From Thalassobacter stenotrophicus (GTDB lineage Bacteria > Pseudomonadota > Alphaproteobacteria > Rhodobacterales > Rhodobacteraceae): 64,000 nt of DNA. The notes under the pieces were generated by a model. It worked only from the letters and a program-made list of their open reading frames with translations. It did not search any database and was not told the origin of the DNA. The translations under genes and the position numbers were made by a program. The DNA lies in the NCBI RefSeq assembly GCF_001458315.1, contig NZ_CYRX01000033.1, positions 558,001-622,000 on the forward strand. Reading direction: 5' to 3'. Below, one piece after another: positions 1 through 64,000 of this stretch (positions are counted from its first letter, which is position 1; every line of letters starts with the position of its first letter).

Positions 1-191
1 TCCACTGCATTTGCCACGGCAAAGTCCGTCACCGCAGCGCCGTCCATAATGTCGAGGTCTGCGCACCAAGCGAGGTGCGCCATACCCGCGTTTCCGGGCG
101 CCACAATCAAGCGGTCACATTTTGGGTTTTGCTTGACCGCCCAAGCCAGCGCATGTTCGCGCCCGCCGCTGCCGAGGATCAGAATATTCAT
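1..191 (-). CDS. purD: phosphoribosylamine-glycine ligase, N-terminal part (cut by window edge)
   Basis: GAR synthetase joins phosphoribosylamine and glycine using ATP, the second step of purine synthesis, in the cytoplasm. Only the first 63 or so codons lie in the window. They read MNILILGSGGREHALAW and then an APGNAGMA segment, the classic PurD N-terminal fold with its GREHA motif and PGN loop. The frame stays open to position 1, so the gene continues to the left. The start codon is at 189-191 with GGAGG just upstream. It is divergent from the amidotransferase gene at 324; the 132 bases between them hold both promoters but I see no clear operator. Confidence 0.93.
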   Translation of the reverse strand, partial: MNILILGSGGREHALAWAVKQNPKCDRLIVAPGNAGMAHLAWCADLDIMDGAAVTDFAVANAV

Positions 192-323
192 GCGGGCCTC
201 CTTGGGCATCATCCAGTTGGCCTCGGTTTACGCGCCTCGGCCCCCGCCCGAAAGAGGCAAAACGCCCGCTTGGCAAGGCGCTGTGTCGCGCCTAAGGTCG
301 CGCTGCAAACGCACAGGTGAATT

Positions 324-1010
324 ATGCACATCGGTATCTTGCAATGCGGCCATACCTCGGGCGAGGTCGCAGCGCACCACGGAGACTTCGACACCATGTT
401 CGAGGGCCTCTTTAACGGACACGGCCTGACCTTCTCCAGCTATGACATCGAAAACATGGTCTTTCCGCCCAGCGTCACCACGTGTGATGGCTGGCTTCTG
501 ACTGGCTCAAAGCACGGCGCATATGAGGACCATCCATTTATTCCTCCGCTTGAGGCGTTCATTCGTGACGCCTACGCAGCGGGTATCCCGCAGGTTGGGA
601 TTTGTTTTGGCCATCAAATCATGGCGCAGGCGATGGGCGGAAAAGTTGTCAAATATGATGGTGGCTGGGGGATTGGACGCGCTGTTTACCGCATGGGGGA
701 CCGCGATATCGCGCTGAATGCGCTGCATCAAGATCAGGTTGTCACACGGCCCGAGGCGGCTCGTGTTCTGGCCTCTTCTGATTTCTGTGAGAATGCGGCG
801 CTTGTGTACGGGGACCGCATGCTTTCGCTTCAGCCGCATCCTGAGTTTTCACCGCAAGTGATTGAGACCTACATTAAGATGCGCAGAGGCATGGCAGGCT
901 ATGACCCTGACCGCATGGATGCGGCGGTGGTTGCGTTGGATCAGCCCATTGATCAGGCATCAGCCGCTGCCATGATCGCGGCCTTTTTCAAGGATGCACA
1001 TAATGGATGA
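324..1010 (+). CDS. type 1 glutamine amidotransferase, probable gamma-glutamyl-amine hydrolase
   Basis: A 228-residue class I glutamine amidotransferase domain with no synthetase partner domain. The nucleophile is Cys94 in GICFGHQ, and His172 and Glu174 in QPHPEF complete the triad. Proteins of this type beside PuuA-like synthetases are thought to release glutamate from gamma-glutamylated intermediates, the role PuuD plays in E. coli. It is the first gene of a three-gene operon: its end overlaps the start of the glutamine-synthetase-like gene by eight bases, and an FAD oxidoreductase follows. The triad is seen directly; the substrate is inferred from context. A GMP-synthase-like activity is unlikely because the ATP pyrophosphatase domain is absent. 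Confidence 0.85.
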   Translation: MHIGILQCGHTSGEVAAHHGDFDTMFEGLFNGHGLTFSSYDIENMVFPPSVTTCDGWLLTGSKHGAYEDHPFIPPLEAFIRDAYAAGIPQVGICFGHQIMAQAMGGKVVKYDGGWGIGRAVYRMGDRDIALNALHQDQVVTRPEAARVLASSDFCENAALVYGDRMLSLQPHPEFSPQVIETYIKMRRGMAGYDPDRMDAAVVALDQPIDQASAAAMIAAFFKDAHNG

Positions 1011-2355
1011 TTGGCTTTCTGGATTGCCCGAGCACGCGCGCGCCTACCTTAAGGGGCGTCGTCTGGATGAGGTGGAATGTATCGTTTCGGACCTGTCGGG
1101 CATTGCCCGGGGCAAGGCGATGCCGGCGGCTAAATTCGCCAAGCAGTCTCATTTTTACCTGCCTGCCTCAATCTTTCAGCAGACCATCACAGGTGAGTGG
1201 GCCGACGATGGGGACCAGCCATTCCTTGAGCCCGACATGATCCTGCAACCGGACCTAGAGACTGCCTGCGCGGCACCGTGGACGGCGGATTGGACCCTTC
1301 AAGTCATACACGACATGGTCGATCCTGACGGCGCGCCTGTGCCCGTCGCTCCGCGCAACGTGCTGGCGCGTGTCGTCGCGCTGTACCGCGCCCGCGGGTG
1401 GGAGCCCGTCGTTGCCCCAGAGATGGAATTCTACCTTGTGGCGCGCAACACGGACCCGCGCCAACCCGTGGTTCCGCCCTTGGGGCGCTCTGGGCGGCCG
1501 GCGGCGGCGCGACAGGCCTATTCCATGTCTGCGGTGGATGAATACGGTCCCGTTATCGACGATATTTATGATTTCGCCGAAGCGATGGGCCTCGAGATCG
1601 ACGGCATCTTGCAAGAGGGCGGCTCGGGTCAGATCGAGATGAACCTGCGCCACGGTGATCCGGTGAAACTGGCCGATGAGATATTCTATTTCAAACGCAT
1701 GATCCGAGAGGCCGCTCTGCGCCACGATTGCTATGCCACGTTTATGGCCAAGCCGATCCAAGATCAGCCGGGCAGCGCGATGCACATTCACCACTCGGTC
1801 GTTGGTACGGATGGTAACAACATTTTTGTGGACGCGCAGGGCGAGGAAACGCCTGCCTTTTCGCACTTCATCGGGGGCATGCAAAAGCACTTGCCGCAGG
1901 TGATCGCGCTTTTGGCGCCTTACGTGAACAGTTATCGCCGGTATGTGCCGGATTTCGCCGCGCCAATTAACCTCGAATGGGGGCGGGATAACCGGACCAC
2001 AGGCCTACGCGTGCCGATTTCGAACACGCAGGCTCGGCGATTGGAAAACCGGATCGCGGGAATGGATTGCAACCCCTACCTCGGGATCGCAGGGTCATTG
2101 GCTTGTGGCTACTTGGGGTTGGTCAATCAGATTGAACCGGCAGAGCAATTCAAAGGCGACGCCTACGCGAGTGATGAAGGCATCCCGCGGAACATGGCCG
2201 AAGCGCTGGACCTGTTCGCCGAGGCGACCGAGATCCATGAGGTGCTGCACCCGCGATTTGCTGAGATTTATCGCTCTGTGAAGGATTTGGAATATCGGGC
2301 CTTCCTACAGGAGATTTCCCCGTGGGAGCGGGAGCACCTGCTGTTAAACGTATGA
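1003..2355 (+). CDS. glutamine synthetase family protein (gamma-glutamylpolyamine synthetase type)
   Basis: A 450-residue protein with the glutamine synthetase beta-grasp and catalytic domains. Metal and substrate motifs are visible: Glu140 and Glu142 in APEMEFYL, Glu212 in GSGQIEMN, the HIHHS stretch near 261-265, and NRTTGLRVP with RLENRIAG further on. The missing adenylylation loop and the divergent sequence place it with PuuA/GlnA3-type enzymes that join glutamate to amines or polyamines, not with housekeeping GlnA. The start at 1003 is preferred over the in-frame ATG at 994 because AAGGA sits eight bases before it. The next gene overlaps its stop by four bases (ATGA), indicating translational coupling. 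The exact amine substrate cannot be read from sequence. Confidence 0.88.
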   Translation: MDDWLSGLPEHARAYLKGRRLDEVECIVSDLSGIARGKAMPAAKFAKQSHFYLPASIFQQTITGEWADDGDQPFLEPDMILQPDLETACAAPWTADWTLQVIHDMVDPDGAPVPVAPRNVLARVVALYRARGWEPVVAPEMEFYLVARNTDPRQPVVPPLGRSGRPAAARQAYSMSAVDEYGPVIDDIYDFAEAMGLEIDGILQEGGSGQIEMNLRHGDPVKLADEIFYFKRMIREAALRHDCYATFMAKPIQDQPGSAMHIHHSVVGTDGNNIFVDAQGEETPAFSHFIGGMQKHLPQVIALLAPYVNSYRRYVPDFAAPINLEWGRDNRTTGLRVPISNTQARRLENRIAGMDCNPYLGIAGSLACGYLGLVNQIEPAEQFKGDAYASDEGIPRNMAEALDLFAEATEIHEVLHPRFAEIYRSVKDLEYRAFLQEISPWEREHLLLNV

Positions 2356-3638
2356 GCTGGCTGCATACCAATGGCCCGTTGAGCCAGCATCCAGACAGCT
2401 ATTATGCGAGCCTTCAGCCGCCGATGCCGCAGTATGAACCTCTGCGTGGGGCAACGACAGCTGACGTCTGTGTCGTGGGTGGTGGGATCACGGGGCTATC
2501 GACGGCTTTGCATGCTGCGCAGATGGGCCAAGATGTCATTGTGCTGGAGGCTGCGCGCTTTGGCTGGGGCGCGTCGGGGCGGAATGGCGGGCAAGTGGGC
2601 AGCGGCTTTAACTGGGATCAGCGCAAGCTGGAGAAAAAGCTAGGCGTTGAGATGGCCGCGCAGCTTTGGACGCAGGCGGAAGAGGCCAAAGCACTCACCC
2701 GTGAGTTGATCGAGGCGCATGCGCCAGAGGCCGATTATCGGCCGGGAATTGTGCATGCGTTTTCGCGCGAGCAAGAGGCGACAGGCTACGGCGAACACAT
2801 GGCACATATGGCGGACCGGTATGGCCAGTCGTTAGATTTATGGTCAAAGGATGAAATGGCCACACGCCTCGGTACGCAGGCCTTTGCGGGTGGCGTGGTG
2901 GATATGAGCGCAGGTTTTTGTAACCCGCTTGCCTATGTCGCGGGGCTGGTGCGCGCATGTGAGGATACTGGCGTTAGGCTGTATGAGCGTTCTGAGGTGC
3001 ATCGCCTAACATCAGGCCTTGTCCAAACGAACGGTGGGGAGGTGCGCGCGGCCAGTGTGGTGCATGCGACCAACGGGTTGGGTCCGCACCTGACTAGCCG
3101 CGTGGCAGCGCGGGTCCTGCCCATCAATAACTTTATCGCCGTGACTGAGCCTTTGGGCGCTGCAGCCCCTATGACTGATCCGATTGCGGTGGCGGATGAT
3201 AGGTTCGTCGTGAATTACTTTTGGCAAACCCGGGATGGGCGGTTGGTTTATGGCGGGGGCGAAAGCTATGGCAAACGCTATCCATCTGACATTGCCACGC
3301 GGGTGCGGCAGAACCTTGGACGGGTATATCCGGAGTTGGCGGATGTGCGGTTTGATCACGCGTGGGGGGGCACCCTAGCAGTGACGGCCACAAGGTTGCC
3401 CTTTGTCGCGGATTTGGGTGGCGGTGTTTTTGCGGCGGGCGGGTATTCGGGGCACGGGTTGGCCTTGTCAGGGCTTGCGGGCAAGGTCCTTGCAGAGGCG
3501 ACATGTGGCGACCGAACTCGCTTGGATTTGTTGGGTAAGTTGCCCGTGCCTGCATTGCCCGGGGGGCGGATGTTTGGGGGCTTGATGGCGACAGGTGGGA
3601 TGATCTGGGCGGCCGCTATGGACCGGTTGCGCGGTTGA
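2352..3638 (+). CDS. FAD-dependent oxidoreductase, gamma-glutamylputrescine oxidase-like
   Basis: A 428-residue DAO/GlpD-fold flavoprotein. The Rossmann motif VVGGGITGLSTA near residues 40-50 binds FAD and is followed by the RNGGQVGSGF stretch typical of PuuB-like amine oxidases; the C-terminal YSGHGLALSGLAG contacts FAD again. PuuB oxidises gamma-glutamylputrescine to the aldehyde, releasing ammonia and peroxide. The ATG at 2352 overlaps the previous stop as ATGA, which decides the start over the upstream GTG at 2322. It ends the plus-strand operon and faces xseA. A hairpin of the dispersed repeat family lies just behind it. Confidence 0.87.
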   Translation: MSWLHTNGPLSQHPDSYYASLQPPMPQYEPLRGATTADVCVVGGGITGLSTALHAAQMGQDVIVLEAARFGWGASGRNGGQVGSGFNWDQRKLEKKLGVEMAAQLWTQAEEAKALTRELIEAHAPEADYRPGIVHAFSREQEATGYGEHMAHMADRYGQSLDLWSKDEMATRLGTQAFAGGVVDMSAGFCNPLAYVAGLVRACEDTGVRLYERSEVHRLTSGLVQTNGGEVRAASVVHATNGLGPHLTSRVAARVLPINNFIAVTEPLGAAAPMTDPIAVADDRFVVNYFWQTRDGRLVYGGGESYGKRYPSDIATRVRQNLGRVYPELADVRFDHAWGGTLAVTATRLPFVADLGGGVFAAGGYSGHGLALSGLAGKVLAEATCGDRTRLDLLGKLPVPALPGGRMFGGLMATGGMIWAAAMDRLRG

Positions 3639-3639
3639 A

Positions 3640-3692
3640 TGGGGCTCTGCCCCCGTCCTGCGGACGCCCCCGGGATATTTTGAAACCAAAGA
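3640..3692 (+). repeat. dispersed hairpin repeat, copy A, between convergent genes
   Basis: A GGGGC-rich hairpin is followed by CCCCGGGATATTTTGAAACC and AAAG. The same tail occurs at 12562, 18691, 25104 and 63244. This copy lies between the convergent oxidoreductase and xseA genes, where it could also end transcription although no clean T tract follows. Confidence 0.6.
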
Positions 3693-3696
3693 CTGC

Positions 3697-5112
3697 TTAG
3701 AAGAGGGAGCCTTGATCGGGCGGGGCTATTTTTTGTTTTGGTTTCTTGGGAGTGGTTGGCGTGACTGGTTTGCGCCCGTCTGCGAATTCGATTTCCACGG
3801 TTTCTACTGATTTGAGGGCTTTGTGGGAGGTGACGACGGCATCATCGCCCCAGACGACGGCGTAGCCGCGTTTGAGTGTTTCTTCGTAGCCCAGAGATAG
3901 GCGCATGCGTTCCAATGAATCGAGTTTTGCGCGCAGTGCAGCGACCTGTGATTGGGCGCGGGGGGCGAGGCGGGCTGTGGCAGTTTGGAGACGTTGATCT
4001 TGCGTGCGCAGGGCTGCGCGGAGTGTGTTGGGTGTCATGCGCCCTTCGAGCCGCGACAGCGCCATACGTCCGGCATTGGTGCGCGCGCGCAGGGCGTTTG
4101 GCAGACGTTCTGAGCTGAGGTCGAGGCGCTGGCGCGGTTGAGATAAAAGCGTGTCGGGGCGTGGTAGAGCGCGGGCCAGATCGGTGGCGCGTTGGGTGCG
4201 TTGGCGCAAGCCCATGCGAAGCGTCTGTGTCATCCGCGCGCCCTGCTGATCGACCCAGCCCATCAGGTCCAGCCGCACGGGTACGGCCATTTCCGCGGCG
4301 GCGGTGGGGGTAGGGGCGCGTTGATCGGCGGCGTAGTCGATCAGCGTGGTATCCGTTTCGTGCCCCACGGCTGAGATCAGGGGAATGCGGCTTTCGGCGG
4401 CGGCGCGCACGACGATTTCTTCGTTGAAGCCCCAGAGGTCCTCGATCGAGCCACCGCCACGGGCCACGATGATCAGGTCCGGTGTGGGCGCGCCCTCGGG
4501 CATCGCGTTGAAGCCGCGGATCGCATTCGCGACTTCGGGGGCGCAAGGTTTGCCTTGTACGGCCACTGGCCAGATAATCACACGCCGTGGGAAGCGGTCG
4601 CGCAAGCGGTGCAAAATATCGCGGATTACGGCGCCGGAGGGTGAGGTGACGACGCCGATGACCTCGGGCAGGTAGGGGAGGGGTTTCTTACGTTCCGGCG
4701 CGAAGAGACCTTCAGCGGTAAGCTGTTGCTTACGCTTTTCAAGCATGGCCATCAGGGCACCTGCGCCTGCGACCTCTAACTCCTCAACGTTCATGTTGTA
4801 TTTTGACTGGGCGCCGTAAGCCGTGAGGCGGCCTGTGACGATGACCTCCATCCCCTCTTCGGGCTGTACGCTGAGCCGGGCGGCTTGGCCTTTCCATGTG
4901 GTGCAGGCGAGCGTGTTGCGATCGTCTTTGACGTCGTAATAGATGTGGCCTGACCGCGCGCGGACAACACGCCCGACCTCACCGCGCACGCGAATGCGCC
5001 CAAACTCACCCTCTAGGGTGCGTTTGACGGCGCCCGACAGCTCGGACACGGTGAATTCAGGGGCGTTTGATCCGTTGGGATCGCCGGTGGGGTCGTCGTC
5101 AAGGAGGTCCAT
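3697..5112 (-). CDS. xseA: exodeoxyribonuclease VII large subunit
   Basis: The 471-residue large subunit of ExoVII, which with XseB degrades single-stranded DNA from both ends. An N-terminal OB fold (TVSELSGAVKRTL, about residues 20-110) precedes the catalytic domain with GVVTSPSGAVIRDI, RGGGSIEDLWGFNEE and SAVGHETDTTLID, followed by a long helical, Arg-rich region and a short C-terminal tail. Length is near the family norm. It starts nine bases after the stop of the minus-strand glutamine-synthetase-like gene and may be the last gene of the amino acid importer operon. xseB is not in the window. Confidence 0.97.
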   Translation of the reverse strand: MDLLDDDPTGDPNGSNAPEFTVSELSGAVKRTLEGEFGRIRVRGEVGRVVRARSGHIYYDVKDDRNTLACTTWKGQAARLSVQPEEGMEVIVTGRLTAYGAQSKYNMNVEELEVAGAGALMAMLEKRKQQLTAEGLFAPERKKPLPYLPEVIGVVTSPSGAVIRDILHRLRDRFPRRVIIWPVAVQGKPCAPEVANAIRGFNAMPEGAPTPDLIIVARGGGSIEDLWGFNEEIVVRAAAESRIPLISAVGHETDTTLIDYAADQRAPTPTAAAEMAVPVRLDLMGWVDQQGARMTQTLRMGLRQRTQRATDLARALPRPDTLLSQPRQRLDLSSERLPNALRARTNAGRMALSRLEGRMTPNTLRAALRTQDQRLQTATARLAPRAQSQVAALRAKLDSLERMRLSLGYEETLKRGYAVVWGDDAVVTSHKALKSVETVEIEFADGRKPVTPTTPKKPKQKIAPPDQGSLF

Positions 5113-5121
5113 GGGCAGAGG

Positions 5122-6453
5122 TTAAACCGTGTCGAGATAGAGGTCCATGCGCTCTGCGTCGGTTAGCTCGCTCACGTCGGTTAATTCTTGCTTCTTGGTT
5201 AGCAGAAGGTTCTGGATCAATCCCTCGGGCAGGAGGCGCTTGATCCAAGGATCGCTTTCAAATCGGGCGATGGCCTCGGCCCAAGTCTCGGGCGTTTGGG
5301 GCAGGTCTAGCGCGTATGCGTTGCCGGTGATCGGTGCGGGTGGTTCATTGGCGTCCTCGATCCCTGCGAGAGCCGCGCCCAATACGACCGCGAGCATCAA
5401 GTAAGGATTAATGTCACCGCCCGCGATGCGATGCTCGATGCGGCGCGCCACGGGAGGGCCGGAGGGCACACGGATGGCCGCCGTCCGGTTCTCATAGGCC
5501 CATGCGAGCCCTGTGGGAGCATGGGCGCCGGGCACAAGGCGGTCGTAGCTGTTGGCGTGGGGGGCGAAGATGAGCATTGATGCGGGTGTGGCCGCCAGCA
5601 GGCCCGCAATGGCGTGGCGCAGGGTTTCTGTGCCCTTTGGGCCGCCATCGTCAAAGATGTTCTTGCCGGCCTGATCAAGCACGGAAAAGTGCGTATGCAG
5701 ACCGTTGCCCGCATAGTCGGGATAGGGCTTGGCCATAAAGCTGGCCGCAAATCCGTGTTTGCGGGCAAGGCCTCGGACCAACAACTTGAAAAGCCATGCG
5801 TCATCCGCGGCTTTTAGGGCATCAGGCTGATGCATCATGTTGATTTCAAACTGGCCAAGACCTGCCTCGGAAATGGCGGTGTCCGCGGGAATGTCCATGG
5901 CCTCGCAGGCGTCGTAGAGTTCGGTAAAGAACTGATCGAACGCATCCAGCTGGCGCATTGCCAAGGTCTCGGCTCCGGCACGGCGTTTGCCAGAGCGGGG
6001 CGAGGGCGGCACACGCAGGACGCGGCGACTGTCATCGATCAGGTAAAATTCTAACTCGGTCGCCACTACTGGCGTCAGCCCCTTTGCGGTGTAGCGCGCG
6101 ACGACAGCGTTTAGTGCGTGACGCGGGTCACCGGCAAACGGGCGGCCTTCGTCGTGGAACATCCACAGCGGCAGCAGAGCGGTGGGTGTTTCGAGCCACG
6201 GCATCGGCACATAGCCCCGGTCGGTGGGCAACAGAATGCCGTCCGCGTCGCCGGTGTCAAACACCAGCGGGCTGTCTTCGATATCTTCGCCCCAAATATC
6301 CAGATTGAGGACAGAAAACGGGAACCGTGTGCCCTCATCCTCAAGTTTGTGGGCAAAGCGGCGGGGAACACGTTTGCCTCGGGCTTGGGCGTTTAGATCG
6401 CACGCAACCGCGCGGACAGAGTGAATGTGCGGGTTGTCGTGGAGCCAACTCAT
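5122..6453 (-). CDS. second glutamine synthetase family protein
   Basis: A 443-residue relative of the protein at 1003-2355 but clearly a different subtype. The family motifs are present: ATELEFYLI, GLGQFEINMMH, FMAKPYPDYAGNGLHTHFS, NSYDRLVPG and ENRTAAIRVPSG. It probably makes a gamma-glutamyl bond to an amine imported by the adjoining ABC transporter. Its ATG overlaps the stop of the second permease gene by four bases (ATGA), so it belongs to the importer operon. A role in polyamine or other biogenic amine use is inferred; housekeeping ammonia assimilation is unlikely. Confidence 0.87.
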   Translation of the reverse strand: MSWLHDNPHIHSVRAVACDLNAQARGKRVPRRFAHKLEDEGTRFPFSVLNLDIWGEDIEDSPLVFDTGDADGILLPTDRGYVPMPWLETPTALLPLWMFHDEGRPFAGDPRHALNAVVARYTAKGLTPVVATELEFYLIDDSRRVLRVPPSPRSGKRRAGAETLAMRQLDAFDQFFTELYDACEAMDIPADTAISEAGLGQFEINMMHQPDALKAADDAWLFKLLVRGLARKHGFAASFMAKPYPDYAGNGLHTHFSVLDQAGKNIFDDGGPKGTETLRHAIAGLLAATPASMLIFAPHANSYDRLVPGAHAPTGLAWAYENRTAAIRVPSGPPVARRIEHRIAGGDINPYLMLAVVLGAALAGIEDANEPPAPITGNAYALDLPQTPETWAEAIARFESDPWIKRLLPEGLIQNLLLTKKQELTDVSELTDAERMDLYLDTV

Positions 6454-7253
6454 CGGATCAGTGTGGGCCTTATCTTTAGCTTGGGAGCCTTGCCGAGGTG
6501 TCGGTTCAGGCGACGATTGATCGCCCCCATAGACAGGATCACCACCAAGGTCAGCAGGATGAAATATCCCGCAAGAATGGGGTAAGGCACAAAGGGATTA
6601 AAGGTCTTATCGGCGAAATAGTTAGCGTAATACAGGGCATCGCCGCGTTGCTGGCGCGCGGGAAAGCCGGAAAAGAACACCAGTGCAGTGGCGTGAAACA
6701 GAAAGATCGCCTCATTCGTATAGGCCGGCCAAGCGAGGCGCATCATCGTGGGGAATGTGATGCGGCGGAATTTGGCGTAGCCGGATAGGCCATAGGCGTC
6801 CGCGGCCTCCATATCGCCCTTTGGGATCGATTTGAGTGCGCCGAAAAAGATCTCACCGGAGTAGGCGGCGGTGTTGAGGAACAACACAATCAATGCGCCC
6901 AACCATGCCGACGAAAACGCGTCAAAGATCGGCGAGACGCCTTTGAGCGAGAGAAAGAAGAAGTAGGCGAAGAAGAATTGAATAAACAGCGGTGAGCCGC
7001 GGAACAAGAAGATGAACCATTCTGAGGGTTTGCGCACCAACCGGTTGCTGGAGGCCTTGCCCATCGCCACCGCGACCGCCAGCACAAAGCCCGCGAGCAG
7101 TGCGAAAACGCCGAAGTAGATGTTCCACAACATCCCCGAGCCGATCAGGGTGAACTGCTGGCACAGGGTGAAATCGCTGCGTGGGAGCAGTCGCTCACCG
7201 TAGCCGAGCGCGCGCAGGCCATAATCGCCAATGGTTTGCAGGCAGCTGTCCAT
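6450..7253 (-). CDS. polar amino acid ABC transporter permease (second)
   Basis: A 267-residue inner-membrane permease of the HisM/GlnP family with about five hydrophobic helices. The cytoplasmic coupling loop reads GALKSIPKGDMEAADAYGLS, matching the EAA motif that contacts the ATPase. The start ATG at 7251-7253 shares its first base with the upstream TGA (TGATG), so it is translated in step with the first permease. A longer in-frame reading to 7397 exists but lies inside the upstream gene and is rejected. It pairs with the permease at 7253-8134 to form a heterodimer. Confidence 0.92.
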   Translation of the reverse strand: MDSCLQTIGDYGLRALGYGERLLPRSDFTLCQQFTLIGSGMLWNIYFGVFALLAGFVLAVAVAMGKASSNRLVRKPSEWFIFLFRGSPLFIQFFFAYFFFLSLKGVSPIFDAFSSAWLGALIVLFLNTAAYSGEIFFGALKSIPKGDMEAADAYGLSGYAKFRRITFPTMMRLAWPAYTNEAIFLFHATALVFFSGFPARQQRGDALYYANYFADKTFNPFVPYPILAGYFILLTLVVILSMGAINRRLNRHLGKAPKLKIRPTLIR

Positions 7254-8134
7254 CAGGCGGCTTTCCTTTGTGCTTCGCCGCCGGTGGTGGCTTGGCCGTG
7301 GGTCAGGCGGTTCATCAGCCGTTCTAGCACGACCTCGGATACGCGCGTAAAGGCGAGGTAGAACACCAGCAGAAACAGAAAATACCACATGCGCCAATCG
7401 CCGTGAGGGTAGTCTGTGAAGCGCGGGTTAGCCGTGCCGCCCAGTTCGCGCGCCCAGTAAACGATGTCTTCAACGCCCAACAGGAATAGCAGGGGGGTGG
7501 CTTTGATCAGAACCATCCATAAGTTGCTCAGGCCGGGCAGGGCATAGACCCACATTTGCGGCACGAGAATGCGCCAGAAGGTCTGGCGGTGGGTCATGCC
7601 GTATGCCTCCGCGGTTTCTAATTGCGCGCGGGGCACCGCCTGCATTGCCCCGTATAGGACGTTGGCGGCAAAGGCGCCGAACACGATGGCAAAGGTAAAG
7701 ACCGCAAGCGCGAAGCCGTATACCTCATGCACCCATTGTGGTGCGTTGCCCAAGGGCAGTTTGGCCGCGTCACAGACGATGAAATCGTTGCCCTGGCGGA
7801 TTGGTTGGTCCCAGTCGGGGCATAGTGCGCTGTGGCGCAAGAACTCTAGCCCCTGATCAAGGGCGATCACAAAGAACAAGAAAAATGCGATGTCGGGCAC
7901 GCCGCGCACCACGGAGATATATCCGTGCCCAAGCCAGCGCACCGGCGCGATGCGTGAGCGCGCGGCAGACGCCCCGCCAAATCCCATCGCAAGAGACGTC
8001 GGCGCCGTGACCGCGAGCAACAATAGCACAGTGACGAAGGCCCAATAGAAGTTCGCATGCTTACCCGTGGTGAAGTAGCAGGCGAACCACTGGTAGGTCT
8101 CCAGGGTCGAGGGATCGGTGCAGAATGAGAACAT
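7253..8134 (-). CDS. polar amino acid ABC transporter permease (first)
   Basis: A 293-residue HisQ-type permease with an EAA loop at GAMQAVPRAQLETAEAYGMT and several strongly hydrophobic helices. The large periplasmic insertion after the second helix region is a common variant in alphaproteobacteria. The start chosen is the ATG at 8132-8134 (MFSFCTDPS); an upstream GTG at 8173 would leave almost no space after the binding-protein gene. It lies third in the operon ATPase, binding protein, permease, permease, synthetase. Confidence 0.9.
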   Translation of the reverse strand: MFSFCTDPSTLETYQWFACYFTTGKHANFYWAFVTVLLLLAVTAPTSLAMGFGGASAARSRIAPVRWLGHGYISVVRGVPDIAFFLFFVIALDQGLEFLRHSALCPDWDQPIRQGNDFIVCDAAKLPLGNAPQWVHEVYGFALAVFTFAIVFGAFAANVLYGAMQAVPRAQLETAEAYGMTHRQTFWRILVPQMWVYALPGLSNLWMVLIKATPLLFLLGVEDIVYWARELGGTANPRFTDYPHGDWRMWYFLFLLVFYLAFTRVSEVVLERLMNRLTHGQATTGGEAQRKAA

Positions 8135-8179
8135 AAGAAAATGAAGGGCGGCAGGTGTAACCCCGCCGCCCAAGCGCGA

Positions 8180-8908
8180 TTAGAATTTCGCGCCGACTTC
8201 CCATTTTTCGATCAAGGCGTTGAGCGAGCCGTCTGCCTTCATGGAGGAGATTGCTGCGTCCATTTTCGCCTTCAGCTCACCGTCGCTTTCGCGCAGGCCC
8301 ATGCCGATGCCGCCACCGATCAGCTCTTCACGCTCCAGCTTGGCTAGCTCTGCGTCGGCCTCAACGATTGGCGCCAGAAAGCTGTCGTCGGCCAGAACGG
8401 CGTCTGCTTCACCGGCTTTGACGGCAGCAACCGACTCCTCGGGGGAGGCGAATTCCAACAGCGTTGCGCCCATTTCAGCCACAAAAGAGGCTTGGATAGT
8501 GTTGGTCTGTGCGGCGATCACGGCGGTTTCGACGTTCAGGCCTTCGTTGCCCGCAGCCACCAAGTAGGAGGATGGATCGGGTTGTGTGTAGTTCTGAGTG
8601 AAGTCGATGACTTCATCACGCTCGGCTGTGATGGACATGCCAGCGATGATAGCGTCGTAGTTGCCGGACACGAGGTTGGGGATGATGCTGTCCCACTCGT
8701 TTGTGACCCACTCACAGGTCAGTTCGGCGCGTGCGCACAGCTCGTCGCCCAATTCGCGTTCAAAGCCGTCAACTTCGCCAGCGTCGTTGAGGAAGTTGAA
8801 GGGAGGGTATGCGCCCTCGGTGCCCAAACGGACAACGGAGTGGCCATCGGCAAATGCCGCGCCCGCGCCAATTGCGAGAAGTGCGGTGGATAGGATCAGC
8901 TTGTTCAT
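8180..8908 (-). CDS. polar amino acid ABC transporter substrate-binding protein
   Basis: A 242-residue periplasmic binding protein of family 3. A Sec signal peptide (MNKLILSTALLAIGAGAAFA) is followed by the mature start DGHSVVRLGTEGAYPPFNF, the usual first strand of lysine/arginine/glutamine binding proteins. GFERELGDELC and NWDSIIPNL-like segments (here EWDSIIPNLVSG) form the ligand cleft. It delivers an amino acid or related amine to the permeases downstream. The ligand cannot be fixed from sequence; the neighbouring gamma-glutamyl synthetase argues for a basic amino acid or an amine. Confidence 0.92.
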   Translation of the reverse strand: MNKLILSTALLAIGAGAAFADGHSVVRLGTEGAYPPFNFLNDAGEVDGFERELGDELCARAELTCEWVTNEWDSIIPNLVSGNYDAIIAGMSITAERDEVIDFTQNYTQPDPSSYLVAAGNEGLNVETAVIAAQTNTIQASFVAEMGATLLEFASPEESVAAVKAGEADAVLADDSFLAPIVEADAELAKLEREELIGGGIGMGLRESDGELKAKMDAAISSMKADGSLNALIEKWEVGAKF

Positions 8909-8950
8909 GGTGGTCTCCCGTTAGCTGGTTTTGCTGGTAGTCGCCTAGGC

Positions 8951-9730
8951 TCAGGCCAAGTTGGTTGAGGCAAGAAAGCCTCTGAGCCGCTCGGATTTCG
9001 GTGTCTTAAAGAGAGCCTCTGGAGGGCCCTCTTCCTCTATCCTGCCTTGATGCAGGAATATCACGTGGTCTGACACGTCGCGGGCAAGCGCCATGTCGTG
9101 GGTCACGATCAGCATGGTCCGGCCCTCTGCCGCGAGGTCCTTGATCACGCGAATGACTTCTTGTTCCAATTCGGGGTCCAAGGCGGATGTCGGCTCATCG
9201 AACAACAGCGCCTTCGGCTCCATCGCCAGCCCGCGCGCAATCGCGGCACGTTGCTGCTGACCGCCAGACAATTGGGCGGGGTACGCATCGCATTTGTCGC
9301 CAATTCCGACCTTGTCGAGGATCGCGCGGGCGCGCACCTCAACCTCAGCCCGGTCCTGTTTGAGGACGGTGACAGGGGCCTCCATGACGTTCTCAAGGAT
9401 CGTCATATGCGCCCAAAGGTTGAACTGTTGAAAGACCATCGACAGGTTCGTGCGGATGCGACGGACTTGTGCGGCATCACCGGGGACCCGCGCGGCACCT
9501 TGGCCTCTCCAGTGTACGGGTTCACCGCAGAAAATGACCTCACCCTGCTGGCTGTCTTCCAGTAGGTTGGCACAGCGTAGAAGCGTAGATTTGCCCGAGC
9601 CCGATGATCCGATGAGGGAGATCACATGCCCCTGTGGCGCCGTCACGTCCACGCCTTTCAGGACCTCAAGATCACCATAGGCCTTGTGCAGGTCCCGGAT
9701 TTCGATCACCGGCGCGGTTTCAGAACTCAT
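8951..9730 (-). CDS. polar amino acid ABC transporter ATP-binding protein
   Basis: The ATPase of the importer, about 259 residues. Walker A is GSSGSGKST, the signature is LSGGQQQR, Walker B is ALLFDEPTSALDPE, and the H-loop follows in IVTHDMALA. It is the first gene of the minus-strand operon. Three in-frame ATGs lie close together; the one at 9728-9730 has GGGG six bases before it and is preferred over 9736 and 9748. The 148 bases upstream must hold the operon promoter. Confidence 0.94.
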   Translation of the reverse strand: MSSETAPVIEIRDLHKAYGDLEVLKGVDVTAPQGHVISLIGSSGSGKSTLLRCANLLEDSQQGEVIFCGEPVHWRGQGAARVPGDAAQVRRIRTNLSMVFQQFNLWAHMTILENVMEAPVTVLKQDRAEVEVRARAILDKVGIGDKCDAYPAQLSGGQQQRAAIARGLAMEPKALLFDEPTSALDPELEQEVIRVIKDLAAEGRTMLIVTHDMALARDVSDHVIFLHQGRIEEEGPPEALFKTPKSERLRGFLASTNLA

Positions 9731-9878
9731 GGACATCCCCAGATCCAAATGACGCCTGACTTAGCGGTAATTCTTAGCGAATTGCAATGGTGCAGGCCGT
9801 AATGACGGAACGTCATGTGTGCGAGGCGCTGGTGTATCGGCCGATGTGCCAAAACAGGTGGCAGTCGGGTAGTGCAGC

Positions 9879-10610
9879 TTAGACGACTGGCGGCGGCGGG
9901 ACGGGCACGTCAAAGTAGGCCGATTCTGGCCAGACGTGAAAGCCAGACAAGCCACCAAGAGCATCAGAGCCTCGCACAGGTGAGCCGTTGATCACGGCGT
10001 CTAGCGCTGCGCGCAGCGGGGCGGCATCACGCGAGAGCGCGGTTATCAAGGGCAGGCCCGGTGTGGGCTGCGTGCGCGACCGGATCGGTATGTCGGCAAA
10101 TTGGGGCGTGTTGCGCTGCAACAACCGCCAGGTCACCGCGTCAATAAACGCGATATCCGCGCGTCCATCCGCCACTGCGTAGGCAGAGGCCGCGTGCGAG
10201 CCGGTCATGACTATGCGTGTCTCGGGGCCCACGGCGGGATCATTCTGCGCTGCGGCCCAGCCCGATTGGCTATCGGCCGCATTCACAGCCAACCTGACGT
10301 CCTTGGTGGGTGCCGTCCCAATACAAACCGAATGATAGCTGCCCACTGGACCCGGTAGGCCGAAATCTAACGTGCCCACATAGCTCACGCGGCCCTTTAG
10401 CGATGTCCGTAGCGGCAAGGCGCAGGTCTGGGAAAGGACAAGCTTAGGATCGGTCCAATGCGCGGTCCAATCCTTTGGCAGCGCGCTGGGCGGCGTCAGA
10501 TCCGGGAGCCTTAGGCCAAAGTCGCATGCCGCATCTTGGATATCGCGCCAAAGGCCCGTCCACGCAGCAGCACCTGCCACGTCCCAATACATTGGCAGGC
10601 TCGCAATCAT
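9879..10610 (-). CDS. PhnD-like phosphate/phosphonate-type binding domain protein lacking a signal peptide
   Basis: A 243-residue protein of the PhnD/type 2 periplasmic binding fold. The stretches GRVSYVGTLDFG, GSYHSVCIG and GRADIAFIDAVTWRLL match the family's ligand-cleft strands, where DIAFIDAVTW resembles the usual D(V/I)AAIDCVT. Most PhnD proteins are exported, but this one starts MIASLPMYWD directly with the first domain strand and has no leader, so it is probably cytoplasmic. Its ATG overlaps the stop of the TerB-like gene (ATGA). No ABC permease or ATPase is next to it. The C-terminus ends in a run of prolines. Confidence 0.72.
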   Translation of the reverse strand: MIASLPMYWDVAGAAAWTGLWRDIQDAACDFGLRLPDLTPPSALPKDWTAHWTDPKLVLSQTCALPLRTSLKGRVSYVGTLDFGLPGPVGSYHSVCIGTAPTKDVRLAVNAADSQSGWAAAQNDPAVGPETRIVMTGSHAASAYAVADGRADIAFIDAVTWRLLQRNTPQFADIPIRSRTQPTPGLPLITALSRDAAPLRAALDAVINGSPVRGSDALGGLSGFHVWPESAYFDVPVPPPPVV

Positions 10611-11047
10611 CCCCGCTTGGCGGCGCGCTGTCGCGCAAAGTTGCTGTCGCGGTCGTTGATGCCCAGCAGATTGGCGACCATGCGAAGGAACGTGTCTTCG
10701 TCGTGATCCCGCTCTCCGTCGGCAAGGACAACAGCCCAAAGCGCTTCGATGATTGCGGTGCGATCCTCTAGGTCAACGGCGTCCTTGATAGCGCGGGTAA
10801 AGCGGACGGTATCTGGCGCTTCGCTTTCCAACGTTTCGGCCTGACCGCGCAGCTTCGCGGCCTCAAACGGTGAGAGGCCGTGGCGGGCCGCAAGGATCTT
10901 GTCGATCTTGTCGATCTCAGCGGCTGCATAATCACCATCCGCGCGGGCCACGCGCACCAACAGGGCGGCCAGCGCCACTTGCGCATCTGGTTGAGGAAGG
11001 CGCTCGGGCTGAGGCGCGATGAGGCGGTTTAATAAGTCAGCAAACAT
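10607..11047 (-). CDS. TerB-family (tellurite resistance/co-chaperone-like) protein
   Basis: A 146-residue all-helical protein. LAALLVRVARADGDYAAAEIDKI and LWAVVLADGERDHDEDTFL show the two acidic, metal-binding-type repeats (ADGDY and ADGERD) of the TerB domain. The biochemical role of stand-alone TerB proteins in alphaproteobacteria is not established. It is translationally coupled to the PhnD-like gene downstream, a pairing worth attention. No other ter genes are nearby, so a tellurite function should not be assumed. Confidence 0.8.
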   Translation of the reverse strand: MFADLLNRLIAPQPERLPQPDAQVALAALLVRVARADGDYAAAEIDKIDKILAARHGLSPFEAAKLRGQAETLESEAPDTVRFTRAIKDAVDLEDRTAIIEALWAVVLADGERDHDEDTFLRMVANLLGINDRDSNFARQRAAKRG

Positions 11048-11122
11048 AGGGCACCATATAGGAAAGCCCGGGGCAGAGTTTTAGGAAAAACGCCGCCCCG
11101 GGTCAAAATGAACGCAAAAGGA

Positions 11123-12412
11123 TTAGGCTGTCGCTTTTGCCAGCGCTTGATCCAGATCGGCGATCAGGTCGACGGCATCCTCGATCCCGATGGAAACGCG
11201 CACGACATTTGGGGCGGCCCCTGCGGCTTCTTGCTGCTCAGCCGTCAACTGACGGTGCGTGGTTGAGGCGGAGTGGATGATCAACGACCGCGTATCGCCC
11301 AAGTTGGCCACGTGTGAGAAGATCTCGAGGTTATCAACCAACTTGATGCACGCCTCGTAGCCACCCTTGACCGCAAAGGTAAACAAACCGCCTGCGCCAC
11401 GCGGACAGATTTTGGGCACGAGGTGATTGTACGGCGACGATTCGAGCCCAGCATAGGTGACGTAATCTACCCGTGGGTCCGCTTCGAGCCACTTGGCCAG
11501 CTTGGTCGCGTTCTCAACGTGGCGTTCCATCCGCAGGCTCAGCGTCTCAATCCCGCACAGCGTGTAGTGCGCCGCCTGTGGGTTCATCGTCATGCCCAGA
11601 TCGCGCAGACCAATGGCAATCCCGTGGAAGGTGAACGCCATGGGGCCAAACGTCTCGGCGAACTTTAGGCCGTGATAGGCAGGCTCGGGCTGGCTCAGAC
11701 TTGGGAACTTATCGTTCGCGGCCCAATCGAACTTACCGCTGTCCACAACACAGCCGCCGGTAACGGTGCCATTGCCGGTCAGGTATTTCGTGGTCGAATG
11801 CACAACAAGCGTGGCACCATGTTCAATCGGGCGCACAAGGTATGGGGTGGCAGAGGTGTTATCGACGATCAGAGGGATACCAGCCTCGTCGGACACAGCC
11901 GAGATCGCGTCCAAATCCGTGATGTGGCCACCGGGGTTGGCGATAGCCTCACAGAAAACCGCACGAGTATTTTCGTCAATCGCTGCAGCAACTGCTTTGG
12001 GGTCGTCCATATCGACAAACTTGGCAGACCAGCCAAACCGTTTGATCGTCTGAGAAAACTGCGTGACCGTTCCGCCATACAACCGGGTCGAGGCGACGAT
12101 GTTGCAGCCAGGCTGCATCAGCGGAAACAACGCCATGATCTGCGCCGCATGCCCGGATGAGCAACAAACCGCACCAACACCACCCTCAAGCGTCGCGATC
12201 CGCTCTTGCAGCACAGCAACCGTCGGGTTCGTCAGACGCGAATAAATGTAGCCGACTTCCTGAAGGTTAAACAGCTTGGACGCATGCTCTGCATCGCGAA
12301 ACACGAAGGCCGTCGATTGATAAATCGGCGTGTTACGTGCGCCTGTTGCGGGGTCAGGGTTCGCGCCTGCATGAATTTGCAGCGTGTCGAAGCCGTACGT
12401 TTGATCACTCAT
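11123..12412 (-). CDS. metY: O-acetylhomoserine aminocarboxypropyltransferase (sulfhydrylase)
   Basis: A 429-residue PLP enzyme of the Cys/Met metabolism family that makes homocysteine (or methionine) from O-acetylhomoserine and sulfide (or methanethiol). YGFDTLQIHAGANPDPATGARN at the start, SRLTNPT, and the PLP lysine Lys209 in HSTTKYLTG are diagnostic. Length fits MetY rather than the shorter cystathionine synthases. The start at 12412 has GGAGAG upstream. A structured leader lies before it but I could not match it to a known SAM riboswitch. Confidence 0.94.
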   Translation of the reverse strand: MSDQTYGFDTLQIHAGANPDPATGARNTPIYQSTAFVFRDAEHASKLFNLQEVGYIYSRLTNPTVAVLQERIATLEGGVGAVCCSSGHAAQIMALFPLMQPGCNIVASTRLYGGTVTQFSQTIKRFGWSAKFVDMDDPKAVAAAIDENTRAVFCEAIANPGGHITDLDAISAVSDEAGIPLIVDNTSATPYLVRPIEHGATLVVHSTTKYLTGNGTVTGGCVVDSGKFDWAANDKFPSLSQPEPAYHGLKFAETFGPMAFTFHGIAIGLRDLGMTMNPQAAHYTLCGIETLSLRMERHVENATKLAKWLEADPRVDYVTYAGLESSPYNHLVPKICPRGAGGLFTFAVKGGYEACIKLVDNLEIFSHVANLGDTRSLIIHSASTTHRQLTAEQQEAAGAAPNVVRVSIGIEDAVDLIADLDQALAKATA

Positions 12413-12693
12413 GTCATCTCTCCATGTCTTTTTGTCTTTTGTTGCGGCTTTGATAGGCCCGTGCGCTCGCGCCGTCCATCGCAACGATAAATCCAGCGCG
12501 GGAATTCGGCCTCGAATCCCGCTTAATCCCAGAATTTCCGCCCATTTTTCGCAAAACCCGCCCTCTTTGGTTTGGAAATATCCCCGCCGGAGGCACATAA
12601 TCCTTTATTTCGCGCCACATGCCGCAGCCCACGGGCACTGGACGCTTCCCCGTGCGGGGCCTATAGGTGAGGCGTTCGAACCGGAGGACACCC
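12413..12693. other. divergent intergenic region: metY leader and NDUFA12 promoter side
   Basis: This 281-base gap lies between divergent metY and NDUFA12 genes. Reading the minus strand toward metY, GTTGCG at about 12490 can pair with CGCAAC at about 12455 around a GC-rich core, and an open frame starting MDGASARAY (21 codons) ends two bases before the metY start. A copy of the dispersed ATATTT repeat core is at 12562-12592. Nothing else is evident. Confidence 0.4.
12562..12592 (-). repeat. dispersed repeat, copy B (tail only)
   Basis: On the minus strand CCTCCGGCGGGGATATTTCC is followed by AAACCAAAGAG, the conserved tail of the repeat family seen at 3640 and 18691. The large hairpin of other copies is reduced to a short GC-rich arm. 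Unlike the others it is not at a gene end but in a divergent promoter region. Confidence 0.5.
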
Positions 12694-13071
12694 ATGTTCT
12701 ATTTTCTCAAACGCGCCGTGACGTGGTGGAACAGTCAAACGCTGGGCACTCAGCTTTTCACGTGGCGCAAAGGCGAGCGTGTGGGTGAGGATGATCTTGG
12801 CAATACCTACTACCAAACAACAGGTGGTGTGCGTCGCTGGGTGATCTTCAATGGTGAGGCAGAGGCATCCCGCGTGCCGCCCGAATGGCACGGTTGGTTG
12901 CATCACACGTACAAGCTACCGCCGACCGAGTCGCCATTGCCGCACAAGGTTTGGGAAAAGCCGCACCAGATGAACCTCACCGGGACGGCTGCGGCTTATG
13001 TGCCAGCAGGATCGCTGAAACGTGCCAAACCCGTCGAACGCCAAGATTATGAGGCTTGGAGCCCGGAATAA
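12694..13071 (+). CDS. NADH:ubiquinone oxidoreductase subunit NDUFA12-like
   Basis: A 125-residue accessory subunit of respiratory complex I, related to mitochondrial NDUFA12 (B17.2) and found in alphaproteobacteria. [11 protein letters not shown] and [25 protein letters not shown] are the conserved core of the family, followed by [13 protein letters not shown] stands eight bases before the ATG. It heads a short plus-strand run with mlaD and a DUF2155 gene. The main nuo operon is not in the window. Confidence 0.95.
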
Positions 13072-13111
13072 TCGGGGCTACGTATGGGCACCTTAACAAA
13101 GGGGCGCTCTG

Positions 13112-13564
13112 ATGGCTGAAAACCGCACTGAGATTTTTGTAGGCACCGTGGTGCTGACCGTGGCACTCGGGTTCCTGTTCTATACGGCCCAGGCCACTGG
13201 CTTTGCGAACGGGCCGGGCAGCAGTGCTGCAAACTACTCGGCGTCCTTTCGCGCGGCCGATGGCATTGCAGTCGGGTCCGAGGTGCGTTTGGCGGGCGTC
13301 AAGTTGGGTACAGTCACGGATCTTGCTCTCAACCCCGTGACTTTTCGCGCCGACGCCACCGTGGCCGTACCTGCAAATCTCGAAATCCCTGACGACAGTT
13401 CACTGATCATCTCTTCCGAAGGGCTGCTTGGCGGCAACTTCGTTGAGATCGTCCCCGGCGGCTCGCCGTTCAACCTAGAACCCGGTGGTCAGTTTCTCGA
13501 TACCCAAGGGTCCGTTTCTCTGGTGTCGTTGTTGATGCGGTTTGTGACCGGGTCCGAGGAGTAA
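13112..13564 (+). CDS. mlaD: outer membrane lipid asymmetry maintenance protein MlaD
   Basis: A 150-residue MCE-domain protein. An N-terminal anchor helix (about residues 8-28, EIFVGTVVLTVALGFLFYTA) holds a single periplasmic MCE domain, with GIAVGSEVRLAGVKLGTVTDL and SEGLLGGNFVEIVPGG as its hallmark strands. MlaD forms the hexameric ring of the MlaFEDB phospholipid transporter. The mlaE, mlaF and mlaB partners are not here, which is usual where mlaD is linked to NDUFA12 in Rhodobacterales. The next gene begins at its stop codon. Confidence 0.92.
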   Translation: MAENRTEIFVGTVVLTVALGFLFYTAQATGFANGPGSSAANYSASFRAADGIAVGSEVRLAGVKLGTVTDLALNPVTFRADATVAVPANLEIPDDSSLIISSEGLLGGNFVEIVPGGSPFNLEPGGQFLDTQGSVSLVSLLMRFVTGSEE

Positions 13565-13566
13565 TG

Positions 13567-13947
13567 ATGCGGCTTCTGGGCGCGTTCTCACTGGTCCTTG
13601 GCCTTCTGGTGGCCCCCGAAGTGGCACCGGCTCAGGGCACATCCGTTGTCACGGGCACAGGCACTGGCGCGGTTTTGCGCACATTGGACAAAGTCACAGG
13701 CGCGGTGTTCGATGTTGAGGTCGCTTCGGGTCAAACCATGGGGTACGGCACGCTCGAAATCACGCTCAGTGAATGCCGCTACCCTGCCAGTAACCCCGCA
13801 GGGGACGCTTTCGCGCATTTGACTGTGATGGATGGCAGCAAGCGCCAGGATATCTTTCAGGGGTGGATGATCGCCTCATCTCCCGCGCTCATGGCACTGG
13901 ATCATGCCCGCTATGACGTCTGGGTGCTGCGCTGTATCACATCCTGA
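13567..13947 (+). CDS. secreted DUF2155 domain protein
   Basis: A 126-residue exported protein of unknown function. A signal peptide (MRLLGAFSLVLGLLVAPEVAPAQ) precedes the DUF2155 core: VLRTLDKVTGAVFDVEVASG, MGYGTLEITLSECRYP and a C-terminal YDVWVLRC. Two conserved cysteines may form a disulfide. Of two adjacent ATGs the second (13567) is five bases from AGGAG and is preferred. Its last 37 bases overlap the convergent aat gene. Confidence 0.85.
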   Translation: MRLLGAFSLVLGLLVAPEVAPAQGTSVVTGTGTGAVLRTLDKVTGAVFDVEVASGQTMGYGTLEITLSECRYPASNPAGDAFAHLTVMDGSKRQDIFQGWMIASSPALMALDHARYDVWVLRCITS

Positions 13948-14552
13948 ACAGGGGGCATTTCGGGTGCGCGGGTAAAGTCTGCCTCTTGGCCTAACGCGCG
14001 CGCCAGTTGCGCATGATACATCGCCCGCGGAATCTCTACGGCACCAAGCGACATTAAATGCGGTGTGACGAACTGCGTATCAAACAGGGTAAAGCCGCCG
14101 ACCCGCAATCTGTGCACCAGATAGGCCAGCGCGATTTTTGAAGCATTGGTGCGCCATGAAAACATGCTTTCTCCAAAAAATGCAGCCCCAAGGGTGACCC
14201 CGTAAACGCCACCAACCAAGGTTTTATCTTCCCAGACCTCTAGGGCGTGCGCGTAACCCGCCCGGTGCAACGCGCTATAGAGGGTCGCGATAGGGCCATT
14301 GATCCACGTCTCATCCCTGTCGGCGCAGCCCTCAACCACTGCATCAAAAGCCGTATTGATACGGATTTGAAATGGCTCTTTGGCGATGTGTTTTCCCAAA
14401 GATCGGGAAATGTGAAAACCGTCGAGGGGCATGACCCCACGCTCGCGCGGATCGACCCAGAAAATCTCGGGGTCGTCGCGGCCCTCGGACATTGGGAAAA
14501 TCCCGGCGGCATACCCCCGCAGGAGCGTTTCTGGCGTCAGCATGGTCGTCAT
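13911..14552 (-). CDS. aat: leucyl/phenylalanyl-tRNA-protein transferase
   Basis: A 213-residue transferase that adds Leu or Phe to N-terminal Arg or Lys of proteins, marking them for ClpAP degradation (N-end rule). TPETLLRGYAAGIFPMSEG, WVDPRERGVMPLD, HVSRSL-type HISRSLGK, VEVWEDKTLVGGVYGV-like (here LEVWEDKTLVGG), FFGESMFS and FDTQFVTPHL are all present. The start could be 14552 or the ATG at 14543. The 3' end runs 37 bases into the convergent DUF2155 gene. Confidence 0.95.
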   Translation of the reverse strand: MTTMLTPETLLRGYAAGIFPMSEGRDDPEIFWVDPRERGVMPLDGFHISRSLGKHIAKEPFQIRINTAFDAVVEGCADRDETWINGPIATLYSALHRAGYAHALEVWEDKTLVGGVYGVTLGAAFFGESMFSWRTNASKIALAYLVHRLRVGGFTLFDTQFVTPHLMSLGAVEIPRAMYHAQLARALGQEADFTRAPEMPPVQDVIQRSTQTS

Positions 14553-14561
14553 AGCGGCACG

Positions 14562-15815
14562 CTACTCTGCATCGGAGGTGCGCGGCAACGCGACCATCAA
14601 TCCCCGCGCCAAAACCGCAAGCACGCACACGCCGAGCATCAAAGGCACAGCGGTTCCGTCAAATGCCAGCCCCAACGGGATGGCAATAACCGCCCCAGCG
14701 ATGGTCGCGACCGAGCCAATGACCGACGATGCGACGCCGGCGATGTGGCCCATGGGGCTCATGGCGATGGCGTTAACGTTGCCGATGGTCAGGCCTGCCT
14801 GAAAGAATACGGATGTTTTCCAGATGATGAACATTGCGAACAAAAGGCCTCCATCCAACAGACCCGCCAGCCAGACAATCGCGCATAGGCCTGACAAAAG
14901 GATCTGCGCCGCAAGGGTCCAGCGGATGATAAAGTGCATGCCCAGCTTTTCGACGAGCTTTGCGTTCAGCAACGACGCGGTGCTTGCGATCAGGGCGACC
15001 AACCCAAACCACAGTGGAAAACTGCCGGCACGGTCGAATGTGATGTCGAAAATCTGCTGGGTTGAGGCAAGGACCCCGAACAACATGCCATAGCACAACG
15101 CCTGTACCCCGATCGCGAGGCTCACGTTGCGGTTGGCCAACACTTCGCGGAGGCTGGATGCCAAAACGCCGGGGCGCAGGGGGCGTCGGGCCGCGGGCGG
15201 GTGGGTTTCGGGCTGTCGCAGCCCCATCCATAGGGACAGGATAATGGCAAACACCACAAACGCCGCAAAAATCCCGCGCCATCCCGTGACCCAGATAATG
15301 CCCGCGCCGATGGCTGGCGCGATGGCAGGCACCAGCGCAAAGACCAGCATGACAAAGGACATGATTTTCGCCATGCCACGCCCCGCATATTGGTCGCGCA
15401 CGATGGCCAGCGTCACAACGCGGGGCCCTGCGGCGCCTAGACCCTGTAACACACGCCCCGCGATGACTGTTTCCAGTGTCGGGGCCACGTAGGCCAAAAC
15501 CGAACCGATGCAAAACAAGAGCGCTCCGGCCAAAACAACCGGCTTGCGCCCGACCGCATCCGAAATTGGTCCCGCAAAGAGTGTTCCAAGGCCGAGGCCG
15601 AGGACAAATGTCGTGATGATCAACTGCGCGCGGTTTGGTTCATCGGGGGTCAGGTCGCGCGCGATGTCAGGCAGGGATGGCAGCATCGAGTCGATTGAAA
15701 ACGCAACGATTGCGGTCATCATCGCCATGAGAGCGATAAATTCGGCGCGTGATAGCGGTGGCTTGGGCGTCAGTTGGTCGCCTGCCACCGCTGTGTTTGG
15801 GTCACTCGGGGGCAT
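14562..15815 (-). CDS. MFS drug efflux transporter, Bcr/CflA type
   Basis: A 417-residue major facilitator with about twelve membrane helices. The loop after helix 2 reads GPISDAVGRKPVVLAG, the MFS motif A (G-x-x-D-x-x-GRK), and RVLQGLGAAGPRVVTLAIVRD in helix 4 is typical of Bcr/CflA proton-driven drug exporters. The N-terminus overlaps the end of the DsbA-like gene by 14 bases, so it is likely the third gene of an operon with that gene and the acyl-CoA synthetase. The substrate is unknown. Confidence 0.88.
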   Translation of the reverse strand: MPPSDPNTAVAGDQLTPKPPLSRAEFIALMAMMTAIVAFSIDSMLPSLPDIARDLTPDEPNRAQLIITTFVLGLGLGTLFAGPISDAVGRKPVVLAGALLFCIGSVLAYVAPTLETVIAGRVLQGLGAAGPRVVTLAIVRDQYAGRGMAKIMSFVMLVFALVPAIAPAIGAGIIWVTGWRGIFAAFVVFAIILSLWMGLRQPETHPPAARRPLRPGVLASSLREVLANRNVSLAIGVQALCYGMLFGVLASTQQIFDITFDRAGSFPLWFGLVALIASTASLLNAKLVEKLGMHFIIRWTLAAQILLSGLCAIVWLAGLLDGGLLFAMFIIWKTSVFFQAGLTIGNVNAIAMSPMGHIAGVASSVIGSVATIAGAVIAIPLGLAFDGTAVPLMLGVCVLAVLARGLMVALPRTSDAE

Positions 15816-16455
15816 CTGCCGCTTTTATCTGGGCGTTCAGGTCGTCAATCACTTGGCCCCATAGCTCGGGTGGTTGTGCACCGGGCACGACGTGTTGATT
15901 GGCAATAATAAATGTAGGCACAGCACTGACGCCACGCTCACGCGCATGGGCGTCTCGGGCACGGATATCATCCGCATCGGCATCACTGCTCAGCAAGCGG
16001 CGGGTCATATCCGCCTCTAGCCCCGCGCGGGTGCCAATTTCGACCAGCGCATCCCGGTCACCGATGTCTTCGCCTTTGATGAAATAGGCTTCAAACAGAG
16101 CCTGCGCCATGGGGGTCTGTTTGTGTTCCAGCCCGGCCCAATGGATCATCCGGTGCGCGTCCAGCGTATTTGGCGTGCGGGTGATGCCCTCAAGGTTAAG
16201 GTTCAGGCCCATGGCCTCGGCCGTCTCAGCAATCGGGGCATAGGCGCGCACCGCGGCCTCTTTGCCGCCAAACTTTCCCTCTAAATAAGCGCGGCGATCC
16301 ATACCTTCGGGCGGCATGTCCGGGTTCAACTGGAACGGATGCCAAGCCAGCACAAAGGGGTGGTCGCCCGCCGCCTCTAGGGCGCGGAACAGATGGGTTT
16401 TGCCAATGAGGCACCAAGGGCAAATCGGGTCGGAAAGAATATCAAGGGTGATCAT
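15802..16455 (-). CDS. DsbA family protein, FrnE-like
   Basis: A 217-residue thioredoxin-fold oxidoreductase of the FrnE/2-hydroxychromene-isomerase-like group. The redox pair is Cys12 and Cys15 in DPICPWCLIG; GVSAVPTFIIA supplies the cis-proline loop. There is no signal peptide, so it acts in the cytoplasm, possibly on glutathione or mycothiol-like adducts or in polyketide-type disulfide formation. Its ATG overlaps the stop of the acyl-CoA synthetase gene (ATGA). Confidence 0.88.
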   Translation of the reverse strand: MITLDILSDPICPWCLIGKTHLFRALEAAGDHPFVLAWHPFQLNPDMPPEGMDRRAYLEGKFGGKEAAVRAYAPIAETAEAMGLNLNLEGITRTPNTLDAHRMIHWAGLEHKQTPMAQALFEAYFIKGEDIGDRDALVEIGTRAGLEADMTRRLLSSDADADDIRARDAHARERGVSAVPTFIIANQHVVPGAQPPELWGQVIDDLNAQIKAADAPE

Positions 16456-17990
16456 CCCCTCTCGTCGTCCACTCGGCTGCGTTTTGCAACCCCTGAGGCA
16501 AGGACCGCCGCCTCTGCCTCAGTGCGCAAGGCGCGGCGGTTTAGTTTGCCATTGGCATTTCGCAGCAGCGTTCCACACGCGAAATAGAGGCGCGGCTGTT
16601 TGTACCGGGCCAGATGGGTCTGAGCCATGTCGCGGATATCGTCTTCTTGGCCGCCGACATGAAACAGCGCAATCACACTCGTGTCTTCGTGGAGCCTTAC
16701 CTCGCAGGCGGCCACTTCCGACACGCCGGGCGTCAGCGCGAGCTTGGTTTCCACTTCAAGGGGCGAAACCCGAAAGCCCCCGGCGTTCATCATATCATCG
16801 CGGCGCCCTAGGTATGTGATCGCTCCATCGCGGGCCATAGTGACGTAATCACCGGTGCCAAACCAAGCCGTGCCAAGGGGCGCGGGCCCTGTGTCCGGTT
16901 CCCAATAGCCCAGCATCAAGCCCGGCTCAGAGGCGTGTAGGCACAACTCCCCGGGGGTGTTGTAATCTACGGCTGTGCCCTCGGCACGCACGCTGATGTG
17001 ACGCCCGGCTTGTGGGTAGCCAGCCGTGCCGGGTGCCGCGGGCCGTGTTGGGCTGCCAGAGATATAGGTTGAGCATTCGGACATCCCCAAAGCCTCATGC
17101 ACGGCGGTGCCGGTTGCCTTGATCCATGCGGCACGTGTGATGTTCGGCAGGGCCTCTCCCGCGCTTAGCCCATGACGTAGCCTGCGCAGGGGCGGGGTCG
17201 GTCCCCGCAGCATTTGACGATAGACGCCTGGGGCTGCAGCAAAGATCGTGACGTTGTGCGCGGCAATCATCGCGGGCAGGTCCTTGGCTTTGGTGCCTTC
17301 CGCGGGGATCAACGCAGTGGCCCCAATGGCCCAAGGGTCCATTAGTCCCGTCCCCATCGTATAGGTCCAATTAAAGGCGCCTGCGTGCATCAAACGGTCG
17401 TCGACCCGCAGGCCATACCAGCCGTCCCACATCATTTGCCGCGCCCATACGGCCCGGTGGGCATGACAGACGGGCCGTGATTTTCCTCCGCTGCCAGAGG
17501 TGAACACAATGTAGGCGGGTCGGTTTGGGTCTCCCATCTCTGCGGTCAGCGGGGGCAGACTTTGCATCTGGCGCAAGCTATCGGCATCAAGCAGTGGCAG
17601 ATCCGTTTCAGGTACCGCTACGCCCTGTGACGTGGCAATGGCCGCCGGTGTGACCTGCGAGATGAGGGCCGCAACCTCAGCACTTGTCAGGGCGGCGGCC
17701 GTTGGTACGGGAATGATGCCTGCCCAAATGCAGGCCAAATACGTCAGGGGACAAATCACTGAATTGCCTTGGCGTAGCATCAACCGATCACCAGGCTGCA
17801 GGCCGGCATCCCGCAACCCGCGCGCCATGCCTGCTACGGCTTGTCTTAGGTCCGCATAGGTCCACGGTGCGGACCCGTCTCCAACAACTTGCAAGGCGCA
17901 GGCGTCGGGCTTTCCAGCCTGCAAAACATAGGCCGCCATGTTGAACTCAGCGGGCGGGGCAGGAAACGTATCGTGAAAAACAGCAGGCAT
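16452..17990 (-). CDS. AMP-dependent acyl-CoA synthetase/ligase, benzoate-CoA ligase-like
   Basis: A 512-residue ANL-superfamily enzyme that adenylates a carboxylic acid and transfers it to CoA. The P-loop is VFTSGSGGKSRPV, then LGMSECST near the middle (A5-type motif), WFGTGDYV, GRRDDMMNAGGFRVSPLEVE hinge, and NANGKLNRRALR with the catalytic lysine close to the end. The sequence pattern resembles aryl/benzoate-CoA ligases more than acetate enzymes; the true acid is unknown. It is divergent from the XRE-cupin regulator, whose operator-like palindrome lies in the 74-base gap. Confidence 0.88.
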   Translation of the reverse strand: MPAVFHDTFPAPPAEFNMAAYVLQAGKPDACALQVVGDGSAPWTYADLRQAVAGMARGLRDAGLQPGDRLMLRQGNSVICPLTYLACIWAGIIPVPTAAALTSAEVAALISQVTPAAIATSQGVAVPETDLPLLDADSLRQMQSLPPLTAEMGDPNRPAYIVFTSGSGGKSRPVCHAHRAVWARQMMWDGWYGLRVDDRLMHAGAFNWTYTMGTGLMDPWAIGATALIPAEGTKAKDLPAMIAAHNVTIFAAAPGVYRQMLRGPTPPLRRLRHGLSAGEALPNITRAAWIKATGTAVHEALGMSECSTYISGSPTRPAAPGTAGYPQAGRHISVRAEGTAVDYNTPGELCLHASEPGLMLGYWEPDTGPAPLGTAWFGTGDYVTMARDGAITYLGRRDDMMNAGGFRVSPLEVETKLALTPGVSEVAACEVRLHEDTSVIALFHVGGQEDDIRDMAQTHLARYKQPRLYFACGTLLRNANGKLNRRALRTEAEAAVLASGVAKRSRVDDERG

Positions 17991-18003
17991 ATGCCATGTT
18001 TAA

Positions 18004-18055
18004 GTATCCAAACCCCATGCGGCAAGCGCTTGCAGCGACTTTGGGCTGAGGATAC
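18004..18055. promoter_or_regulatory. candidate operator: palindromes in divergent gap
   Basis: In the 74-base gap between the acyl-CoA synthetase and the XRE-cupin gene, GCAAGCGCTTGC (18022-18033) is a perfect 12-base palindrome, and GTATCC (18004-18009) with GGATAC (18050-18055) forms an outer inverted pair almost concentric with it. The likely binder is the XRE-cupin protein itself. Confidence 0.4.
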
Positions 18056-18064
18056 AAAGGCGCC

Positions 18065-18685
18065 ATGTCCAAGACCGAACCCAGCCTGATCCGCTTGGCC
18101 CGCGAAAGCGGGGGCGACCGCAGCCCCGAGCCCCTCAACCTCGCGGAGCGGGTGCGCTCCTTGCGCAAATCACGCGGCTGGACTTTGGAACAGGCCGCTA
18201 ATCAGGCCGGTCTCGCGCGGTCCACCCTCTCCAAGATCGAGAACGGCCAAATGTCCCCCACGTGGGAGGCACTCAAGAAACTCGCAACGGGTCTAGAGAT
18301 TTCGGTGCCACAGCTGTTCACTCCCCCCAAAGAGGGTCAGGTCACGGGGCGCCGCACAGTCACCCGTATGGGTGAGGGTGAGGCCCATGTCACCACGACT
18401 TACGAACACGAACTGCTGGCGGGCGCTCTCACGACCAAACGGATGCTGCCCTACCGCGCCCGTATTCGCGCGCGCTCCTTCTCTGATTTCGATGATTGGG
18501 TCCGTCACGACGGAGAAGAATTCCTGCTGGTGCTCACAGGCGCTATCCGGCTCTACACCGAATTCTACGAGGCCATCGAAATGCGTCGTGGCGACAGCGC
18601 CTATTATGACGCCTCAATGGGCCACAATGTTGTCTCGGTTTCGGACGAAGACGCCACGATACTCTGGGTCACATCGCTGCCCTAA
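18065..18685 (+). CDS. XRE family transcriptional regulator with cupin domain
   Basis: A 206-residue regulator. The helix-turn-helix at about residues 28-82 (LRKSRGWTLEQAANQAGLARSTLSKIENGQMSPTWE, written here in overlapping parts) resembles PuuR/SinR-type domains; a cupin fold follows (about 120-200) with EEFLLVLTGAIRLY and MGHNVVS, which probably senses a small ligand. Such regulators usually control the adjacent catabolic gene. Here that is the divergent acyl-CoA synthetase operon, and the intervening palindromes are candidate sites. The inducer is unknown. Confidence 0.9.
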   Translation: MSKTEPSLIRLARESGGDRSPEPLNLAERVRSLRKSRGWTLEQAANQAGLARSTLSKIENGQMSPTWEALKKLATGLEISVPQLFTPPKEGQVTGRRTVTRMGEGEAHVTTTYEHELLAGALTTKRMLPYRARIRARSFSDFDDWVRHDGEEFLLVLTGAIRLYTEFYEAIEMRRGDSAYYDASMGHNVVSVSDEDATILWVTSLP

Positions 18686-18690
18686 ACCCT

Positions 18691-18763
18691 TCTTTGGTTT
18701 TCAAATATCCCGGGAGTGTGAGGGCAGCGCCCTCACGGGTCGCGGGGCCAAAGGCGCCGCGAC
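18691..18763 (-). repeat. dispersed hairpin repeat, copy C, between convergent genes
   Basis: On the minus strand two hairpins come first: GTCGCGG/CCGCGAC (18739-18763) and GTGAGGGC/GCCCTCAC with a three-base loop. The conserved tail TCCCGGGATATTTGAAAACC and AAAGA follows at 18691-18715. The copy lies between the convergent XRE-cupin and patatin genes. Confidence 0.6.
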
Positions 18764-18770
18764 ACTCAGG

Positions 18771-19790
18771 TTAACTGTCAAACATCGCTGCCAGATCAAC
18801 TGAACTTTCATCGCCGATCTGATCAAAATGCGTGTCCAAAAACGTGTCCGTCGCGCGGTATCCCGCCGCGCGCAGCTGAGCCAAGACCGCCGGGTTCGGG
18901 ACCAGCTTTGTGGCCACGGATAGTTGCTGCATCAACGCGTCGTCAGCGACCATATGCACCAATACGTCCTTCATCGCGTCGCCCGACATAGTGCCTGCGT
19001 GCAAAAGGCGTTGCACAAAGGCAATCGCACGCAGCTCTCGCAAAAGCGACGTGTTAAAGCTGATCTCATTGATGCGGTTTTGAATGTCCCGCGCGGAACG
19101 CGGCACCTCAGCCCGGTGCAGCGGGTTGATATTCACGACCAGAATATCCCGTGGCAGGTCCTTGTGAAACAGCGGAAACAGCGCGGGGTTGCCGGTGTAT
19201 CCGCCGTCCCAGTAGGCCTCTCCATCAATTTCGACGGCCTCAAACAACGTGGGCAAACAGGCAGAGGCGAGAATCGCATCAGTTGTGATTTCCTCGCGGG
19301 TGAACACCCGGATTTTACCTGACCGGACGTTGGTCGCACAGATATGAAACTGCGGCCCCGCGTCGGAACAGACATTGTCAAAGTCGAACCCCTCAACAAT
19401 GCGGCGCAGCGGGTTCGAAGTTGTGCCCCGATACAAATAGGGTGATATCGTCCGCGATGTTGTGTCCGACAGCGCGAATGGCAGCGAGTATTCAATCGCT
19501 CGGCTGATCGCCATCGGCGAAAACGCGTTCAGCCATGGGCCAAACGCCTCGTCCGTAATCGCACCCACCTTGGTCCAAAGCGCCTCAAGCCCGGCTTTGG
19601 CCTTGTCCCGATCCCCAGTGACCAGCCCACATTTTGTCGCCGCCCCGTTCAGCGCACCCGCAGATGTGCCCGAGATGGCCGCAATCTCGATCCGTTCATC
19701 GTCTAGCAATCGGTCCAGCGCGCCCCATGTGAACGCGCCGTGTGCCCCGCCGCCCTGAAGGGCTAGGTTGATGCGTTTGGTTTGGGCCAT
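18771..19790 (-). CDS. patatin-like phospholipase / acyl hydrolase
   Basis: A 339-residue patatin-domain hydrolase with a Ser-Asp dyad. The oxyanion loop is LQGGGAHGAF, the nucleophile is Ser43 in GTSAGALNGA, and the acid is in YWDGGYTGNP. In Rhodobacterales a patatin gene next to 3-hydroxybutyrate dehydrogenase is common, and some patatin proteins bind PHB granules, so a role in granule lipid or PHB turnover is plausible (inference). The ATG at 19788-19790 is chosen; upstream codons in the same frame lie in the short gap after the dehydrogenase gene and lack homology signals. Confidence 0.9.
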   Translation of the reverse strand: MAQTKRINLALQGGGAHGAFTWGALDRLLDDERIEIAAISGTSAGALNGAATKCGLVTGDRDKAKAGLEALWTKVGAITDEAFGPWLNAFSPMAISRAIEYSLPFALSDTTSRTISPYLYRGTTSNPLRRIVEGFDFDNVCSDAGPQFHICATNVRSGKIRVFTREEITTDAILASACLPTLFEAVEIDGEAYWDGGYTGNPALFPLFHKDLPRDILVVNINPLHRAEVPRSARDIQNRINEISFNTSLLRELRAIAFVQRLLHAGTMSGDAMKDVLVHMVADDALMQQLSVATKLVPNPAVLAQLRAAGYRATDTFLDTHFDQIGDESSVDLAAMFDS

Positions 19791-19825
19791 GGGGTCATCC
19801 TTTTGCGCGTGGGGTAGGGGTTTCC

Positions 19826-20599
19826 TCAGAGGGCGGTCCAGCCACCATCCACCGAAATGGTCGTGCCGGTTATTTGTGCCGCCGCGTCCGAGCATAGAAA
19901 CACAGCCGTGCCGCCCATCTGCTCAACCGTTGCGAACTCTTTGGAGGGCTGCCGCGTCAGTAGGACGTTCTCAACGACCTCTTCGCGGCTCATGTTGTAT
20001 TCTTTCATCGTGTCGGGGATCTGCGCCTCGACCAATGGGGTCAAAACATAACCGGGGCATATCGCGTTTGCTGTGATCGGCTCGCGCGCAGTTTCGAGGG
20101 CCACGACCTTGGTCATGCCAACCACCCCGTGTTTTGCCGCGACATAGGCAGATTTGTAGGGGGAGGCGGTCAGCCCATGCGCCGAGGCGATGTTGATAAC
20201 TCGGCCCCAGCCTGCCGCGCGCATCATCGGCAATGCCGCGGCCGTGGTGTGATAGGCCGACGACATGTTGATCGCGATAATCGCGTCCCATTTGTCTTGG
20301 GGGAATTCGTCAATCGCGGCGACGTGCTGGATGCCTGCGTTGTTGATCAGGATGTCACATGCGCCGGCCTGCTCGATCAGGGCGCGGCACTGGTCGCCTT
20401 TGGACATATCGGCCTGAATATAGCGCGCGTTGACGCCGTGATCTGCCGCGATTTGGGCGGCTAACGCATGATCATCTTCGCGGTCTGTGAATGAGTTGAT
20501 CACCACGTCCGCGCCAGCCTTGGCCATTTCGATTGCGATACCCAAGCCGATGCCCGAATTGGAGCCGGTGATGACGGCGGTCTTGCCTTGAAGTGTCAT
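19826..20599 (-). CDS. bdhA: 3-hydroxybutyrate dehydrogenase
   Basis: A 257-residue short-chain dehydrogenase that converts D-3-hydroxybutyrate to acetoacetate with NAD+. TGSNSGIGLGIA binds NAD; NNAG follows at 87-90; catalytic Ser139, Tyr152 and Lys156 (YVAAK) are in place; GYVLTPLVEAQI and the C-terminal GTTISVDGGWTAL are typical of this subfamily. It probably forms an operon with the patatin gene 35 bases downstream. A CTGC-N3-GCAG site that fits a PhaR box lies 41-51 bases upstream. Confidence 0.93.
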   Translation of the reverse strand: MTLQGKTAVITGSNSGIGLGIAIEMAKAGADVVINSFTDREDDHALAAQIAADHGVNARYIQADMSKGDQCRALIEQAGACDILINNAGIQHVAAIDEFPQDKWDAIIAINMSSAYHTTAAALPMMRAAGWGRVINIASAHGLTASPYKSAYVAAKHGVVGMTKVVALETAREPITANAICPGYVLTPLVEAQIPDTMKEYNMSREEVVENVLLTRQPSKEFATVEQMGGTAVFLCSDAAAQITGTTISVDGGWTAL

Positions 20600-20639
20600 G
20601 GATCGTTTCCCTTGTCTCACGTTGCGTCAACGATAGCTG

Positions 20640-20650
20640 CTGCACCGCAG
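20640..20650 (-). promoter_or_regulatory. candidate PhaR-type operator upstream of bdhA
   Basis: CTGC-ACC-GCAG is an inverted repeat of the form CTGC-N3-GCAG, the core I recall as reported for the PHB-responsive repressor PhaR in Rhodobacter. AATG follows on the plus strand, close to the extended form. A 15-base palindrome TGCCGCA-G-TGCGGCA lies at 20675-20689 and could be a second site. Confidence 0.4.
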
Positions 20651-20747
20651 AATGGAAGGAAGTTCTGCGATACCTGCCGCAGTGCGGCATCAGTCGTGAC
20701 CAGCTGTGATGCGTGATTGGTGTGTCGGATTGCCTCGCATATGGCCC

Positions 20748-20823
20748 AAAAAAAACGCCAGCACGAAGCTGGCGTTAAGTTATTGAGGCAGGTTTCATAC
20801 AGGCAAGAAACCTATCGAGCAGT
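20748..20823 (-). ncRNA. candidate small RNA with two hairpins and intrinsic terminator
   Basis: On the minus strand, TATATT (20830-20835) with TTGGAC 18 bases upstream makes a good sigma-70-type promoter. The predicted transcript, about 75 nt, forms a 7-bp hairpin AGGTTTC/GAAACCT (20790-20813, 10-base loop containing UUGCCUGU) and then a 9-bp hairpin AACGCCAGC/GCTGGCGTT (20754-20776, five-base loop) followed by eight T residues. No open frame of note lies inside. The plus strand has no T tract, so the terminator works only in this direction. I cannot assign it to a named family. Confidence 0.6.
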
Positions 20824-20936
20824 GACCTCAATATACTGGATGCGGTGTTGAGAGTCCAAGTTAAAGTTTTGGACTATCCTGAGGGATCACCGTATCTTGA
20901 GGCCAATAAATCAAGGAAAACAGGAACTGTTTCGAT

Positions 20937-22778
20937 ATGGTCTTCAATTCTTTTCATCGAGCAGTCGCAGGCGCCGTGGTCGGATTGGCGCTTTTTTGCC
21001 AACCGATTCTTGCCACCGATTCTCCCTCTGAAAGCGCTCAGGCACACCATGGAATCGCTCTTTACGGTGATCCGGCGTTGCCTGCGGACTTTGGGCACTT
21101 ACCCTACGCAAATCCCGACGCCCCCAAGGGTGGGGTATTTGTTGACGGTCAGGTCGGTGGTTTCGATAGTCTCAACCCGCACATTCAAAAAGGCCGGGTG
21201 CCGTGGCAATTGCGGTTCCTTGCGCACGAAAGCCTGATGGGCAGATCCTATGATGAGCCGTTCACATTGTACGGCCTTCTGGCCGAGACGGTGGCCGTTG
21301 ATCCAGAGGGCCATTGGGTCGAGTTTCAACTGCGTCCCGAGGCCCGGTTTTCCGACGGTACTCCGGTCACCGTTGAGGACGTTATCTGGTCTTATGAGAC
21401 GCTCGGCACCCAAGGGCATGCGCGCTACCGGGGGTCATGGGCGCAGGTGGCGCGTATTGTGCCCGTGGGCGCGCGCGGTCTGCGCATCAGTTTTAAGGCG
21501 CCCAACCGTGAGTTGGCGATGATCATGGGGATGCGCCCTGTTCTGAAAAAGGCTCAGTGGGAGGGCCGCGATTTTGCCCAAAGCGGATTGGATGTGATCC
21601 CGATTACGAGTGCGGCCTATGTCATCACTGATTTTGAGCCGAACCGCTTTGTCGAGCTGACCCGCAACCCTGATTATTGGGCCCGTGATCTGCCTCTACG
21701 CAAAGGGGTACACAACCTCGATACCCTGCGGATGGAGTTTTTTACCGATGCGTCCGCCATGTTTGAGGCATTCAAATCCGGTGAATTGAGCACGATGCGC
21801 GAAACCTCTGCGGCGAAATGGGCGGAGCAATATGATTTTCCGGCGGTGCAAAGCGGCGAGATCGTCAAATCCGAGGTTCCGCATCAACGCCCAACTGGGA
21901 TGACGGGCTTGGTTATGAACACCCGCACCGGGTTTTTTGCTGATTGGCGCGTGCGTGAGGCGATGATTGAGGCGTTCAACTTTACCTACACCAACACGGT
22001 CCTGAACGGTGGCGCACTGCCCCGGATTGAAAGCTATTTCGCGAATTCGCCGCTTGGCATGACACCGGGCACCCCTGCTAAGGGCCGGGTGCGTGACCTG
22101 TTGGAACCCTTTGCCGATAGCCTGCCACCGGGTGCGATTGACGGCTATGCATTGCCCAAGGGCAGTGCGCGTGTGGCCAATCGTGGTGCGATCCGGCGGG
22201 CTACGGCTTTGCTTGAGGATGCAGGGTATACCGTTGAAAATGGCCGCCTTGTGGGACCGGACGGGCCGGTTCAGTTCGAAATCCTGCTGCAAAACGGCTC
22301 AAGCGAGATCGGTTCAGTGGTCGATATCTATGTCGAAGCACTGGAGCGGCTGGGCCTTGATCCGGAGATTTCCTCCATCGACAGCGCCCAATACACGGAG
22401 CGTGTGAACAGCTACGATTTCGACATGACTTATTATCGCTGGGGTTTGTCGTTGTCGCCGGGGAATGAGCAATGGCGCTATTGGGGCCCTGAAGGGGTTG
22501 AGGCACCGGGATCGCGAAACCTAATGGGCACTGACACGCCCGCGATTTCCGCGATGATTGAGGCTATGCTAGAGGCCCAATCGCAAGAGGATTACGTGGC
22601 TGCCGTCAAAGCGCTGGACCGGGTGCTGACCGCAGGGCGCTATGTGGTTCCTCTGTGGCACAACCCGGTCTCATGGATTGCACATGATGCTGAGCTGAAA
22701 TTCCCCTCTGATAGGATCTCGATCTACGGCGATTGGATCGATTTCCAGCCCGATGTTTGGTGGCGCGAACCCGACTAG
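20937..22778 (+). CDS. peptide-type ABC transporter substrate-binding protein (family 5, YejA-like)
   Basis: A 613-residue periplasmic binding protein. A signal peptide (about residues 1-26, ending LFCQPILA) precedes HHGIALYGDPALPADFGHLPY and DAPKGGVFVDGQVGGFDSLNPH, which match the YejA/microcin C and oligopeptide binding proteins. ARFSDGTPVTVEDVIWSYETL is the family signature. No permease or ATPase gene is next to it, so it is either an orphan or its partners are elsewhere. The gene ends four bases inside the convergent hypothetical gene. Confidence 0.9.
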   Translation: MVFNSFHRAVAGAVVGLALFCQPILATDSPSESAQAHHGIALYGDPALPADFGHLPYANPDAPKGGVFVDGQVGGFDSLNPHIQKGRVPWQLRFLAHESLMGRSYDEPFTLYGLLAETVAVDPEGHWVEFQLRPEARFSDGTPVTVEDVIWSYETLGTQGHARYRGSWAQVARIVPVGARGLRISFKAPNRELAMIMGMRPVLKKAQWEGRDFAQSGLDVIPITSAAYVITDFEPNRFVELTRNPDYWARDLPLRKGVHNLDTLRMEFFTDASAMFEAFKSGELSTMRETSAAKWAEQYDFPAVQSGEIVKSEVPHQRPTGMTGLVMNTRTGFFADWRVREAMIEAFNFTYTNTVLNGGALPRIESYFANSPLGMTPGTPAKGRVRDLLEPFADSLPPGAIDGYALPKGSARVANRGAIRRATALLEDAGYTVENGRLVGPDGPVQFEILLQNGSSEIGSVVDIYVEALERLGLDPEISSIDSAQYTERVNSYDFDMTYYRWGLSLSPGNEQWRYWGPEGVEAPGSRNLMGTDTPAISAMIEAMLEAQSQEDYVAAVKALDRVLTAGRYVVPLWHNPVSWIAHDAELKFPSDRISIYGDWIDFQPDVWWREPD

Positions 22779-23173
22779 ACCCCCAAGTCGGGCGCCTCGC
22801 ATGCCAGTGGCGCCTCGTCTTCATGGACTGCAAACAAATCGTTCAAGGGGTCTGCGCCTTTTGCGCGGGCCGACACGCCCCCGCCGGGTTGTTTGAAAAA
22901 GTCCCAGCAGATCGGCTCGGGGCTTTCGTCGTAGATAAAACAGATGTCGCTGTTGGCGTTTTCAAACCATATGCCGCGTTGGCATTGGCCGTCTTCAAAC
23001 GCCCAGATGACGCGTTTGTCGGGAAAGTATTGCTCGGCGCCAAAAGCGCGGCCCGCGCGTTCAAAATAGAGAGTTTTGCCAGAGACGCGGGCGTCAAACT
23101 CAGCGCCTGAAAACGTCTCTTGGGCGACTGCGGGTGTGGTGAGCATAAGACAAAGGGTTAGGGCGAGGCGCAT
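22775..23173 (-). CDS. exported hypothetical protein with conserved cysteines
   Basis: A 132-residue protein I do not recognise by name. A signal peptide (MRLALTLCLMLTTPAVAQ) is followed by ETFSGAEFDARVSGKTLYF, GAEQYFPDKRVIWAFEDG and four cysteines, among them those in DGQCQRGIWF, DICFIYD and PICWDFF. This pattern is common among small periplasmic proteins of Rhodobacteraceae. ATG at 23173 is five bases from GGAG and preferred over the upstream GTG. It converges with the peptide-binding protein gene. Confidence 0.75.
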   Translation of the reverse strand: MRLALTLCLMLTTPAVAQETFSGAEFDARVSGKTLYFERAGRAFGAEQYFPDKRVIWAFEDGQCQRGIWFENANSDICFIYDESPEPICWDFFKQPGGGVSARAKGADPLNDLFAVHEDEAPLACEAPDLGV

Positions 23174-23389
23174 GGTCACTCCGGGCTGTTGGCCTCAACA
23201 TAGGTAAGGTGGGGGCGGCTGAAAACCATACCTGCCAAATCTGTGTGGTCACCCGCGACCGGGGAATTCGTTTCCTATGGTAGTCGCGGTGGTATCGGCT
23301 TGGGGGAATTCGCCCATTTGGTGTCGGTTTTGACATTTGGGAGAGGGCGGGGCGTGCTATCACACACCCGATGCGCGCGGGAGGCTTTC

Positions 23390-25075
23390 ATGGCATTGGA
23401 CGACAACAAAGGTGTGTGGAAATCAGGTCGAGGCAAAGGGCGCAAAACGCCCAAGGGTCGGCAGTATGAGGATACCGCACTGGCTGAAGTGCGCGCCCTT
23501 TTGGGGGATCGCCCGCGGCGGCGGGACCTGCTCATCGAGTTTTTGCACCTGATCCAAGATGCCTATGGGCACCAATCTGCGGCGCACCTGCGGGCTTTGG
23601 CCGAAGAGATGAAGCTATCAATGGCTGAGGTCTGGGAAGTCGCGACGTTTTACGTGCACTTCGACCCACTGCGCGAAGATGATCCAGTGCCGCCCGCACT
23701 TACCATTCGAGTTTGCGATTCGCTGTCGTGCGAATTGGCCGGGTCTGAGGCACTGATTTCGGCGCTTGAGGATGGCGTTGATCCATCCCAAGTGCGCGTT
23801 CTGCGCGCGCCTTGCATGGGACGCTGCGATACGGCCCCAACGCTGGAGCTGGGGCACAACCATATCGACAACGCCACGCCTGAATTGGTGCACGCGGCGA
23901 TTGCGGCGGGCGATACCCACCACAAGATGCCCGACTACGAAGGGTTTGAGGCATATCGTGCAGGCGGTGGTTACGCCGAGTTGGCGCGTTTGCGTGCGGA
24001 CGGCGACTGGGAGCAAGTGCAGGATCAAGTTCTAGCCTCGGGTCTGCGCGGGCTTGGCGGGGCCGGGTTCCCGTCGGGCAAGAAGTGGGGCTTTGTTCGG
24101 GCCAATCCCGGGCCGCGCTATCTGGCTGTGAACGGCGATGAGGGCGAGCCGGGCACATTTAAGGACCGTTACTATCTAGAGCGCACGCCGCACCTGTTTC
24201 TTGAGGGGATGCTGATCGCCGCATGGGCCGTCGAGGCTGAGACCTGCTTTATCTATATGCGCGATGAATATCCGGCAGTGCTGGAGATTCTGGCGACCGA
24301 AATCGCAGCCCTAGAGGCGGCGGGCATCGTCGAGCCGGGATATATCGATCTGCGCCGTGGGGCGGGTGCCTACATTTGCGGCGAAGAAAGCGCGATGATT
24401 GAATCGATTGAAGGCAAACGTGGCCTGCCGCGTCATCGCCCACCGTTTGTGGCGCAGGTCGGCGTTTTTGGTCGCCCGACGCTGGTGCATAACGTTGAGA
24501 CCTTGAAGTGGGTTGCGCGGATTGTGCGCGAAGGGTCGGAAATCCTATCATCAGTCACGCACAACGGTCGCACGGGCCTGCGGAGCTACTCCGTATCTGG
24601 ACGCGTCGCGGCGCCCGGTATGTACCTGCTGCCAGCGGGTTCGACGATTGTTGATATTATCGATGCGGCGGGTGGTATGGCCGAGGGGCATGCGTTCAAG
24701 GCCTATCAACCGGGCGGGCCATCTTCGGGCGTGTTGCCTGCGTCGTTGGATGATGTGCCGCTAGATTTTGATACGTTGCAGCCGCATGGGACGTTCATTG
24801 GGTCTGCCGCCGTGGTCGTTTTGTCGGATCAGGACCGTGTGCGGGATGCGGCGTTGAACATGCTGCGGTTCTTTGAGGCAGAGAGCTGCGGGCAATGCAC
24901 CCCCTGCCGCGTGGGCTGTGAAAAAGCCGTGAAGCTGATGCAGGCGGAAACGTGGGATCAGGGGCTTTTGGAAGACCTGAGCCAAGCGATGGTTGATGCG
25001 TCGATCTGTGGGCTGGGGCAGGCGGCACCGAACCCCATCCGGCTGACGATGAAGCACTTTGCCGACGAAATCTAA
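23390..25075 (+). CDS. fused NuoE-NuoF-type NADH dehydrogenase / formate dehydrogenase beta subunit
   Basis: A 561-residue diaphorase. The N-terminal third is NuoE-like (thioredoxin fold with a 2Fe-2S site in CDSLSC and CMGRC); the rest is NuoF-like, with FMN/NADH segments GGAGFPSGKKW, GDEGEPGTFKDR and GAYICGEESAMIESIEG, and a 4Fe-4S site in ESCGQCTPCRVGC plus a later Cys. The fusion matches beta subunits of NAD-dependent formate dehydrogenases such as FdwB. The molybdenum or tungsten alpha subunit gene normally follows but here ftsY does. A TTGACA at 23330 may mark the promoter, with a weak -10. Confidence 0.88.
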   Translation: MALDDNKGVWKSGRGKGRKTPKGRQYEDTALAEVRALLGDRPRRRDLLIEFLHLIQDAYGHQSAAHLRALAEEMKLSMAEVWEVATFYVHFDPLREDDPVPPALTIRVCDSLSCELAGSEALISALEDGVDPSQVRVLRAPCMGRCDTAPTLELGHNHIDNATPELVHAAIAAGDTHHKMPDYEGFEAYRAGGGYAELARLRADGDWEQVQDQVLASGLRGLGGAGFPSGKKWGFVRANPGPRYLAVNGDEGEPGTFKDRYYLERTPHLFLEGMLIAAWAVEAETCFIYMRDEYPAVLEILATEIAALEAAGIVEPGYIDLRRGAGAYICGEESAMIESIEGKRGLPRHRPPFVAQVGVFGRPTLVHNVETLKWVARIVREGSEILSSVTHNGRTGLRSYSVSGRVAAPGMYLLPAGSTIVDIIDAAGGMAEGHAFKAYQPGGPSSGVLPASLDDVPLDFDTLQPHGTFIGSAAVVVLSDQDRVRDAALNMLRFFEAESCGQCTPCRVGCEKAVKLMQAETWDQGLLEDLSQAMVDASICGLGQAAPNPIRLTMKHFADEI

Positions 25076-25103
25076 ACGTCGCCCTCTGGGCGGTTACATC
25101 TTT

Positions 25104-25168
25104 TAGGGGGCGCTGCCCCCGGCTCCGTGCCGGAGCCTCCCCCGGAGTATTTTGGGAACAAAGGAGGC
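25104..25168 (+). repeat. dispersed hairpin repeat, copy D
   Basis: GGGGGC/GCCCCC (25106-25120) and GGCTCCG/CGGAGCC (25121-25137) form two consecutive hairpins. They are followed by CCCCCGGAGTATTTTGGGAA and CAAAGGAGG. This copy follows the NuoEF gene and precedes ftsY, and is closest to copy E at 63244. Confidence 0.6.
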
Positions 25169-25249
25169 TGAGTGACGCGGTGGCTTTCAAACCGTGCGTG
25201 CTCGTATTAGATGTGAGCGCCGTAGGCGACGGTAGGAACGGTCTGGGCG

Positions 25250-26503
25250 ATGGCATTTTTCAAGAAACTCAAGGAACGAATGTTCAAGAGCTCCTCTAAG
25301 TTGGAGGAGGGATTGGATGCTATCGTTGAAGACGGTGGCGCGGTTGAGGCGACTGCCGACGTAGATTTGGGTGCTGAAGCGGAATGGTTGGCGACGGAGA
25401 GCGCTCGGCTTGAGGAAGAAGCGGCCCGTTTAGAACGTGAGGCTGAGGACGCAGAGGCTGCGCGGGTATTGGCGCAGGAGGCTGATGCGGAAGAGCGCAG
25501 AGCAGCAGAGGCGGCCAGAATTGAAGCTGACCGCGTGGAGGCTGTTCGCATCGCGCGAGTTGAGGCTGAGGAGCGCCGCGCCGAGGAGGCGAGAGCCGCA
25601 GCAGAGGCATCCCCCAAGCCCGGCTTGTTGGGCCGGATTTTAGGCCGGGGTGAGGCCAAGACTGTGGTGCGCCGTGCGCTTGATGATGAGATGTTGGAGC
25701 AGCTGGAAGAGCTGCTGATCACGGCAGACATGGGGGTCGATACCGCGTTGCGCGTGACGGCTAATATGGCTGAGGGCCGGATGGGTAAGCGGCTTTCTAC
25801 GCAAGAGATTAAAGGGCTTATGGCCTCTGAGGTTGCGGCGATCATGGAACCCGTTGCCAAGCCGATGCCTTTGTACCCCAAGAAGCCTCAGGTCGTGTTG
25901 GTTGTGGGTGTAAATGGCTCGGGTAAGACGACGACGATTGGCAAGCTGGCCAGTCAGTTTCGTGCGGCAGGCAAGTCCGTTGTGATTGCCGCAGGTGATA
26001 CGTTTCGTGCCGCAGCAGTGGAGCAATTGCAGGTCTGGGGGGATCGGGCCGGCGTTCCGGTTCTGACAGCGCCTGAGGGTTCGGACCCCGCTTCGTTGGC
26101 GTTTGATGCAATGAGTAAGGCCGAGGCAGATGGCGCCGACTTGCTGATGATCGACACGGCTGGGCGATTGCAAAATCGCGCCGATTTGATGGAGGAGTTG
26201 GCCAAGATCGTGCGTGTGATCCGCAAAAAGGACCCCTCTGCGCCGCATAACACCTTGCTGGTTCTTGATGCTACGACTGGTCAAAACGCGATCTCTCAGG
26301 TGGAGACATTCCAGAAACTGGCGGATGTGTCAGGCCTTGTGATGACAAAGCTGGATGGCACCGCAAGGGGCGGTGTTTTGGTGGCTTTGGCAGATAAATT
26401 CGGCCTGCCTATCCATGCCATCGGCGTAGGAGAGCAGATTGACGATCTGCAAGCCTTCGATCCAGAAGACTTCGCAAGAGCACTGACAGGCCTAGATGCC
26501 TGA
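25250..26503 (+). CDS. ftsY: signal recognition particle receptor FtsY
   Basis: A 417-residue SRP-family GTPase that docks ribosome-SRP complexes at the membrane. An acidic, Ala/Glu-rich coiled region (about residues 15-120) is the A domain, followed by the N and G domains: VVGVNGSGKTTTIGKLA (G1), DTFRAAAVEQL (G2), LLMIDTAGRLQN (G3), TKLDGTARGG (G4/G5) and GVGEQIDDLQAF at the end. Length and order match the family. It is followed after six bases by a DMT transporter gene. Confidence 0.97.
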   Translation: MAFFKKLKERMFKSSSKLEEGLDAIVEDGGAVEATADVDLGAEAEWLATESARLEEEAARLEREAEDAEAARVLAQEADAEERRAAEAARIEADRVEAVRIARVEAEERRAEEARAAAEASPKPGLLGRILGRGEAKTVVRRALDDEMLEQLEELLITADMGVDTALRVTANMAEGRMGKRLSTQEIKGLMASEVAAIMEPVAKPMPLYPKKPQVVLVVGVNGSGKTTTIGKLASQFRAAGKSVVIAAGDTFRAAAVEQLQVWGDRAGVPVLTAPEGSDPASLAFDAMSKAEADGADLLMIDTAGRLQNRADLMEELAKIVRVIRKKDPSAPHNTLLVLDATTGQNAISQVETFQKLADVSGLVMTKLDGTARGGVLVALADKFGLPIHAIGVGEQIDDLQAFDPEDFARALTGLDA

Positions 26504-26509
26504 CGCCAC

Positions 26510-27415
26510 ATGAGCGCGTGGATCCTCGCGGTTGAGGGGACGTCAGCGGGCGAGCAGGTCGCCTTATTGCTTGTGCTGTTTGCGGCGCTTTTGCATGCGA
26601 TTTTTGGCGCGATGCAGAAGGGGCGGTTTGATCCTTGGACGACCCGGGCGGCGATAGACGTTTGCCTTGTCCTTATCTCGGTGCCGTTTGCGTTGTTTGT
26701 CGTGCCGTGGCCCCACGGCCAAGAGTGGTGGTTGTTTGCGGGCGCATTGGTCATCCATTTTCTGTATAAATCTGGCATGGCGGCGGCCTACCAACGGGGG
26801 GCGTTTACCGTTGTTTATCCTGTTGTGCGCGGTACTGCGCCGCTGTTTGCGGTCTTTGGCGCATGGCTGATCTTTGGTGAAACCTTCGCTCCCCTGCAAT
26901 GGTTTGGGCTGGGGTGTTTGTTGGCCGGTATCTTTGGCCTCGCGCTTTATAACATCCTCTATTTGGTCAAGGATCGTGGTTCGCTTTTACCAGCGCTTGG
27001 CATGGCGGTGTTCACGGGGATGATGGTTGCGGCCTACACAACCTTTGACGCCTTCGCGATCCGCACAACGCCCAATCCATTCACGTTTGTCGTGTGGTTC
27101 TTCTTTCTCTGCTCGCTCGATTTTCCGGTGCTGTGGGTTTGGCTGCACGCGCGGGGGCGCGTGGCGACGCCTGAATGGCGGCCGCTGTTTACACGCGGTG
27201 TGATTGGCGCTTTTGTGGCCTATGGCTCGTTCGGCTCAGTGCTTTTGGCGACGCGGTTGGGCAAGGTCGGGGAGGCCGCAGCCCTGCGCGAGACCTCAAT
27301 CGTTTTTGCTGCCCTGATCGGCTGGCTCATCCTAAAGGACACCGTCGGGCCGCGCCGGATCGCGCTTATGTGTTTGATCGCGTTGGGTGCCGTGTTCATC
27401 GAGCTTGGCAGCTAG
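26510..27415 (+). CDS. DMT/EamA family transporter
   Basis: A 301-residue inner-membrane protein with about ten helices arranged as two EamA repeats. FAALLHAIFGAMQKG opens the first repeat and RGTAPLFAVFGAWLIFGET marks its end; LRETSIVFAALIGWLILKD closes the second. Substrates of such carriers vary widely (metabolites, amino acids, nucleotide sugars) and cannot be read here. The spacing of six bases after ftsY indicates co-transcription. Confidence 0.85.
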   Translation: MSAWILAVEGTSAGEQVALLLVLFAALLHAIFGAMQKGRFDPWTTRAAIDVCLVLISVPFALFVVPWPHGQEWWLFAGALVIHFLYKSGMAAAYQRGAFTVVYPVVRGTAPLFAVFGAWLIFGETFAPLQWFGLGCLLAGIFGLALYNILYLVKDRGSLLPALGMAVFTGMMVAAYTTFDAFAIRTTPNPFTFVVWFFFLCSLDFPVLWVWLHARGRVATPEWRPLFTRGVIGAFVAYGSFGSVLLATRLGKVGEAAALRETSIVFAALIGWLILKDTVGPRRIALMCLIALGAVFIELGS

Positions 27416-27472
27416 GGGTGGATATTCCGCGCCGCCGGGCCTAGGTCAGACTAAATCCATGGAGAAGCCGAT

Positions 27473-28117
27473 ATGACCCAGCCCGAACCCGCGCCCAAAC
27501 CTGTTGTCCAATCTGAGGGGCGCACCGTGAACGGTACGCTGAAATTCCTTTTGGAAACGGGGCCGGTTCTCGCGTTTTTTGGGGCCTACATGTATTTCAA
27601 GGATGAGACGTTTCTCATCAATGGGACGGAATACGGGGGCTTCATCGCGGTGACGGTGGCGTTCATTCCCGTCATTCTAGCGGCTACGGCGATCTTGTGG
27701 GCGCTGTCGGGCAAACTGTCCAAGATGCAGGTGCTGACGGCGATTTTGGTGATTTTTTCGGGCGGCATCTCGTTTTGGTTCAATGACGAGCGGTTCATCA
27801 AAATCCGCCCCACGATTATGTTTTCGATCTTTGCCGCGATCCTGTTTTTGGGCTTGGCACGGGGGCGCAGCTATCTTGAATACTTGATGGAAGACCTGAT
27901 CCCCTTGCAACGTGAGGGGTGGCTTATCCTGACAAAACGCTTTGCGATGCTGTTTGCGGGCCTCGCCGTCTTTAATGAGATCGCGTGGCGTAGCCTGTCG
28001 ACCGAAGTCTATGTGACGGTCGACACGTTTGGCGTACCCATCGCGATCTTTGCGTTCTTTTTCACGCAAACCAAACTATTCACGGTTTACGCGATTGAGG
28101 AAGAACCTGAGGCCTAA
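27473..28117 (+). CDS. inner membrane-spanning protein YciB (septation protein A family)
   Basis: A 214-residue membrane protein with about five or six helices. KFLLETGPVLAFFGAYMYF and WTKLTVL-like gene-family signals (here GDSKIRPTI-type KIRPTIMFSIFAAILFLG) match YciB/IspZ, as does the FNEIAWR near the C-terminus. The family has been tied to cell envelope synthesis and division in E. coli and Shigella; the molecular role is unclear. It ends three bases before the convergent pseudouridine synthase gene. Confidence 0.85.
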   Translation: MTQPEPAPKPVVQSEGRTVNGTLKFLLETGPVLAFFGAYMYFKDETFLINGTEYGGFIAVTVAFIPVILAATAILWALSGKLSKMQVLTAILVIFSGGISFWFNDERFIKIRPTIMFSIFAAILFLGLARGRSYLEYLMEDLIPLQREGWLILTKRFAMLFAGLAVFNEIAWRSLSTEVYVTVDTFGVPIAIFAFFFTQTKLFTVYAIEEEPEA

Positions 28118-28120
28118 GCC

Positions 28121-29881
28121 TCAGGGTTTTGTCGGTTTTTTCGAGCTAAGATCACGCGAACCATAGAACCCTGCACCGGGTGACTTGGCGCCACCTTTGC
28201 GCGCGCTGCCGCGTTTTGGCGCGCCCTTCGCGTCCTTGCGCAATGACATGCCGGGGTTCGAGAGGAACTGCTTCTTTTTCTCCGCTCTTTCCGCTTGTTC
28301 GGCTTCGCGCCGGGCGGATCGGTCATTGTCAGGACGGTCTTTGCCAAAAGGTTTCCGATCGCCACGATCCTCACCGTATGGCTTGCGCGCGGGGCGGTCA
28401 CCGCGATCTTCACCGGGCTTGCCGTATGGCTTGCGCGCGGGACGGTCACCACGGTCTTCACCGGGCTTGCCGTATGGTTTGCGCGCGGGACGGTCGCCAC
28501 GGTCTTCACCGGGCTTGCCGTATGGTTTGCGCGCGGGACGGTCACCACGGTCTTCACCGGGCTTGCCGTATGGTTTGCGCGCGGGACGGTCGCCACGGTC
28601 TTCGCCGGGCTTGCCGTATGGCTTGCGCGCGGGACGGTCACCACGGTCTTCACCGGGCTTGCCGTATGGTTTGCGCGCGGGACGGTCGCCACGGTCTTCA
28701 CCGGGCTTGCCGTATGGTTTGCGCGCGGGACGGTCGCCACGGTCTTCGCCGGGCTTGCCGTATGGCTTGCGCGCGGGGCGGTCGCCACGATCTTCACCGG
28801 GCTTGCCGTATGGCTTGCGCGCAGGGCGGTCGCCACGATCTTCACCGGGCTTGCCGTATGGTTTGCGCGCTGGACGGTCGCCACGGTCTTCACCGGGCTT
28901 GCCGTATGGTTTGCGCGCGGGGCGGTCGCCACGGTCCTCACCGGGCTTGCCGTATGGTTTGCGCGCTGGGCGGTCACCGCGATCTTCACCAGGCTTGCCA
29001 CCTGGGCGCCCACCGGGCTTTCCGCCAAACTTTCCAGCGGGCTTCCCGCCGAATTTGCCAGCAGGTTTTCCGCCGGGTTTGCGGCCACCGGGGCCGGGTT
29101 TGCCCGGTGCGCGGGTTTCGGTTTCGTCGGCCATCTCGGGCTCTCCTAGTTGGTCACGCAGCACACGCGTGCGGACCTCTTCAATCTCGCCGATCGCCAG
29201 TGTGCCCAGCTGAAACGGCCCATAACTCAACCGGATCAGACGGTTCACCAAAAGCCCTTGGCTTTCCATGGCACGCCGAATTTCACGGTTTTTTCCTTCG
29301 CGCAGGCCCAGCGTCAGCCAAGCATTGCCGCCCTGTTGGCGGTCAAACGCCACCTGCATGGGGGCAAAGCGTTCGCCTTCAACGGTTAGGCCTCCGCGCA
29401 TCGCTTCAAGTTGTGCCTCTGTCGGCGTGCCGCGCACGCGGACGCGGTAGCGGCGCAGCCACCCGGTTGAGGGCAGCTCAAGGCGGCGTTTCAACTCACC
29501 ATCGTTGGTCAGCAGCAACAGCCCCTCAGAGTTGAGATCCAGCCGCCCCACAGTCATCACCCGTGGCAAATCGTCGGGCAGCGCGTCAAACACTGTTTCA
29601 CGGCCTTGCTCATCGCGGGTCGTGGTCACAAGGCCGGTGGGCTTGTGATACATCCACAGGCGAGCACGTTCCGGCGGTGCAAGAGGCACGCCATCAACAG
29701 CAACGCGATCCTCGTCCGTCACGTTAAGTGCGGCGCTTTCAATGACTTGCCCGTTAACCGTGACGCGGCCTTCAGCAATGATAACTTCGGCGTCGCGGCG
29801 CGAGGCGATGCCTGCGCGGGCAATCACCTTGGCAATGCGGTCACCGGGAGGCGCGCTTTTGGAGGGGGATGTGTTGGACAT
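28121..29881 (-). CDS. 23S rRNA pseudouridine synthase, RluB/RsuA family, with long repeat tail
   Basis: A 586-residue enzyme. An S4 RNA-binding domain (about 10-65, RIAKVIARAGIASRRDAE) precedes the RsuA/RluB catalytic domain (to about 250) with the catalytic aspartate in GRLDLNSEGLLLLTNDG and GKNREIRRAMES. The rest is a basic, disordered tail: GGKPAGK-type repeats, then thirteen perfect copies of KPYGKPGEDRGDRPAR, then a Lys-rich end with KKQFLSNPGMSLR. RluB modifies 23S rRNA in the peptidyl transferase region. The tail resembles RGG-type RNA-binding or condensate-forming sequences. It is divergent from tadA. Confidence 0.92.
   Translation of the reverse strand: MSNTSPSKSAPPGDRIAKVIARAGIASRRDAEVIIAEGRVTVNGQVIESAALNVTDEDRVAVDGVPLAPPERARLWMYHKPTGLVTTTRDEQGRETVFDALPDDLPRVMTVGRLDLNSEGLLLLTNDGELKRRLELPSTGWLRRYRVRVRGTPTEAQLEAMRGGLTVEGERFAPMQVAFDRQQGGNAWLTLGLREGKNREIRRAMESQGLLVNRLIRLSYGPFQLGTLAIGEIEEVRTRVLRDQLGEPEMADETETRAPGKPGPGGRKPGGKPAGKFGGKPAGKFGGKPGGRPGGKPGEDRGDRPARKPYGKPGEDRGDRPARKPYGKPGEDRGDRPARKPYGKPGEDRGDRPARKPYGKPGEDRGDRPARKPYGKPGEDRGDRPARKPYGKPGEDRGDRPARKPYGKPGEDRGDRPARKPYGKPGEDRGDRPARKPYGKPGEDRGDRPARKPYGKPGEDRGDRPARKPYGKPGEDRGDRPARKPYGKPGEDRGDRPARKPYGEDRGDRKPFGKDRPDNDRSARREAEQAERAEKKKQFLSNPGMSLRKDAKGAPKRGSARKGGAKSPGAGFYGSRDLSSKKPTKP
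28376..28999 (-). repeat. 13 tandem 48-bp repeats inside the pseudouridine synthase gene
   Basis: The 48-base unit begins GTATGG(C/T)TTGCGCGC on the plus strand at 28376 and recurs at exact 48-base steps to 28952. Differences between units are single bases at few positions (C/T, A/G), almost all silent, so the encoded 16-residue repeat is the same in every copy. The array is in frame and uninterrupted. It is not a CRISPR: there are no spacers. Confidence 0.95.
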
Positions 29882-29956
29882 GCGCCTCCCTTATCGCGCA
29901 AGTGTGCGCTTGGAAAGCGTCTTGCGCGGGGGGCGGGGTTTCGGCAAGTCTGCGGC

Positions 29957-30409
29957 ATGTCGTTTCGATCCCACATGGAGGCCGCGCTAGAGGCCGCAAA
30001 AGCCGCAGGTGCGCGCGGCGAGGTGCCCGTGGGCGCGGTCGTTTTATCCAAGGATGGCAAGGTCTTGGCGGTGGAGGGCAACCGCACGCGGGAACGTAAT
30101 GACCCCACCGCTCACGCCGAGATCCTTGCGATCCGAGCGGCATGTGCCGCGCTTAACCAAGAACGATTAACTGATTGCGATCTTTACGTTACGTTGGAAC
30201 CTTGCGCTATGTGCGCCATGGCGATCAGCCACGCGCGGATTGCACGGGTGTATTATGGGGCGTCTGATCCAAAATCAGGCGGTGTGGCCCAGGGCGCGCG
30301 GGTGTTTGGTCATCCGCAGACCCATCATGTGCCCGAGGTCTACGATGGTATAAATGCCGCCGCCTCTGAGGCGTTGTTGCAGGATTTTTTCAGTGCCCGC
30401 CGGGGGTAG
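29957..30409 (+). CDS. tadA: tRNA-specific adenosine-34 deaminase
   Basis: A 150-residue zinc deaminase that converts A34 of tRNA-Arg(ACG) to inosine. His53 and Glu55 in PTAHAEILAIR and Cys83 and Cys86 in EPCAMCAMA bind zinc and activate water. ARVYYGASDPKSGG is the family's substrate loop. The start at 29957 is chosen because the upstream frame is only the divergent promoter region. It converges with the M20 deacylase gene. Confidence 0.95.
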   Translation: MSFRSHMEAALEAAKAAGARGEVPVGAVVLSKDGKVLAVEGNRTRERNDPTAHAEILAIRAACAALNQERLTDCDLYVTLEPCAMCAMAISHARIARVYYGASDPKSGGVAQGARVFGHPQTHHVPEVYDGINAAASEALLQDFFSARRG

Positions 30410-30416
30410 TCATAGG

Positions 30417-31703
30417 CTACGCCTGCACGGGTTCAACCAATAGCGCCCGAAGTGAAAGGGCCATGACCTTGGCACTATCGAGCATATCCTGCACACCCAC
30501 CCATTCGTCCGGCTGATGCGCCAGATCGAGGATGCCCGGCCCGTAGGCAATACAATTCTTGAGCCGCCCAATCCGGTCGATATGCTTTTGATCATAGGTT
30601 CCGGGAGAGACAACAAATTGCGCCTGCGTGTCCAATACTTGGGCGATGGCGTCTTGGACCGTGCGCACCACCGGCGCGTACTCATCGGTCATGGTGGGGG
30701 TGACGGACCATAACTCACGCAGATCATAGCGGAACTCAGGGCGTTGGGATTTGACCGTCTCAAGGACGGCAATGATCTCGGCTTTGACCTCATCGATGTT
30801 TTCTTCGATCAAGAACCTCCGGTCGATCGTGATCCGACACGAGTCTGGCACACAGGCAGAGGGGAAGCCGGTGTAATCCGCAGGCAGCTCATTCGCGCCG
30901 CCGTGAATAGCATTGATATTCATAGTCGAATTGCGCGCGCCCTCGGGCACCACCGGCATATCCGTGTGCTTTAAGGCCAAAAGCGGGAACAACGTGCGTT
31001 CCATTTCCTCTAGCACGGCGCCCATGTGGCGCACCGCGCAATCGCCCAAGAATGGCATGGAGCCGTGGGCGATCCGGCCCTTTGTCTCAATCTCGGCCCA
31101 CCAAACGCCACGGTGGCCCAGACAAATGCGGTCCTTGTTCAAAGGCTCGGGGATGATGACGTGCTGCACGCGTTCGGGGTCAAAATACCCCTGCTCAGCC
31201 AGATACGCGACGCCGCCATAGCCGCCGGTTTCCTCATCCGCCGTTGCGCTGATTTCCACAGCGCCAGAGAATTCGGGGTGGGTATCGATGAACGCCTCTG
31301 CGGCGATGATGGATGCAGCCAACCCGCCCTTCATGTCACACGCGCCGCGACCATAGATGCGGTCACCCTCCAGTTCGCCCCCGAACGGATCACGGGTCCA
31401 GCCCTCACCCACGGTGACGACATCGTGGTGGCTGTTGAAATGCACGCATTCGCCGGGGCTGGCCCCTTCGCGCCGCGCTACAAGGTTCCAGCGCGGGTGG
31501 GTCTCACTATCTGCGGGCGCGCCTTGGGCACGGATCATCTCGGTCGTAAATCCATGCGCGCTGAGCCGGGCGTCCAGATAGGCGCAGATTGCATGGTAAT
31601 TGTCGCCCGGCGGGTTCAGGGTCGGAATACGGATCAAGTCTTGGGTCAGCGCGATCAGATCGTCGCGCCGGGCCTCGATGGTTTGGAGAAGAGGATCGGA
31701 CAT
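30417..31703 (-). CDS. M20 family deacylase (ArgE/DapE type)
   Basis: A 428-residue zinc hydrolase that removes acyl groups from amino acid derivatives. Metal ligands are visible in FNSHHDVVTVG, GRGACDMKGGLA and ATADEETGGYGG, with later family segments GHRGVWWAEIETKG and NAIHGGANELP. The layout fits the ArgE/DapE-type deacylase group, often annotated as acetylornithine deacetylase, but the substrate is not certain. The start at 31703 is chosen; more upstream codons overlap the divergent small membrane protein's leader. Confidence 0.9.
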   Translation of the reverse strand: MSDPLLQTIEARRDDLIALTQDLIRIPTLNPPGDNYHAICAYLDARLSAHGFTTEMIRAQGAPADSETHPRWNLVARREGASPGECVHFNSHHDVVTVGEGWTRDPFGGELEGDRIYGRGACDMKGGLAASIIAAEAFIDTHPEFSGAVEISATADEETGGYGGVAYLAEQGYFDPERVQHVIIPEPLNKDRICLGHRGVWWAEIETKGRIAHGSMPFLGDCAVRHMGAVLEEMERTLFPLLALKHTDMPVVPEGARNSTMNINAIHGGANELPADYTGFPSACVPDSCRITIDRRFLIEENIDEVKAEIIAVLETVKSQRPEFRYDLRELWSVTPTMTDEYAPVVRTVQDAIAQVLDTQAQFVVSPGTYDQKHIDRIGRLKNCIAYGPGILDLAHQPDEWVGVQDMLDSAKVMALSLRALLVEPVQA

Positions 31704-31814
31704 TGGGGTCCCCGTGCTGTTCGGGCTGAGTGTAGGCAATTGCCACCCAATGACCAGAGGGGGTGGCGGCAAAGGCCGCGCCGACCTATGTGCTGATAAG
31801 CAAAGGGGGTGGCT

Positions 31815-32090
31815 ATGCTGCTGAATATACGAGTGATGATGCTGATGCTGGCGGCCTTGACGGTGGTGTTCGTCAGCCTCTTTTTCTACTTTCGCGCGGG
31901 CCGGGTTGAGGCCGCAAGGGCCGCTTGGACGGCCAAGCAACCGCCGCTGCCGGAACATACCTACGTGCAAAACGATCTGGGCGACTATATACCGGGGCTG
32001 GTGAAGCGCCTTGCGATTTGGGTCTATTGCGTCCCGTTGGCGGCGACTTCGGTGTTGGCATTTGTGCTGAATATGCCGGAAGGGGACTGA
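31815..32090 (+). CDS. small two-helix membrane protein
   Basis: A 91-residue protein I do not recognise. Two hydrophobic segments (about residues 7-25 and 65-85) flank a soluble middle containing RAAWTAKQPPLPEHTYVQ. AAAGGGGG precedes the ATG at 31815. It lies five bases before the DUF1523 gene and the pair is probably co-transcribed. Confidence 0.7.
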   Translation: MLLNIRVMMLMLAALTVVFVSLFFYFRAGRVEAARAAWTAKQPPLPEHTYVQNDLGDYIPGLVKRLAIWVYCVPLAATSVLAFVLNMPEGD

Positions 32091-32095
32091 GGGCT

Positions 32096-32644
32096 GTGAT
32101 TAAGTGGATTTTATGGGGGCTGTTTGCCGCGATCTTGGGATCGTGTCTGCATTATACGCTGCCCCAACGCGATATTGTGATTGTGACTGGGACCGAGATT
32201 ATTCGGCAGGACGTGAGCGGGCTAAACAGTTGGTTCTATGCGGGTGCCGACAGTGGCAACGCGTCGACAGTCAACCGGGACCTGCGTTTGATCAACACAA
32301 CTGATGCAGATGGGACCACGCGGGTGTACCGCAATGAGGACACCGGGGTTGGCTGGCCCCCATATTTTAAATTCGATAGTGCGGATTTGCAGGCTGATGC
32401 ACAGGCCGTGATTTCTACGCGGGCCGAACCGCAATGGGTTGCCGTTCGCCACTATGGTTGGCGCAGCACGCTGATTTCGATCTACCCCAATGCGACCTCT
32501 CTTAAGCCTGTTGCAGGGCCGGACGTGACGTTGATCCCTTGGTTCAATATCATCGTGTTGGTGGGGCTGCTGGCCTTGATCCGCGCTGTGCAGGTCCGTG
32601 TCGCGCGCTGGTGGGGCCGTAAATTTGGGGATGCGGCGGCCTAA
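32096..32644 (+). CDS. DUF1523 family membrane-anchored protein
   Basis: A 182-residue protein starting with GTG at 32096. An N-terminal helix leads into LHYTLPQRDIVIVTGTEI, the DUF1523 signature; NTTDADGTTRVYRNEDTG and GWPPYFKFDSADLQA follow, and a second helix near the C-terminus (WFNIIVLVGLLALIRAV) returns to the membrane. Function is unknown. The family is common in Rhodobacterales. Confidence 0.85.
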   Translation: MIKWILWGLFAAILGSCLHYTLPQRDIVIVTGTEIIRQDVSGLNSWFYAGADSGNASTVNRDLRLINTTDADGTTRVYRNEDTGVGWPPYFKFDSADLQADAQAVISTRAEPQWVAVRHYGWRSTLISIYPNATSLKPVAGPDVTLIPWFNIIVLVGLLALIRAVQVRVARWWGRKFGDAAA

Positions 32645-32713
32645 GCGGCGCCCCACACCGGCCGACGCAAAACGTATCTGGCCGTGCCGGAGCGGGTAAG
32701 ATAAGTCAGATTT

Positions 32714-33472
32714 ATGCTAGCTACCACACACCTTCCATCTCAGGGCGCTGCGGCGCCGACATTGATCGCACATGGTCTGTTTGGATCCGCCCGCAATTGG
32801 GGCGTAATTGCCAAGCGCCTCTCGGATAGAGGCCCCGTTGCGGCCGTTGATATGCGCAACCATGGCGATAGCCTGTTCGCCGACGATCACAGCTATGCGG
32901 CCTTGGCCCAGGATCTGTCCGAGGTGATCACCGCCAACTGGGGGCAGGCCGATGTGATCGGTCATTCGATGGGGGGCAAGGCCGCAATGGTTTGCGCGCT
33001 GAATGCTCCGAATGCCGTTCGGCGTTTGGTTGTCGCGGATATTGCACCTGTGGGCTACGGCCATACCCAAGCCCATCTGATCCACGCCATGCGCGCGCTT
33101 GACCTAAGCCACATTACCCGCCGTAGCGAAGCCGTTGAGGCGCTTGAGGCGAGTATCCCGGAGCCAGGTGTGCGCGCCTTTTTGCTGCAATCGCTTGATG
33201 TTGCAGGCAAACGGTGGCGGCTCAATCTTGATGCACTTGAAGCAGAGATGGACAAGATCATCGGCTTTCCAGCGATCGAAGGCCGCTATGATGGGCCAGC
33301 GTTCTTTTTGTCGGGTGCTGAAAGCGATTATGTCCTGCCGGAGCATCGCGCACGGATCAAAGCGCTGTTCCCCCAAGCGCGGTTTGCGAAAATACCGGGC
33401 GCGGGGCACTGGCTGCATGCGGAAAAACCGCGTGAGTTTGAGGCAGCGGTTCGCGCGTTTCTGGACGCCTAG
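32714..33472 (+). CDS. alpha/beta hydrolase (esterase, YbfF-like)
   Basis: A 252-residue alpha/beta-fold hydrolase. AHGLFGSARNWG forms the oxyanion region; Ser85 in GHSMGGKA is the nucleophile; the acid comes from the SGAESDYV segment and the His from GAGHWLHAEKP. These match YbfF-type esterases with broad short-chain acyl ester or acyl-CoA activity. The start ATG at 32714 is close after the preceding gene region. It overlaps the last four bases of the small convergent gene. Confidence 0.9.
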   Translation: MLATTHLPSQGAAAPTLIAHGLFGSARNWGVIAKRLSDRGPVAAVDMRNHGDSLFADDHSYAALAQDLSEVITANWGQADVIGHSMGGKAAMVCALNAPNAVRRLVVADIAPVGYGHTQAHLIHAMRALDLSHITRRSEAVEALEASIPEPGVRAFLLQSLDVAGKRWRLNLDALEAEMDKIIGFPAIEGRYDGPAFFLSGAESDYVLPEHRARIKALFPQARFAKIPGAGHWLHAEKPREFEAAVRAFLDA

Positions 33473-33654
33473 CGGCGCGGTGCGGTGGCCCGGCGACGGC
33501 GCTGCCATACCCACGCTGCCGGACCACCTGACGCCAGCCCAAGTATCATCCCCATGACTTGTAACTGGCTGTCGATCAGCAACGCACCCAGACCGCAGGC
33601 CAACCCCAAGGTGACCGCACACAAACTACACAAAACTAGATACTCGCGGCTCAT
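33469..33654 (-). CDS. small membrane protein, unknown
   Basis: A 61-residue protein with two hydrophobic stretches (about 5-27 and 32-50) and a basic end RRRRRATAPRR-like (RRRRATAPRR). AAGGA stands eight bases before the ATG. No family is recognised. It sits downstream of the DsbA-like gene on the same strand. Confidence 0.5.
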   Translation of the reverse strand: MSREYLVLCSLCAVTLGLACGLGALLIDSQLQVMGMILGLASGGPAAWVWQRRRRATAPRR

Positions 33655-33773
33655 GCCAAGGGTCCTTCTCGCTGCTGCGATCCCATTAGGGCGCGATCAG
33701 CGGTGGGGGCATTGATCTGTATCAATCACACCAAAATGTGACTGGATCCATGCGCCCCCACGGAGCCTAAGGG

Positions 33774-34493
33774 CTACTGTGCAGCGCGCAATTCATCGAC
33801 CATTTCTAGCAACTGCGCGCTGGTGATCAGGCCGGGGGCGAGTGTCTCACCCACAACAAACGATGGCGTCCCGCTGAACCCAAGCTGCTGAGCCAACTGC
33901 ATTGAGGTTTCGATGTGGGATGTGACTTCGGGGGCGTCCATATCGGTGCGCAATTGCTCGACGTCCAGCCCGACGTCCGCTGCGATTTTGAGCACGGTCG
34001 TTTCACCCAAACGGGCGCGGGCGTTCATCAAGGCTTGGTGGAATTCAGGGTACATGCCCTGAGCGCGCGACGCGAGCGCGGCCCGTGCCGCCCAAACAGA
34101 GCCTTCTCCCAAAATGGGCCATTCCCGCATCACGACGCGGATGCCGTCATCCAAGCCAAGCGCTTCGTTCACCTGCTCGCCTGCGCGTTGGCAGTAGGGG
34201 CAGTTGTAGTCGAAAAACTCAACGACCGTGACATCGCCATCTGGGTTCCCAAGCACCGGCGCGTTGGGGTCACGCTCCAATGCGGCACGCCCCTGCGACA
34301 GGGTTTCTTGGGCTGCGGCTTCAGCGGCTTGCGCATCGCGGGTGCGCAAAATTTCCACGGCCTGCATCACGATCTCGGGGTTCTCAAGGATCGCTTCTAG
34401 CGCCAGTTTCTTAACCTCATCGGGGGACAAATCCTGCGCCATTGCAGTGGTGGGCAGGGCCAAAAGACCAGACAGGATAAGCGCGCGGAACAT
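33774..34493 (-). CDS. periplasmic DsbA family protein (Com1/ScsC-like)
   Basis: A 239-residue exported thioredoxin-fold protein. A signal peptide (ending AMAQ at residue 20) is followed by a helical N-terminal segment rich in Ala and Glu (about 25-75), as in ScsC/Com1 proteins that oligomerise, then the redox pair Cys98-Cys101 in YNCPYCQRAG and the cis-Pro loop SGTPSFVVG. It probably isomerises or oxidises disulfides, with the divergent ScsB/DsbD-like protein as its reductant. A 20-base inverted repeat lies in the gap between them. Confidence 0.9.
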   Translation of the reverse strand: MFRALILSGLLALPTTAMAQDLSPDEVKKLALEAILENPEIVMQAVEILRTRDAQAAEAAAQETLSQGRAALERDPNAPVLGNPDGDVTVVEFFDYNCPYCQRAGEQVNEALGLDDGIRVVMREWPILGEGSVWAARAALASRAQGMYPEFHQALMNARARLGETTVLKIAADVGLDVEQLRTDMDAPEVTSHIETSMQLAQQLGFSGTPSFVVGETLAPGLITSAQLLEMVDELRAAQ

Positions 34494-34584
34494 GGGGTCG
34501 TCTCCATTCGGGGATGTCAGTTTTCGGTAGTCTCCCTCGCAACGGCGGGGGACACAAGCAAAACCGCCCGTGGCCCGCGCAATG

Positions 34585-34604
34585 CACACAGTCACAACTG
34601 TGTG
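34585..34604. promoter_or_regulatory. inverted repeat in divergent dsb gap (candidate operator)
   Basis: CACACAGT-CACA-ACTGTGTG is a perfect 8-4-8 inverted repeat located 91 bases upstream of the DsbA-like start and 54 bases upstream of the ScsB/DsbD-like start. A shared regulator could bind here. Confidence 0.45.
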
Positions 34605-34658
34605 TGTCCGGTGGCAGCAGGTCTTTCGGGCGGCGTGGCTTTGGGGTAGCGATATCCC

Positions 34659-36677
34659 ATGATCCGCGCGTGCCTCTTTGCCCTGTGGGCCTGCCTCGCC
34701 CTCCCGCTTTATGCGGCGGGGTCCGATGTGGTGGCCACACGGACGATCACGGCGCAACTTGTCTCGGCGCAAGACGGCGTACCGACAGGCAGTGCCGCGC
34801 TGACGGCTGGGCTATTTGTGACGCTAGAGCCGGGGTGGAAGACCTATTGGCGCTCGCCCGGCGAAGTAGGTTTGCCGCCTCAGATCAGCTGGGATGGGTC
34901 GGAAAACATCCGCGATGTTGTGCTAAGCTATCCTGCGCCGACGCGGTTCACCGCCTTTGAGATTGAGAATTTTGGCTACGAGACAGAGGTGCTTTTTCCA
35001 CTTCAGCTCCAGCTCGAACGCCCCGGTGCGCCGGCCCGCCTCGCGCTGGAGGCGACCTTGCTGGTCTGTGCTGACATTTGCATCCCGGAGACGGTGTCCT
35101 TGTCGCTGGACCTCCCCGCGGGTGGGGGCATTGACGCCAAAGCCGCCGAGCAGATCGCGACATGGATGGCGCGCATCCCCGATGATGGCGGGGCCTCTGG
35201 CTTGCGCCTCGATACGGTCTTTCTCGATGCGACCGCGCTCGTCGTCACGGCGCAGAGCGATCGCCCCCTCACCAGCCCTGATATTTTCCCCGAGCAGGGT
35301 GAATACGCGAGCTTTGGCAAGCCCGAGATTATCGTTGCGGATGCCGGGCGGTCAGTGTGGGCGCGCCTACCGGTTCTGGCTGAGGGAGAGGGCGGGTTAC
35401 AGATTACCTTCACGGATGGCGCGCGCGCGGCGACACTAAACGCGTCTACGTTTGCGGACGTTCCGGCACCGCGGCCGCAAGCCTCCGGCGCGCTGATCGG
35501 GATGTTGGCCATCGCGCTTTTGGGTGGTTTGATTTTGAACGTCATGCCCTGCGTTCTGCCGGTTTTGTCGATCAAGCTGACCTCGGCGCTGGGCGCTGCG
35601 GGGCAGGGCCGGGCGCGGGTCCGTGCGGGGTTTTTGGCGTCGGCTGCGGGGGTTATTGCGTTTTTCTGGGTGCTGGCGGCGATTGTAATTGCGATGCAGG
35701 CTTCGGGCGCGTCGTTCGGTTGGGGCATGCAGTTCCAAAACCCTGTGTTCCTCAGCTTGATGATTACGATCATCGCTTTGTTTGCTGCCAACATGGCGGG
35801 CTTGTTTGAGATCACCTTGCCGCAGGGCTGGACCACGGGCATGGCCCGCACCGAGGCGCGCGGTGGGTGGAGCGGTGATTTTGCCACAGGTGCGTTTGCT
35901 GCATTGCTGGCGACACCGTGTTCGGCGCCGTTTTTGGGCACAGCAGTGACCTATGCCATGACCCACGGCCCGCGCGAGGTCGCAGCGATTTTCACCGCTT
36001 TGGGCGTGGGACTGGCGCTGCCGTATCTGTTGATCGCCGCGCGGCCTGGTTGGCTATCGCGCCTGCCTAAACCCGGACCATGGATGGTGTGGGTCAAATG
36101 GGCCATGGGCGGGCTACTGGCTGCGACGGCTCTTTGGCTGCTCGCTGTGCTTGCTGCCGTGTCGGGGCTGGGGCTGGCGGGGGCGTTGGCGGCAATTTTG
36201 GTGATCGGGGGTGTGGTTTTGGTCTGGCGGCGCGCGGCGTTACCTGTTGCGGTGGCGGTGTTTGCGGCGGCCATGGCGCTGCCGCTGTTCTGGCCGGCTC
36301 CGACCGCGATGGCCCAAGACGACAGCATGTGGCTGGTGTTTGATGAGGCAGAGGCCATGGCCCGTGCTGAGGCGGGTGAGGTTGTTTTTGTCGATGTCAC
36401 CGCCGATTGGTGTCTCACCTGTAAGGCGAACAAGAGCCTCGTGCTGGACCGGGGCGCCGTGGCGGAAGCCTTGGAGAGCGTGATCCTTATGCGGGCCGAT
36501 TGGACTCGGCCCAGCGATACAATCCTGAACTACCTCAAAAGCCATGATCGCTACGGCATTCCCTTCAACATGGTTTACGGTCCCGGCGCGCCTATGGGCA
36601 TTGCCCTGCCAGAACTTCTGACGCCCGATGCCGTGCTGAATGCGATCATGACCGCACAGGGGGCTGTGCAGGGCTAA
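34659..36677 (+). CDS. protein-disulfide reductase, DsbD/ScsB-like
   Basis: A 672-residue membrane protein carrying electrons from cytoplasmic thioredoxin to the periplasm. Signal peptide (MIRACLFALWACLALPLYAA); N-terminal periplasmic domain with LVCADICIPETV; a transmembrane core of about eight helices with the redox cysteines in NVMPCVLPVLS and ATPCSAPFLG; C-terminal thioredoxin domain with TADWCLTCK. The long N-terminal domain of about 270 residues with the CxDxC-like pair is the ScsB layout rather than classic DsbD. It probably keeps the divergent DsbA-like protein reduced. Confidence 0.9.
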   Translation: MIRACLFALWACLALPLYAAGSDVVATRTITAQLVSAQDGVPTGSAALTAGLFVTLEPGWKTYWRSPGEVGLPPQISWDGSENIRDVVLSYPAPTRFTAFEIENFGYETEVLFPLQLQLERPGAPARLALEATLLVCADICIPETVSLSLDLPAGGGIDAKAAEQIATWMARIPDDGGASGLRLDTVFLDATALVVTAQSDRPLTSPDIFPEQGEYASFGKPEIIVADAGRSVWARLPVLAEGEGGLQITFTDGARAATLNASTFADVPAPRPQASGALIGMLAIALLGGLILNVMPCVLPVLSIKLTSALGAAGQGRARVRAGFLASAAGVIAFFWVLAAIVIAMQASGASFGWGMQFQNPVFLSLMITIIALFAANMAGLFEITLPQGWTTGMARTEARGGWSGDFATGAFAALLATPCSAPFLGTAVTYAMTHGPREVAAIFTALGVGLALPYLLIAARPGWLSRLPKPGPWMVWVKWAMGGLLAATALWLLAVLAAVSGLGLAGALAAILVIGGVVLVWRRAALPVAVAVFAAAMALPLFWPAPTAMAQDDSMWLVFDEAEAMARAEAGEVVFVDVTADWCLTCKANKSLVLDRGAVAEALESVILMRADWTRPSDTILNYLKSHDRYGIPFNMVYGPGAPMGIALPELLTPDAVLNAIMTAQGAVQG

Positions 36678-36716
36678 ACCTATCGCGCAGGCCCCCCTTC
36701 GCGGTAGGTGTTAACT

Positions 36717-38117
36717 ATGTCAGCACACAATTCCTCCGCCAAGTTCCTATCCGGCAATCTTTTTGCGCACGTGAGCATCATGTCTCTCACGGCCTCCGTC
36801 GGGTTAATGGCGGTGTTCCTTGTGGATTTCATCGACATGATTTTCATCGCCATGCTCGGCAAGGCCGAGTTGGCCGCAGCGGTGGGCTATGCGGGCGCGA
36901 TTTTGTTTTTCACGACCTCGTTCGGGATCGGGATGGCGATTGCGGCAGGGGCCTTGGTGGCCCGGGCGTTAGGCGCGGGCGACGTGGCATTGGCGCAAAG
37001 CCGCGCGACCACGGCGCTGATCTATGGGTTTGGCTTCGGCGCAGTTTTTGCCGCGACGGTTTGGGCGTTTCTTGCGCCCCTCGCACAGCTTGTCGGGGCC
37101 AGTGGTGAGACACTGGATTTGGCGGTGCATTACCTTGCGATCATTGTCCCATCCTTGCCGTTTTTAATGTTGGGCATGATGGGTGGGGCGATCCTGCGCG
37201 CCCATGGTGATGCCCGCCGCGCGATGATGGCAACGATCTGGGGCGGGGTGGTGAATGCCGTGCTCGATCCGATCCTGATCTTTGGCCTCGACTTGGAATT
37301 GACAGGGGCGGCGCTTGCCTCGGTGGCGGCGCGGCTCACGATTGCTTACTTCGCACTGCGCCCGATCTTGCGCCACTATGGCGGCTTCACACTGCCGCCT
37401 GTTTTGTCTTTCCTTGCGGACTTGCGGCCCATTCTGGCTATTGCAGTGCCCGCGATCCTGACCCAGTTGGCCACGCCGGTGGGGCAGGCCTGGGTCACGC
37501 GTTCCATGGCCGCTTATGGCGAAGAGGCTGTGGCTGGGATGGCCATTGTTGGGCGCCTGACGCCTGTGGCATTTGGTGTGATCTTTGCGCTGTCAGGTGC
37601 AATCGGCCCCATTATTGGTCAGAATTTTGGAGCCAAAGACCACGCCCGCGTTCGCCGCGCTTTTCTGGACGGGGTCTTGTTTTGCGGGTTGTTCGTGGTG
37701 GGTATGACGGTGCTTTTGTACCTGCTGCGCCCGTTTATTGCGGGGTTGTTCTCGGCCCAGGGTGTGACGTTGACGCTGGTCTATCTGTTCTGCGGGCCAC
37801 TCGCGCTTGTGTTCTTTTTCAACGGGTTGCTGTTTGTGTCTAACGCGGCGTTCAACAACCTTGGGCAGCCGTTCACGTCTACGTGGCTTAACTGGGGGCG
37901 GCATACACTGGGGACGGTGCCGTTGGTCGCGCTGGGCGGTTGGCTGTTCGGCGCACCGGGGGTGTTGATCGGGCAAGCCGTAGGCGGGTTGATATTTGGG
38001 CTATTGGCGGCGTGGATGGCGCTCCGGGTGATTGCGCGCGGAGGTGCACCGGCAGCCCCCCGCCCGCCCTTTGCGCGACAAGCCCGGCTTATGTCACTGT
38101 TGCACCTACGTCGCTGA
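36717..38117 (+). CDS. MATE family efflux transporter
   Basis: A 466-residue multidrug and toxin extrusion carrier with twelve helices in two bundles. MAVFLVDFIDMIFIAMLGKAELAAA in the first helix pair (given in parts) and LGMMGGAILRAHGDARRAMM with GGVVNAVLDPILIF are classic MATE segments; a similar RALGQPFTST-type pattern appears in the second half as FNNLGQPFTSTW. It exports cationic compounds using Na+ or H+. The ATG at 36717 is preferred to the GTG at 36708. The end overlaps the convergent gamma-glutamylcyclotransferase gene by 29 bases. Confidence 0.92.
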   Translation: MSAHNSSAKFLSGNLFAHVSIMSLTASVGLMAVFLVDFIDMIFIAMLGKAELAAAVGYAGAILFFTTSFGIGMAIAAGALVARALGAGDVALAQSRATTALIYGFGFGAVFAATVWAFLAPLAQLVGASGETLDLAVHYLAIIVPSLPFLMLGMMGGAILRAHGDARRAMMATIWGGVVNAVLDPILIFGLDLELTGAALASVAARLTIAYFALRPILRHYGGFTLPPVLSFLADLRPILAIAVPAILTQLATPVGQAWVTRSMAAYGEEAVAGMAIVGRLTPVAFGVIFALSGAIGPIIGQNFGAKDHARVRRAFLDGVLFCGLFVVGMTVLLYLLRPFIAGLFSAQGVTLTLVYLFCGPLALVFFFNGLLFVSNAAFNNLGQPFTSTWLNWGRHTLGTVPLVALGGWLFGAPGVLIGQAVGGLIFGLLAAWMALRVIARGGAPAAPRPPFARQARLMSLLHLRR

Positions 38118-38631
38118 GCATCGCATCGACCAGAGCCGTTTCATCCGGGCTTAGCTGCTGTGCGCGCGGGTACTGCGGTGCGGTGCGGTCGTTTATGATC
38201 GGTGCCTCCCAGCCGTCTGTCGTGGCAAAGAACCGTGCGACACCAGTCTCTCCGAATTCGTTCAAATATCCCTGCACGACCACGTCCAGATAGCTGAGCA
38301 GGATCGGATGCGTCTGACTGGGGGCTGCGTGCAGATCGGCCGGGATATGATAGATTTGCGCGCCCCGGCCGGGTTCTGCAGGGGCGCGGATATAGGCCCA
38401 TTCGCGGGCATCCAGCGCGGTCCAATCGCCCTCGGGCACCTCTGCGAGGAGGCCATCAATCCGGGTGTTCGGACACGGGACAGCGGTTAAGAACGCGACC
38501 TTACGCGCGCCCGTGTGCCGCCAAGCCCGCCGCCAGCCCGACACGGTGGCGCGTTTGACACCGGGGTAATCTTGCGTGGCCCGGTTTACCAAACTGCCGT
38601 AGCCGAAGAACATGTTGTGGTTCATGGTCAT
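38089..38631 (-). CDS. gamma-glutamylcyclotransferase family protein
   Basis: A 180-residue BtrG/GGCT-fold protein. The YGSL motif (FFGYGSLVN, residues 8-16) binds the gamma-glutamyl group, and GLLAEVPEGDWTALDAREW follows as in this fold. It may release 5-oxoproline from gamma-glutamyl dipeptides or degrade glutathione. It is divergent from the gcv operon, with the glycine riboswitch between them. Confidence 0.85.
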   Translation of the reverse strand: MTMNHNMFFGYGSLVNRATQDYPGVKRATVSGWRRAWRHTGARKVAFLTAVPCPNTRIDGLLAEVPEGDWTALDAREWAYIRAPAEPGRGAQIYHIPADLHAAPSQTHPILLSYLDVVVQGYLNEFGETGVARFFATTDGWEAPIINDRTAPQYPRAQQLSPDETALVDAMLSDVGATVT

Positions 38632-38668
38632 TATGACACCTTTTCATGTAGCGCGCTGTGCGCCGCTC

Positions 38669-38696
38669 TTGATTGGATTTCATGGATCGCCTATCC
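38669..38696 (+). promoter_or_regulatory. predicted promoter of the gcv operon
   Basis: TTGATT (38669-38674) and CTATCC (38691-38696) are 16 bases apart. The start of transcription would fall just before the first riboswitch stem at 38706. Confidence 0.5.
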
Positions 38697-38705
38697 ACGG
38701 CGCAT

Positions 38706-38852
38706 CACACGGGAGAATCTGCACCCGCAGTGCCGAAGGAGCAACCGCCCCGGTAAACTCTCAGGCCCAAGGACCGTGTGACGATAAAACTCTGGAGAGA
38801 GGCATTCAATTGCCCGCCGAAGGGATAACGATCTCAGGCGCATAGGACAGAG
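38706..38852 (+). promoter_or_regulatory. tandem glycine riboswitch
   Basis: Two glycine aptamers follow each other. Aptamer 1 (38706-38780) is closed by CACACGG/CCGTGTG and contains GGGAGA, GTGCCGAAGGAGCAAC and AAACTCTCAGGC. Aptamer 2 (38790-38852) is closed by CTCTG/CAGAG and contains GGAGAGA, CGCCGAAGGGATAACG and ATCTCAGGC. The 9-base linker is short, as in cooperative tandem forms. The downstream genes form the glycine cleavage operon, which such switches turn on when glycine is abundant. A 7-bp hairpin at 38864-38881, without a T tract, precedes the AAGGGG ribosome site, so control of translation or Rho access is more likely than an intrinsic terminator. Confidence 0.93.
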
Positions 38853-38901
38853 GGGGCAGGACCCGCCACGGCATCGTGGCGATAACTGTGAAGGGGCGCC
38901 T

Positions 38902-40011
38902 ATGTCTGAACTGAACCCATTGCCGCTAGAAGCGTTGCATGCTGAATTGGGCGGCAAGATGGTGCCCTTTGCTGGGTACTCTATGCCGGTCCAATACCCG
39001 ATGGGGGTCATGGCTGAGCATTTGCATTGCCGGTCAGAGGCCGGTTTGTTCGACGTTAGCCACATGGGGCAAGTGATTGTACGCGGCGCGGATGCCGCCA
39101 GCGCGCTGGAACGCTTGATCCCTGCGGATGTCGCGGGCCTTGGGGCGGGGCGGCAACGGTATGGTGTGCTGATGCAGCCCGATGGGGGCGTTGCAGACGA
39201 TCTGATGTTCGCAAATCGCAGTGATCACTTCTATTTGGTGGTTAACGGTGCGTGCAAATATCAGGATGTGGAAATTCTCAAAGCTGGCCTGTCTGGGTGC
39301 GAGGTCACGCTTTTGGACGATCGCGCGCTGCTGGCGCTGCAGGGGCCAAAGGCTGAGGCGGTCTTGGCCGATTTGCTGCCCGCAGTCGCACAGATGCGGT
39401 TTATGGACAGCCAGATGTTCGACTGGATGGGGGCTGAGCTGTGGATTTCACGCTCCGGCTACACCGGTGAGGACGGCTTTGAGATCTCGGTCCCCGAGGA
39501 TCGGGCCGAAGAATTGGCCCGTGCATTACTGGCTCACCCGGCTGTGGCGCCAATCGGTCTTGGGGCGCGCGACAGCCTCCGGCTGGAGGCAGGGATGCCG
39601 CTTTATGGCCAAGACCTGACCCCTGAAATTTCCCCCGTGGTCGCGGGCCTCGGCTGGTCCATCGCCAAGGCGCGTCGTGCGGGCGGGCCGCGCGCGGGCG
39701 GCTTTCCCGGGGCCGAGCCATTCCTTCAGGAACTGATGGACGGGCCTGCAAACATTCGTATGGGCCTGCGTCCAGAGGGCCGTGCCCCGATGCGCGCCGG
39801 TGTGGAGCTCTATCATTCGGTTGATGCGACAGCCCCAATTGGCCGGATCACGTCAGGCGGCTTTGGCCCCTCGGTCGGCGCGCCGATTGCGATGGGTATT
39901 GTCCCCGCAGAGCTGGCCCCAGGCACCACGATTTACGGCGAAGTCCGGGGCAAACGTTTGCCCGTGACCCTTGCCACGCTTCCCTTCCATACACCCCGCT
40001 ACAAGCGCTAA
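38902..40011 (+). CDS. gcvT: glycine cleavage system aminomethyltransferase (T protein)
   Basis: A 369-residue THF-dependent enzyme that takes the aminomethyl group from lipoyl-H, yielding methylene-THF and ammonia. [43 protein letters not shown] and [12 protein letters not shown] are conserved folate-binding segments. AAGGGG lies five bases before the ATG. It is first in the gcvT-H-P operon controlled by the riboswitch. Confidence 0.97.
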
Positions 40012-40027
40012 GATCAGGAGAACCCCC

Positions 40028-40384
40028 ATGAAATTCACCGAAGAGCACGAATGGCTAGACGCCGATGGTGACGTCATCACCGTTGGCATCACGGAGCACG
40101 CAGCCACCCAGCTGGGCGACGTTGTGTTTGTTGAACTGCCCGAGGTCGGCACCACGGTTGCCAAAGGCGATGAGATCGTCGTGATCGAAAGCGTCAAGGC
40201 CGCCTCCGACATTCTGGCCCCCCTTGACGGTGAGATCGTTGAGGTCAATGAGGCGCTGGTCGACAACCCTGCTGCCGTAAACGACGACGCCGTGGGGTCG
40301 TGGTTCTTCAAGATGACCTCGCCCGCCGCCGCCGAAATGGATGAGATGATGGATGAGGCCGCTTATCAGGCCTTTATCGGTTAA
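40028..40384 (+). CDS. gcvH: glycine cleavage system H protein
   Basis: A 118-residue lipoyl carrier. The lipoylated lysine is Lys57 in [21 protein letters not shown] opens the protein and the tail [15 protein letters not shown] is typical. It shuttles the aminomethyl group between P and T proteins. ATG at 40028 follows AGGAG. It lies 16 bases after gcvT. Confidence 0.97.
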
Positions 40385-40420
40385 AAACACTCGCCTTCCC
40401 CCATGCAGATGGAGCGCCCC

Positions 40421-43261
40421 ATGCAGATCACCGAGTACGATACCTATGACTTCGCCAACCGCCGCCATATCGGTCCCTCGCCCGAGGAAATGGCCGAAAT
40501 GCTCAAGGCCGTAGGGGTCGACAGCCTTGATGATCTGATCGACCAGACGCTTCCACCTGCCATCCGTCAGGCCGAACCGCTGCCTTGGCCACAAATGACC
40601 GAGCATGCGGTTCTGGCCGAGATGCGGCGGCTTGCGGATAAAAATACCGTGCTGACCTCTATGATAGGGCAGGGGTATTATGGCACGGTCACGCCCCCAG
40701 CGATCCAGCGCAACATCCTTGAAAACCCTGCGTGGTACACGGCCTACACCCCCTACCAACCCGAGATCGCGCAGGGGCGGCTTGAGGCGCTTTTGAACTT
40801 CCAGACCATGGTGGCTGACCTCACGGGGTTGCCGGTTGCCAATGCCTCGCTTTTGGATGAGGCGACAGCCTGCGCCGAGGCGATGGTGATGGCGCAGCGG
40901 GTGTCCAAATCAAAGGCGACGGCGTTCTTTGTGGATGAAAACTGCCACCCTCAGAACATCGCCGTGATGCAAACCCGGGCCGAACCTTTGGGCATCGAAG
41001 TCATCGTGGGTCCTGCCGACACACTGGACCCTGCCGCCGTGTTTGGTGCGATTTTCCAATACCCCGGCACCCACGGCCATCTGCGCGATTTCACCCCCGA
41101 AATGGTCGCGTTACGGGCACAAAAGGCCATCGGGATTGTGGCCACTGACCTTTTGGCGTTGTGCCTGCTCAAAGAGCCGGGCGCGATGGGTGCTGATATC
41201 GCCGTTGGCAGCGCGCAGCGTTTTGGCGTGCCGCTTGGCTATGGCGGGCCGCACGCGGGCTTTTTCGCCTGTGCCGATACGTTCAAACGCAATATGCCGG
41301 GCCGGATTGTCGGTGTGTCGGTCGACAGCCATGGCCACAAGGCGTTTCGCCTGTCGCTGCAAACCCGCGAACAACACATTCGCCGCGAAAAGGCGACGTC
41401 AAACGTGTGTACCGCGCAGGCGTTGCTGGCCGTCATGGCGAGCTTTTTTGCCGTGTTCCACGGCCCCAAGGGTCTGCGCCACATCGCGCAAAACGTTCAT
41501 CGCTCTGCCTGCGCGCTCAAGGCGGTCCTGCAAGACGCAGGGTTCAACGTGGCGCCTGAACATGTGTTCGACACCCTCACCGTTGAGGTCGGCGCGATGC
41601 AGGGCGTGATCCTGCGGTCCGCCGTGGCCGAGGGCATTAACCTTCGGAAAGTGGGTGACACGTCCATCGGGATTTCCTGTGATGAAATGACCGATACGGC
41701 TATTTTGAACCGGGTGGCCCGCGCCTTTGGCATCGACGCTGAGGTCCGCTTGGACGCGCTGGATATCCCCGCGGATCTGCAACGGCAAAGCGAGTACCTG
41801 ACCCATCCAACGTTCCATATGAACCGGGCAGAGGCGGAAATGATGCGCTACATGCGTCGCCTTGCGGATCGGGATTTGGCGCTGGATCGGGCGATGATCC
41901 CGCTGGGGTCTTGCACGATGAAGCTGAACGCAGCCGTGGAAATGATGCCGGTCACATGGCCCGAATTCGCAAACATCCACCCCTTTGCCCCCGCCGACCA
42001 AGCCGAGGGTTACAAGGAGATGATCGATGATCTGGCTGAGCGTCTGTGCGTGATCACCGGATATGACGCGATGTCGATGCAGCCCAATTCCGGGGCGCAG
42101 GGCGAATATGCGGGCCTTTTGACCATTGCGGCCTACCACCGCGCGCGGGGCGATGATCGTGATATTTGCCTCATCCCGACCTCTGCGCATGGCACAAACC
42201 CTGCCTCGGCGAACATGGCGGGAATGCGGGTTGTCGTGGTGAAATCTGCTGACAACGGTGATGTCGATCTTGATGATTTCCGCGCCAAGGCGGAAGCCGC
42301 GGGCGATAAACTTGCCGCGTGCATGATCACGTACCCTTCAACCCACGGGGTGTTTGAGACGACCGTGCGCGAGGTGTGTGAGATCACGCATGCCTATGGC
42401 GGGCAGGTCTACCTTGATGGGGCCAACCTGAACGCGATGGTTGGCCTGTCCAAACCCGGCGAGCTGGGCGCGGATGTCAGCCACCTGAATTTGCACAAAA
42501 CGTTCTGCATCCCGCACGGTGGCGGCGGACCGGGCATGGGCCCAATCGGTGTAAAGGCGCACTTGGCCCCCTATCTACCCGGTCACCCGGAAACTGGGAT
42601 GGACGCGGATGACGGGGGCCCGGTTAGTGCTGCTCCGTTCGGCTCGGCTTCGATCCTGCCGATCAGCCATGCCTATTGCTTGATGATGGGGGGAGAGGGG
42701 CTGACCCAAGCGACGAAAGTCGCGATCTTGTCGGCCAATTATATCGCGGCTCAGCTGAAGGGCAGCTTTGATGTGCTGTTCACGGGACGCAATGGGCGGA
42801 TCGCGCATGAGTGCATTCTAGATACCCGACCCTTTGCAGACAGCGCCCACATCACCGTTGATGATATCGCTAAGCGTTTGATGGATCATGGCTTTCACGC
42901 GCCAACCATGTCGTGGCCCGTGGCAGGGACATTGATGGTTGAGCCAACTGAATCCGAGACGAAGGCTGAGTTGGACCGCTTTATCACTGCGTTGCGCGCC
43001 ATCCGAGATGAGATCGCTCAGGTTGAGGACGGCACGATGGATGCCGATAACAATCCGCTGAAAAACGCGCCGCACACGATGGAAGACCTCGTGCGCGATT
43101 GGGATCGGCCCTACACGCGTGAGGCGGCGTGTTTTCCACCCGGTGCCTTCCGCGTCGATAAGTATTGGCCCCCTGTGAACCGGGTGGACAACGTGGCAGG
43201 CGACAGAAATCTGATCTGCACCTGTCCACCGGTAGAGGCTTATCTCGAAGCCGCAGAGTAG
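40421..43261 (+). CDS. gcvP: glycine decarboxylase (P protein)
   Basis: A 946-residue PLP enzyme of the single-chain type; the reaction removes CO2 from glycine and loads the rest onto lipoyl-[16 protein letters not shown] opens it; the C-terminal half contains the PLP lysine in [17 protein letters not shown]. The start at 40421 has GGAG six bases upstream and is preferred to the ATG at 40403. It ends the operon. L protein is not in the window. Confidence 0.97.
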
Positions 43262-43367
43262 CAAACAGGTGGCGCGGGGTTCCCCCTGCGTCACCGCCGC
43301 CATTGACAGGGCGTGTCCCCACCTCCACCATGCCGCAACGCAGCATTTTGGGTTATGGGGAATCGAC

Positions 43368-44027
43368 ATGCCGGGTCAGGTCATCACAGTCGCACAGCAA
43401 AAGGGCGGTTCGGGCAAAACCACTTTGTCCGTCAATCTGGCCGTCGCTTTCGCACAAATGGGGCGCAAGGTTGCGGTGATCGATAGCGATGCTCAGGGCT
43501 CGCTTGGGCGGTGGTTTATGACCCGACTTGAACAAACGGGCGGTGAACCGGGCGTTGATTTCTCTACGGCCAGCGCGTGGGGCGTTGCTTATGAAGTCGA
43601 CAAGTACCGCAAAACCCACGACGTCATCATCATCGACACTCCCCCCAAGATTGACAGCGATATGCGGCCTGCGTTGCGTTCATCTTCGCTGGTCGTGGTG
43701 CCAATTGCGGCAAGTGAGGTCGATATGTGGGCCACCGAAGGTGTGCTGGAGCTAGCTGCGCGGGAGGGCAAAGTCGTGATGGCAGTGCTGAACCGGGCCA
43801 AGTCTGGCACGCGCTTGGCCGCGAAAATGTTAGAACAATTGGGCGCACTAGACGTCGTCCCAGCAGCTACAGTGTTGGCCAATCGAGTGGTCTATGCTGA
43901 AAGCTTGGGCAAAGGGTTGGGCGTGGCCGAGGTCTCTCGGAATGCGCCTGCCACTGAGGAAATCAAGGCGTTGACCGCAGAGGTCGATGCCGCCCTTGGC
44001 GCGCTGGCCAAGCAGGCGGCAGAGTAA
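43368..44027 (+). CDS. ParA family ATPase, orphan
   Basis: A 219-residue deviant Walker-A ATPase: KGGSGKTT near residue 12, VIDSDAQGS (Walker A-prime) and IIIDTPPKID (Walker B). Such proteins pull DNA, plasmids or protein clusters by a nucleoid gradient. No ParB or parS-like sequence is adjacent, so it is not the chromosomal ParAB pair; it may position a protein cluster. GGGGA is before the ATG. A TTGACA occurs at 43303, without a good -10. Confidence 0.88.
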   Translation: MPGQVITVAQQKGGSGKTTLSVNLAVAFAQMGRKVAVIDSDAQGSLGRWFMTRLEQTGGEPGVDFSTASAWGVAYEVDKYRKTHDVIIIDTPPKIDSDMRPALRSSSLVVVPIAASEVDMWATEGVLELAAREGKVVMAVLNRAKSGTRLAAKMLEQLGALDVVPAATVLANRVVYAESLGKGLGVAEVSRNAPATEEIKALTAEVDAALGALAKQAAE

Positions 44028-44033
44028 CCCCGG

Positions 44034-45383
44034 CTAGCCGCCGAGGTTGGTTTCAAGCCACTTTTCGAGCCAGTGGATCGTGTAGTCACCTGTGTGAATA
44101 TCTTTCTCTTCCAGCAGGGCGTGAAACAGGGGCACTGTGGTGTCGATCCCGTCGATGATCAGCTCACCCAAAGCACGATGCAGACGCGCCAATGCTTCCG
44201 GACGGTCACGTCCGTGGACGATCAGCTTGCCAATGAGGCTGTCGTAATAGGGCGGAATTCGGTAGCCGTCATACAGCGCTGAGTCCATCCGTACACCCAA
44301 ACCACCCGGCGCATGATACTGAGTGATCGTGCCGGGGCAGGGGGTGAAGTTTGGCAGCTTTTCCGCGTTGAGACGCACTTCAATGGAGTGCCCATTGATC
44401 TGAAGGTCTTCTTGCTGGAACGACATGTCGTACCCTGCGGCCACACGGATCTGTTCGCGCACGAGATCGACACCAAAAATGGCCTCGGTCACGGGGTGTT
44501 CCACCTGCAAACGCGTGTTCATCTCGATGAAGAAAAACTCTCCGTTTTCGTACAAGAACTCGATCGTGCCTGCGCCCGCGTAGTTGATGCGGGCCACAGC
44601 TTCGGCGCAGGTGCGGCCAATTTCGGCGCGCTGCTCAGGCGTGATGGAGGGGCCGGGGGCTTCCTCGAACACCTTTTGGTGGCGCCGCTGAAGCGAACAA
44701 TCCCGCTCACCCAAATGCACCGCGCGGCCTTTTCCGTCGCCAAAAACCTGCACTTCGATGTGACGTGGCGTGCCGAGATATTTCTCGATGTACACCTCAT
44801 CGTTGCCAAAAGCGGCCTTGCCCTCAGCGCGGGCGGTGCGGAAAGCGGTCTCAAGCTCTTCGGCCGTTTTGGCCAGCTTCATGCCACGGCCGCCGCCACC
44901 GGCGGTTGCCTTGATGATGACGGGGAAACCCATGTCATCACACAGGGCTTGCGCCGTCTCAAAGTCAGGCACGCCACCATCCGAGCCAGGCACGCAAGGC
45001 ACGCCTAGCGCCTTCATCGTGTCCTTGGCCGTGATCTTGTCGCCCATGATGCGAATGTGCTCGGCCGTGGGGCCGATGAACGCGATGCCATGGTCCTCAA
45101 GCGCTTGAACAAAACTCGCGTTTTCGCTCATAAAACCATAGCCGGGGTGGATCGCCTCGGCGCCGGTGATTTCACAGGCCGAAATGATCGCGGGCACGGA
45201 CAGGTAGCTGTCGGTGCTAGAGGCGGGTCCGATACAAATGGATTCGTCGGCCATGCGCACGTGCATCGCGTCAGCGTCCGCCGTGGAGTGGACCGCAACA
45301 GTCGCCACGCCCATTTCACGGGCCGCACGGATTACGCGCAGGGCGATTTCGCCGCGGTTGGCGATCAGGATTTTCTTGAACAT
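44034..45383 (-). CDS. accC: acetyl-CoA carboxylase, biotin carboxylase subunit
   Basis: A 449-residue ATP-grasp enzyme that carboxylates biotin on AccB. FKKILIANRGEIALRVIRA, GYGFMSENASF, KATAGGGGRGMKLA, EVQVFGDGKG and FIEMNTRLQVEHPVTE are all present. It starts 12 bases after accB and is in one operon with it. Length is typical of bacterial AccC. Confidence 0.98.
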   Translation of the reverse strand: MFKKILIANRGEIALRVIRAAREMGVATVAVHSTADADAMHVRMADESICIGPASSTDSYLSVPAIISACEITGAEAIHPGYGFMSENASFVQALEDHGIAFIGPTAEHIRIMGDKITAKDTMKALGVPCVPGSDGGVPDFETAQALCDDMGFPVIIKATAGGGGRGMKLAKTAEELETAFRTARAEGKAAFGNDEVYIEKYLGTPRHIEVQVFGDGKGRAVHLGERDCSLQRRHQKVFEEAPGPSITPEQRAEIGRTCAEAVARINYAGAGTIEFLYENGEFFFIEMNTRLQVEHPVTEAIFGVDLVREQIRVAAGYDMSFQQEDLQINGHSIEVRLNAEKLPNFTPCPGTITQYHAPGGLGVRMDSALYDGYRIPPYYDSLIGKLIVHGRDRPEALARLHRALGELIIDGIDTTVPLFHALLEEKDIHTGDYTIHWLEKWLETNLGG

Positions 45384-45395
45384 GCCGGATGTCCC

Positions 45396-45887
45396 TTATT
45401 CGAGGATCACGAGCGGTGCGCCAAACTCAACGGCCGCGCCGTCCTCGATCAGGATGCGTTTCACCTTGCCCGCTTTGGGCGAGGGGATCTGGTTCATTGT
45501 TTTCATCGCCTCAACGATCAGAAGCGTTTGGCCCTCGGACACGGTGTCGCCGACGGAAATAAAGGCGGATGCGCCGGGTTCGGGCGACAGATACGCCGTG
45601 CCAACGATGGGCGATGTGACGGCGCCGGGGTCTTGGGCTGGATCTGCGGGGGCAGAAACCGGGGCTGCCGCGGGGGCGGCCGGTGCGCTGGCAGCAGGGG
45701 CTGCTGCCGCGGGGGCTGCGGCGACTGTTGCAACAGGTGCGGCCATCATCTGGCGGCTCACACGTACGTTGAGGCTGTCGTCCTCGGCGTAGTCGCGCTT
45801 TACTTGCAGCTCGGTCAGGTCATTCTCCCGCAAAAGCTCGGCCAGAGCCTTGATAAAGGCTACGTCGCTGTCATGTGTCTTGGTCAT
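45396..45887 (-). CDS. accB: acetyl-CoA carboxylase biotin carboxyl carrier protein
   Basis: A 163-residue carrier. The biotinylated lysine is Lys129 in VEAMKTMNQI. A long Ala/Pro-rich linker (about residues 49-85) joins a short N-terminal helix region to the biotinyl domain. It precedes accC. In many Rhodobacterales these genes lie near aat and mlaD; here they are about 30 kb apart. Confidence 0.97.
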   Translation of the reverse strand: MTKTHDSDVAFIKALAELLRENDLTELQVKRDYAEDDSLNVRVSRQMMAAPVATVAAAPAAAAPAASAPAAPAAAPVSAPADPAQDPGAVTSPIVGTAYLSPEPGASAFISVGDTVSEGQTLLIVEAMKTMNQIPSPKAGKVKRILIEDGAAVEFGAPLVILE

Positions 45888-46024
45888 GTTGGATGCTCCT
45901 CGCGGTGGGCCGCGCTTTTTGCCTATTCGCTTTTCTATACGTCAGCTATCGATGGGTGAAAACCCAAGGACAGCGCGTTATTTCCCCTGATTTGAGGCCT
46001 TTTTACACCGGGGGCAAGGGAAAC

Positions 46025-46564
46025 TCACGCCAAAGCTTTGCCCAAGCGGTGTAGACGTGCGCGCTTGAGCAGGGTGCGGCGGTTTAGGGCGGTTCCTTCA
46101 ATGCGCGATGCCTCTGCGTGGACGCGGGCTACGGCGCGCTCCACCCCATCCGGCTGAGCGAGCCACAGATCGTATAGGAATGCATCTGGCGTTTCGCGGG
46201 CAATACCCTCAGCAAACAGGTCCGCGCGGGGAAAGTCTTTGATATTCAGCGTAATAAGAGTGTCGGCATGTCCGTCGATGGCGGCGGCAAGCACGTGGAT
46301 GTCATTGGGGTCAGGCAGCCAAAGCCGTGCCTCGGTGCCTGTATGAACCCGGATGCTGGCCTTTGGAAAACGCGCCGCAAGAAGCGCGATTTCCGCACGG
46401 GCCTGCGCCTCACCCGTTGGGCCGATCTTGCGGGCCGCGCGCGCCCATTCCTCTAGGATACGCGCGGACCAAAGCGGCTCAAACTGGGTTTCCTCTGCCG
46501 CGGCGAGCAATATTTCGCGCAAGACCGTGGGGAAGAGTACGCAAGCGTCCAGCAGGATCTTCAT
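46025..46564 (-). CDS. PIN domain protein coupled to an RNA methyltransferase
   Basis: A 179-residue PIN-fold protein, potential Mg2+-dependent ribonuclease. Acidic residues fit the active site: Asp6 in ILLDACVLFP, Glu38 or Glu39, Asp85/Asp88 in LPDPNDIHVLAAA and Asp110 in ITLNIKDFP. Its ATG overlaps the stop of the methyltransferase gene (ATGA), and no antitoxin-like gene is next to it, so an RNA-processing role is more plausible than a VapC toxin. It resembles the family I recall as RSP_2648 in Rhodobacterales. Confidence 0.85.
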   Translation of the reverse strand: MKILLDACVLFPTVLREILLAAAEETQFEPLWSARILEEWARAARKIGPTGEAQARAEIALLAARFPKASIRVHTGTEARLWLPDPNDIHVLAAAIDGHADTLITLNIKDFPRADLFAEGIARETPDAFLYDLWLAQPDGVERAVARVHAEASRIEGTALNRRTLLKRARLHRLGKALA

Positions 46565-47754
46565 GGGCAATGGAACGCGAGCGCCTTGAGGTAGCCGGTT
46601 TCTGCTAATTGTGGATGCATCGGGTGATCGGGGCCCGCAAAGCCGGTGTAGATCAGTGCGCCGGGACGGCCCGCCCGCCCCATGCCGCGGACACATGCGG
46701 CCCGAAACTTCGACAACTCCGCCGCGTGCGAGCAGGAACACAGGATCAGATAACCACCCGGCGCGACGAGCGATGCGGCCAATTTCGCCACTCGCTCATA
46801 CGCACGCAGGCCTGTTGCAAGGGCCTGTTTTGACGGGGCAAAGGCGGGCGGGTCGGCGACAACAAGGTCGAATGTTTCGCCAGCAGCACTGAGCTCGGTC
46901 ATGACATCAAACGCATCACCGCGCCGCGTGCTAAAGGCATCCGCGCGGCCCATGGCGTCCGCGCCCTCTTCGGCGAGTGCAAGCGCGGGGGCAGACCCGT
47001 CCACCGCAAGCGCGGATTGAGCACCGCCTGCAAGGGCCGCCAAACCAAACCCGCCGACGTGGGAAAACACGTCCAGCACCCGGCTACCGGGCGCAAGGCG
47101 CGCGGCAAAGGCGTGGCTGGGGCGTTGGTCATAGAACAGACCCGTCTTTTGGCCACCAATCAGGTCGGCCATGTAGGTCGCGCCGTTCATTGGTACGGCA
47201 ACTTTGCTGGGGGGCGTGCCCAGCAACGGGCCGTTCACATCGTCCAATCCTTCAGTCACGCGCGCCCGGCCTTGGGCGTTTTTGAACACCGATGTGCAGC
47301 CCGTTACCTCTGCAAGGACATTGGCCAGAAGCGTGCAGTTCGCCTCGGCCCAAGCGGTATTGGGCTGAATGACCAGCGTGTCATCGAAGCGGTCGACAAT
47401 AACACCGGGCAGGCCGTCGGCCTCGGCGTGGATCAGGCGATAGTAAGGGGCGTCAAACAAGCGGCTGCGCAGCGCAAAGGCCTGCGCAATCTTGGCGTGT
47501 ACCCATGCGGCGTCAATCTGCGTCTCGGGGTTCAGGTCCAGAACCCGTGCAACAATACGTGTGCCGGGGTTTGCGGCGACCAGCGCGAGGGGATTGCGTT
47601 CGCTGTCTTCTAGCAGGGCTAGGGCGCCCGGCACCAAATTGCGGCTGCGGCGATCAAGGACGATGTCATCGCCGTAAACCCAAGGGAATCCGTGACGAAT
47701 ACGCTTGGCATCAGCTTTGGGTTTGAGGCGGAGTGTGGGGAGTTGTGTATCCAT
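46561..47754 (-). CDS. class I SAM-dependent RNA methyltransferase (RlmI-like)
   Basis: A 397-residue methyltransferase. An N-terminal PUA-like region (LRLKPKADAKRIRHGFPWVY) precedes an RFM-like domain and a Rossmann domain with VLDVFSHVGGFGLAAL (SAM site) and DLVVADPPAFAPSKQ (catalytic motif IV). The layout fits RlmI-type enzymes that make m5C in 23S rRNA, but the true position is not known. It resembles the family I recall as RSP_2647. It starts 38 bases after the small 47-residue gene's end. Confidence 0.88.
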   Translation of the reverse strand: MDTQLPTLRLKPKADAKRIRHGFPWVYGDDIVLDRRSRNLVPGALALLEDSERNPLALVAANPGTRIVARVLDLNPETQIDAAWVHAKIAQAFALRSRLFDAPYYRLIHAEADGLPGVIVDRFDDTLVIQPNTAWAEANCTLLANVLAEVTGCTSVFKNAQGRARVTEGLDDVNGPLLGTPPSKVAVPMNGATYMADLIGGQKTGLFYDQRPSHAFAARLAPGSRVLDVFSHVGGFGLAALAGGAQSALAVDGSAPALALAEEGADAMGRADAFSTRRGDAFDVMTELSAAGETFDLVVADPPAFAPSKQALATGLRAYERVAKLAASLVAPGGYLILCSCSHAAELSKFRAACVRGMGRAGRPGALIYTGFAGPDHPMHPQLAETGYLKALAFHCP

Positions 47755-47792
47755 GGCCCCGCCTAGCAAGCGGCGGGGCATTGGAAAAGGCT

Positions 47793-47936
47793 TTAGTGCG
47801 CTGTTTGGCGACCGAATACGACGGTTCCGCTGCGTACAAAGGCGACAACTGCTTTCAGGATGGAACGCAGAGCCTCGGCACGCAGGCGGCGGGCTTCACG
47901 TTCGATTTCGATGTGGTTGATTTCAAAGCTGTTCAT
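47793..47936 (-). CDS. small basic protein, RSP_7527-like
   Basis: A 47-residue protein, MNSFEINHIEIEREARRL and onward, with a helical, basic middle (RRLRAEALRSILKAVVAFVR). GGAG stands eight bases before the ATG. It resembles small helical Rhodobacterales proteins related in style to DUF1127. Its 5' leader carries a CCUCCUCCC-loop hairpin (47951-47990). Function is unknown; the position suggests co-expression with the RNA element. Confidence 0.7.
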   Translation of the reverse strand: MNSFEINHIEIEREARRLRAEALRSILKAVVAFVRSGTVVFGRQTAH

Positions 47937-47950
47937 TTGATGTCTCCGAG

Positions 47951-47990
47951 CGGGCGCGGGGAGGGAGGAAGGGAGGAGGAGACGCGCCCG
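47951..47990 (-). ncRNA. CcsR/cuckoo-like hairpin with CCUCCUCCC loop
   Basis: On the minus strand, CGGGCGCG/CGCGCCCG form an 8-bp stem, and the 24-base loop contains CCTCCTCCC followed by CCTCCC repeats. A CCUCCUCCC loop in a GC-rich hairpin is the mark of Rhodobacter CcsR (cuckoo-type) stress RNAs, which are made together with a small protein gene. CCCCATTT (48003-48010) with CTCGCA 12 bases upstream resembles a heat-shock sigma (RpoH) promoter and would start the RNA about eight bases before the stem. Confidence 0.5.
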
Positions 47991-48002
47991 TTGATGCACC
48001 CA

Positions 48003-48028
48003 AAATGGGGCTAAACTCGGATTGCGAG
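48003..48028 (-). promoter_or_regulatory. candidate RpoH-type promoter
   Basis: Reading the minus strand, CTCGCA (48023-48028), a 12-base spacer and CCCCATTT (48003-48010) resemble the sigma-32 consensus CTTGAA and CCCCATNT. The start point would be near 47997, in front of the hairpin. Confidence 0.35.
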
Positions 48029-48043
48029 TAGATATGAAAATAG

Positions 48044-48080
48044 AAAAGCCGGGTTGCATTGGACGCAAACCGGCTTTTTT
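48044..48080 (-). terminator. intrinsic terminator after the aldolase gene (bidirectional form)
   Basis: AAAAGCCGG/CCGGCTTTT with inner TTGC/GCAA forms a strong stem around a seven-base loop. On the minus strand it follows the aldolase gene and is succeeded by TTTTCTATTTT; on the plus strand six T residues end it. Confidence 0.8.
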
Positions 48081-48111
48081 GAGCTATGTTAGCGATCACA
48101 TCGCATATTTC

Positions 48112-48876
48112 TTAGTCGAGAGCGTGAATGCCCTCAGCCGTTTGCCGCGCGCCCGAGAGCATCCATGCGTGTTCCGATGCGACGAAGAACATCGAAAACC
48201 CAAAGCGACGCCAGTCTTGGGCTTGGGCCGTCGTCGGGACCCACGTCATGTAGGTCTTGCCATGGGCGGCGCAGGCGGCTCCGACTTGGGTCATGGCCTC
48301 TTGGAGTTCTGGGGAAGTGGTGTCGGTCTTGCCATAAGCGACCGATAGGTCCGCAGGCCCCACAAACAAGCCATCGATGCCTTCAATGGCCGCAATGTCA
48401 GCGGCAGCGTCGACGCCCTCAGGCTCTTCGATCTGAGCTATTACGATGGTTTCTTCCCGCGATTGAGCCAACAGTTCGGGCATTTTGCGCGTGGCGTACC
48501 CGGCCCATCGGGTTGAGCCTGCGTAGCCCCGCCCACCGTGGCCAAAACGGGCGGCTTTGGCGATTGCGCGGGCTTTTTCGACGCTATCGACATGGGGCAC
48601 GACAATCCCCGTGGCCCCTAAATCCAGCGCGTTGAGGATGTCTGACGGAGAGGCGGAGGGCACCCGGATCAGGATTGGCACGCCAAGCGCGCGGGCCACG
48701 GCGATGCAGGCATCCGTGCCGCTGCGGTCAAACGGGGCGTGTTCTGCGTCGAGACAGATAAAATCGAGGCCCGCGTGGGCGAGCACCTCAATGATCACGT
48801 GGTGTGGTGTTTTCAGGAACGTGCCGGCGAGCATCTGTCCCTCGGCCATAGCCGTGCGTAGCGATTTGGTTGTCAT
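48112..48876 (-). CDS. HpcH/HpaI aldolase / 2-dehydro-3-deoxyglucarate aldolase type
   Basis: A 254-residue class II pyruvate aldolase. LAGTFLKTPHHVIIEVLAHAGLDFICLDAEH opens the TIM barrel (given in parts); the metal ligands are in IAQIEEPEGVDAAADIAAIEGIDGLFVGPADLS (in parts). Substrate could be a keto-deoxy sugar acid or 4-hydroxy-2-oxoheptanedioate. It stands alone with its own terminator downstream; no pathway genes are next to it. Confidence 0.88.
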   Translation of the reverse strand: MTTKSLRTAMAEGQMLAGTFLKTPHHVIIEVLAHAGLDFICLDAEHAPFDRSGTDACIAVARALGVPILIRVPSASPSDILNALDLGATGIVVPHVDSVEKARAIAKAARFGHGGRGYAGSTRWAGYATRKMPELLAQSREETIVIAQIEEPEGVDAAADIAAIEGIDGLFVGPADLSVAYGKTDTTSPELQEAMTQVGAACAAHGKTYMTWVPTTAQAQDWRRFGFSMFFVASEHAWMLSGARQTAEGIHALD

Positions 48877-48943
48877 GGAGCCTCCCTCAGACGTTGCGCG
48901 ATCCTATGCGTGTTGGATCGGGGGTGTAAACGGGCGGCTTTCT

Positions 48944-50137
48944 TTATTCGATGGCTGGCAGGTCCGGTAAAGCGGGAAGAGGGGGCAGGTCGGGCAAACC
49001 ACCATCCGGTCCGTCGAGCGGCGGCAAGTCAGGCAGCGGTGGCATATTGCCCGCCTCAGGCGAAAGCGGGGGCAGATCGGGCAGTTCAGGCGGGGCGCCA
49101 ATGTCGGGCATATCTGGCGCGCTGGTGGGAGGCGCCAAAGCAGGTGCCGCCGCTATTGGAGTAGATGTGTCAAATACGGCGTTGCTGCCCGCAGGTTGAC
49201 CAGCATCTGCTGCAGGCCCCGCTAGTGACAAGCGCACCGCGCGCATCCCATTTTGTTGGCCCAGCTTGCCAGAAAGAGCATGCCCTGGACCCGCGCCCAT
49301 AACCTCAAGCGCGCCCAATGCGCCGCGTGAAATCGGCAGTGTATCACCGGGCTTTAGAGATTGAAGGCGGCTCAGCGGGACGGAAAACCGGGTGAGTGTG
49401 ACGCGCAATTCTACGGGCGCGTCGGAAACGGCGGCCTGTATGTCGGCAGCCCAGACCGGATCAGGTGCGGAAACGGTGGCTTTGCTGGGGGGAGCACCCG
49501 TGGTCGCCGCCCCAGCCGGTGATGATGGTTGCACTGCGGCGGCAATCGCGGGCAATGCCAGCCACACCTTTGCGCGCTTGGCTCCGTTGCCAAGCTCAAC
49601 CGTGACGCATTGCAGGCGGTAGTCGCCTTCGCCCAGCATAAGCGGCAGCGGCGTTGGGTCGGGCACATAGGTGCCGTATTTAAACCCGCGCGCCCAACGG
49701 GCATCCGCGACCGTGGCCACGCGGGTCGCAAAATCTGTTAGGACCGTTTCGACAAAATCGCGGGTCAGTGCGGCGTCAATACGGGTCGTTTCGCGCGCCG
49801 CACGGGTGGTTTTGTCCACGCGACCCATGGTTTGCACCTCAATAAGCGCATCCACCAACTCGGGGCTGAAACAGATCAATCCGCGACTATCACCGGGACC
49901 ATCAGCCAGCGTAAATAATGCCACCTCGGGCAATTGGCTCAACAGTTCGGACTGGTCCACGCGAGTGGAGTCCTGTTCTCGCACGGTGAGTTCCAGCCCC
50001 GGCAACCCCTCACCGGATTTGGTCAACGCCTGAACCAGCGCCTTTTCCGGCGACATACCGCGCGGAGGCGGAGGTGGACCCGGACGGGCCCCCGCCTTGC
50101 GGCGCAAAACAGGAAGAGGTGACATATCCTCGGACAT
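48944..50137 (-). CDS. FliM/FliN (SpoA) domain protein with proline-rich tail
   Basis: A 397-residue protein. The C-terminal half has a SpoA/FliN-type domain (about residues 240-320: PVELRVTLTRFSVPLSRLQ and LKPGDTLPISRGALGALEVM). A proline-rich tail with four LPDLP units (ELPDLPPL, PLPDLPPL, GLPDLPPL, ALPDLPAI) follows. No other flagellar or type III genes are in the window. It is the last gene on the minus strand behind the sensor kinase, 82 bases apart. ATG at 50137 follows GAAGG. Confidence 0.75.
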   Translation of the reverse strand: MSEDMSPLPVLRRKAGARPGPPPPPRGMSPEKALVQALTKSGEGLPGLELTVREQDSTRVDQSELLSQLPEVALFTLADGPGDSRGLICFSPELVDALIEVQTMGRVDKTTRAARETTRIDAALTRDFVETVLTDFATRVATVADARWARGFKYGTYVPDPTPLPLMLGEGDYRLQCVTVELGNGAKRAKVWLALPAIAAAVQPSSPAGAATTGAPPSKATVSAPDPVWAADIQAAVSDAPVELRVTLTRFSVPLSRLQSLKPGDTLPISRGALGALEVMGAGPGHALSGKLGQQNGMRAVRLSLAGPAADAGQPAGSNAVFDTSTPIAAAPALAPPTSAPDMPDIGAPPELPDLPPLSPEAGNMPPLPDLPPLDGPDGGLPDLPPLPALPDLPAIE

Positions 50138-50219
50138 AAACGGCCTTCGCAGCAAAAAAGCTTTGCCCCGTTATGCTGCCAACAAAGTTAATTTTCCGTT
50201 CTTCCCGCGCAGAAAAAAC

Positions 50220-52898
50220 CTATTGCGCAGCCACACTTGGCGCGTTGGCTTGCGCGCGCGGCAGTGTGACCCGGAAGGCGGCGCCTTTCTGGCCCGGCAG
50301 GTAGTCAATATTGCCGCCCAAACGGCCCATGACCTCCCGACAAATCGCAAGGCCAAGGCCCGCGCTGCCCGCCGAGGCATGGTCGGTCAGACGGGCAAAT
50401 TTTTCAAAAATCACGCCACGAGATCGCGCAGGAATACCACCGCCATTGTCAATGAAATCAACGGTCACGCGGGTTTTGGTCCGGCGGACCTTGATCGCCA
50501 GCTCGGGCGCCTCTGCATCACAGTATTTACATGCATTCGTGATCAGATTGATGAACACCTGGGACAGCCGATCCGCGTCGGTGTGCAGGCTGACATCCTC
50601 ACGATCCGGGTCCCGAATGATCGTTAATTTACCCTTTGTCAGGGACGAAGACGCGTTCACGGCGCGCTCCAATACCTCATGCAGGGACAGGGTCGCCTCG
50701 TTCAGGACGACCTGACCGTTTTCCAATACGCTGAGATCTAGCAAATCATCCAAAAGTCGGGTCAAGCGCTGGCTCTCATCCCGGATGATGCCGGAATAAT
50801 TCTGTCGCTCCTCACTGGCGAGATCGTCGATCATCAAAATCTCAGAAAACGCCCGAATGGACGTCATCGGGGTGCGTAACTCGTGGCTAACTTGACTGAG
50901 AAACGCGTCCTTCTGGATCGAAAGCTCCGTCAGCTTGGTGTTGGCTTCGCGCAGCTTGCGGGCGGTGCGGGTCAGCTCTTCGGATTGGGTTTCGAGCCGA
51001 GCGGAGTATTCCATGATTTGTGCCGCCTCATCCGCCACGGCCAGCAGGTCGTCCACGGATACGGTCGCGCCATCGGTCAACTGGCCCACCATGGCGTGGG
51101 AGGTCGCGGTGCCAACCGACCCGGACAATTCACGTTCCAAAGTTTCAATGAAATCTGGCGTTGGATCAGGCAGATAGCCACTTTTTCCCTGCGCGCTGGC
51201 CTCGGTTTGGAACAGGCTTTGCGCTTGCTCGGTGCCCAAGATGCGCTGGGCCATGATCAACAGTTCCTCGGCGCCCGCGGTTCCCCCCTTCCAGCCGCGT
51301 GGCGCGGTGGAGCGGTCAAACACGTTGATGAATTGTGCGCCCTGCCAGCGTTCCAACGGTGTCGGGAATGACAGCAGCGATAGCGCGCAAAACGCGATGG
51401 TGTTTGCGCCGATCGACAGGATTAGGGTCGAAAGTAGGGGGTCCGTTTCATTGATGCCAAAAAGCCCCTCGGGCCGCAGCCACGCAATCTCAAACGGCCC
51501 CTCCGCGAACAAAGCCACCGGTAAAAGCGTGCCCTGAAACACCGGCAACAGCATGGTATAGCCCCAAATTGCGAAGCCGATCGAGATACCAGCCGCTGCG
51601 CCAATCCGCGTGGCCCCACGCCAAAACAATCCACCCAATAGTGCGGGCAACACTTGGGCAAGGCCCGCAAACGCGATCAGCCCGATGGATGCCAGCGCCT
51701 CATTCCCGCCGTTCAAACGGTAATAGATGTAGCCCATGCCCAAAACGGCTGCGATAGACGCGCGCCGGGCGACAAGAACGACGTAGCGGACATCACCTGA
51801 AACCGTCGCGCCCTCCGCCTTGGTCGCGAGCCACAGGGGCATGACAATATGGTTCGATAGCATCGTCGCCAGCGCCACAGAGGCAACGATCACCATCGAT
51901 GTCGCCGACGAAAACCCGCCGAGGAAGGCCAGCATTGCCAAGGTATCTTCGCCCAGGGCCAGTGGGATGGTCAGCACGAATAGGTCGGGATTGGAGCCTT
52001 CGGGCAAGATTTCGAGGCCGACAACCGCGATCGGCACCACAAAGATCGACATCCCCAAAAGGTAGAGCGGAAAGGCCCAGCTTGCGATGGCGAGGTGCCG
52101 CTCGTCCGAGGCCTCGACCACCATGACCTGAAACATGCGCGGCAGGCAGATGATCGCCGCGGCCGATAGCATCGTCAGCCCGACCCAGCGCCCGGAGGAT
52201 GACGTCCAATCCGCCATGGGTGAGGCCGCGACACGCTCTAGGATATCTTGCGGGCCAGAGGCGACGCCCCACACCACAAAGCCGCCAACCGCCAAGAGCG
52301 CTGCCAGCTTTACGACGGCCTCTACGGCGATGGCGGATACGATGCCGTCATGACGTTCATTCGCGTCCAGACTGCGGGTGCCAAAGATGATGGTGAACAG
52401 TGCGAGGCCAACCGCAACGTAGAGCCCGATTGCCTCCGCATCGCGGTTAGCGCCGTCTGCAAACACCGTGAAGGATAGGGTAACAGACTGCAATTGAAGC
52501 GAAATATAGGGCGTCGTGCCCACGACCGCGAGAACCGTCACCAACACGGCCAGCCCGTTAGATTTGCCATACCGGGCCGAAATTAAGTCAGCGATGGATG
52601 TGACGCGCTGGCTTTTTCCCACGCGCACGATCTTGCGCAATAGCCACCACCAGCCGACGAATACCAGCGTCGGACCAAGGTAGATCGTGATGAACTCTAG
52701 CCCCGACCGCGCCGCTGATCCGACCGCCCCGTAAAACGTCCACGCGGTGCAATAGATTGACAGCGACAAAGTGTAGACGAGCGGTGAGCGCAGCACGCGT
52801 AACTGGCCGCGCGCAGCCGCCCTCTCCGCCGCGAATGCCACCACGAACAGAAGCGCCACATAGGCCAGTGAAACGGCTATCAGGCTGTTAAGTGACAT
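50220..52898 (-). CDS. SLC5-type symporter fused to histidine kinase (CrbS/CbrA-like sensor)
   Basis: An 892-residue membrane sensor. The N-terminal part (to about 520) has about thirteen helices of the sodium:solute symporter family (IADLISARYGKSN, GFSSATSMVIVA); a STAC-like linker (about 545-640, AEELLIMAQRILGTEQAQSLF) follows; then the kinase, with His672 in SHELRTPM, the N box INLITNACKY, and G boxes DNGGGIP and GLGLAICREV. In Vibrio and Pseudomonas the relatives CrbS or MxtR control acetate use and acs. Here the acs gene lies 8 kb away on the other strand. Confidence 0.93.
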   Translation of the reverse strand: MSLNSLIAVSLAYVALLFVVAFAAERAAARGQLRVLRSPLVYTLSLSIYCTAWTFYGAVGSAARSGLEFITIYLGPTLVFVGWWWLLRKIVRVGKSQRVTSIADLISARYGKSNGLAVLVTVLAVVGTTPYISLQLQSVTLSFTVFADGANRDAEAIGLYVAVGLALFTIIFGTRSLDANERHDGIVSAIAVEAVVKLAALLAVGGFVVWGVASGPQDILERVAASPMADWTSSSGRWVGLTMLSAAAIICLPRMFQVMVVEASDERHLAIASWAFPLYLLGMSIFVVPIAVVGLEILPEGSNPDLFVLTIPLALGEDTLAMLAFLGGFSSATSMVIVASVALATMLSNHIVMPLWLATKAEGATVSGDVRYVVLVARRASIAAVLGMGYIYYRLNGGNEALASIGLIAFAGLAQVLPALLGGLFWRGATRIGAAAGISIGFAIWGYTMLLPVFQGTLLPVALFAEGPFEIAWLRPEGLFGINETDPLLSTLILSIGANTIAFCALSLLSFPTPLERWQGAQFINVFDRSTAPRGWKGGTAGAEELLIMAQRILGTEQAQSLFQTEASAQGKSGYLPDPTPDFIETLERELSGSVGTATSHAMVGQLTDGATVSVDDLLAVADEAAQIMEYSARLETQSEELTRTARKLREANTKLTELSIQKDAFLSQVSHELRTPMTSIRAFSEILMIDDLASEERQNYSGIIRDESQRLTRLLDDLLDLSVLENGQVVLNEATLSLHEVLERAVNASSSLTKGKLTIIRDPDREDVSLHTDADRLSQVFINLITNACKYCDAEAPELAIKVRRTKTRVTVDFIDNGGGIPARSRGVIFEKFARLTDHASAGSAGLGLAICREVMGRLGGNIDYLPGQKGAAFRVTLPRAQANAPSVAAQ

Positions 52899-52899
52899 T

Positions 52900-53205
52900 T
52901 CAGTCGTCGCGCGGCGCGTCGTTTGGGCCGCCTTGCATATTTTCCGCTGTTAACTTGCGCGCCAAAAGGAACGCGAGCCCGATCAAAAACAGCCATGCGG
53001 CCAAGAAATAGACCAACCATGGGGCCGTCGCCCCTTGGGCTGCGCGTTCGTCCGACAAAATCAGGTCAGGAAACAGCAAAAGGATCGCGCCAAGGATCGG
53101 TAGCAGTCGGGCCGCATCTGCGATCCGGTTGCGGCGATACACATCGCGCCCCAAAAACAACGGCTGCTGAGGGGGCTTGAACGGTGGGCCCGGCAGCTCA
53201 GCCAT
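52900..53205 (-). CDS. small two-helix membrane protein between regulator and symporter-kinase
   Basis: A 101-residue protein with helices at about 31-50 and 62-84 and a conserved-looking LFLGRDVYRRNRIADAAR before the first. It begins three bases after the response regulator ends and is one base before the kinase start, so all three are one operon. Small two-helix partners (DUF485 or DUF4212) accompany many symporters of this class; this may play that part, although I see no direct match. Confidence 0.7.
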   Translation of the reverse strand: MAELPGPPFKPPQQPLFLGRDVYRRNRIADAARLLPILGAILLLFPDLILSDERAAQGATAPWLVYFLAAWLFLIGLAFLLARKLTAENMQGGPNDAPRDD

Positions 53206-53208
53206 GGG

Positions 53209-53583
53209 TCATGCCTTTTGCCCGACCAACGCCTCAACCGCTTCAAGCACGGCTTGGTTGGCAAAGGGTTTGGTCATGAATTGCGTCACGCCCAAGGCTT
53301 CTGCGCGGGCGCGGTCCTTGGTCTGGCCTTTGGCCGTCAGCATCAACACCGGCACGTCGTGCTCGGTGTCTTGCGCGCGAATGTCCGCCAAGATGTCAAA
53401 GCCAGAGCGTCCCGGCAGCATCACATCCAGCACGATCACGTCGGGCCGTTCGCGGGCCACGGCTTCCATCGCGTTGGCGCCATCGGAATGGGTCTGCACA
53501 CGCCAGCCAGCGCGTTGCAGGATAAAGCTGATTGCGACGATGATATTAGGCTCATCTTCGATCAGGAGAACCGTTTTGGTCAT
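53209..53583 (-). CDS. receiver-only response regulator
   Basis: A 124-residue CheY-like receiver. Asp10 and Glu11 in IEDEP, the phosphoacceptor Asp53 in IVLDVMLPG, Thr83 in LTAKG and Lys105 in MTKPF are in place. There is no output domain, unlike CrbR, which has a LuxR-type DNA-binding domain. It probably passes phosphate to another protein or acts by binding. It precedes the membrane protein and the kinase. Confidence 0.93.
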   Translation of the reverse strand: MTKTVLLIEDEPNIIVAISFILQRAGWRVQTHSDGANAMEAVARERPDVIVLDVMLPGRSGFDILADIRAQDTEHDVPVLMLTAKGQTKDRARAEALGVTQFMTKPFANQAVLEAVEALVGQKA

Positions 53584-53594
53584 GGTGCCGTCCC

Positions 53595-53633
53595 TTGCAC
53601 AAAGCGCTTATTTTTTTGTTCGCTTTTGCACAA
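53595..53633 (-). promoter_or_regulatory. TTGCACAA direct repeats upstream of the response regulator
   Basis: TTGCACAA occurs at 53595-53602 and again at 53626-53633, 31 bases apart (about three helical turns), in the promoter region of the response regulator operon. The second one runs into AACTTTGC (53632-53639), which resembles the RamB/ScfR-type motif. The ScfR-like gene just upstream is the likely binder. Confidence 0.4.
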
Positions 53634-53657
53634 CTTTGCCGTGTTTTTGATCTCGTG

Positions 53658-54986
53658 TCAAAAGGCGGTGTCAGCCTTGGGGTGATCTGGCGCAGGTGTC
53701 AGCAAAGATGGCTCGCGGCGGGCGGTGCAATTGGTGCGCGCACAAACGCGGCATGTGACGCCCACAGCCAAGGGCCGCGTGACGGGCAGGCTCTTGGCGG
53801 GCATCCGTTGGATCAGCATCGTTGCGTGCAACACGTCGGGCGTGCCGGGGCGCGGTCGCGTGGCGGGCAGGGCGATTGCGGTTGCGTCAAATACGGCGCC
53901 ATCCGGTAGGGTCAGGCGGCTCTGTACGGGGTAATGCGGGCGCGCAAGGCTTTGATATAGCGGCCATAACGGGCAACCGGCTGTCACCAGCGGTAGGGCG
54001 AACCCTGAAATCGGGCGGCGATATCGCGCGGCCCCCGCACTGTCTATGACCAGCAGGCCGATGTCGGCGGTCTCGGGCGCATCGGGGGGCAGGGCCGCAA
54101 GCCGCCGCATGAGGCAATCAAGCGGAACGCTTAACTCTTCGGCCAAAACCAAGGGGTCGACGCCCATGTCCAGGATCGCGTCGCGCAGGATTTGCATCGG
54201 CAATTGGCGGGCATCATGCAGGTACTGCAAAAGCGCCGTCCGGACCATTGTGCGGGCATTTGCATCCTCTGGCCCCTCTGCGCACAGCGCTTCCACGTCC
54301 GTCTCGGACCCCGTTTCTAGTGTTTGAAAATGGTGCTGCGCAGAATCGAGGAAGGCTGACGCCACCTCTGTCGGGGCAAGAAACCCAGGCCCCCGCCGCG
54401 CCTGTGTCTCAAAATAAGAGACCATAGCCTCTGCGCCATCAGCCAACCGGCGGCTGTCTTCATCAAGGTTGGTGTGGAACCGGCCCAGCCAGTTGGGATC
54501 AATCTCGGGTGTAGAGGCAAGGATCGATGCGGTTGAGCGCACGGCTGATACTGTGGACAGAACCTCGTGCATGGCTTCGGCCAATGCGGGATCGTGGGTC
54601 AACCGGTCGTTCAGCGCATCGACCGACCGTTCCAGCGCGGCGATCTGTTCTGCCTGATTGGCAATCAACCCCGCCCAACTGGGAAAGCCGCGAATAAGCC
54701 CTTCGGCTTGGGTCAGCGCGTCCTCATTCAGGCCTGTTGCTGCGCCGGCGGCGGTCACGGTTTCAAGCAGGGCTTGATCTGCGCCTTGCATCAATTCGGT
54801 GTAGTCCACCTCTAGATGCGTGGCGATATCGGCAAGCAGTTTTCCCGCGATCCGCCGCTTGTTGTGTTCTATCAAGTTGAGATAGGAAGCGGATATTCCC
54901 GCCGCACGCGCCAAATCCGCCTGCCGCATGCGCAATGCAAGGCGGCGTTCACGGATGCGGGTGCCGGTTAACTCAGATCTGGCCAT
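53658..54986 (-). CDS. ScfR-type short-chain acyl regulator (XRE family)
   Basis: A 442-residue transcription factor. An XRE helix-turn-helix at about residues 8-62 (RERRLALRMRQADLARAAGI, SASYLNLIEHNKRRI) precedes a large ligand domain ending in a cysteine-containing region (VTCRVCARTNCTARREPS). Related proteins (RamB, PccR, ScfR) sense acyl-CoA or acetate-derived signals and control acetate or propionate genes. The ATG at 54986 is chosen; the upstream TTG is not needed. It is divergent from the ABC importer. Confidence 0.88.
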   Translation of the reverse strand: MARSELTGTRIRERRLALRMRQADLARAAGISASYLNLIEHNKRRIAGKLLADIATHLEVDYTELMQGADQALLETVTAAGAATGLNEDALTQAEGLIRGFPSWAGLIANQAEQIAALERSVDALNDRLTHDPALAEAMHEVLSTVSAVRSTASILASTPEIDPNWLGRFHTNLDEDSRRLADGAEAMVSYFETQARRGPGFLAPTEVASAFLDSAQHHFQTLETGSETDVEALCAEGPEDANARTMVRTALLQYLHDARQLPMQILRDAILDMGVDPLVLAEELSVPLDCLMRRLAALPPDAPETADIGLLVIDSAGAARYRRPISGFALPLVTAGCPLWPLYQSLARPHYPVQSRLTLPDGAVFDATAIALPATRPRPGTPDVLHATMLIQRMPAKSLPVTRPLAVGVTCRVCARTNCTARREPSLLTPAPDHPKADTAF

Positions 54987-55046
54987 GTCAGGATCACTCA
55001 ATTATCGCGTGTTTTCAGACACTTTCTGCGGGTGCAAGAAAACCGA

Positions 55047-55076
55047 TTTACACATTCTTCGCGTGCATTGTGTATA
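55047..55076 (+). promoter_or_regulatory. predicted promoter of the importer-acs operon
   Basis: TTTACA (55047-55052) and TGTATA (55071-55076) are 18 bases apart in the 238-base divergent gap. A TTGCAC half-site lies at 55032-55037 on the minus strand. The leader to the ATG at 55225 is about 140 bases. Confidence 0.4.
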
Positions 55077-55224
55077 TATTTACAAAAAAGTCTATGCGTC
55101 AAAGGCACTTATTGCTTATTTTTCGATTCCGCCCCGATACTGGTGACGCCTTGTAAACCAAGCGCGCGGCTCAGAGCCTTGGAGGAGGACCTCTTTGCCG
55201 GTATATCAAATAGGGAGGGACTTC

Positions 55225-56571
55225 ATGTCCAAATCTAACTTTACACGCCGTGGCGTGCTGAGAACTGGTGCCGTGGGCGGCGCTGGCTTGGCTCTGCCAA
55301 CCATTTTCACCTCCGGTGCGTCTGCTTTCACAAACGAACCTACAGGCGGCACGGTTACTCTGGGCTTTAACGTCCCACAAACCGGCCCCTACGCGGATGA
55401 GGGTGCAGACGAACTGCGCGCATTCGAACTGGCTGTTGAGCACCTGAACGGCACCGGCGCCGATAGCGGCATGCTGGACACCTTCAGCTCCAAAGCTCTC
55501 AAGGGCAACGGCATCCTCGGCAAGAAAGTCGAGTACGTCACAGGCGACACGCAAACCAAATCCGACGCCGCACGCGCATCCGCACGTTCGATGATCGAAA
55601 AAGACGGCGCTGTCATGGTATCGGGCGGCTCGTCCTCCGGTGTGGCTGTGGCTGTGCAGGCGCTGTGCCAAGAGGCTGGCGTTATCTTCATGGCGGGTCT
55701 GACCCACTCCAACGACACGACCGGTAAAGACCGCCGTGCCAACGGTTTCCGTCACTTCTTCAACTCCTACATGTCCGGTGCTGCACTGGCTCCCGTGCTC
55801 GAAGCTCGCTACGGCTCCGACCGGAACGCCTACCACCTGACCGCGGACTACAACTGGGGTTACACCACAGAAGAAGCCGTCCGTTCGTCCACCGAAGCCA
55901 TGGGCTGGAACACGGTCAACGCCGTGAAAACCCCCCTGACCGCGACTGACTTCTCGGCCTACATCACGCCGATCCTCCAGTCCGACGCAGACGTTCTGGT
56001 TCTGAACCACTACGGCGGCAACATGGTGAACTCGCTCACGAACGCCGTTCAGTTCGGCCTGCGTGACCGGATCGTCAACGGCAAGAACTTCGAAATCGTT
56101 GTGCCTCTGTACTCGCGCCTGATGGCGAAGGGTGCTGGTGCCAACGTTAAAGGTATCTTCGGTTCCACAAACTGGCACTGGTCGCTGCAGGACGCAGGCT
56201 CGCAAGCCTTCGTTCGCTCGTTCGGCACCAAGTACGGCTTCCCCCCCTCGCAGGCGGCGCACACATGCTACGTGCAAACGCTTCTTTATGCGGATGCCGT
56301 GGAGCGCGCAGGCTCGTTCAACCCATGTGCGGTTGTCGAGGCTCTGGAAGACTTCGAGTTCGACGGTCTGGGCAACGGCAAAACGCTGTACCGTGGCGAC
56401 GATCACCAGTGCTTCAAAGACGTGCTGGTTGTGAAGGGTAAAGAGAACCCAACATCCGAGTTCGACCTTCTCGAAATCGTCGAAGTCACACCCGTCGAGC
56501 AAGTTACATACGCACCTGATCACCCGCAGTTTGCGGGCGGCGAACTGGGCACGTGTAACCCCGGCGCATAA
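55225..56571 (+). CDS. ABC transporter substrate-binding protein (HAAT/UrtA-like class), Tat signal
   Basis: A 448-residue periplasmic protein. The twin-arginine motif TRRGVLRTG sits within the first 16 residues and is followed by a hydrophobic stretch, so it is probably exported folded by Tat. The fold is that of LivJ/UrtA-type proteins (VTLGFNVPQTGPYADEGAD, GVAVAVQALCQEAGVIFMAG). GGGAGGGA precedes the ATG. Codon choice is strongly C/G-ending and biased (Asn AAC, Phe TTC, Lys AAG), suggesting high expression. Two strong hairpins follow its stop. Position before acs suggests a short-chain carboxylate; branched-chain amino acid binding is not supported specifically. Confidence 0.9.
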   Translation: MSKSNFTRRGVLRTGAVGGAGLALPTIFTSGASAFTNEPTGGTVTLGFNVPQTGPYADEGADELRAFELAVEHLNGTGADSGMLDTFSSKALKGNGILGKKVEYVTGDTQTKSDAARASARSMIEKDGAVMVSGGSSSGVAVAVQALCQEAGVIFMAGLTHSNDTTGKDRRANGFRHFFNSYMSGAALAPVLEARYGSDRNAYHLTADYNWGYTTEEAVRSSTEAMGWNTVNAVKTPLTATDFSAYITPILQSDADVLVLNHYGGNMVNSLTNAVQFGLRDRIVNGKNFEIVVPLYSRLMAKGAGANVKGIFGSTNWHWSLQDAGSQAFVRSFGTKYGFPPSQAAHTCYVQTLLYADAVERAGSFNPCAVVEALEDFEFDGLGNGKTLYRGDDHQCFKDVLVVKGKENPTSEFDLLEIVEVTPVEQVTYAPDHPQFAGGELGTCNPGA

Positions 56572-56581
56572 GCCTGACGAA

Positions 56582-56646
56582 TCCAGTGCGGGCTCGCCCC
56601 CGCGCTGGACTTCATCACCCGCGGCCCATCCGACATGGGCCGCGGG
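56582..56646 (+). promoter_or_regulatory. two intercistronic hairpins after the binding-protein gene
   Basis: TCCAGTGCGGG/CCCGCGCTGGA (56582-56609, one G-U pair, six-base loop) and CCCGCGGCCCAT/ATGGGCCGCGGG (56618-56646, perfect 12 bp, five-base loop) lie between the binding protein and the first permease. They have no T tract. They probably protect the upstream mRNA from 3' decay and so raise binding protein above the permeases. Confidence 0.7.
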
Positions 56647-56680
56647 CTCTGACACTCTGCAACTGCGAAGGGTGGGACCG

Positions 56681-57712
56681 ATGGAAGCCATTATCCTCCA
56701 AATTCTCAATGGGCTCGACAAGGGCTCTGCCTATGCGCTGATCGCGATGGGCCTGACACTCATTTTCGGCACGCTCGGCGTTGTGAACTTTGCCCACGGG
56801 GCGCTGTTCATGGTTGGCGCGTTCTGTGCTGTCACTCTGAGCCGTATCCTCACGCTCAGCCACGAGGTGGTCGACCCCACCCGCACCGACTTTTTGGGCA
56901 ACCCGCTCAAGGTTGACGTGCCCTACGCCTACGATTGGTTTGGTCAAGCCACGGGTGATGCGATTATCGACTGGGCGGTGCCGCTGTCGATCCTGTTCGC
57001 GGTCCCTGTGATGATCATCATCGGTGTGGTGATGGAACGCGGGTTGATCAAACACTTCTACAAACGCCCCCACGCGGACCAAATCCTCGTGACGTTTGGC
57101 CTTGCCATCGTTCTCCAAGAAGTCATCAAATACTTCTACGGCGCGAACCCAATCCCAACACCCGCCCCGCAAGCCTTTGCCAGCTCGATGGACATGGGTG
57201 CGGCTCTTGGTTTTGAGGCCGGGCAGATCATCTATCCGATCTGGCGCTTGGTGTATTTCGTCTTTGCCGCAATCGTCATCGGCTGCGTGTTTGCCTTCTT
57301 GCAGTTCACCACCTTCGGGATGGTTGTCCGGGCTGGTATGGCCGACCGCGAAACTGTTGGCCTGCTGGGCATCAACATCGACAAACGCTTTACGATTATG
57401 TTCGGCATCGCCGCCGCCGTGGCTGGCCTTGCGGGTGTGATGTACACGCCGATCACGTCTCCCAACTATCACATGGGCATGGACTTCCTGGTTCTCAGCT
57501 TTGTGGTTGTTGTTGTGGGCGGCATGGGCTCGCTGCCCGGTGCGGTTCTGGCGGGCTTCCTGCTGGGTGTGATCGAAGCCTTTGCTTCGCTGCCCCAAGT
57601 GCTCGACGTTCTGCCGGGCCTCAACCAGATCATCATCTTCCTTGTGGCGATCGTGATCCTGCTGACCCGTCCCCGGGGCCTTATGGGCCGCAAGGGCGTG
57701 ATGGAGGAATAA
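56681..57712 (+). CDS. ABC transporter permease, LivH/UrtB class
   Basis: A 343-residue permease with about eight helices. [39 protein letters not shown] (given in parts) is the classic LivH start, and [16 protein letters not shown] is the coupling loop. ATG at 56681 is chosen; the upstream frame is in the hairpin region. It is the first membrane part of the importer. Confidence 0.92.
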
Positions 57713-57767
57713 GAGCCATGACGAACGCAATGTACACATTCATCTCTATCTCGGAAGGAGCGGTGCA

Positions 57768-59033
57768 ATGACCGACCAGACCGAACAGCACGCCACCTCT
57801 GCGGCCCCTGCTGCAAGTTCCGCGACCCAATCCAGCACCAAGGTGCTGGGCCTCGGCCCCAAAGACTTCAAACTGATGTTCTTGGTTGTCGTCCTGACTA
57901 TGGCCGCACCCTTCTTGCTGAACCCCTTCCCCGAAGGCTCAGCGATGGCGCAGTTCAACGCAGGCTACCCTGACTTGATGCAGCGCTTTGTGATCTTTGG
58001 CATCTTTGCCATTGGCTTTAACATCCTGTTTGGCCTCACCGGCTACCTCAGCTTTGGCCACGCCGCGTTTTTGGGTGTGGGGTCCTATGCGGGCATCTGG
58101 ATGATGAAACTGCTGACCATGAACGTGATCCCCGCCATCGTGGTGTCGGTCGCAGTGGCTGGTGTGTTTGCCTTGATCGTGGGGTATATCTCTTTGCGGC
58201 GCTCGGGCATCTACTTCTCGATCCTAACTCTCGCGTTTGCGCAAATGTCCTACTCACTGGCCTACTCGGTGCTGACACCGATCACCGGCGGTGAGACTGG
58301 CCTGCAGCCAAAAGTGGCTGACCCGCGTATCCTTGATGGCGCACTAGAGGCAGGCGCCTCCCCACGTGCGAACCTTTTCGGGCTCGAAATGGGCGCAGGT
58401 TTTGAATGGCAAGTCGGCAACTGGTTGTTCACCTTCAACGCAGGCTACTACGTGGCCGCCGTTGTGATGCTGGTGGCATTCTACCTGTCGATCCGCATCT
58501 TCCGCTCTCCCTTTGGCATGATGCTGCGCGCGGTTAAATCCAACCAGCAACGCCTCAGCTACACGGGCCTCAGCCCCAAACCCTACACGCTGGCAGCTTT
58601 TGTGATTTCCGGCATGTATGCGGGTCTTGCGGGTGGTCTGTTGGTTGCGATGGACACTCAGGTGGGGGCAGAGCGTATGTTCTGGACAGCCTCCGGTGAG
58701 GTGGTTCTGATGACCATTCTTGGCGGTGCGGGCACGTTGATTGGTCCCGTCCTGGGCGCTGGCTTGATCAAGTACATGGAAAACATCCTGTCCAAGATCA
58801 ACAAAGACATCCTGCACGAATGGTTCTTCTTCCTGCCCGACGGCTTTGAGAACCTGATGGTTGAACTGGTCTATCCGTTCATCGGCAAAGGGTGGCACCT
58901 CACGCTTGGCATCATCTTTATGCTCGTCGTGATCTTCCTCCCCGGTGGCCTTGTTGAAGGCGGCCAGAAAATCGCCGGTATGTTCAAGCGTGGCAAAGAC
59001 GCTGACGCTTCCAAAACCACCCCCGCAGAATAA
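57768..59033 (+). CDS. ABC transporter permease, LivM/UrtC class
   Basis: A 421-residue permease with about ten helices. [25 protein letters not shown] and the coupling loop [14 protein letters not shown] match LivM. An extended N-terminus rich in Ala, Ser and Gln (about 35 residues) precedes the first helix. GGAAGGAG stands five bases before the ATG; a 17-codon frame ends in an ATGA overlap with it. Confidence 0.92.
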
Positions 59034-59045
59034 GGAGATACACCA

Positions 59046-59807
59046 ATGGGTATTCTTGAAGTCAAAGGGGTGAACAAACGGTTCGGCGGCCTTCAGGCGC
59101 TGGGCGATGTGAACCTCTCCATTGCGGACAATGTCTGCCATGCGATCATCGGGCCGAACGGTGCGGGCAAATCCACGCTGCTGAACTGCCTCGTGGGTAA
59201 GCTGATCCCCGACACCGGATCCGTCAGCTTTAAGGGCAACTCGGTGCTGGGGCGCTCCCCGCACGAGATCAACCAGATGGGGATTTCCCGCGTGTTTCAG
59301 ACACCCGAAATCTTCGGTGATCTGAGCGTGCTCGAGAACATGATGATCCCGTGTTTCGCCAAGCGCGACGGCTATTTCAAACTCAACGCCATCTCCGATG
59401 TGATGGCGCAGCGCGATATGGTCGAAAAAGCGGAGCACATGCTCGAAGAGATGAACATGGCCAATAAAAAGGACATGATGGCATCTTCCATGTCGCGCGG
59501 TGACAAACGTCGCCTTGAGATCGGCATGTGTCTGGCCCAAGAACCGTCGCTGCTGTTGCTGGATGAACCAACCGCCGGTATGGCGCGCGCGGACACCAAC
59601 AACACGATTGACCTGCTCAAGCAGATCAAGGACGAGCGCGACATCACCATCGCCATCATTGAGCACGACATGCACGTTGTGTTCAGCCTTGCGGACCGGA
59701 TCACCGTTCTGGCCCAAGGCACGCCGCTGGTCGAAGACACGCCGGAAAACATCAAGGGTCACCCCAAGGTGCGCGAAGCGTATCTTGGTGAGAACTCTGG
59801 CCACTAG
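59046..59807 (+). CDS. ABC transporter ATP-binding protein, LivG/UrtD class
   Basis: A 253-residue ATPase. Walker A is GPNGAGKST, the signature MSRGDKRRLEIG replaces the usual LSxGQ, and Walker B is LLLLDEPTAGM. The H-loop His is in IEHDMHVV. It pairs with the next ATPase as a heterodimer. It starts 12 bases after the second permease. Confidence 0.93.
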   Translation: MGILEVKGVNKRFGGLQALGDVNLSIADNVCHAIIGPNGAGKSTLLNCLVGKLIPDTGSVSFKGNSVLGRSPHEINQMGISRVFQTPEIFGDLSVLENMMIPCFAKRDGYFKLNAISDVMAQRDMVEKAEHMLEEMNMANKKDMMASSMSRGDKRRLEIGMCLAQEPSLLLLDEPTAGMARADTNNTIDLLKQIKDERDITIAIIEHDMHVVFSLADRITVLAQGTPLVEDTPENIKGHPKVREAYLGENSGH

Positions 59808-59819
59808 GAGGGCGATTTC

Positions 59820-60575
59820 ATGAACGTCAAACCCGATTTCACGAAAAACGCCAATGCGGCGACCACCGCTCCGGCCTTCTTTTCCGTCTATGATCTGCAC
59901 GCCTACTACGGCGAAAGCTACATCGTTCAAGGCATCAGCTTTAACGTCCACGAGGGCGAGATCCTCGCGCTTTTGGGGCGGAACGGTGCGGGCAAAACCT
60001 CGACCCTGCGGGCCTGTTCGCGGGTCGGCAGCCCCGAGGTGCGCCGCGGCGAGATCTGGCTTGATCACCAGCCGCTGCACCTGATGGAAAGCTATCAGGC
60101 GTCGGCTGCGGGTCTTGGCCTCGTGCCCGAGGATCGTCGGATCATTCCGGGCCTCACGGTGGAAGAAAACCTGCAACTGGCCCAAATCGCACCGCCCATC
60201 GGGTGGTCGATTGAGCGGATCTATGACCTGTTCCCCCGCCTGGGTGAACGTCGCAAGCAAGAGGGCGTGACCCTCTCGGGTGGTGAGCAACAGATGCTCT
60301 CGATCGCCCGCGCGCTGGCCCGCGACATCAAGGTGCTGCTGCTGGACGAACCCTATGAGGGCCTCGCCCCCGTGATCGTGGATGAGATCGAAAAGACCCT
60401 CATGCACATCAAGGAACAGGGCATGACGACCATTCTGGTAGAACAGAACGCGGTACGCGCGCTGGAACTGGCAGACCGGGCCGTGATCCTCGACACCGGT
60501 GGCATCGTCTTTGACGGCCTCGCATCCGAGGTTCTGGCCGATGAAGCCCTGCGAGCCGAATACCTCGCCATCTAA
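59820..60575 (+). CDS. ABC transporter ATP-binding protein, LivF/UrtE class
   Basis: A 251-residue ATPase. LHAYYGESYIVQGISFNV opens the fold; Walker A is GRNGAGKTST, the signature TLSGGEQQM, Walker B VLLLDEPYEGLAP and the H-loop VEQN. LivF-type proteins have exactly this LAP extension. An extra N-terminal leader of about 20 residues is present. A 12-bp hairpin separates it from acs. Confidence 0.93.
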   Translation: MNVKPDFTKNANAATTAPAFFSVYDLHAYYGESYIVQGISFNVHEGEILALLGRNGAGKTSTLRACSRVGSPEVRRGEIWLDHQPLHLMESYQASAAGLGLVPEDRRIIPGLTVEENLQLAQIAPPIGWSIERIYDLFPRLGERRKQEGVTLSGGEQQMLSIARALARDIKVLLLDEPYEGLAPVIVDEIEKTLMHIKEQGMTTILVEQNAVRALELADRAVILDTGGIVFDGLASEVLADEALRAEYLAI

Positions 60576-60597
60576 GGCACACAATTCAAAATCCCTC

Positions 60598-60625
60598 GTA
60601 AGGCGCGCCAATCGGCGCGCCTTAC
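60598..60625 (+). promoter_or_regulatory. 12-bp inverted repeat before acs
   Basis: GTAAGGCGCGCC-AATC-GGCGCGCCTTAC is a perfect 12-bp hairpin with a four-base loop in the 82-base gap between the second ATPase gene and acs. No T tract follows, so it may slow or partially stop transcription, or mark an mRNA processing site. Confidence 0.6.
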
Positions 60626-60657
60626 CTCCGTTTCCCACATCATAATCGGAGAAACCG

Positions 60658-62616
<1,959 letters not shown>

Positions 62617-62631
62617 GTTTGATCTAAAGGA

Positions 62632-62654
62632 AAGCCCCGCCATTGGCGGGGCTT
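62632..62654 (+). terminator. hairpin terminator after acs
   Basis: AAGCCCCGCC-ATT-GGCGGGGCTT is a 10-bp stem with a three-base loop 15 bases after the acs stop. The T run after it is weak (ACATCTTT), so it may work with Rho or as a weak terminator. Confidence 0.6.
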
Positions 62655-62819
62655 ACATCTTTGAAATAATTTGGCCTCAGCGCGACCCTTGGGTGCTAAG
62701 ATGCAAGGCCGCTCTTGGTCCGTGCCGACCATCCTCCAAGACGGCGCATTTGACAGGTTCAAAACCCCGTTGCTAACCTCACAAAACTTATGACCTAAAT
62801 TTTTTAGTGGAGTTTTGTG

Positions 62820-63185
62820 ATGCGTATTATTGCGTTTGTTTTACCTTTTGTTTTGCTTGGATGTGACGTGGCCGAGGAAATGGCCCCAAGCTCGACGCAG
62901 CTCTCGACATCAGCCGAGTTTGCGCCTCTTTTGGGCAAACGTCTGGAATTAAATGAAAACGATCATCTTGTTTTGAATGCCGATGGAAGTCTTTCGGGAG
63001 AATTCGGCGGTGCGGTGACGCGCGGCACATGGGTTGTTCGCGACGGTTTTTGGTGCCGTGAATTGAGCGCGGGGCCGCGCGGACCTTCCCCTGAGGATTG
63101 CCAGCTGTGGGCCCAAGAGGGCAGCTCCATTAACGTGACCCGAGATCAGGGGCGCGGCGGATCGTTTGTCTATGAAATCAGCTAG
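62820..63185 (+). CDS. small lipoprotein, unknown
   Basis: A 121-residue protein with a lipobox: MRIIAFVLPFVLLGCDVAEE, so Cys15 is probably lipidated. The mature part has GTWVVRDGFWCREL and two or more cysteines. No family is recognised. AGTGGAG lies seven bases before the ATG. Its terminator follows. Confidence 0.7.
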   Translation: MRIIAFVLPFVLLGCDVAEEMAPSSTQLSTSAEFAPLLGKRLELNENDHLVLNADGSLSGEFGGAVTRGTWVVRDGFWCRELSAGPRGPSPEDCQLWAQEGSSINVTRDQGRGGSFVYEIS

Positions 63186-63203
63186 CGATGGCTGGGTCAG
63201 AGG

Positions 63204-63232
63204 GAAAATGGCCCTTTTGTGGCGCCATTTTC
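63204..63232 (+). terminator. hairpin after the lipoprotein gene
   Basis: GAAAATGG/CCATTTTC forms an 8-bp stem with the arms at 63204-63211 and 63225-63232, followed by ATTTGTG. Function as an intrinsic terminator is likely. Confidence 0.6.
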
Positions 63233-63243
63233 ATTTGTGATTG

Positions 63244-63306
63244 CGCCGGGCCTTTGGCCCGTCGCGGTGGGCGCTGCGCGCCATTGAGTATTTTTAGAAC
63301 AAAGGA
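63244..63306 (+). repeat. dispersed hairpin repeat, copy E
   Basis: Hairpins GGGCC/GGCCC (63248-63260) and GGCGC/GCGCC are followed by TTGAGTATTTTTAGAACAAA and GGAG. It resembles copy D. It lies between the lipoprotein and the convergent dehydrogenase gene. Confidence 0.6.
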
Positions 63307-63311
63307 GCCTT

Positions 63312-64000
63312 TTAGGCTTGGAGTGCGCGCAGGCGTTTGATGAGGCTTGAGGTGTCCCACCGGCCGCCGCCCATGTTTTGGACGTCTTTGTAGTATTGAT
63401 CGATCATGGCCGTGCCCGGCAGCGGTGCGCCAATGTTGTTAGCCTCATCGAGGCAAATCCCGAGGTCTTTGCGCATCCAGTCGACGGCGAAGCCGAAATC
63501 GTAGGTGTCATCGAGCATGGTCGCGTGGCGGTTGAGCATTTGCCAGCTGCCCGCAGCGCCGCCCTTGATCACATCGACAACCGCGCGTCCGTCTAGGCCG
63601 GATTTTTCCGCAAATAGCATCGCCTCGGACAAGCCCTGGAGGAGGCCTGCGATTGCGATTTGGTTGACCATCTTGGTCAGCTGACCCGCGCCTGTTTCGC
63701 CCATGCGGGCACAGGCACCGGCATAGGCGTCGATGACCGGAGCGGCTTGGTCATAGGCGTCTTGGTCGCCCCCGCACATGACGCTGAGCACGCCGTTTTC
63801 GGCGCCGGCCTGTCCGCCGGAGACGGGCGCATCAATGAAGCTGATGCCGTGGTCTTTGGCCGCCGCGTACAGCGTGCGCGTGATATCGGCGGAGACTGTT
63901 GTGTGATCGACGAATACGGTGCCTGCAGCCATCGCTCCGAGTGCGCCATCCTCCCCTAGGCACACGCTGCGCAGGTCATCATCGTTGCCCACGCAGGACA
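63312..64000 (-). CDS. NAD(P)-dependent oxidoreductase, 3-hydroxyisobutyrate dehydrogenase type (partial)
   Basis: The C-terminal 229 residues of a beta-hydroxyacid dehydrogenase. FIDAPVSGGQAGAENGVLSVMCGG is the substrate-binding motif (given with its core SGGQAGA); the catalytic lysine lies in GAGQLTKMVNQ. The NAD-binding N-terminus is beyond the window. The substrate (hydroxyisobutyrate, tartronate semialdehyde or another) is open. Confidence 0.88.
   Translation of the reverse strand, partial: SCVGNDDDLRSVCLGEDGALGAMAAGTVFVDHTTVSADITRTLYAAAKDHGISFIDAPVSGGQAGAENGVLSVMCGGDQDAYDQAAPVIDAYAGACARMGETGAGQLTKMVNQIAIAGLLQGLSEAMLFAEKSGLDGRAVVDVIKGGAAGSWQMLNRHATMLDDTYDFGFAVDWMRKDLGICLDEANNIGAPLPGTAMIDQYYKDVQNMGGGRWDTSSLIKRLRALQA

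Follow-up and report, generated by a model that had tools for sequence, protein, structure and literature searches.

The predicted mRNA of a small RSP_7527-family gene and an rlmI-like gene of Thalassobacter stenotrophicus has a GC-rich hairpin in its 5′ leader, the open loop of which carries an anti-Shine-Dalgarno (anti-SD) pyrimidine tract. With moderate confidence, we interpret this hairpin as a lineage-specific element that acts in cis on the stability or translation of the RSP_7527-rlmI mRNA. Sequence comparison establishes what the gene and its promoter are and that the hairpin exists. Control of decay and translation in cis is the most likely mode of action. The window referred to below is the whole stretch of 64,000 nucleotides that was analyzed.

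The hairpin is present on the minus strand at positions 47951 to 47990 and reads, 5′ to 3′ from 47990 to 47951, CGGGCGCG-UCUCCUCCUCCCUUCCUCCCUCCC-CGCGCCCG. Its stem (47990-47983 with 47958-47951) consists of 8 bp, all of them GC, and closes an all-pyrimidine loop of 24 nt (47982-47959, UCUCCUCCUCCCUUCCUCCCUCCC), which is built from near-repeats of CCUCC and UCC and in which the motif CCUCCUCCC is embedded. By itself the hairpin had a predicted energy of -14.2 kcal/mol with a z score of -4.6, and 0 of 200 shuffled sequences was equally stable, which bears out the GC-rich leader hairpin proposed by an earlier sequence-only reading. When the whole leader was taken, the z score was only -2.0, because there is no gain from the long loop. 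Modelling of the transcript left the loop ~97% unpaired, with the stem paired up to 48°C. On both strands of the 64-kb window, no other hairpin combined CTCCTCC in its loop with a stem of 6 bp or more. The genome contains 11 CCTCCTCCC sites compared to 24 for the reversed pattern, and the motif as such is therefore not enriched. No comparable GC-rich hairpin was found at the other genomic CCTCCTCCC sites, the window and a locus on contig C25 apart.

The 47-codon gene behind the hairpin (47793 to 47936, minus strand, ATG at 47936) was assigned to the RSP_7527 family by a family search and by NCBIfam NF046098, which its product matched with 41.2 bits (curated cut-off, 26) over profile positions 3 to 47 of 48. 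Membership in a curated family and a Shine-Dalgarno sequence (SD; GGAG, 47944 to 47947, minus strand) located 7 nt before the ATG confirm that the small gene is real. By this family assignment, it does not belong to the DUF1127 (CcaF1) proteins, the partners of the CcsR RNAs. A Pfam search with the 47-aa protein gave no match, and no profile similarity was found to three DUF1127-type proteins of the same genome, a thin set for such a comparison. A 69-aa open frame elsewhere in this genome matched DUF1127 above the cut-off. RSP_0557 was rejected as the orthologue, as it is a 70-aa DUF1127 protein (PMC10673084) and thus another gene. Among 395 genomes, one per genus, the RSP_7527 family was found in 105 in one search and in 127 in another (91 above the cut-off), so that between roughly one-quarter and one-third of the Rhodobacteraceae genera have it.

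The gene for the rlmI-like SAM-dependent methyltransferase (46561 to 47754, minus strand) is located 38 nt downstream of the small gene. The same order is found in several other genera, too, and the nearest rlmI relatives are ~70% identical. Immediately before the rlmI-like ATG there is a strong hairpin without a T run (GCCCCGCC...GGCGGGGC, 47779-47754, z score of -3.5), which may couple rlmI translation to the small gene. At the gathering threshold, Rfam reported only tandem glycine riboswitches in the window (RF00504, 38700 to 38852, 67.9 and 36.8 bits).

The promoter was identified by comparison with the family. The box TGC-N7-GCA emerged from motif discovery in 103 upstream regions. Of the upstream regions of 154 family members, 124 contained it, compared to 14 to 42 for six other spacings. 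The family -10 element, gCCTAtcT, is most often located 46 nt after the GCA of this box. In the window, the box is represented by the dyad TGCGTCCAATGCA (48055 to 48067, minus strand), which has the T-N11-A format of LysR-type sites, and exactly 46 nt after its GCA lies the RpoH-type -10 element GCCCCATT (48004 to 48011, minus strand), with CCCCAT at 48010-48005. The automatic two-box fit did not pick this element, because CCCCAT differs from CCTAT, and GCCCCATT was assigned afterwards by its position. The dyad alone is weak evidence, since the terminator palindrome of the upstream aldolase gene includes the box as well: the box lies inside a terminator-like hairpin behind that gene (AAAAAGCCGG...CCGGCUUUU, 48045 to 48078, minus strand; -19.5 kcal/mol, z score of -5.1, 0 of 200 shuffles). 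This hairpin was not listed by a simple scan for terminators, which covered perfect stems with loops of 3 to 8 nt. It is the spacing from the box to the -10 element, rather than the dyad alone, that supports a promoter at this site. Of the RpoH-type promoter match in the sequence-only reading, the -10 element is supported by its location at the family position, and the RSP_7527 promoter of Rhodobacter sphaeroides is RpoHII dependent (PMC8625941); the best -35 sequence in the window (CTCGCAA), however, is weak.

The TGC-N7-GCA box was also present upstream of a ccaF1-like gene (L023) and of the DUF1127 gene (L032) of this genome, which suggests that these promoters and those of the RSP_7527 family may be under shared control. 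VtlR/LsrB is at most a tentative candidate for the cognate factor: the spacer in the motif reported for Brucella, CAATGCAGCCATGCA, is 6 nt long, and descriptions of LsrB restrict it to the Rhizobiales. Besides the box, a palindrome with the look of a LacI-type operator, GTTAGCGCTAAC, was found for 47 of 103 family genes in the 250 nt ahead of the gene, whereas two control palindromes gave counts of 0 and 3. At several loci, its position is between the small gene and a long open frame of the opposite strand, and in the window it occurs at 48099-48088 with 2 mismatches.

Based on the position of the -10 element, transcription is predicted to start between 47996 and 48000, near 47998, on the minus strand, resulting in a leader of ~62 nt. 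The hairpin would begin ~8 nt past this start, and it ends 3 nt before the SD. Its loop is able to form a UCUCC-GGAGA pairing, and the loop-SD duplex was calculated at -7.5 kcal/mol. A loop-SD pseudoknot is nevertheless not favored as the main fold, as the SD is predicted to be mostly paired with codons 3 to 5 and not with the loop, and the 3-nt gap between stem and SD is unfavorable.

The sequence-only reading had proposed that the hairpin is a CcsR/cuckoo-like RNA. There are common features with the ccaF1-CcsR1-4 operon (CIN1 locus; RF02791, RF02344), namely, CCUCCUCCC in a hairpin loop, a small-protein gene adjoining on the same transcript, and, as a match to the -10 element, a putative RpoH-type promoter (RpoHI/II type in R. 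sphaeroides). The architecture, however, is different. CcsR RNAs form three and four hairpins, each with a CCUCCUCCC loop (PMC3927594), in a short-loop array behind a DUF1127 gene, whereas the window has one hairpin instead of an array of three to five, located upstream of a gene of another family. The claimed loop motif is present, but as part of a 24-nt loop and not as the entire loop. Neither CcsR1 (RF02791) nor ar14 (RF02344) matched the window region at E values up to 10. The best Rfam match at this limit, Termite-leu with 22.5 bits against a gathering score of 51, was rejected as a chance hit. As a positive control, both models detected the true ccaF1-CcsR-type locus of this genome (C25:172600-173700, L023), which encodes a CcaF1-like protein of ~75 aa and has five CCUCC hairpins behind the gene, although with scores below gathering (ar14, 50.6 bits, E value of 5.5e-07; CcsR1, 28.3 bits, E value of 0.0015). 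The absence of a match in the window, the single long-loop hairpin, the different partner gene, and the presence of such a locus elsewhere in the genome make it highly improbable that the window hairpin is a genuine CcsR/cuckoo (ar14) RNA.

We compared the leaders of 154 family members, for which the closest ATG ahead of the conserved motif was simply taken as the start codon, so that single leader lengths are approximate. CTCCTCC inside a hairpin of the 110-nt leader was found in the window only and was absent from the 153 other members. The loop is thus not conserved at the genus level and above, which had been set beforehand as a test of the CcsR assignment, and the hairpin is lineage specific, with no conservation in relatives beyond this genus. 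Because it is absent in the 153 other leaders, there is neither covariation nor conservation to show selection. A serious alternative is a CU microsatellite peculiar to the lineage, which would have expanded by slippage between two GC-rich flanks and would lack a dedicated function. Such an origin would agree with the near-repeats CCUCC and UCC in the loop, with the occurrence in this genome alone, and with the length of the leader, as the distance from the box to the ATG is 131 nt in the window compared to a family median of 107 nt (a distance equaled or exceeded in 18 of 121 members). It is harder to reconcile with the 8-bp all-GC stem right at the borders of the tract, which arose in 0.03% of cases when the sequence on either side of an unchanged CU tract was shuffled, with the fact that the hairpin is the only one of its kind in the window, and with its position precisely between the predicted start and the SD. 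We regard slippage without function as possible, though on the whole improbable.

For the order of hairpin and gene, which the sequence-only reading had called unusual, the hairpin indeed lies upstream, but a better comparison than CcsR is the RSP_7527-UdsC system of R. sphaeroides. The RSP_7527 mRNA of this species has a size of ~300 nt, is induced at elevated temperature, and is subject to 5′-end-dependent decay by RNase E (PMC6238624). Its 3′ untranslated region (UTR) gives rise to the small RNA (sRNA) UdsC, which binds the rpoHII mRNA (PMC8625941, PMC9779115). UdsC has a length of 67 nt and is freed from the 3′ UTR by RNase E cleavage. The window resembles this system in the protein family (NF046098) and in a match to a stress-sigma promoter (RpoHII in R. 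sphaeroides), and in some relatives the mRNA has a CCUCCC element beyond its coding region. It differs in the location of the RNA element, which is the 3′ UTR there and the 5′ leader here, and in that the anti-SD loop of the window is much longer. On the 3′ side of the window gene, no UdsC-like element was detected, i.e., neither TCCTCCC nor UUCCUCCCU plus a terminator.

In other members of the family, 3′ elements do occur. TCCTCCC was present within 60 nt after the stop codon in 8 of 154 members, compared to 0 of 154 for the reversed motif; a single genome (G263) contributes three of the eight as tandem copies, and not all are therefore independent. Among the eight is the locus of the genome nearest to ours by rlmI score (G035, L036; 69% identity), which has CGGACGCGCCGCGTG-ACCTCCTCCC-CACGCGGCGCGTCCG just behind the small gene. 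Several of the 3′ TCCTCCC elements read GTTCCTCCCTAGACTTGGGCC plus a terminator, and the UdsC-like 3′-UTR elements at seven loci (L217, L223, L236, L254, L279, L194, and L227) contain (U)UCCUCCC, mostly with a terminator. The region G263:C2:105915-107309 harbors four tandem family genes (L223, L236, L252, and L254), at least three of them with a UdsC-like TTCCTCCC directly behind. Going by the description of UdsC only, the 3′ elements fit it in position and length. Two of them, L217 and L194, were tested and matched the MmgR/suhB family (RF00519) with 36 to 37 bits, just below the gathering score of 41, and such 3′ UTRs in some genera carry UUCCUCCCU; UdsC-like RNAs and MmgR may be related. 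The window leader itself gave no match to RF00519 at E values up to 10.

The parallel with UdsC raises the question of whether the leader could be the source of an anti-SD riboregulator that, once detached, works in trans in the manner of CcsR or UdsC, in reversed order, by pairing with the SDs of stress-regulon mRNAs; the CCUCCC module would then have moved from the 3′ to the 5′ UTR within the same gene family. The exposed CCUCCUCCC loop, the putative RpoH-type promoter, and the release of a 3′-UTR sRNA from the homologous R. sphaeroides transcript by RNase E cleavage would be consistent with this, as would the CCUCCC elements or hairpins on the same mRNA in some relatives, although these are located 3′. 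The hairpin, however, stands alone without a terminator behind it, the Rfam models CcsR1, ar14, and suhB miss it, it is not conserved in relatives, and an RNA of ~60 nt would have to be released by specific cleavage adjoining the SD. Both an RNA of this kind and the relocation of the module therefore appear unlikely to us.

The interpretation that we favor, a leader element acting in cis, starts from a single mRNA, in which the RSP_7527-family gene and then the rlmI-like gene would be transcribed from the stress-type promoter of the family, and to whose leader this lineage would have added a GC-rich hairpin with an open anti-SD pyrimidine loop. A stable stem ~8 nt from the 5′ end could hinder 5′-end-dependent decay of a short stress mRNA by RNase E, and the stem could also set translation at the adjoining SD. 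An RNA-binding protein, Hfq, or the SD of the mRNA itself might bind to the exposed CU loop. As a less likely extension, the leader would be detached by cleavage and would target purine-rich SDs in trans, in the way assumed for anti-SD sRNAs. The cis reading is supported by the family assignment, the rlmI synteny, the promoter spacing, the stability of the hairpin with its largely unpaired loop, and the loop-SD duplex, by the recurrence of CCUCCC motifs on RSP_7527-family mRNAs (8 of 154 in the 3′ position), and by the RNase E-dependent decay of the R. sphaeroides RSP_7527 mRNA from its 5′ end (PMC6238624). Against it speak the lack of the hairpin in all 153 other leaders, the predicted pairing of the SD with codons 3 to 5, the short distance of 3 nt from stem to SD, which disfavors a loop-SD pseudoknot, and the possibility that the tract is a CU repeat expanded by slippage.

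As judged from these comparisons, the locus represents a known theme in a locally altered form, in which the RSP_7527 family is known and the anti-SD element is found 5′ here and 3′ in some relatives. Transcripts that combine a small stress-induced protein with an anti-SD RNA occur repeatedly in the Rhodobacterales, both as ccaF1-CcsR and as RSP_7527-family genes with CCUCCC 3′ elements. The RSP_7527 3′-UTR RNAs of some genera are linked by model score to the MmgR family, a connection that is testable. In the window, the anti-SD element lies ahead of the gene and next to its own ribosome-binding site, and effects of the loop in cis and in trans would be separable in one simple construct.
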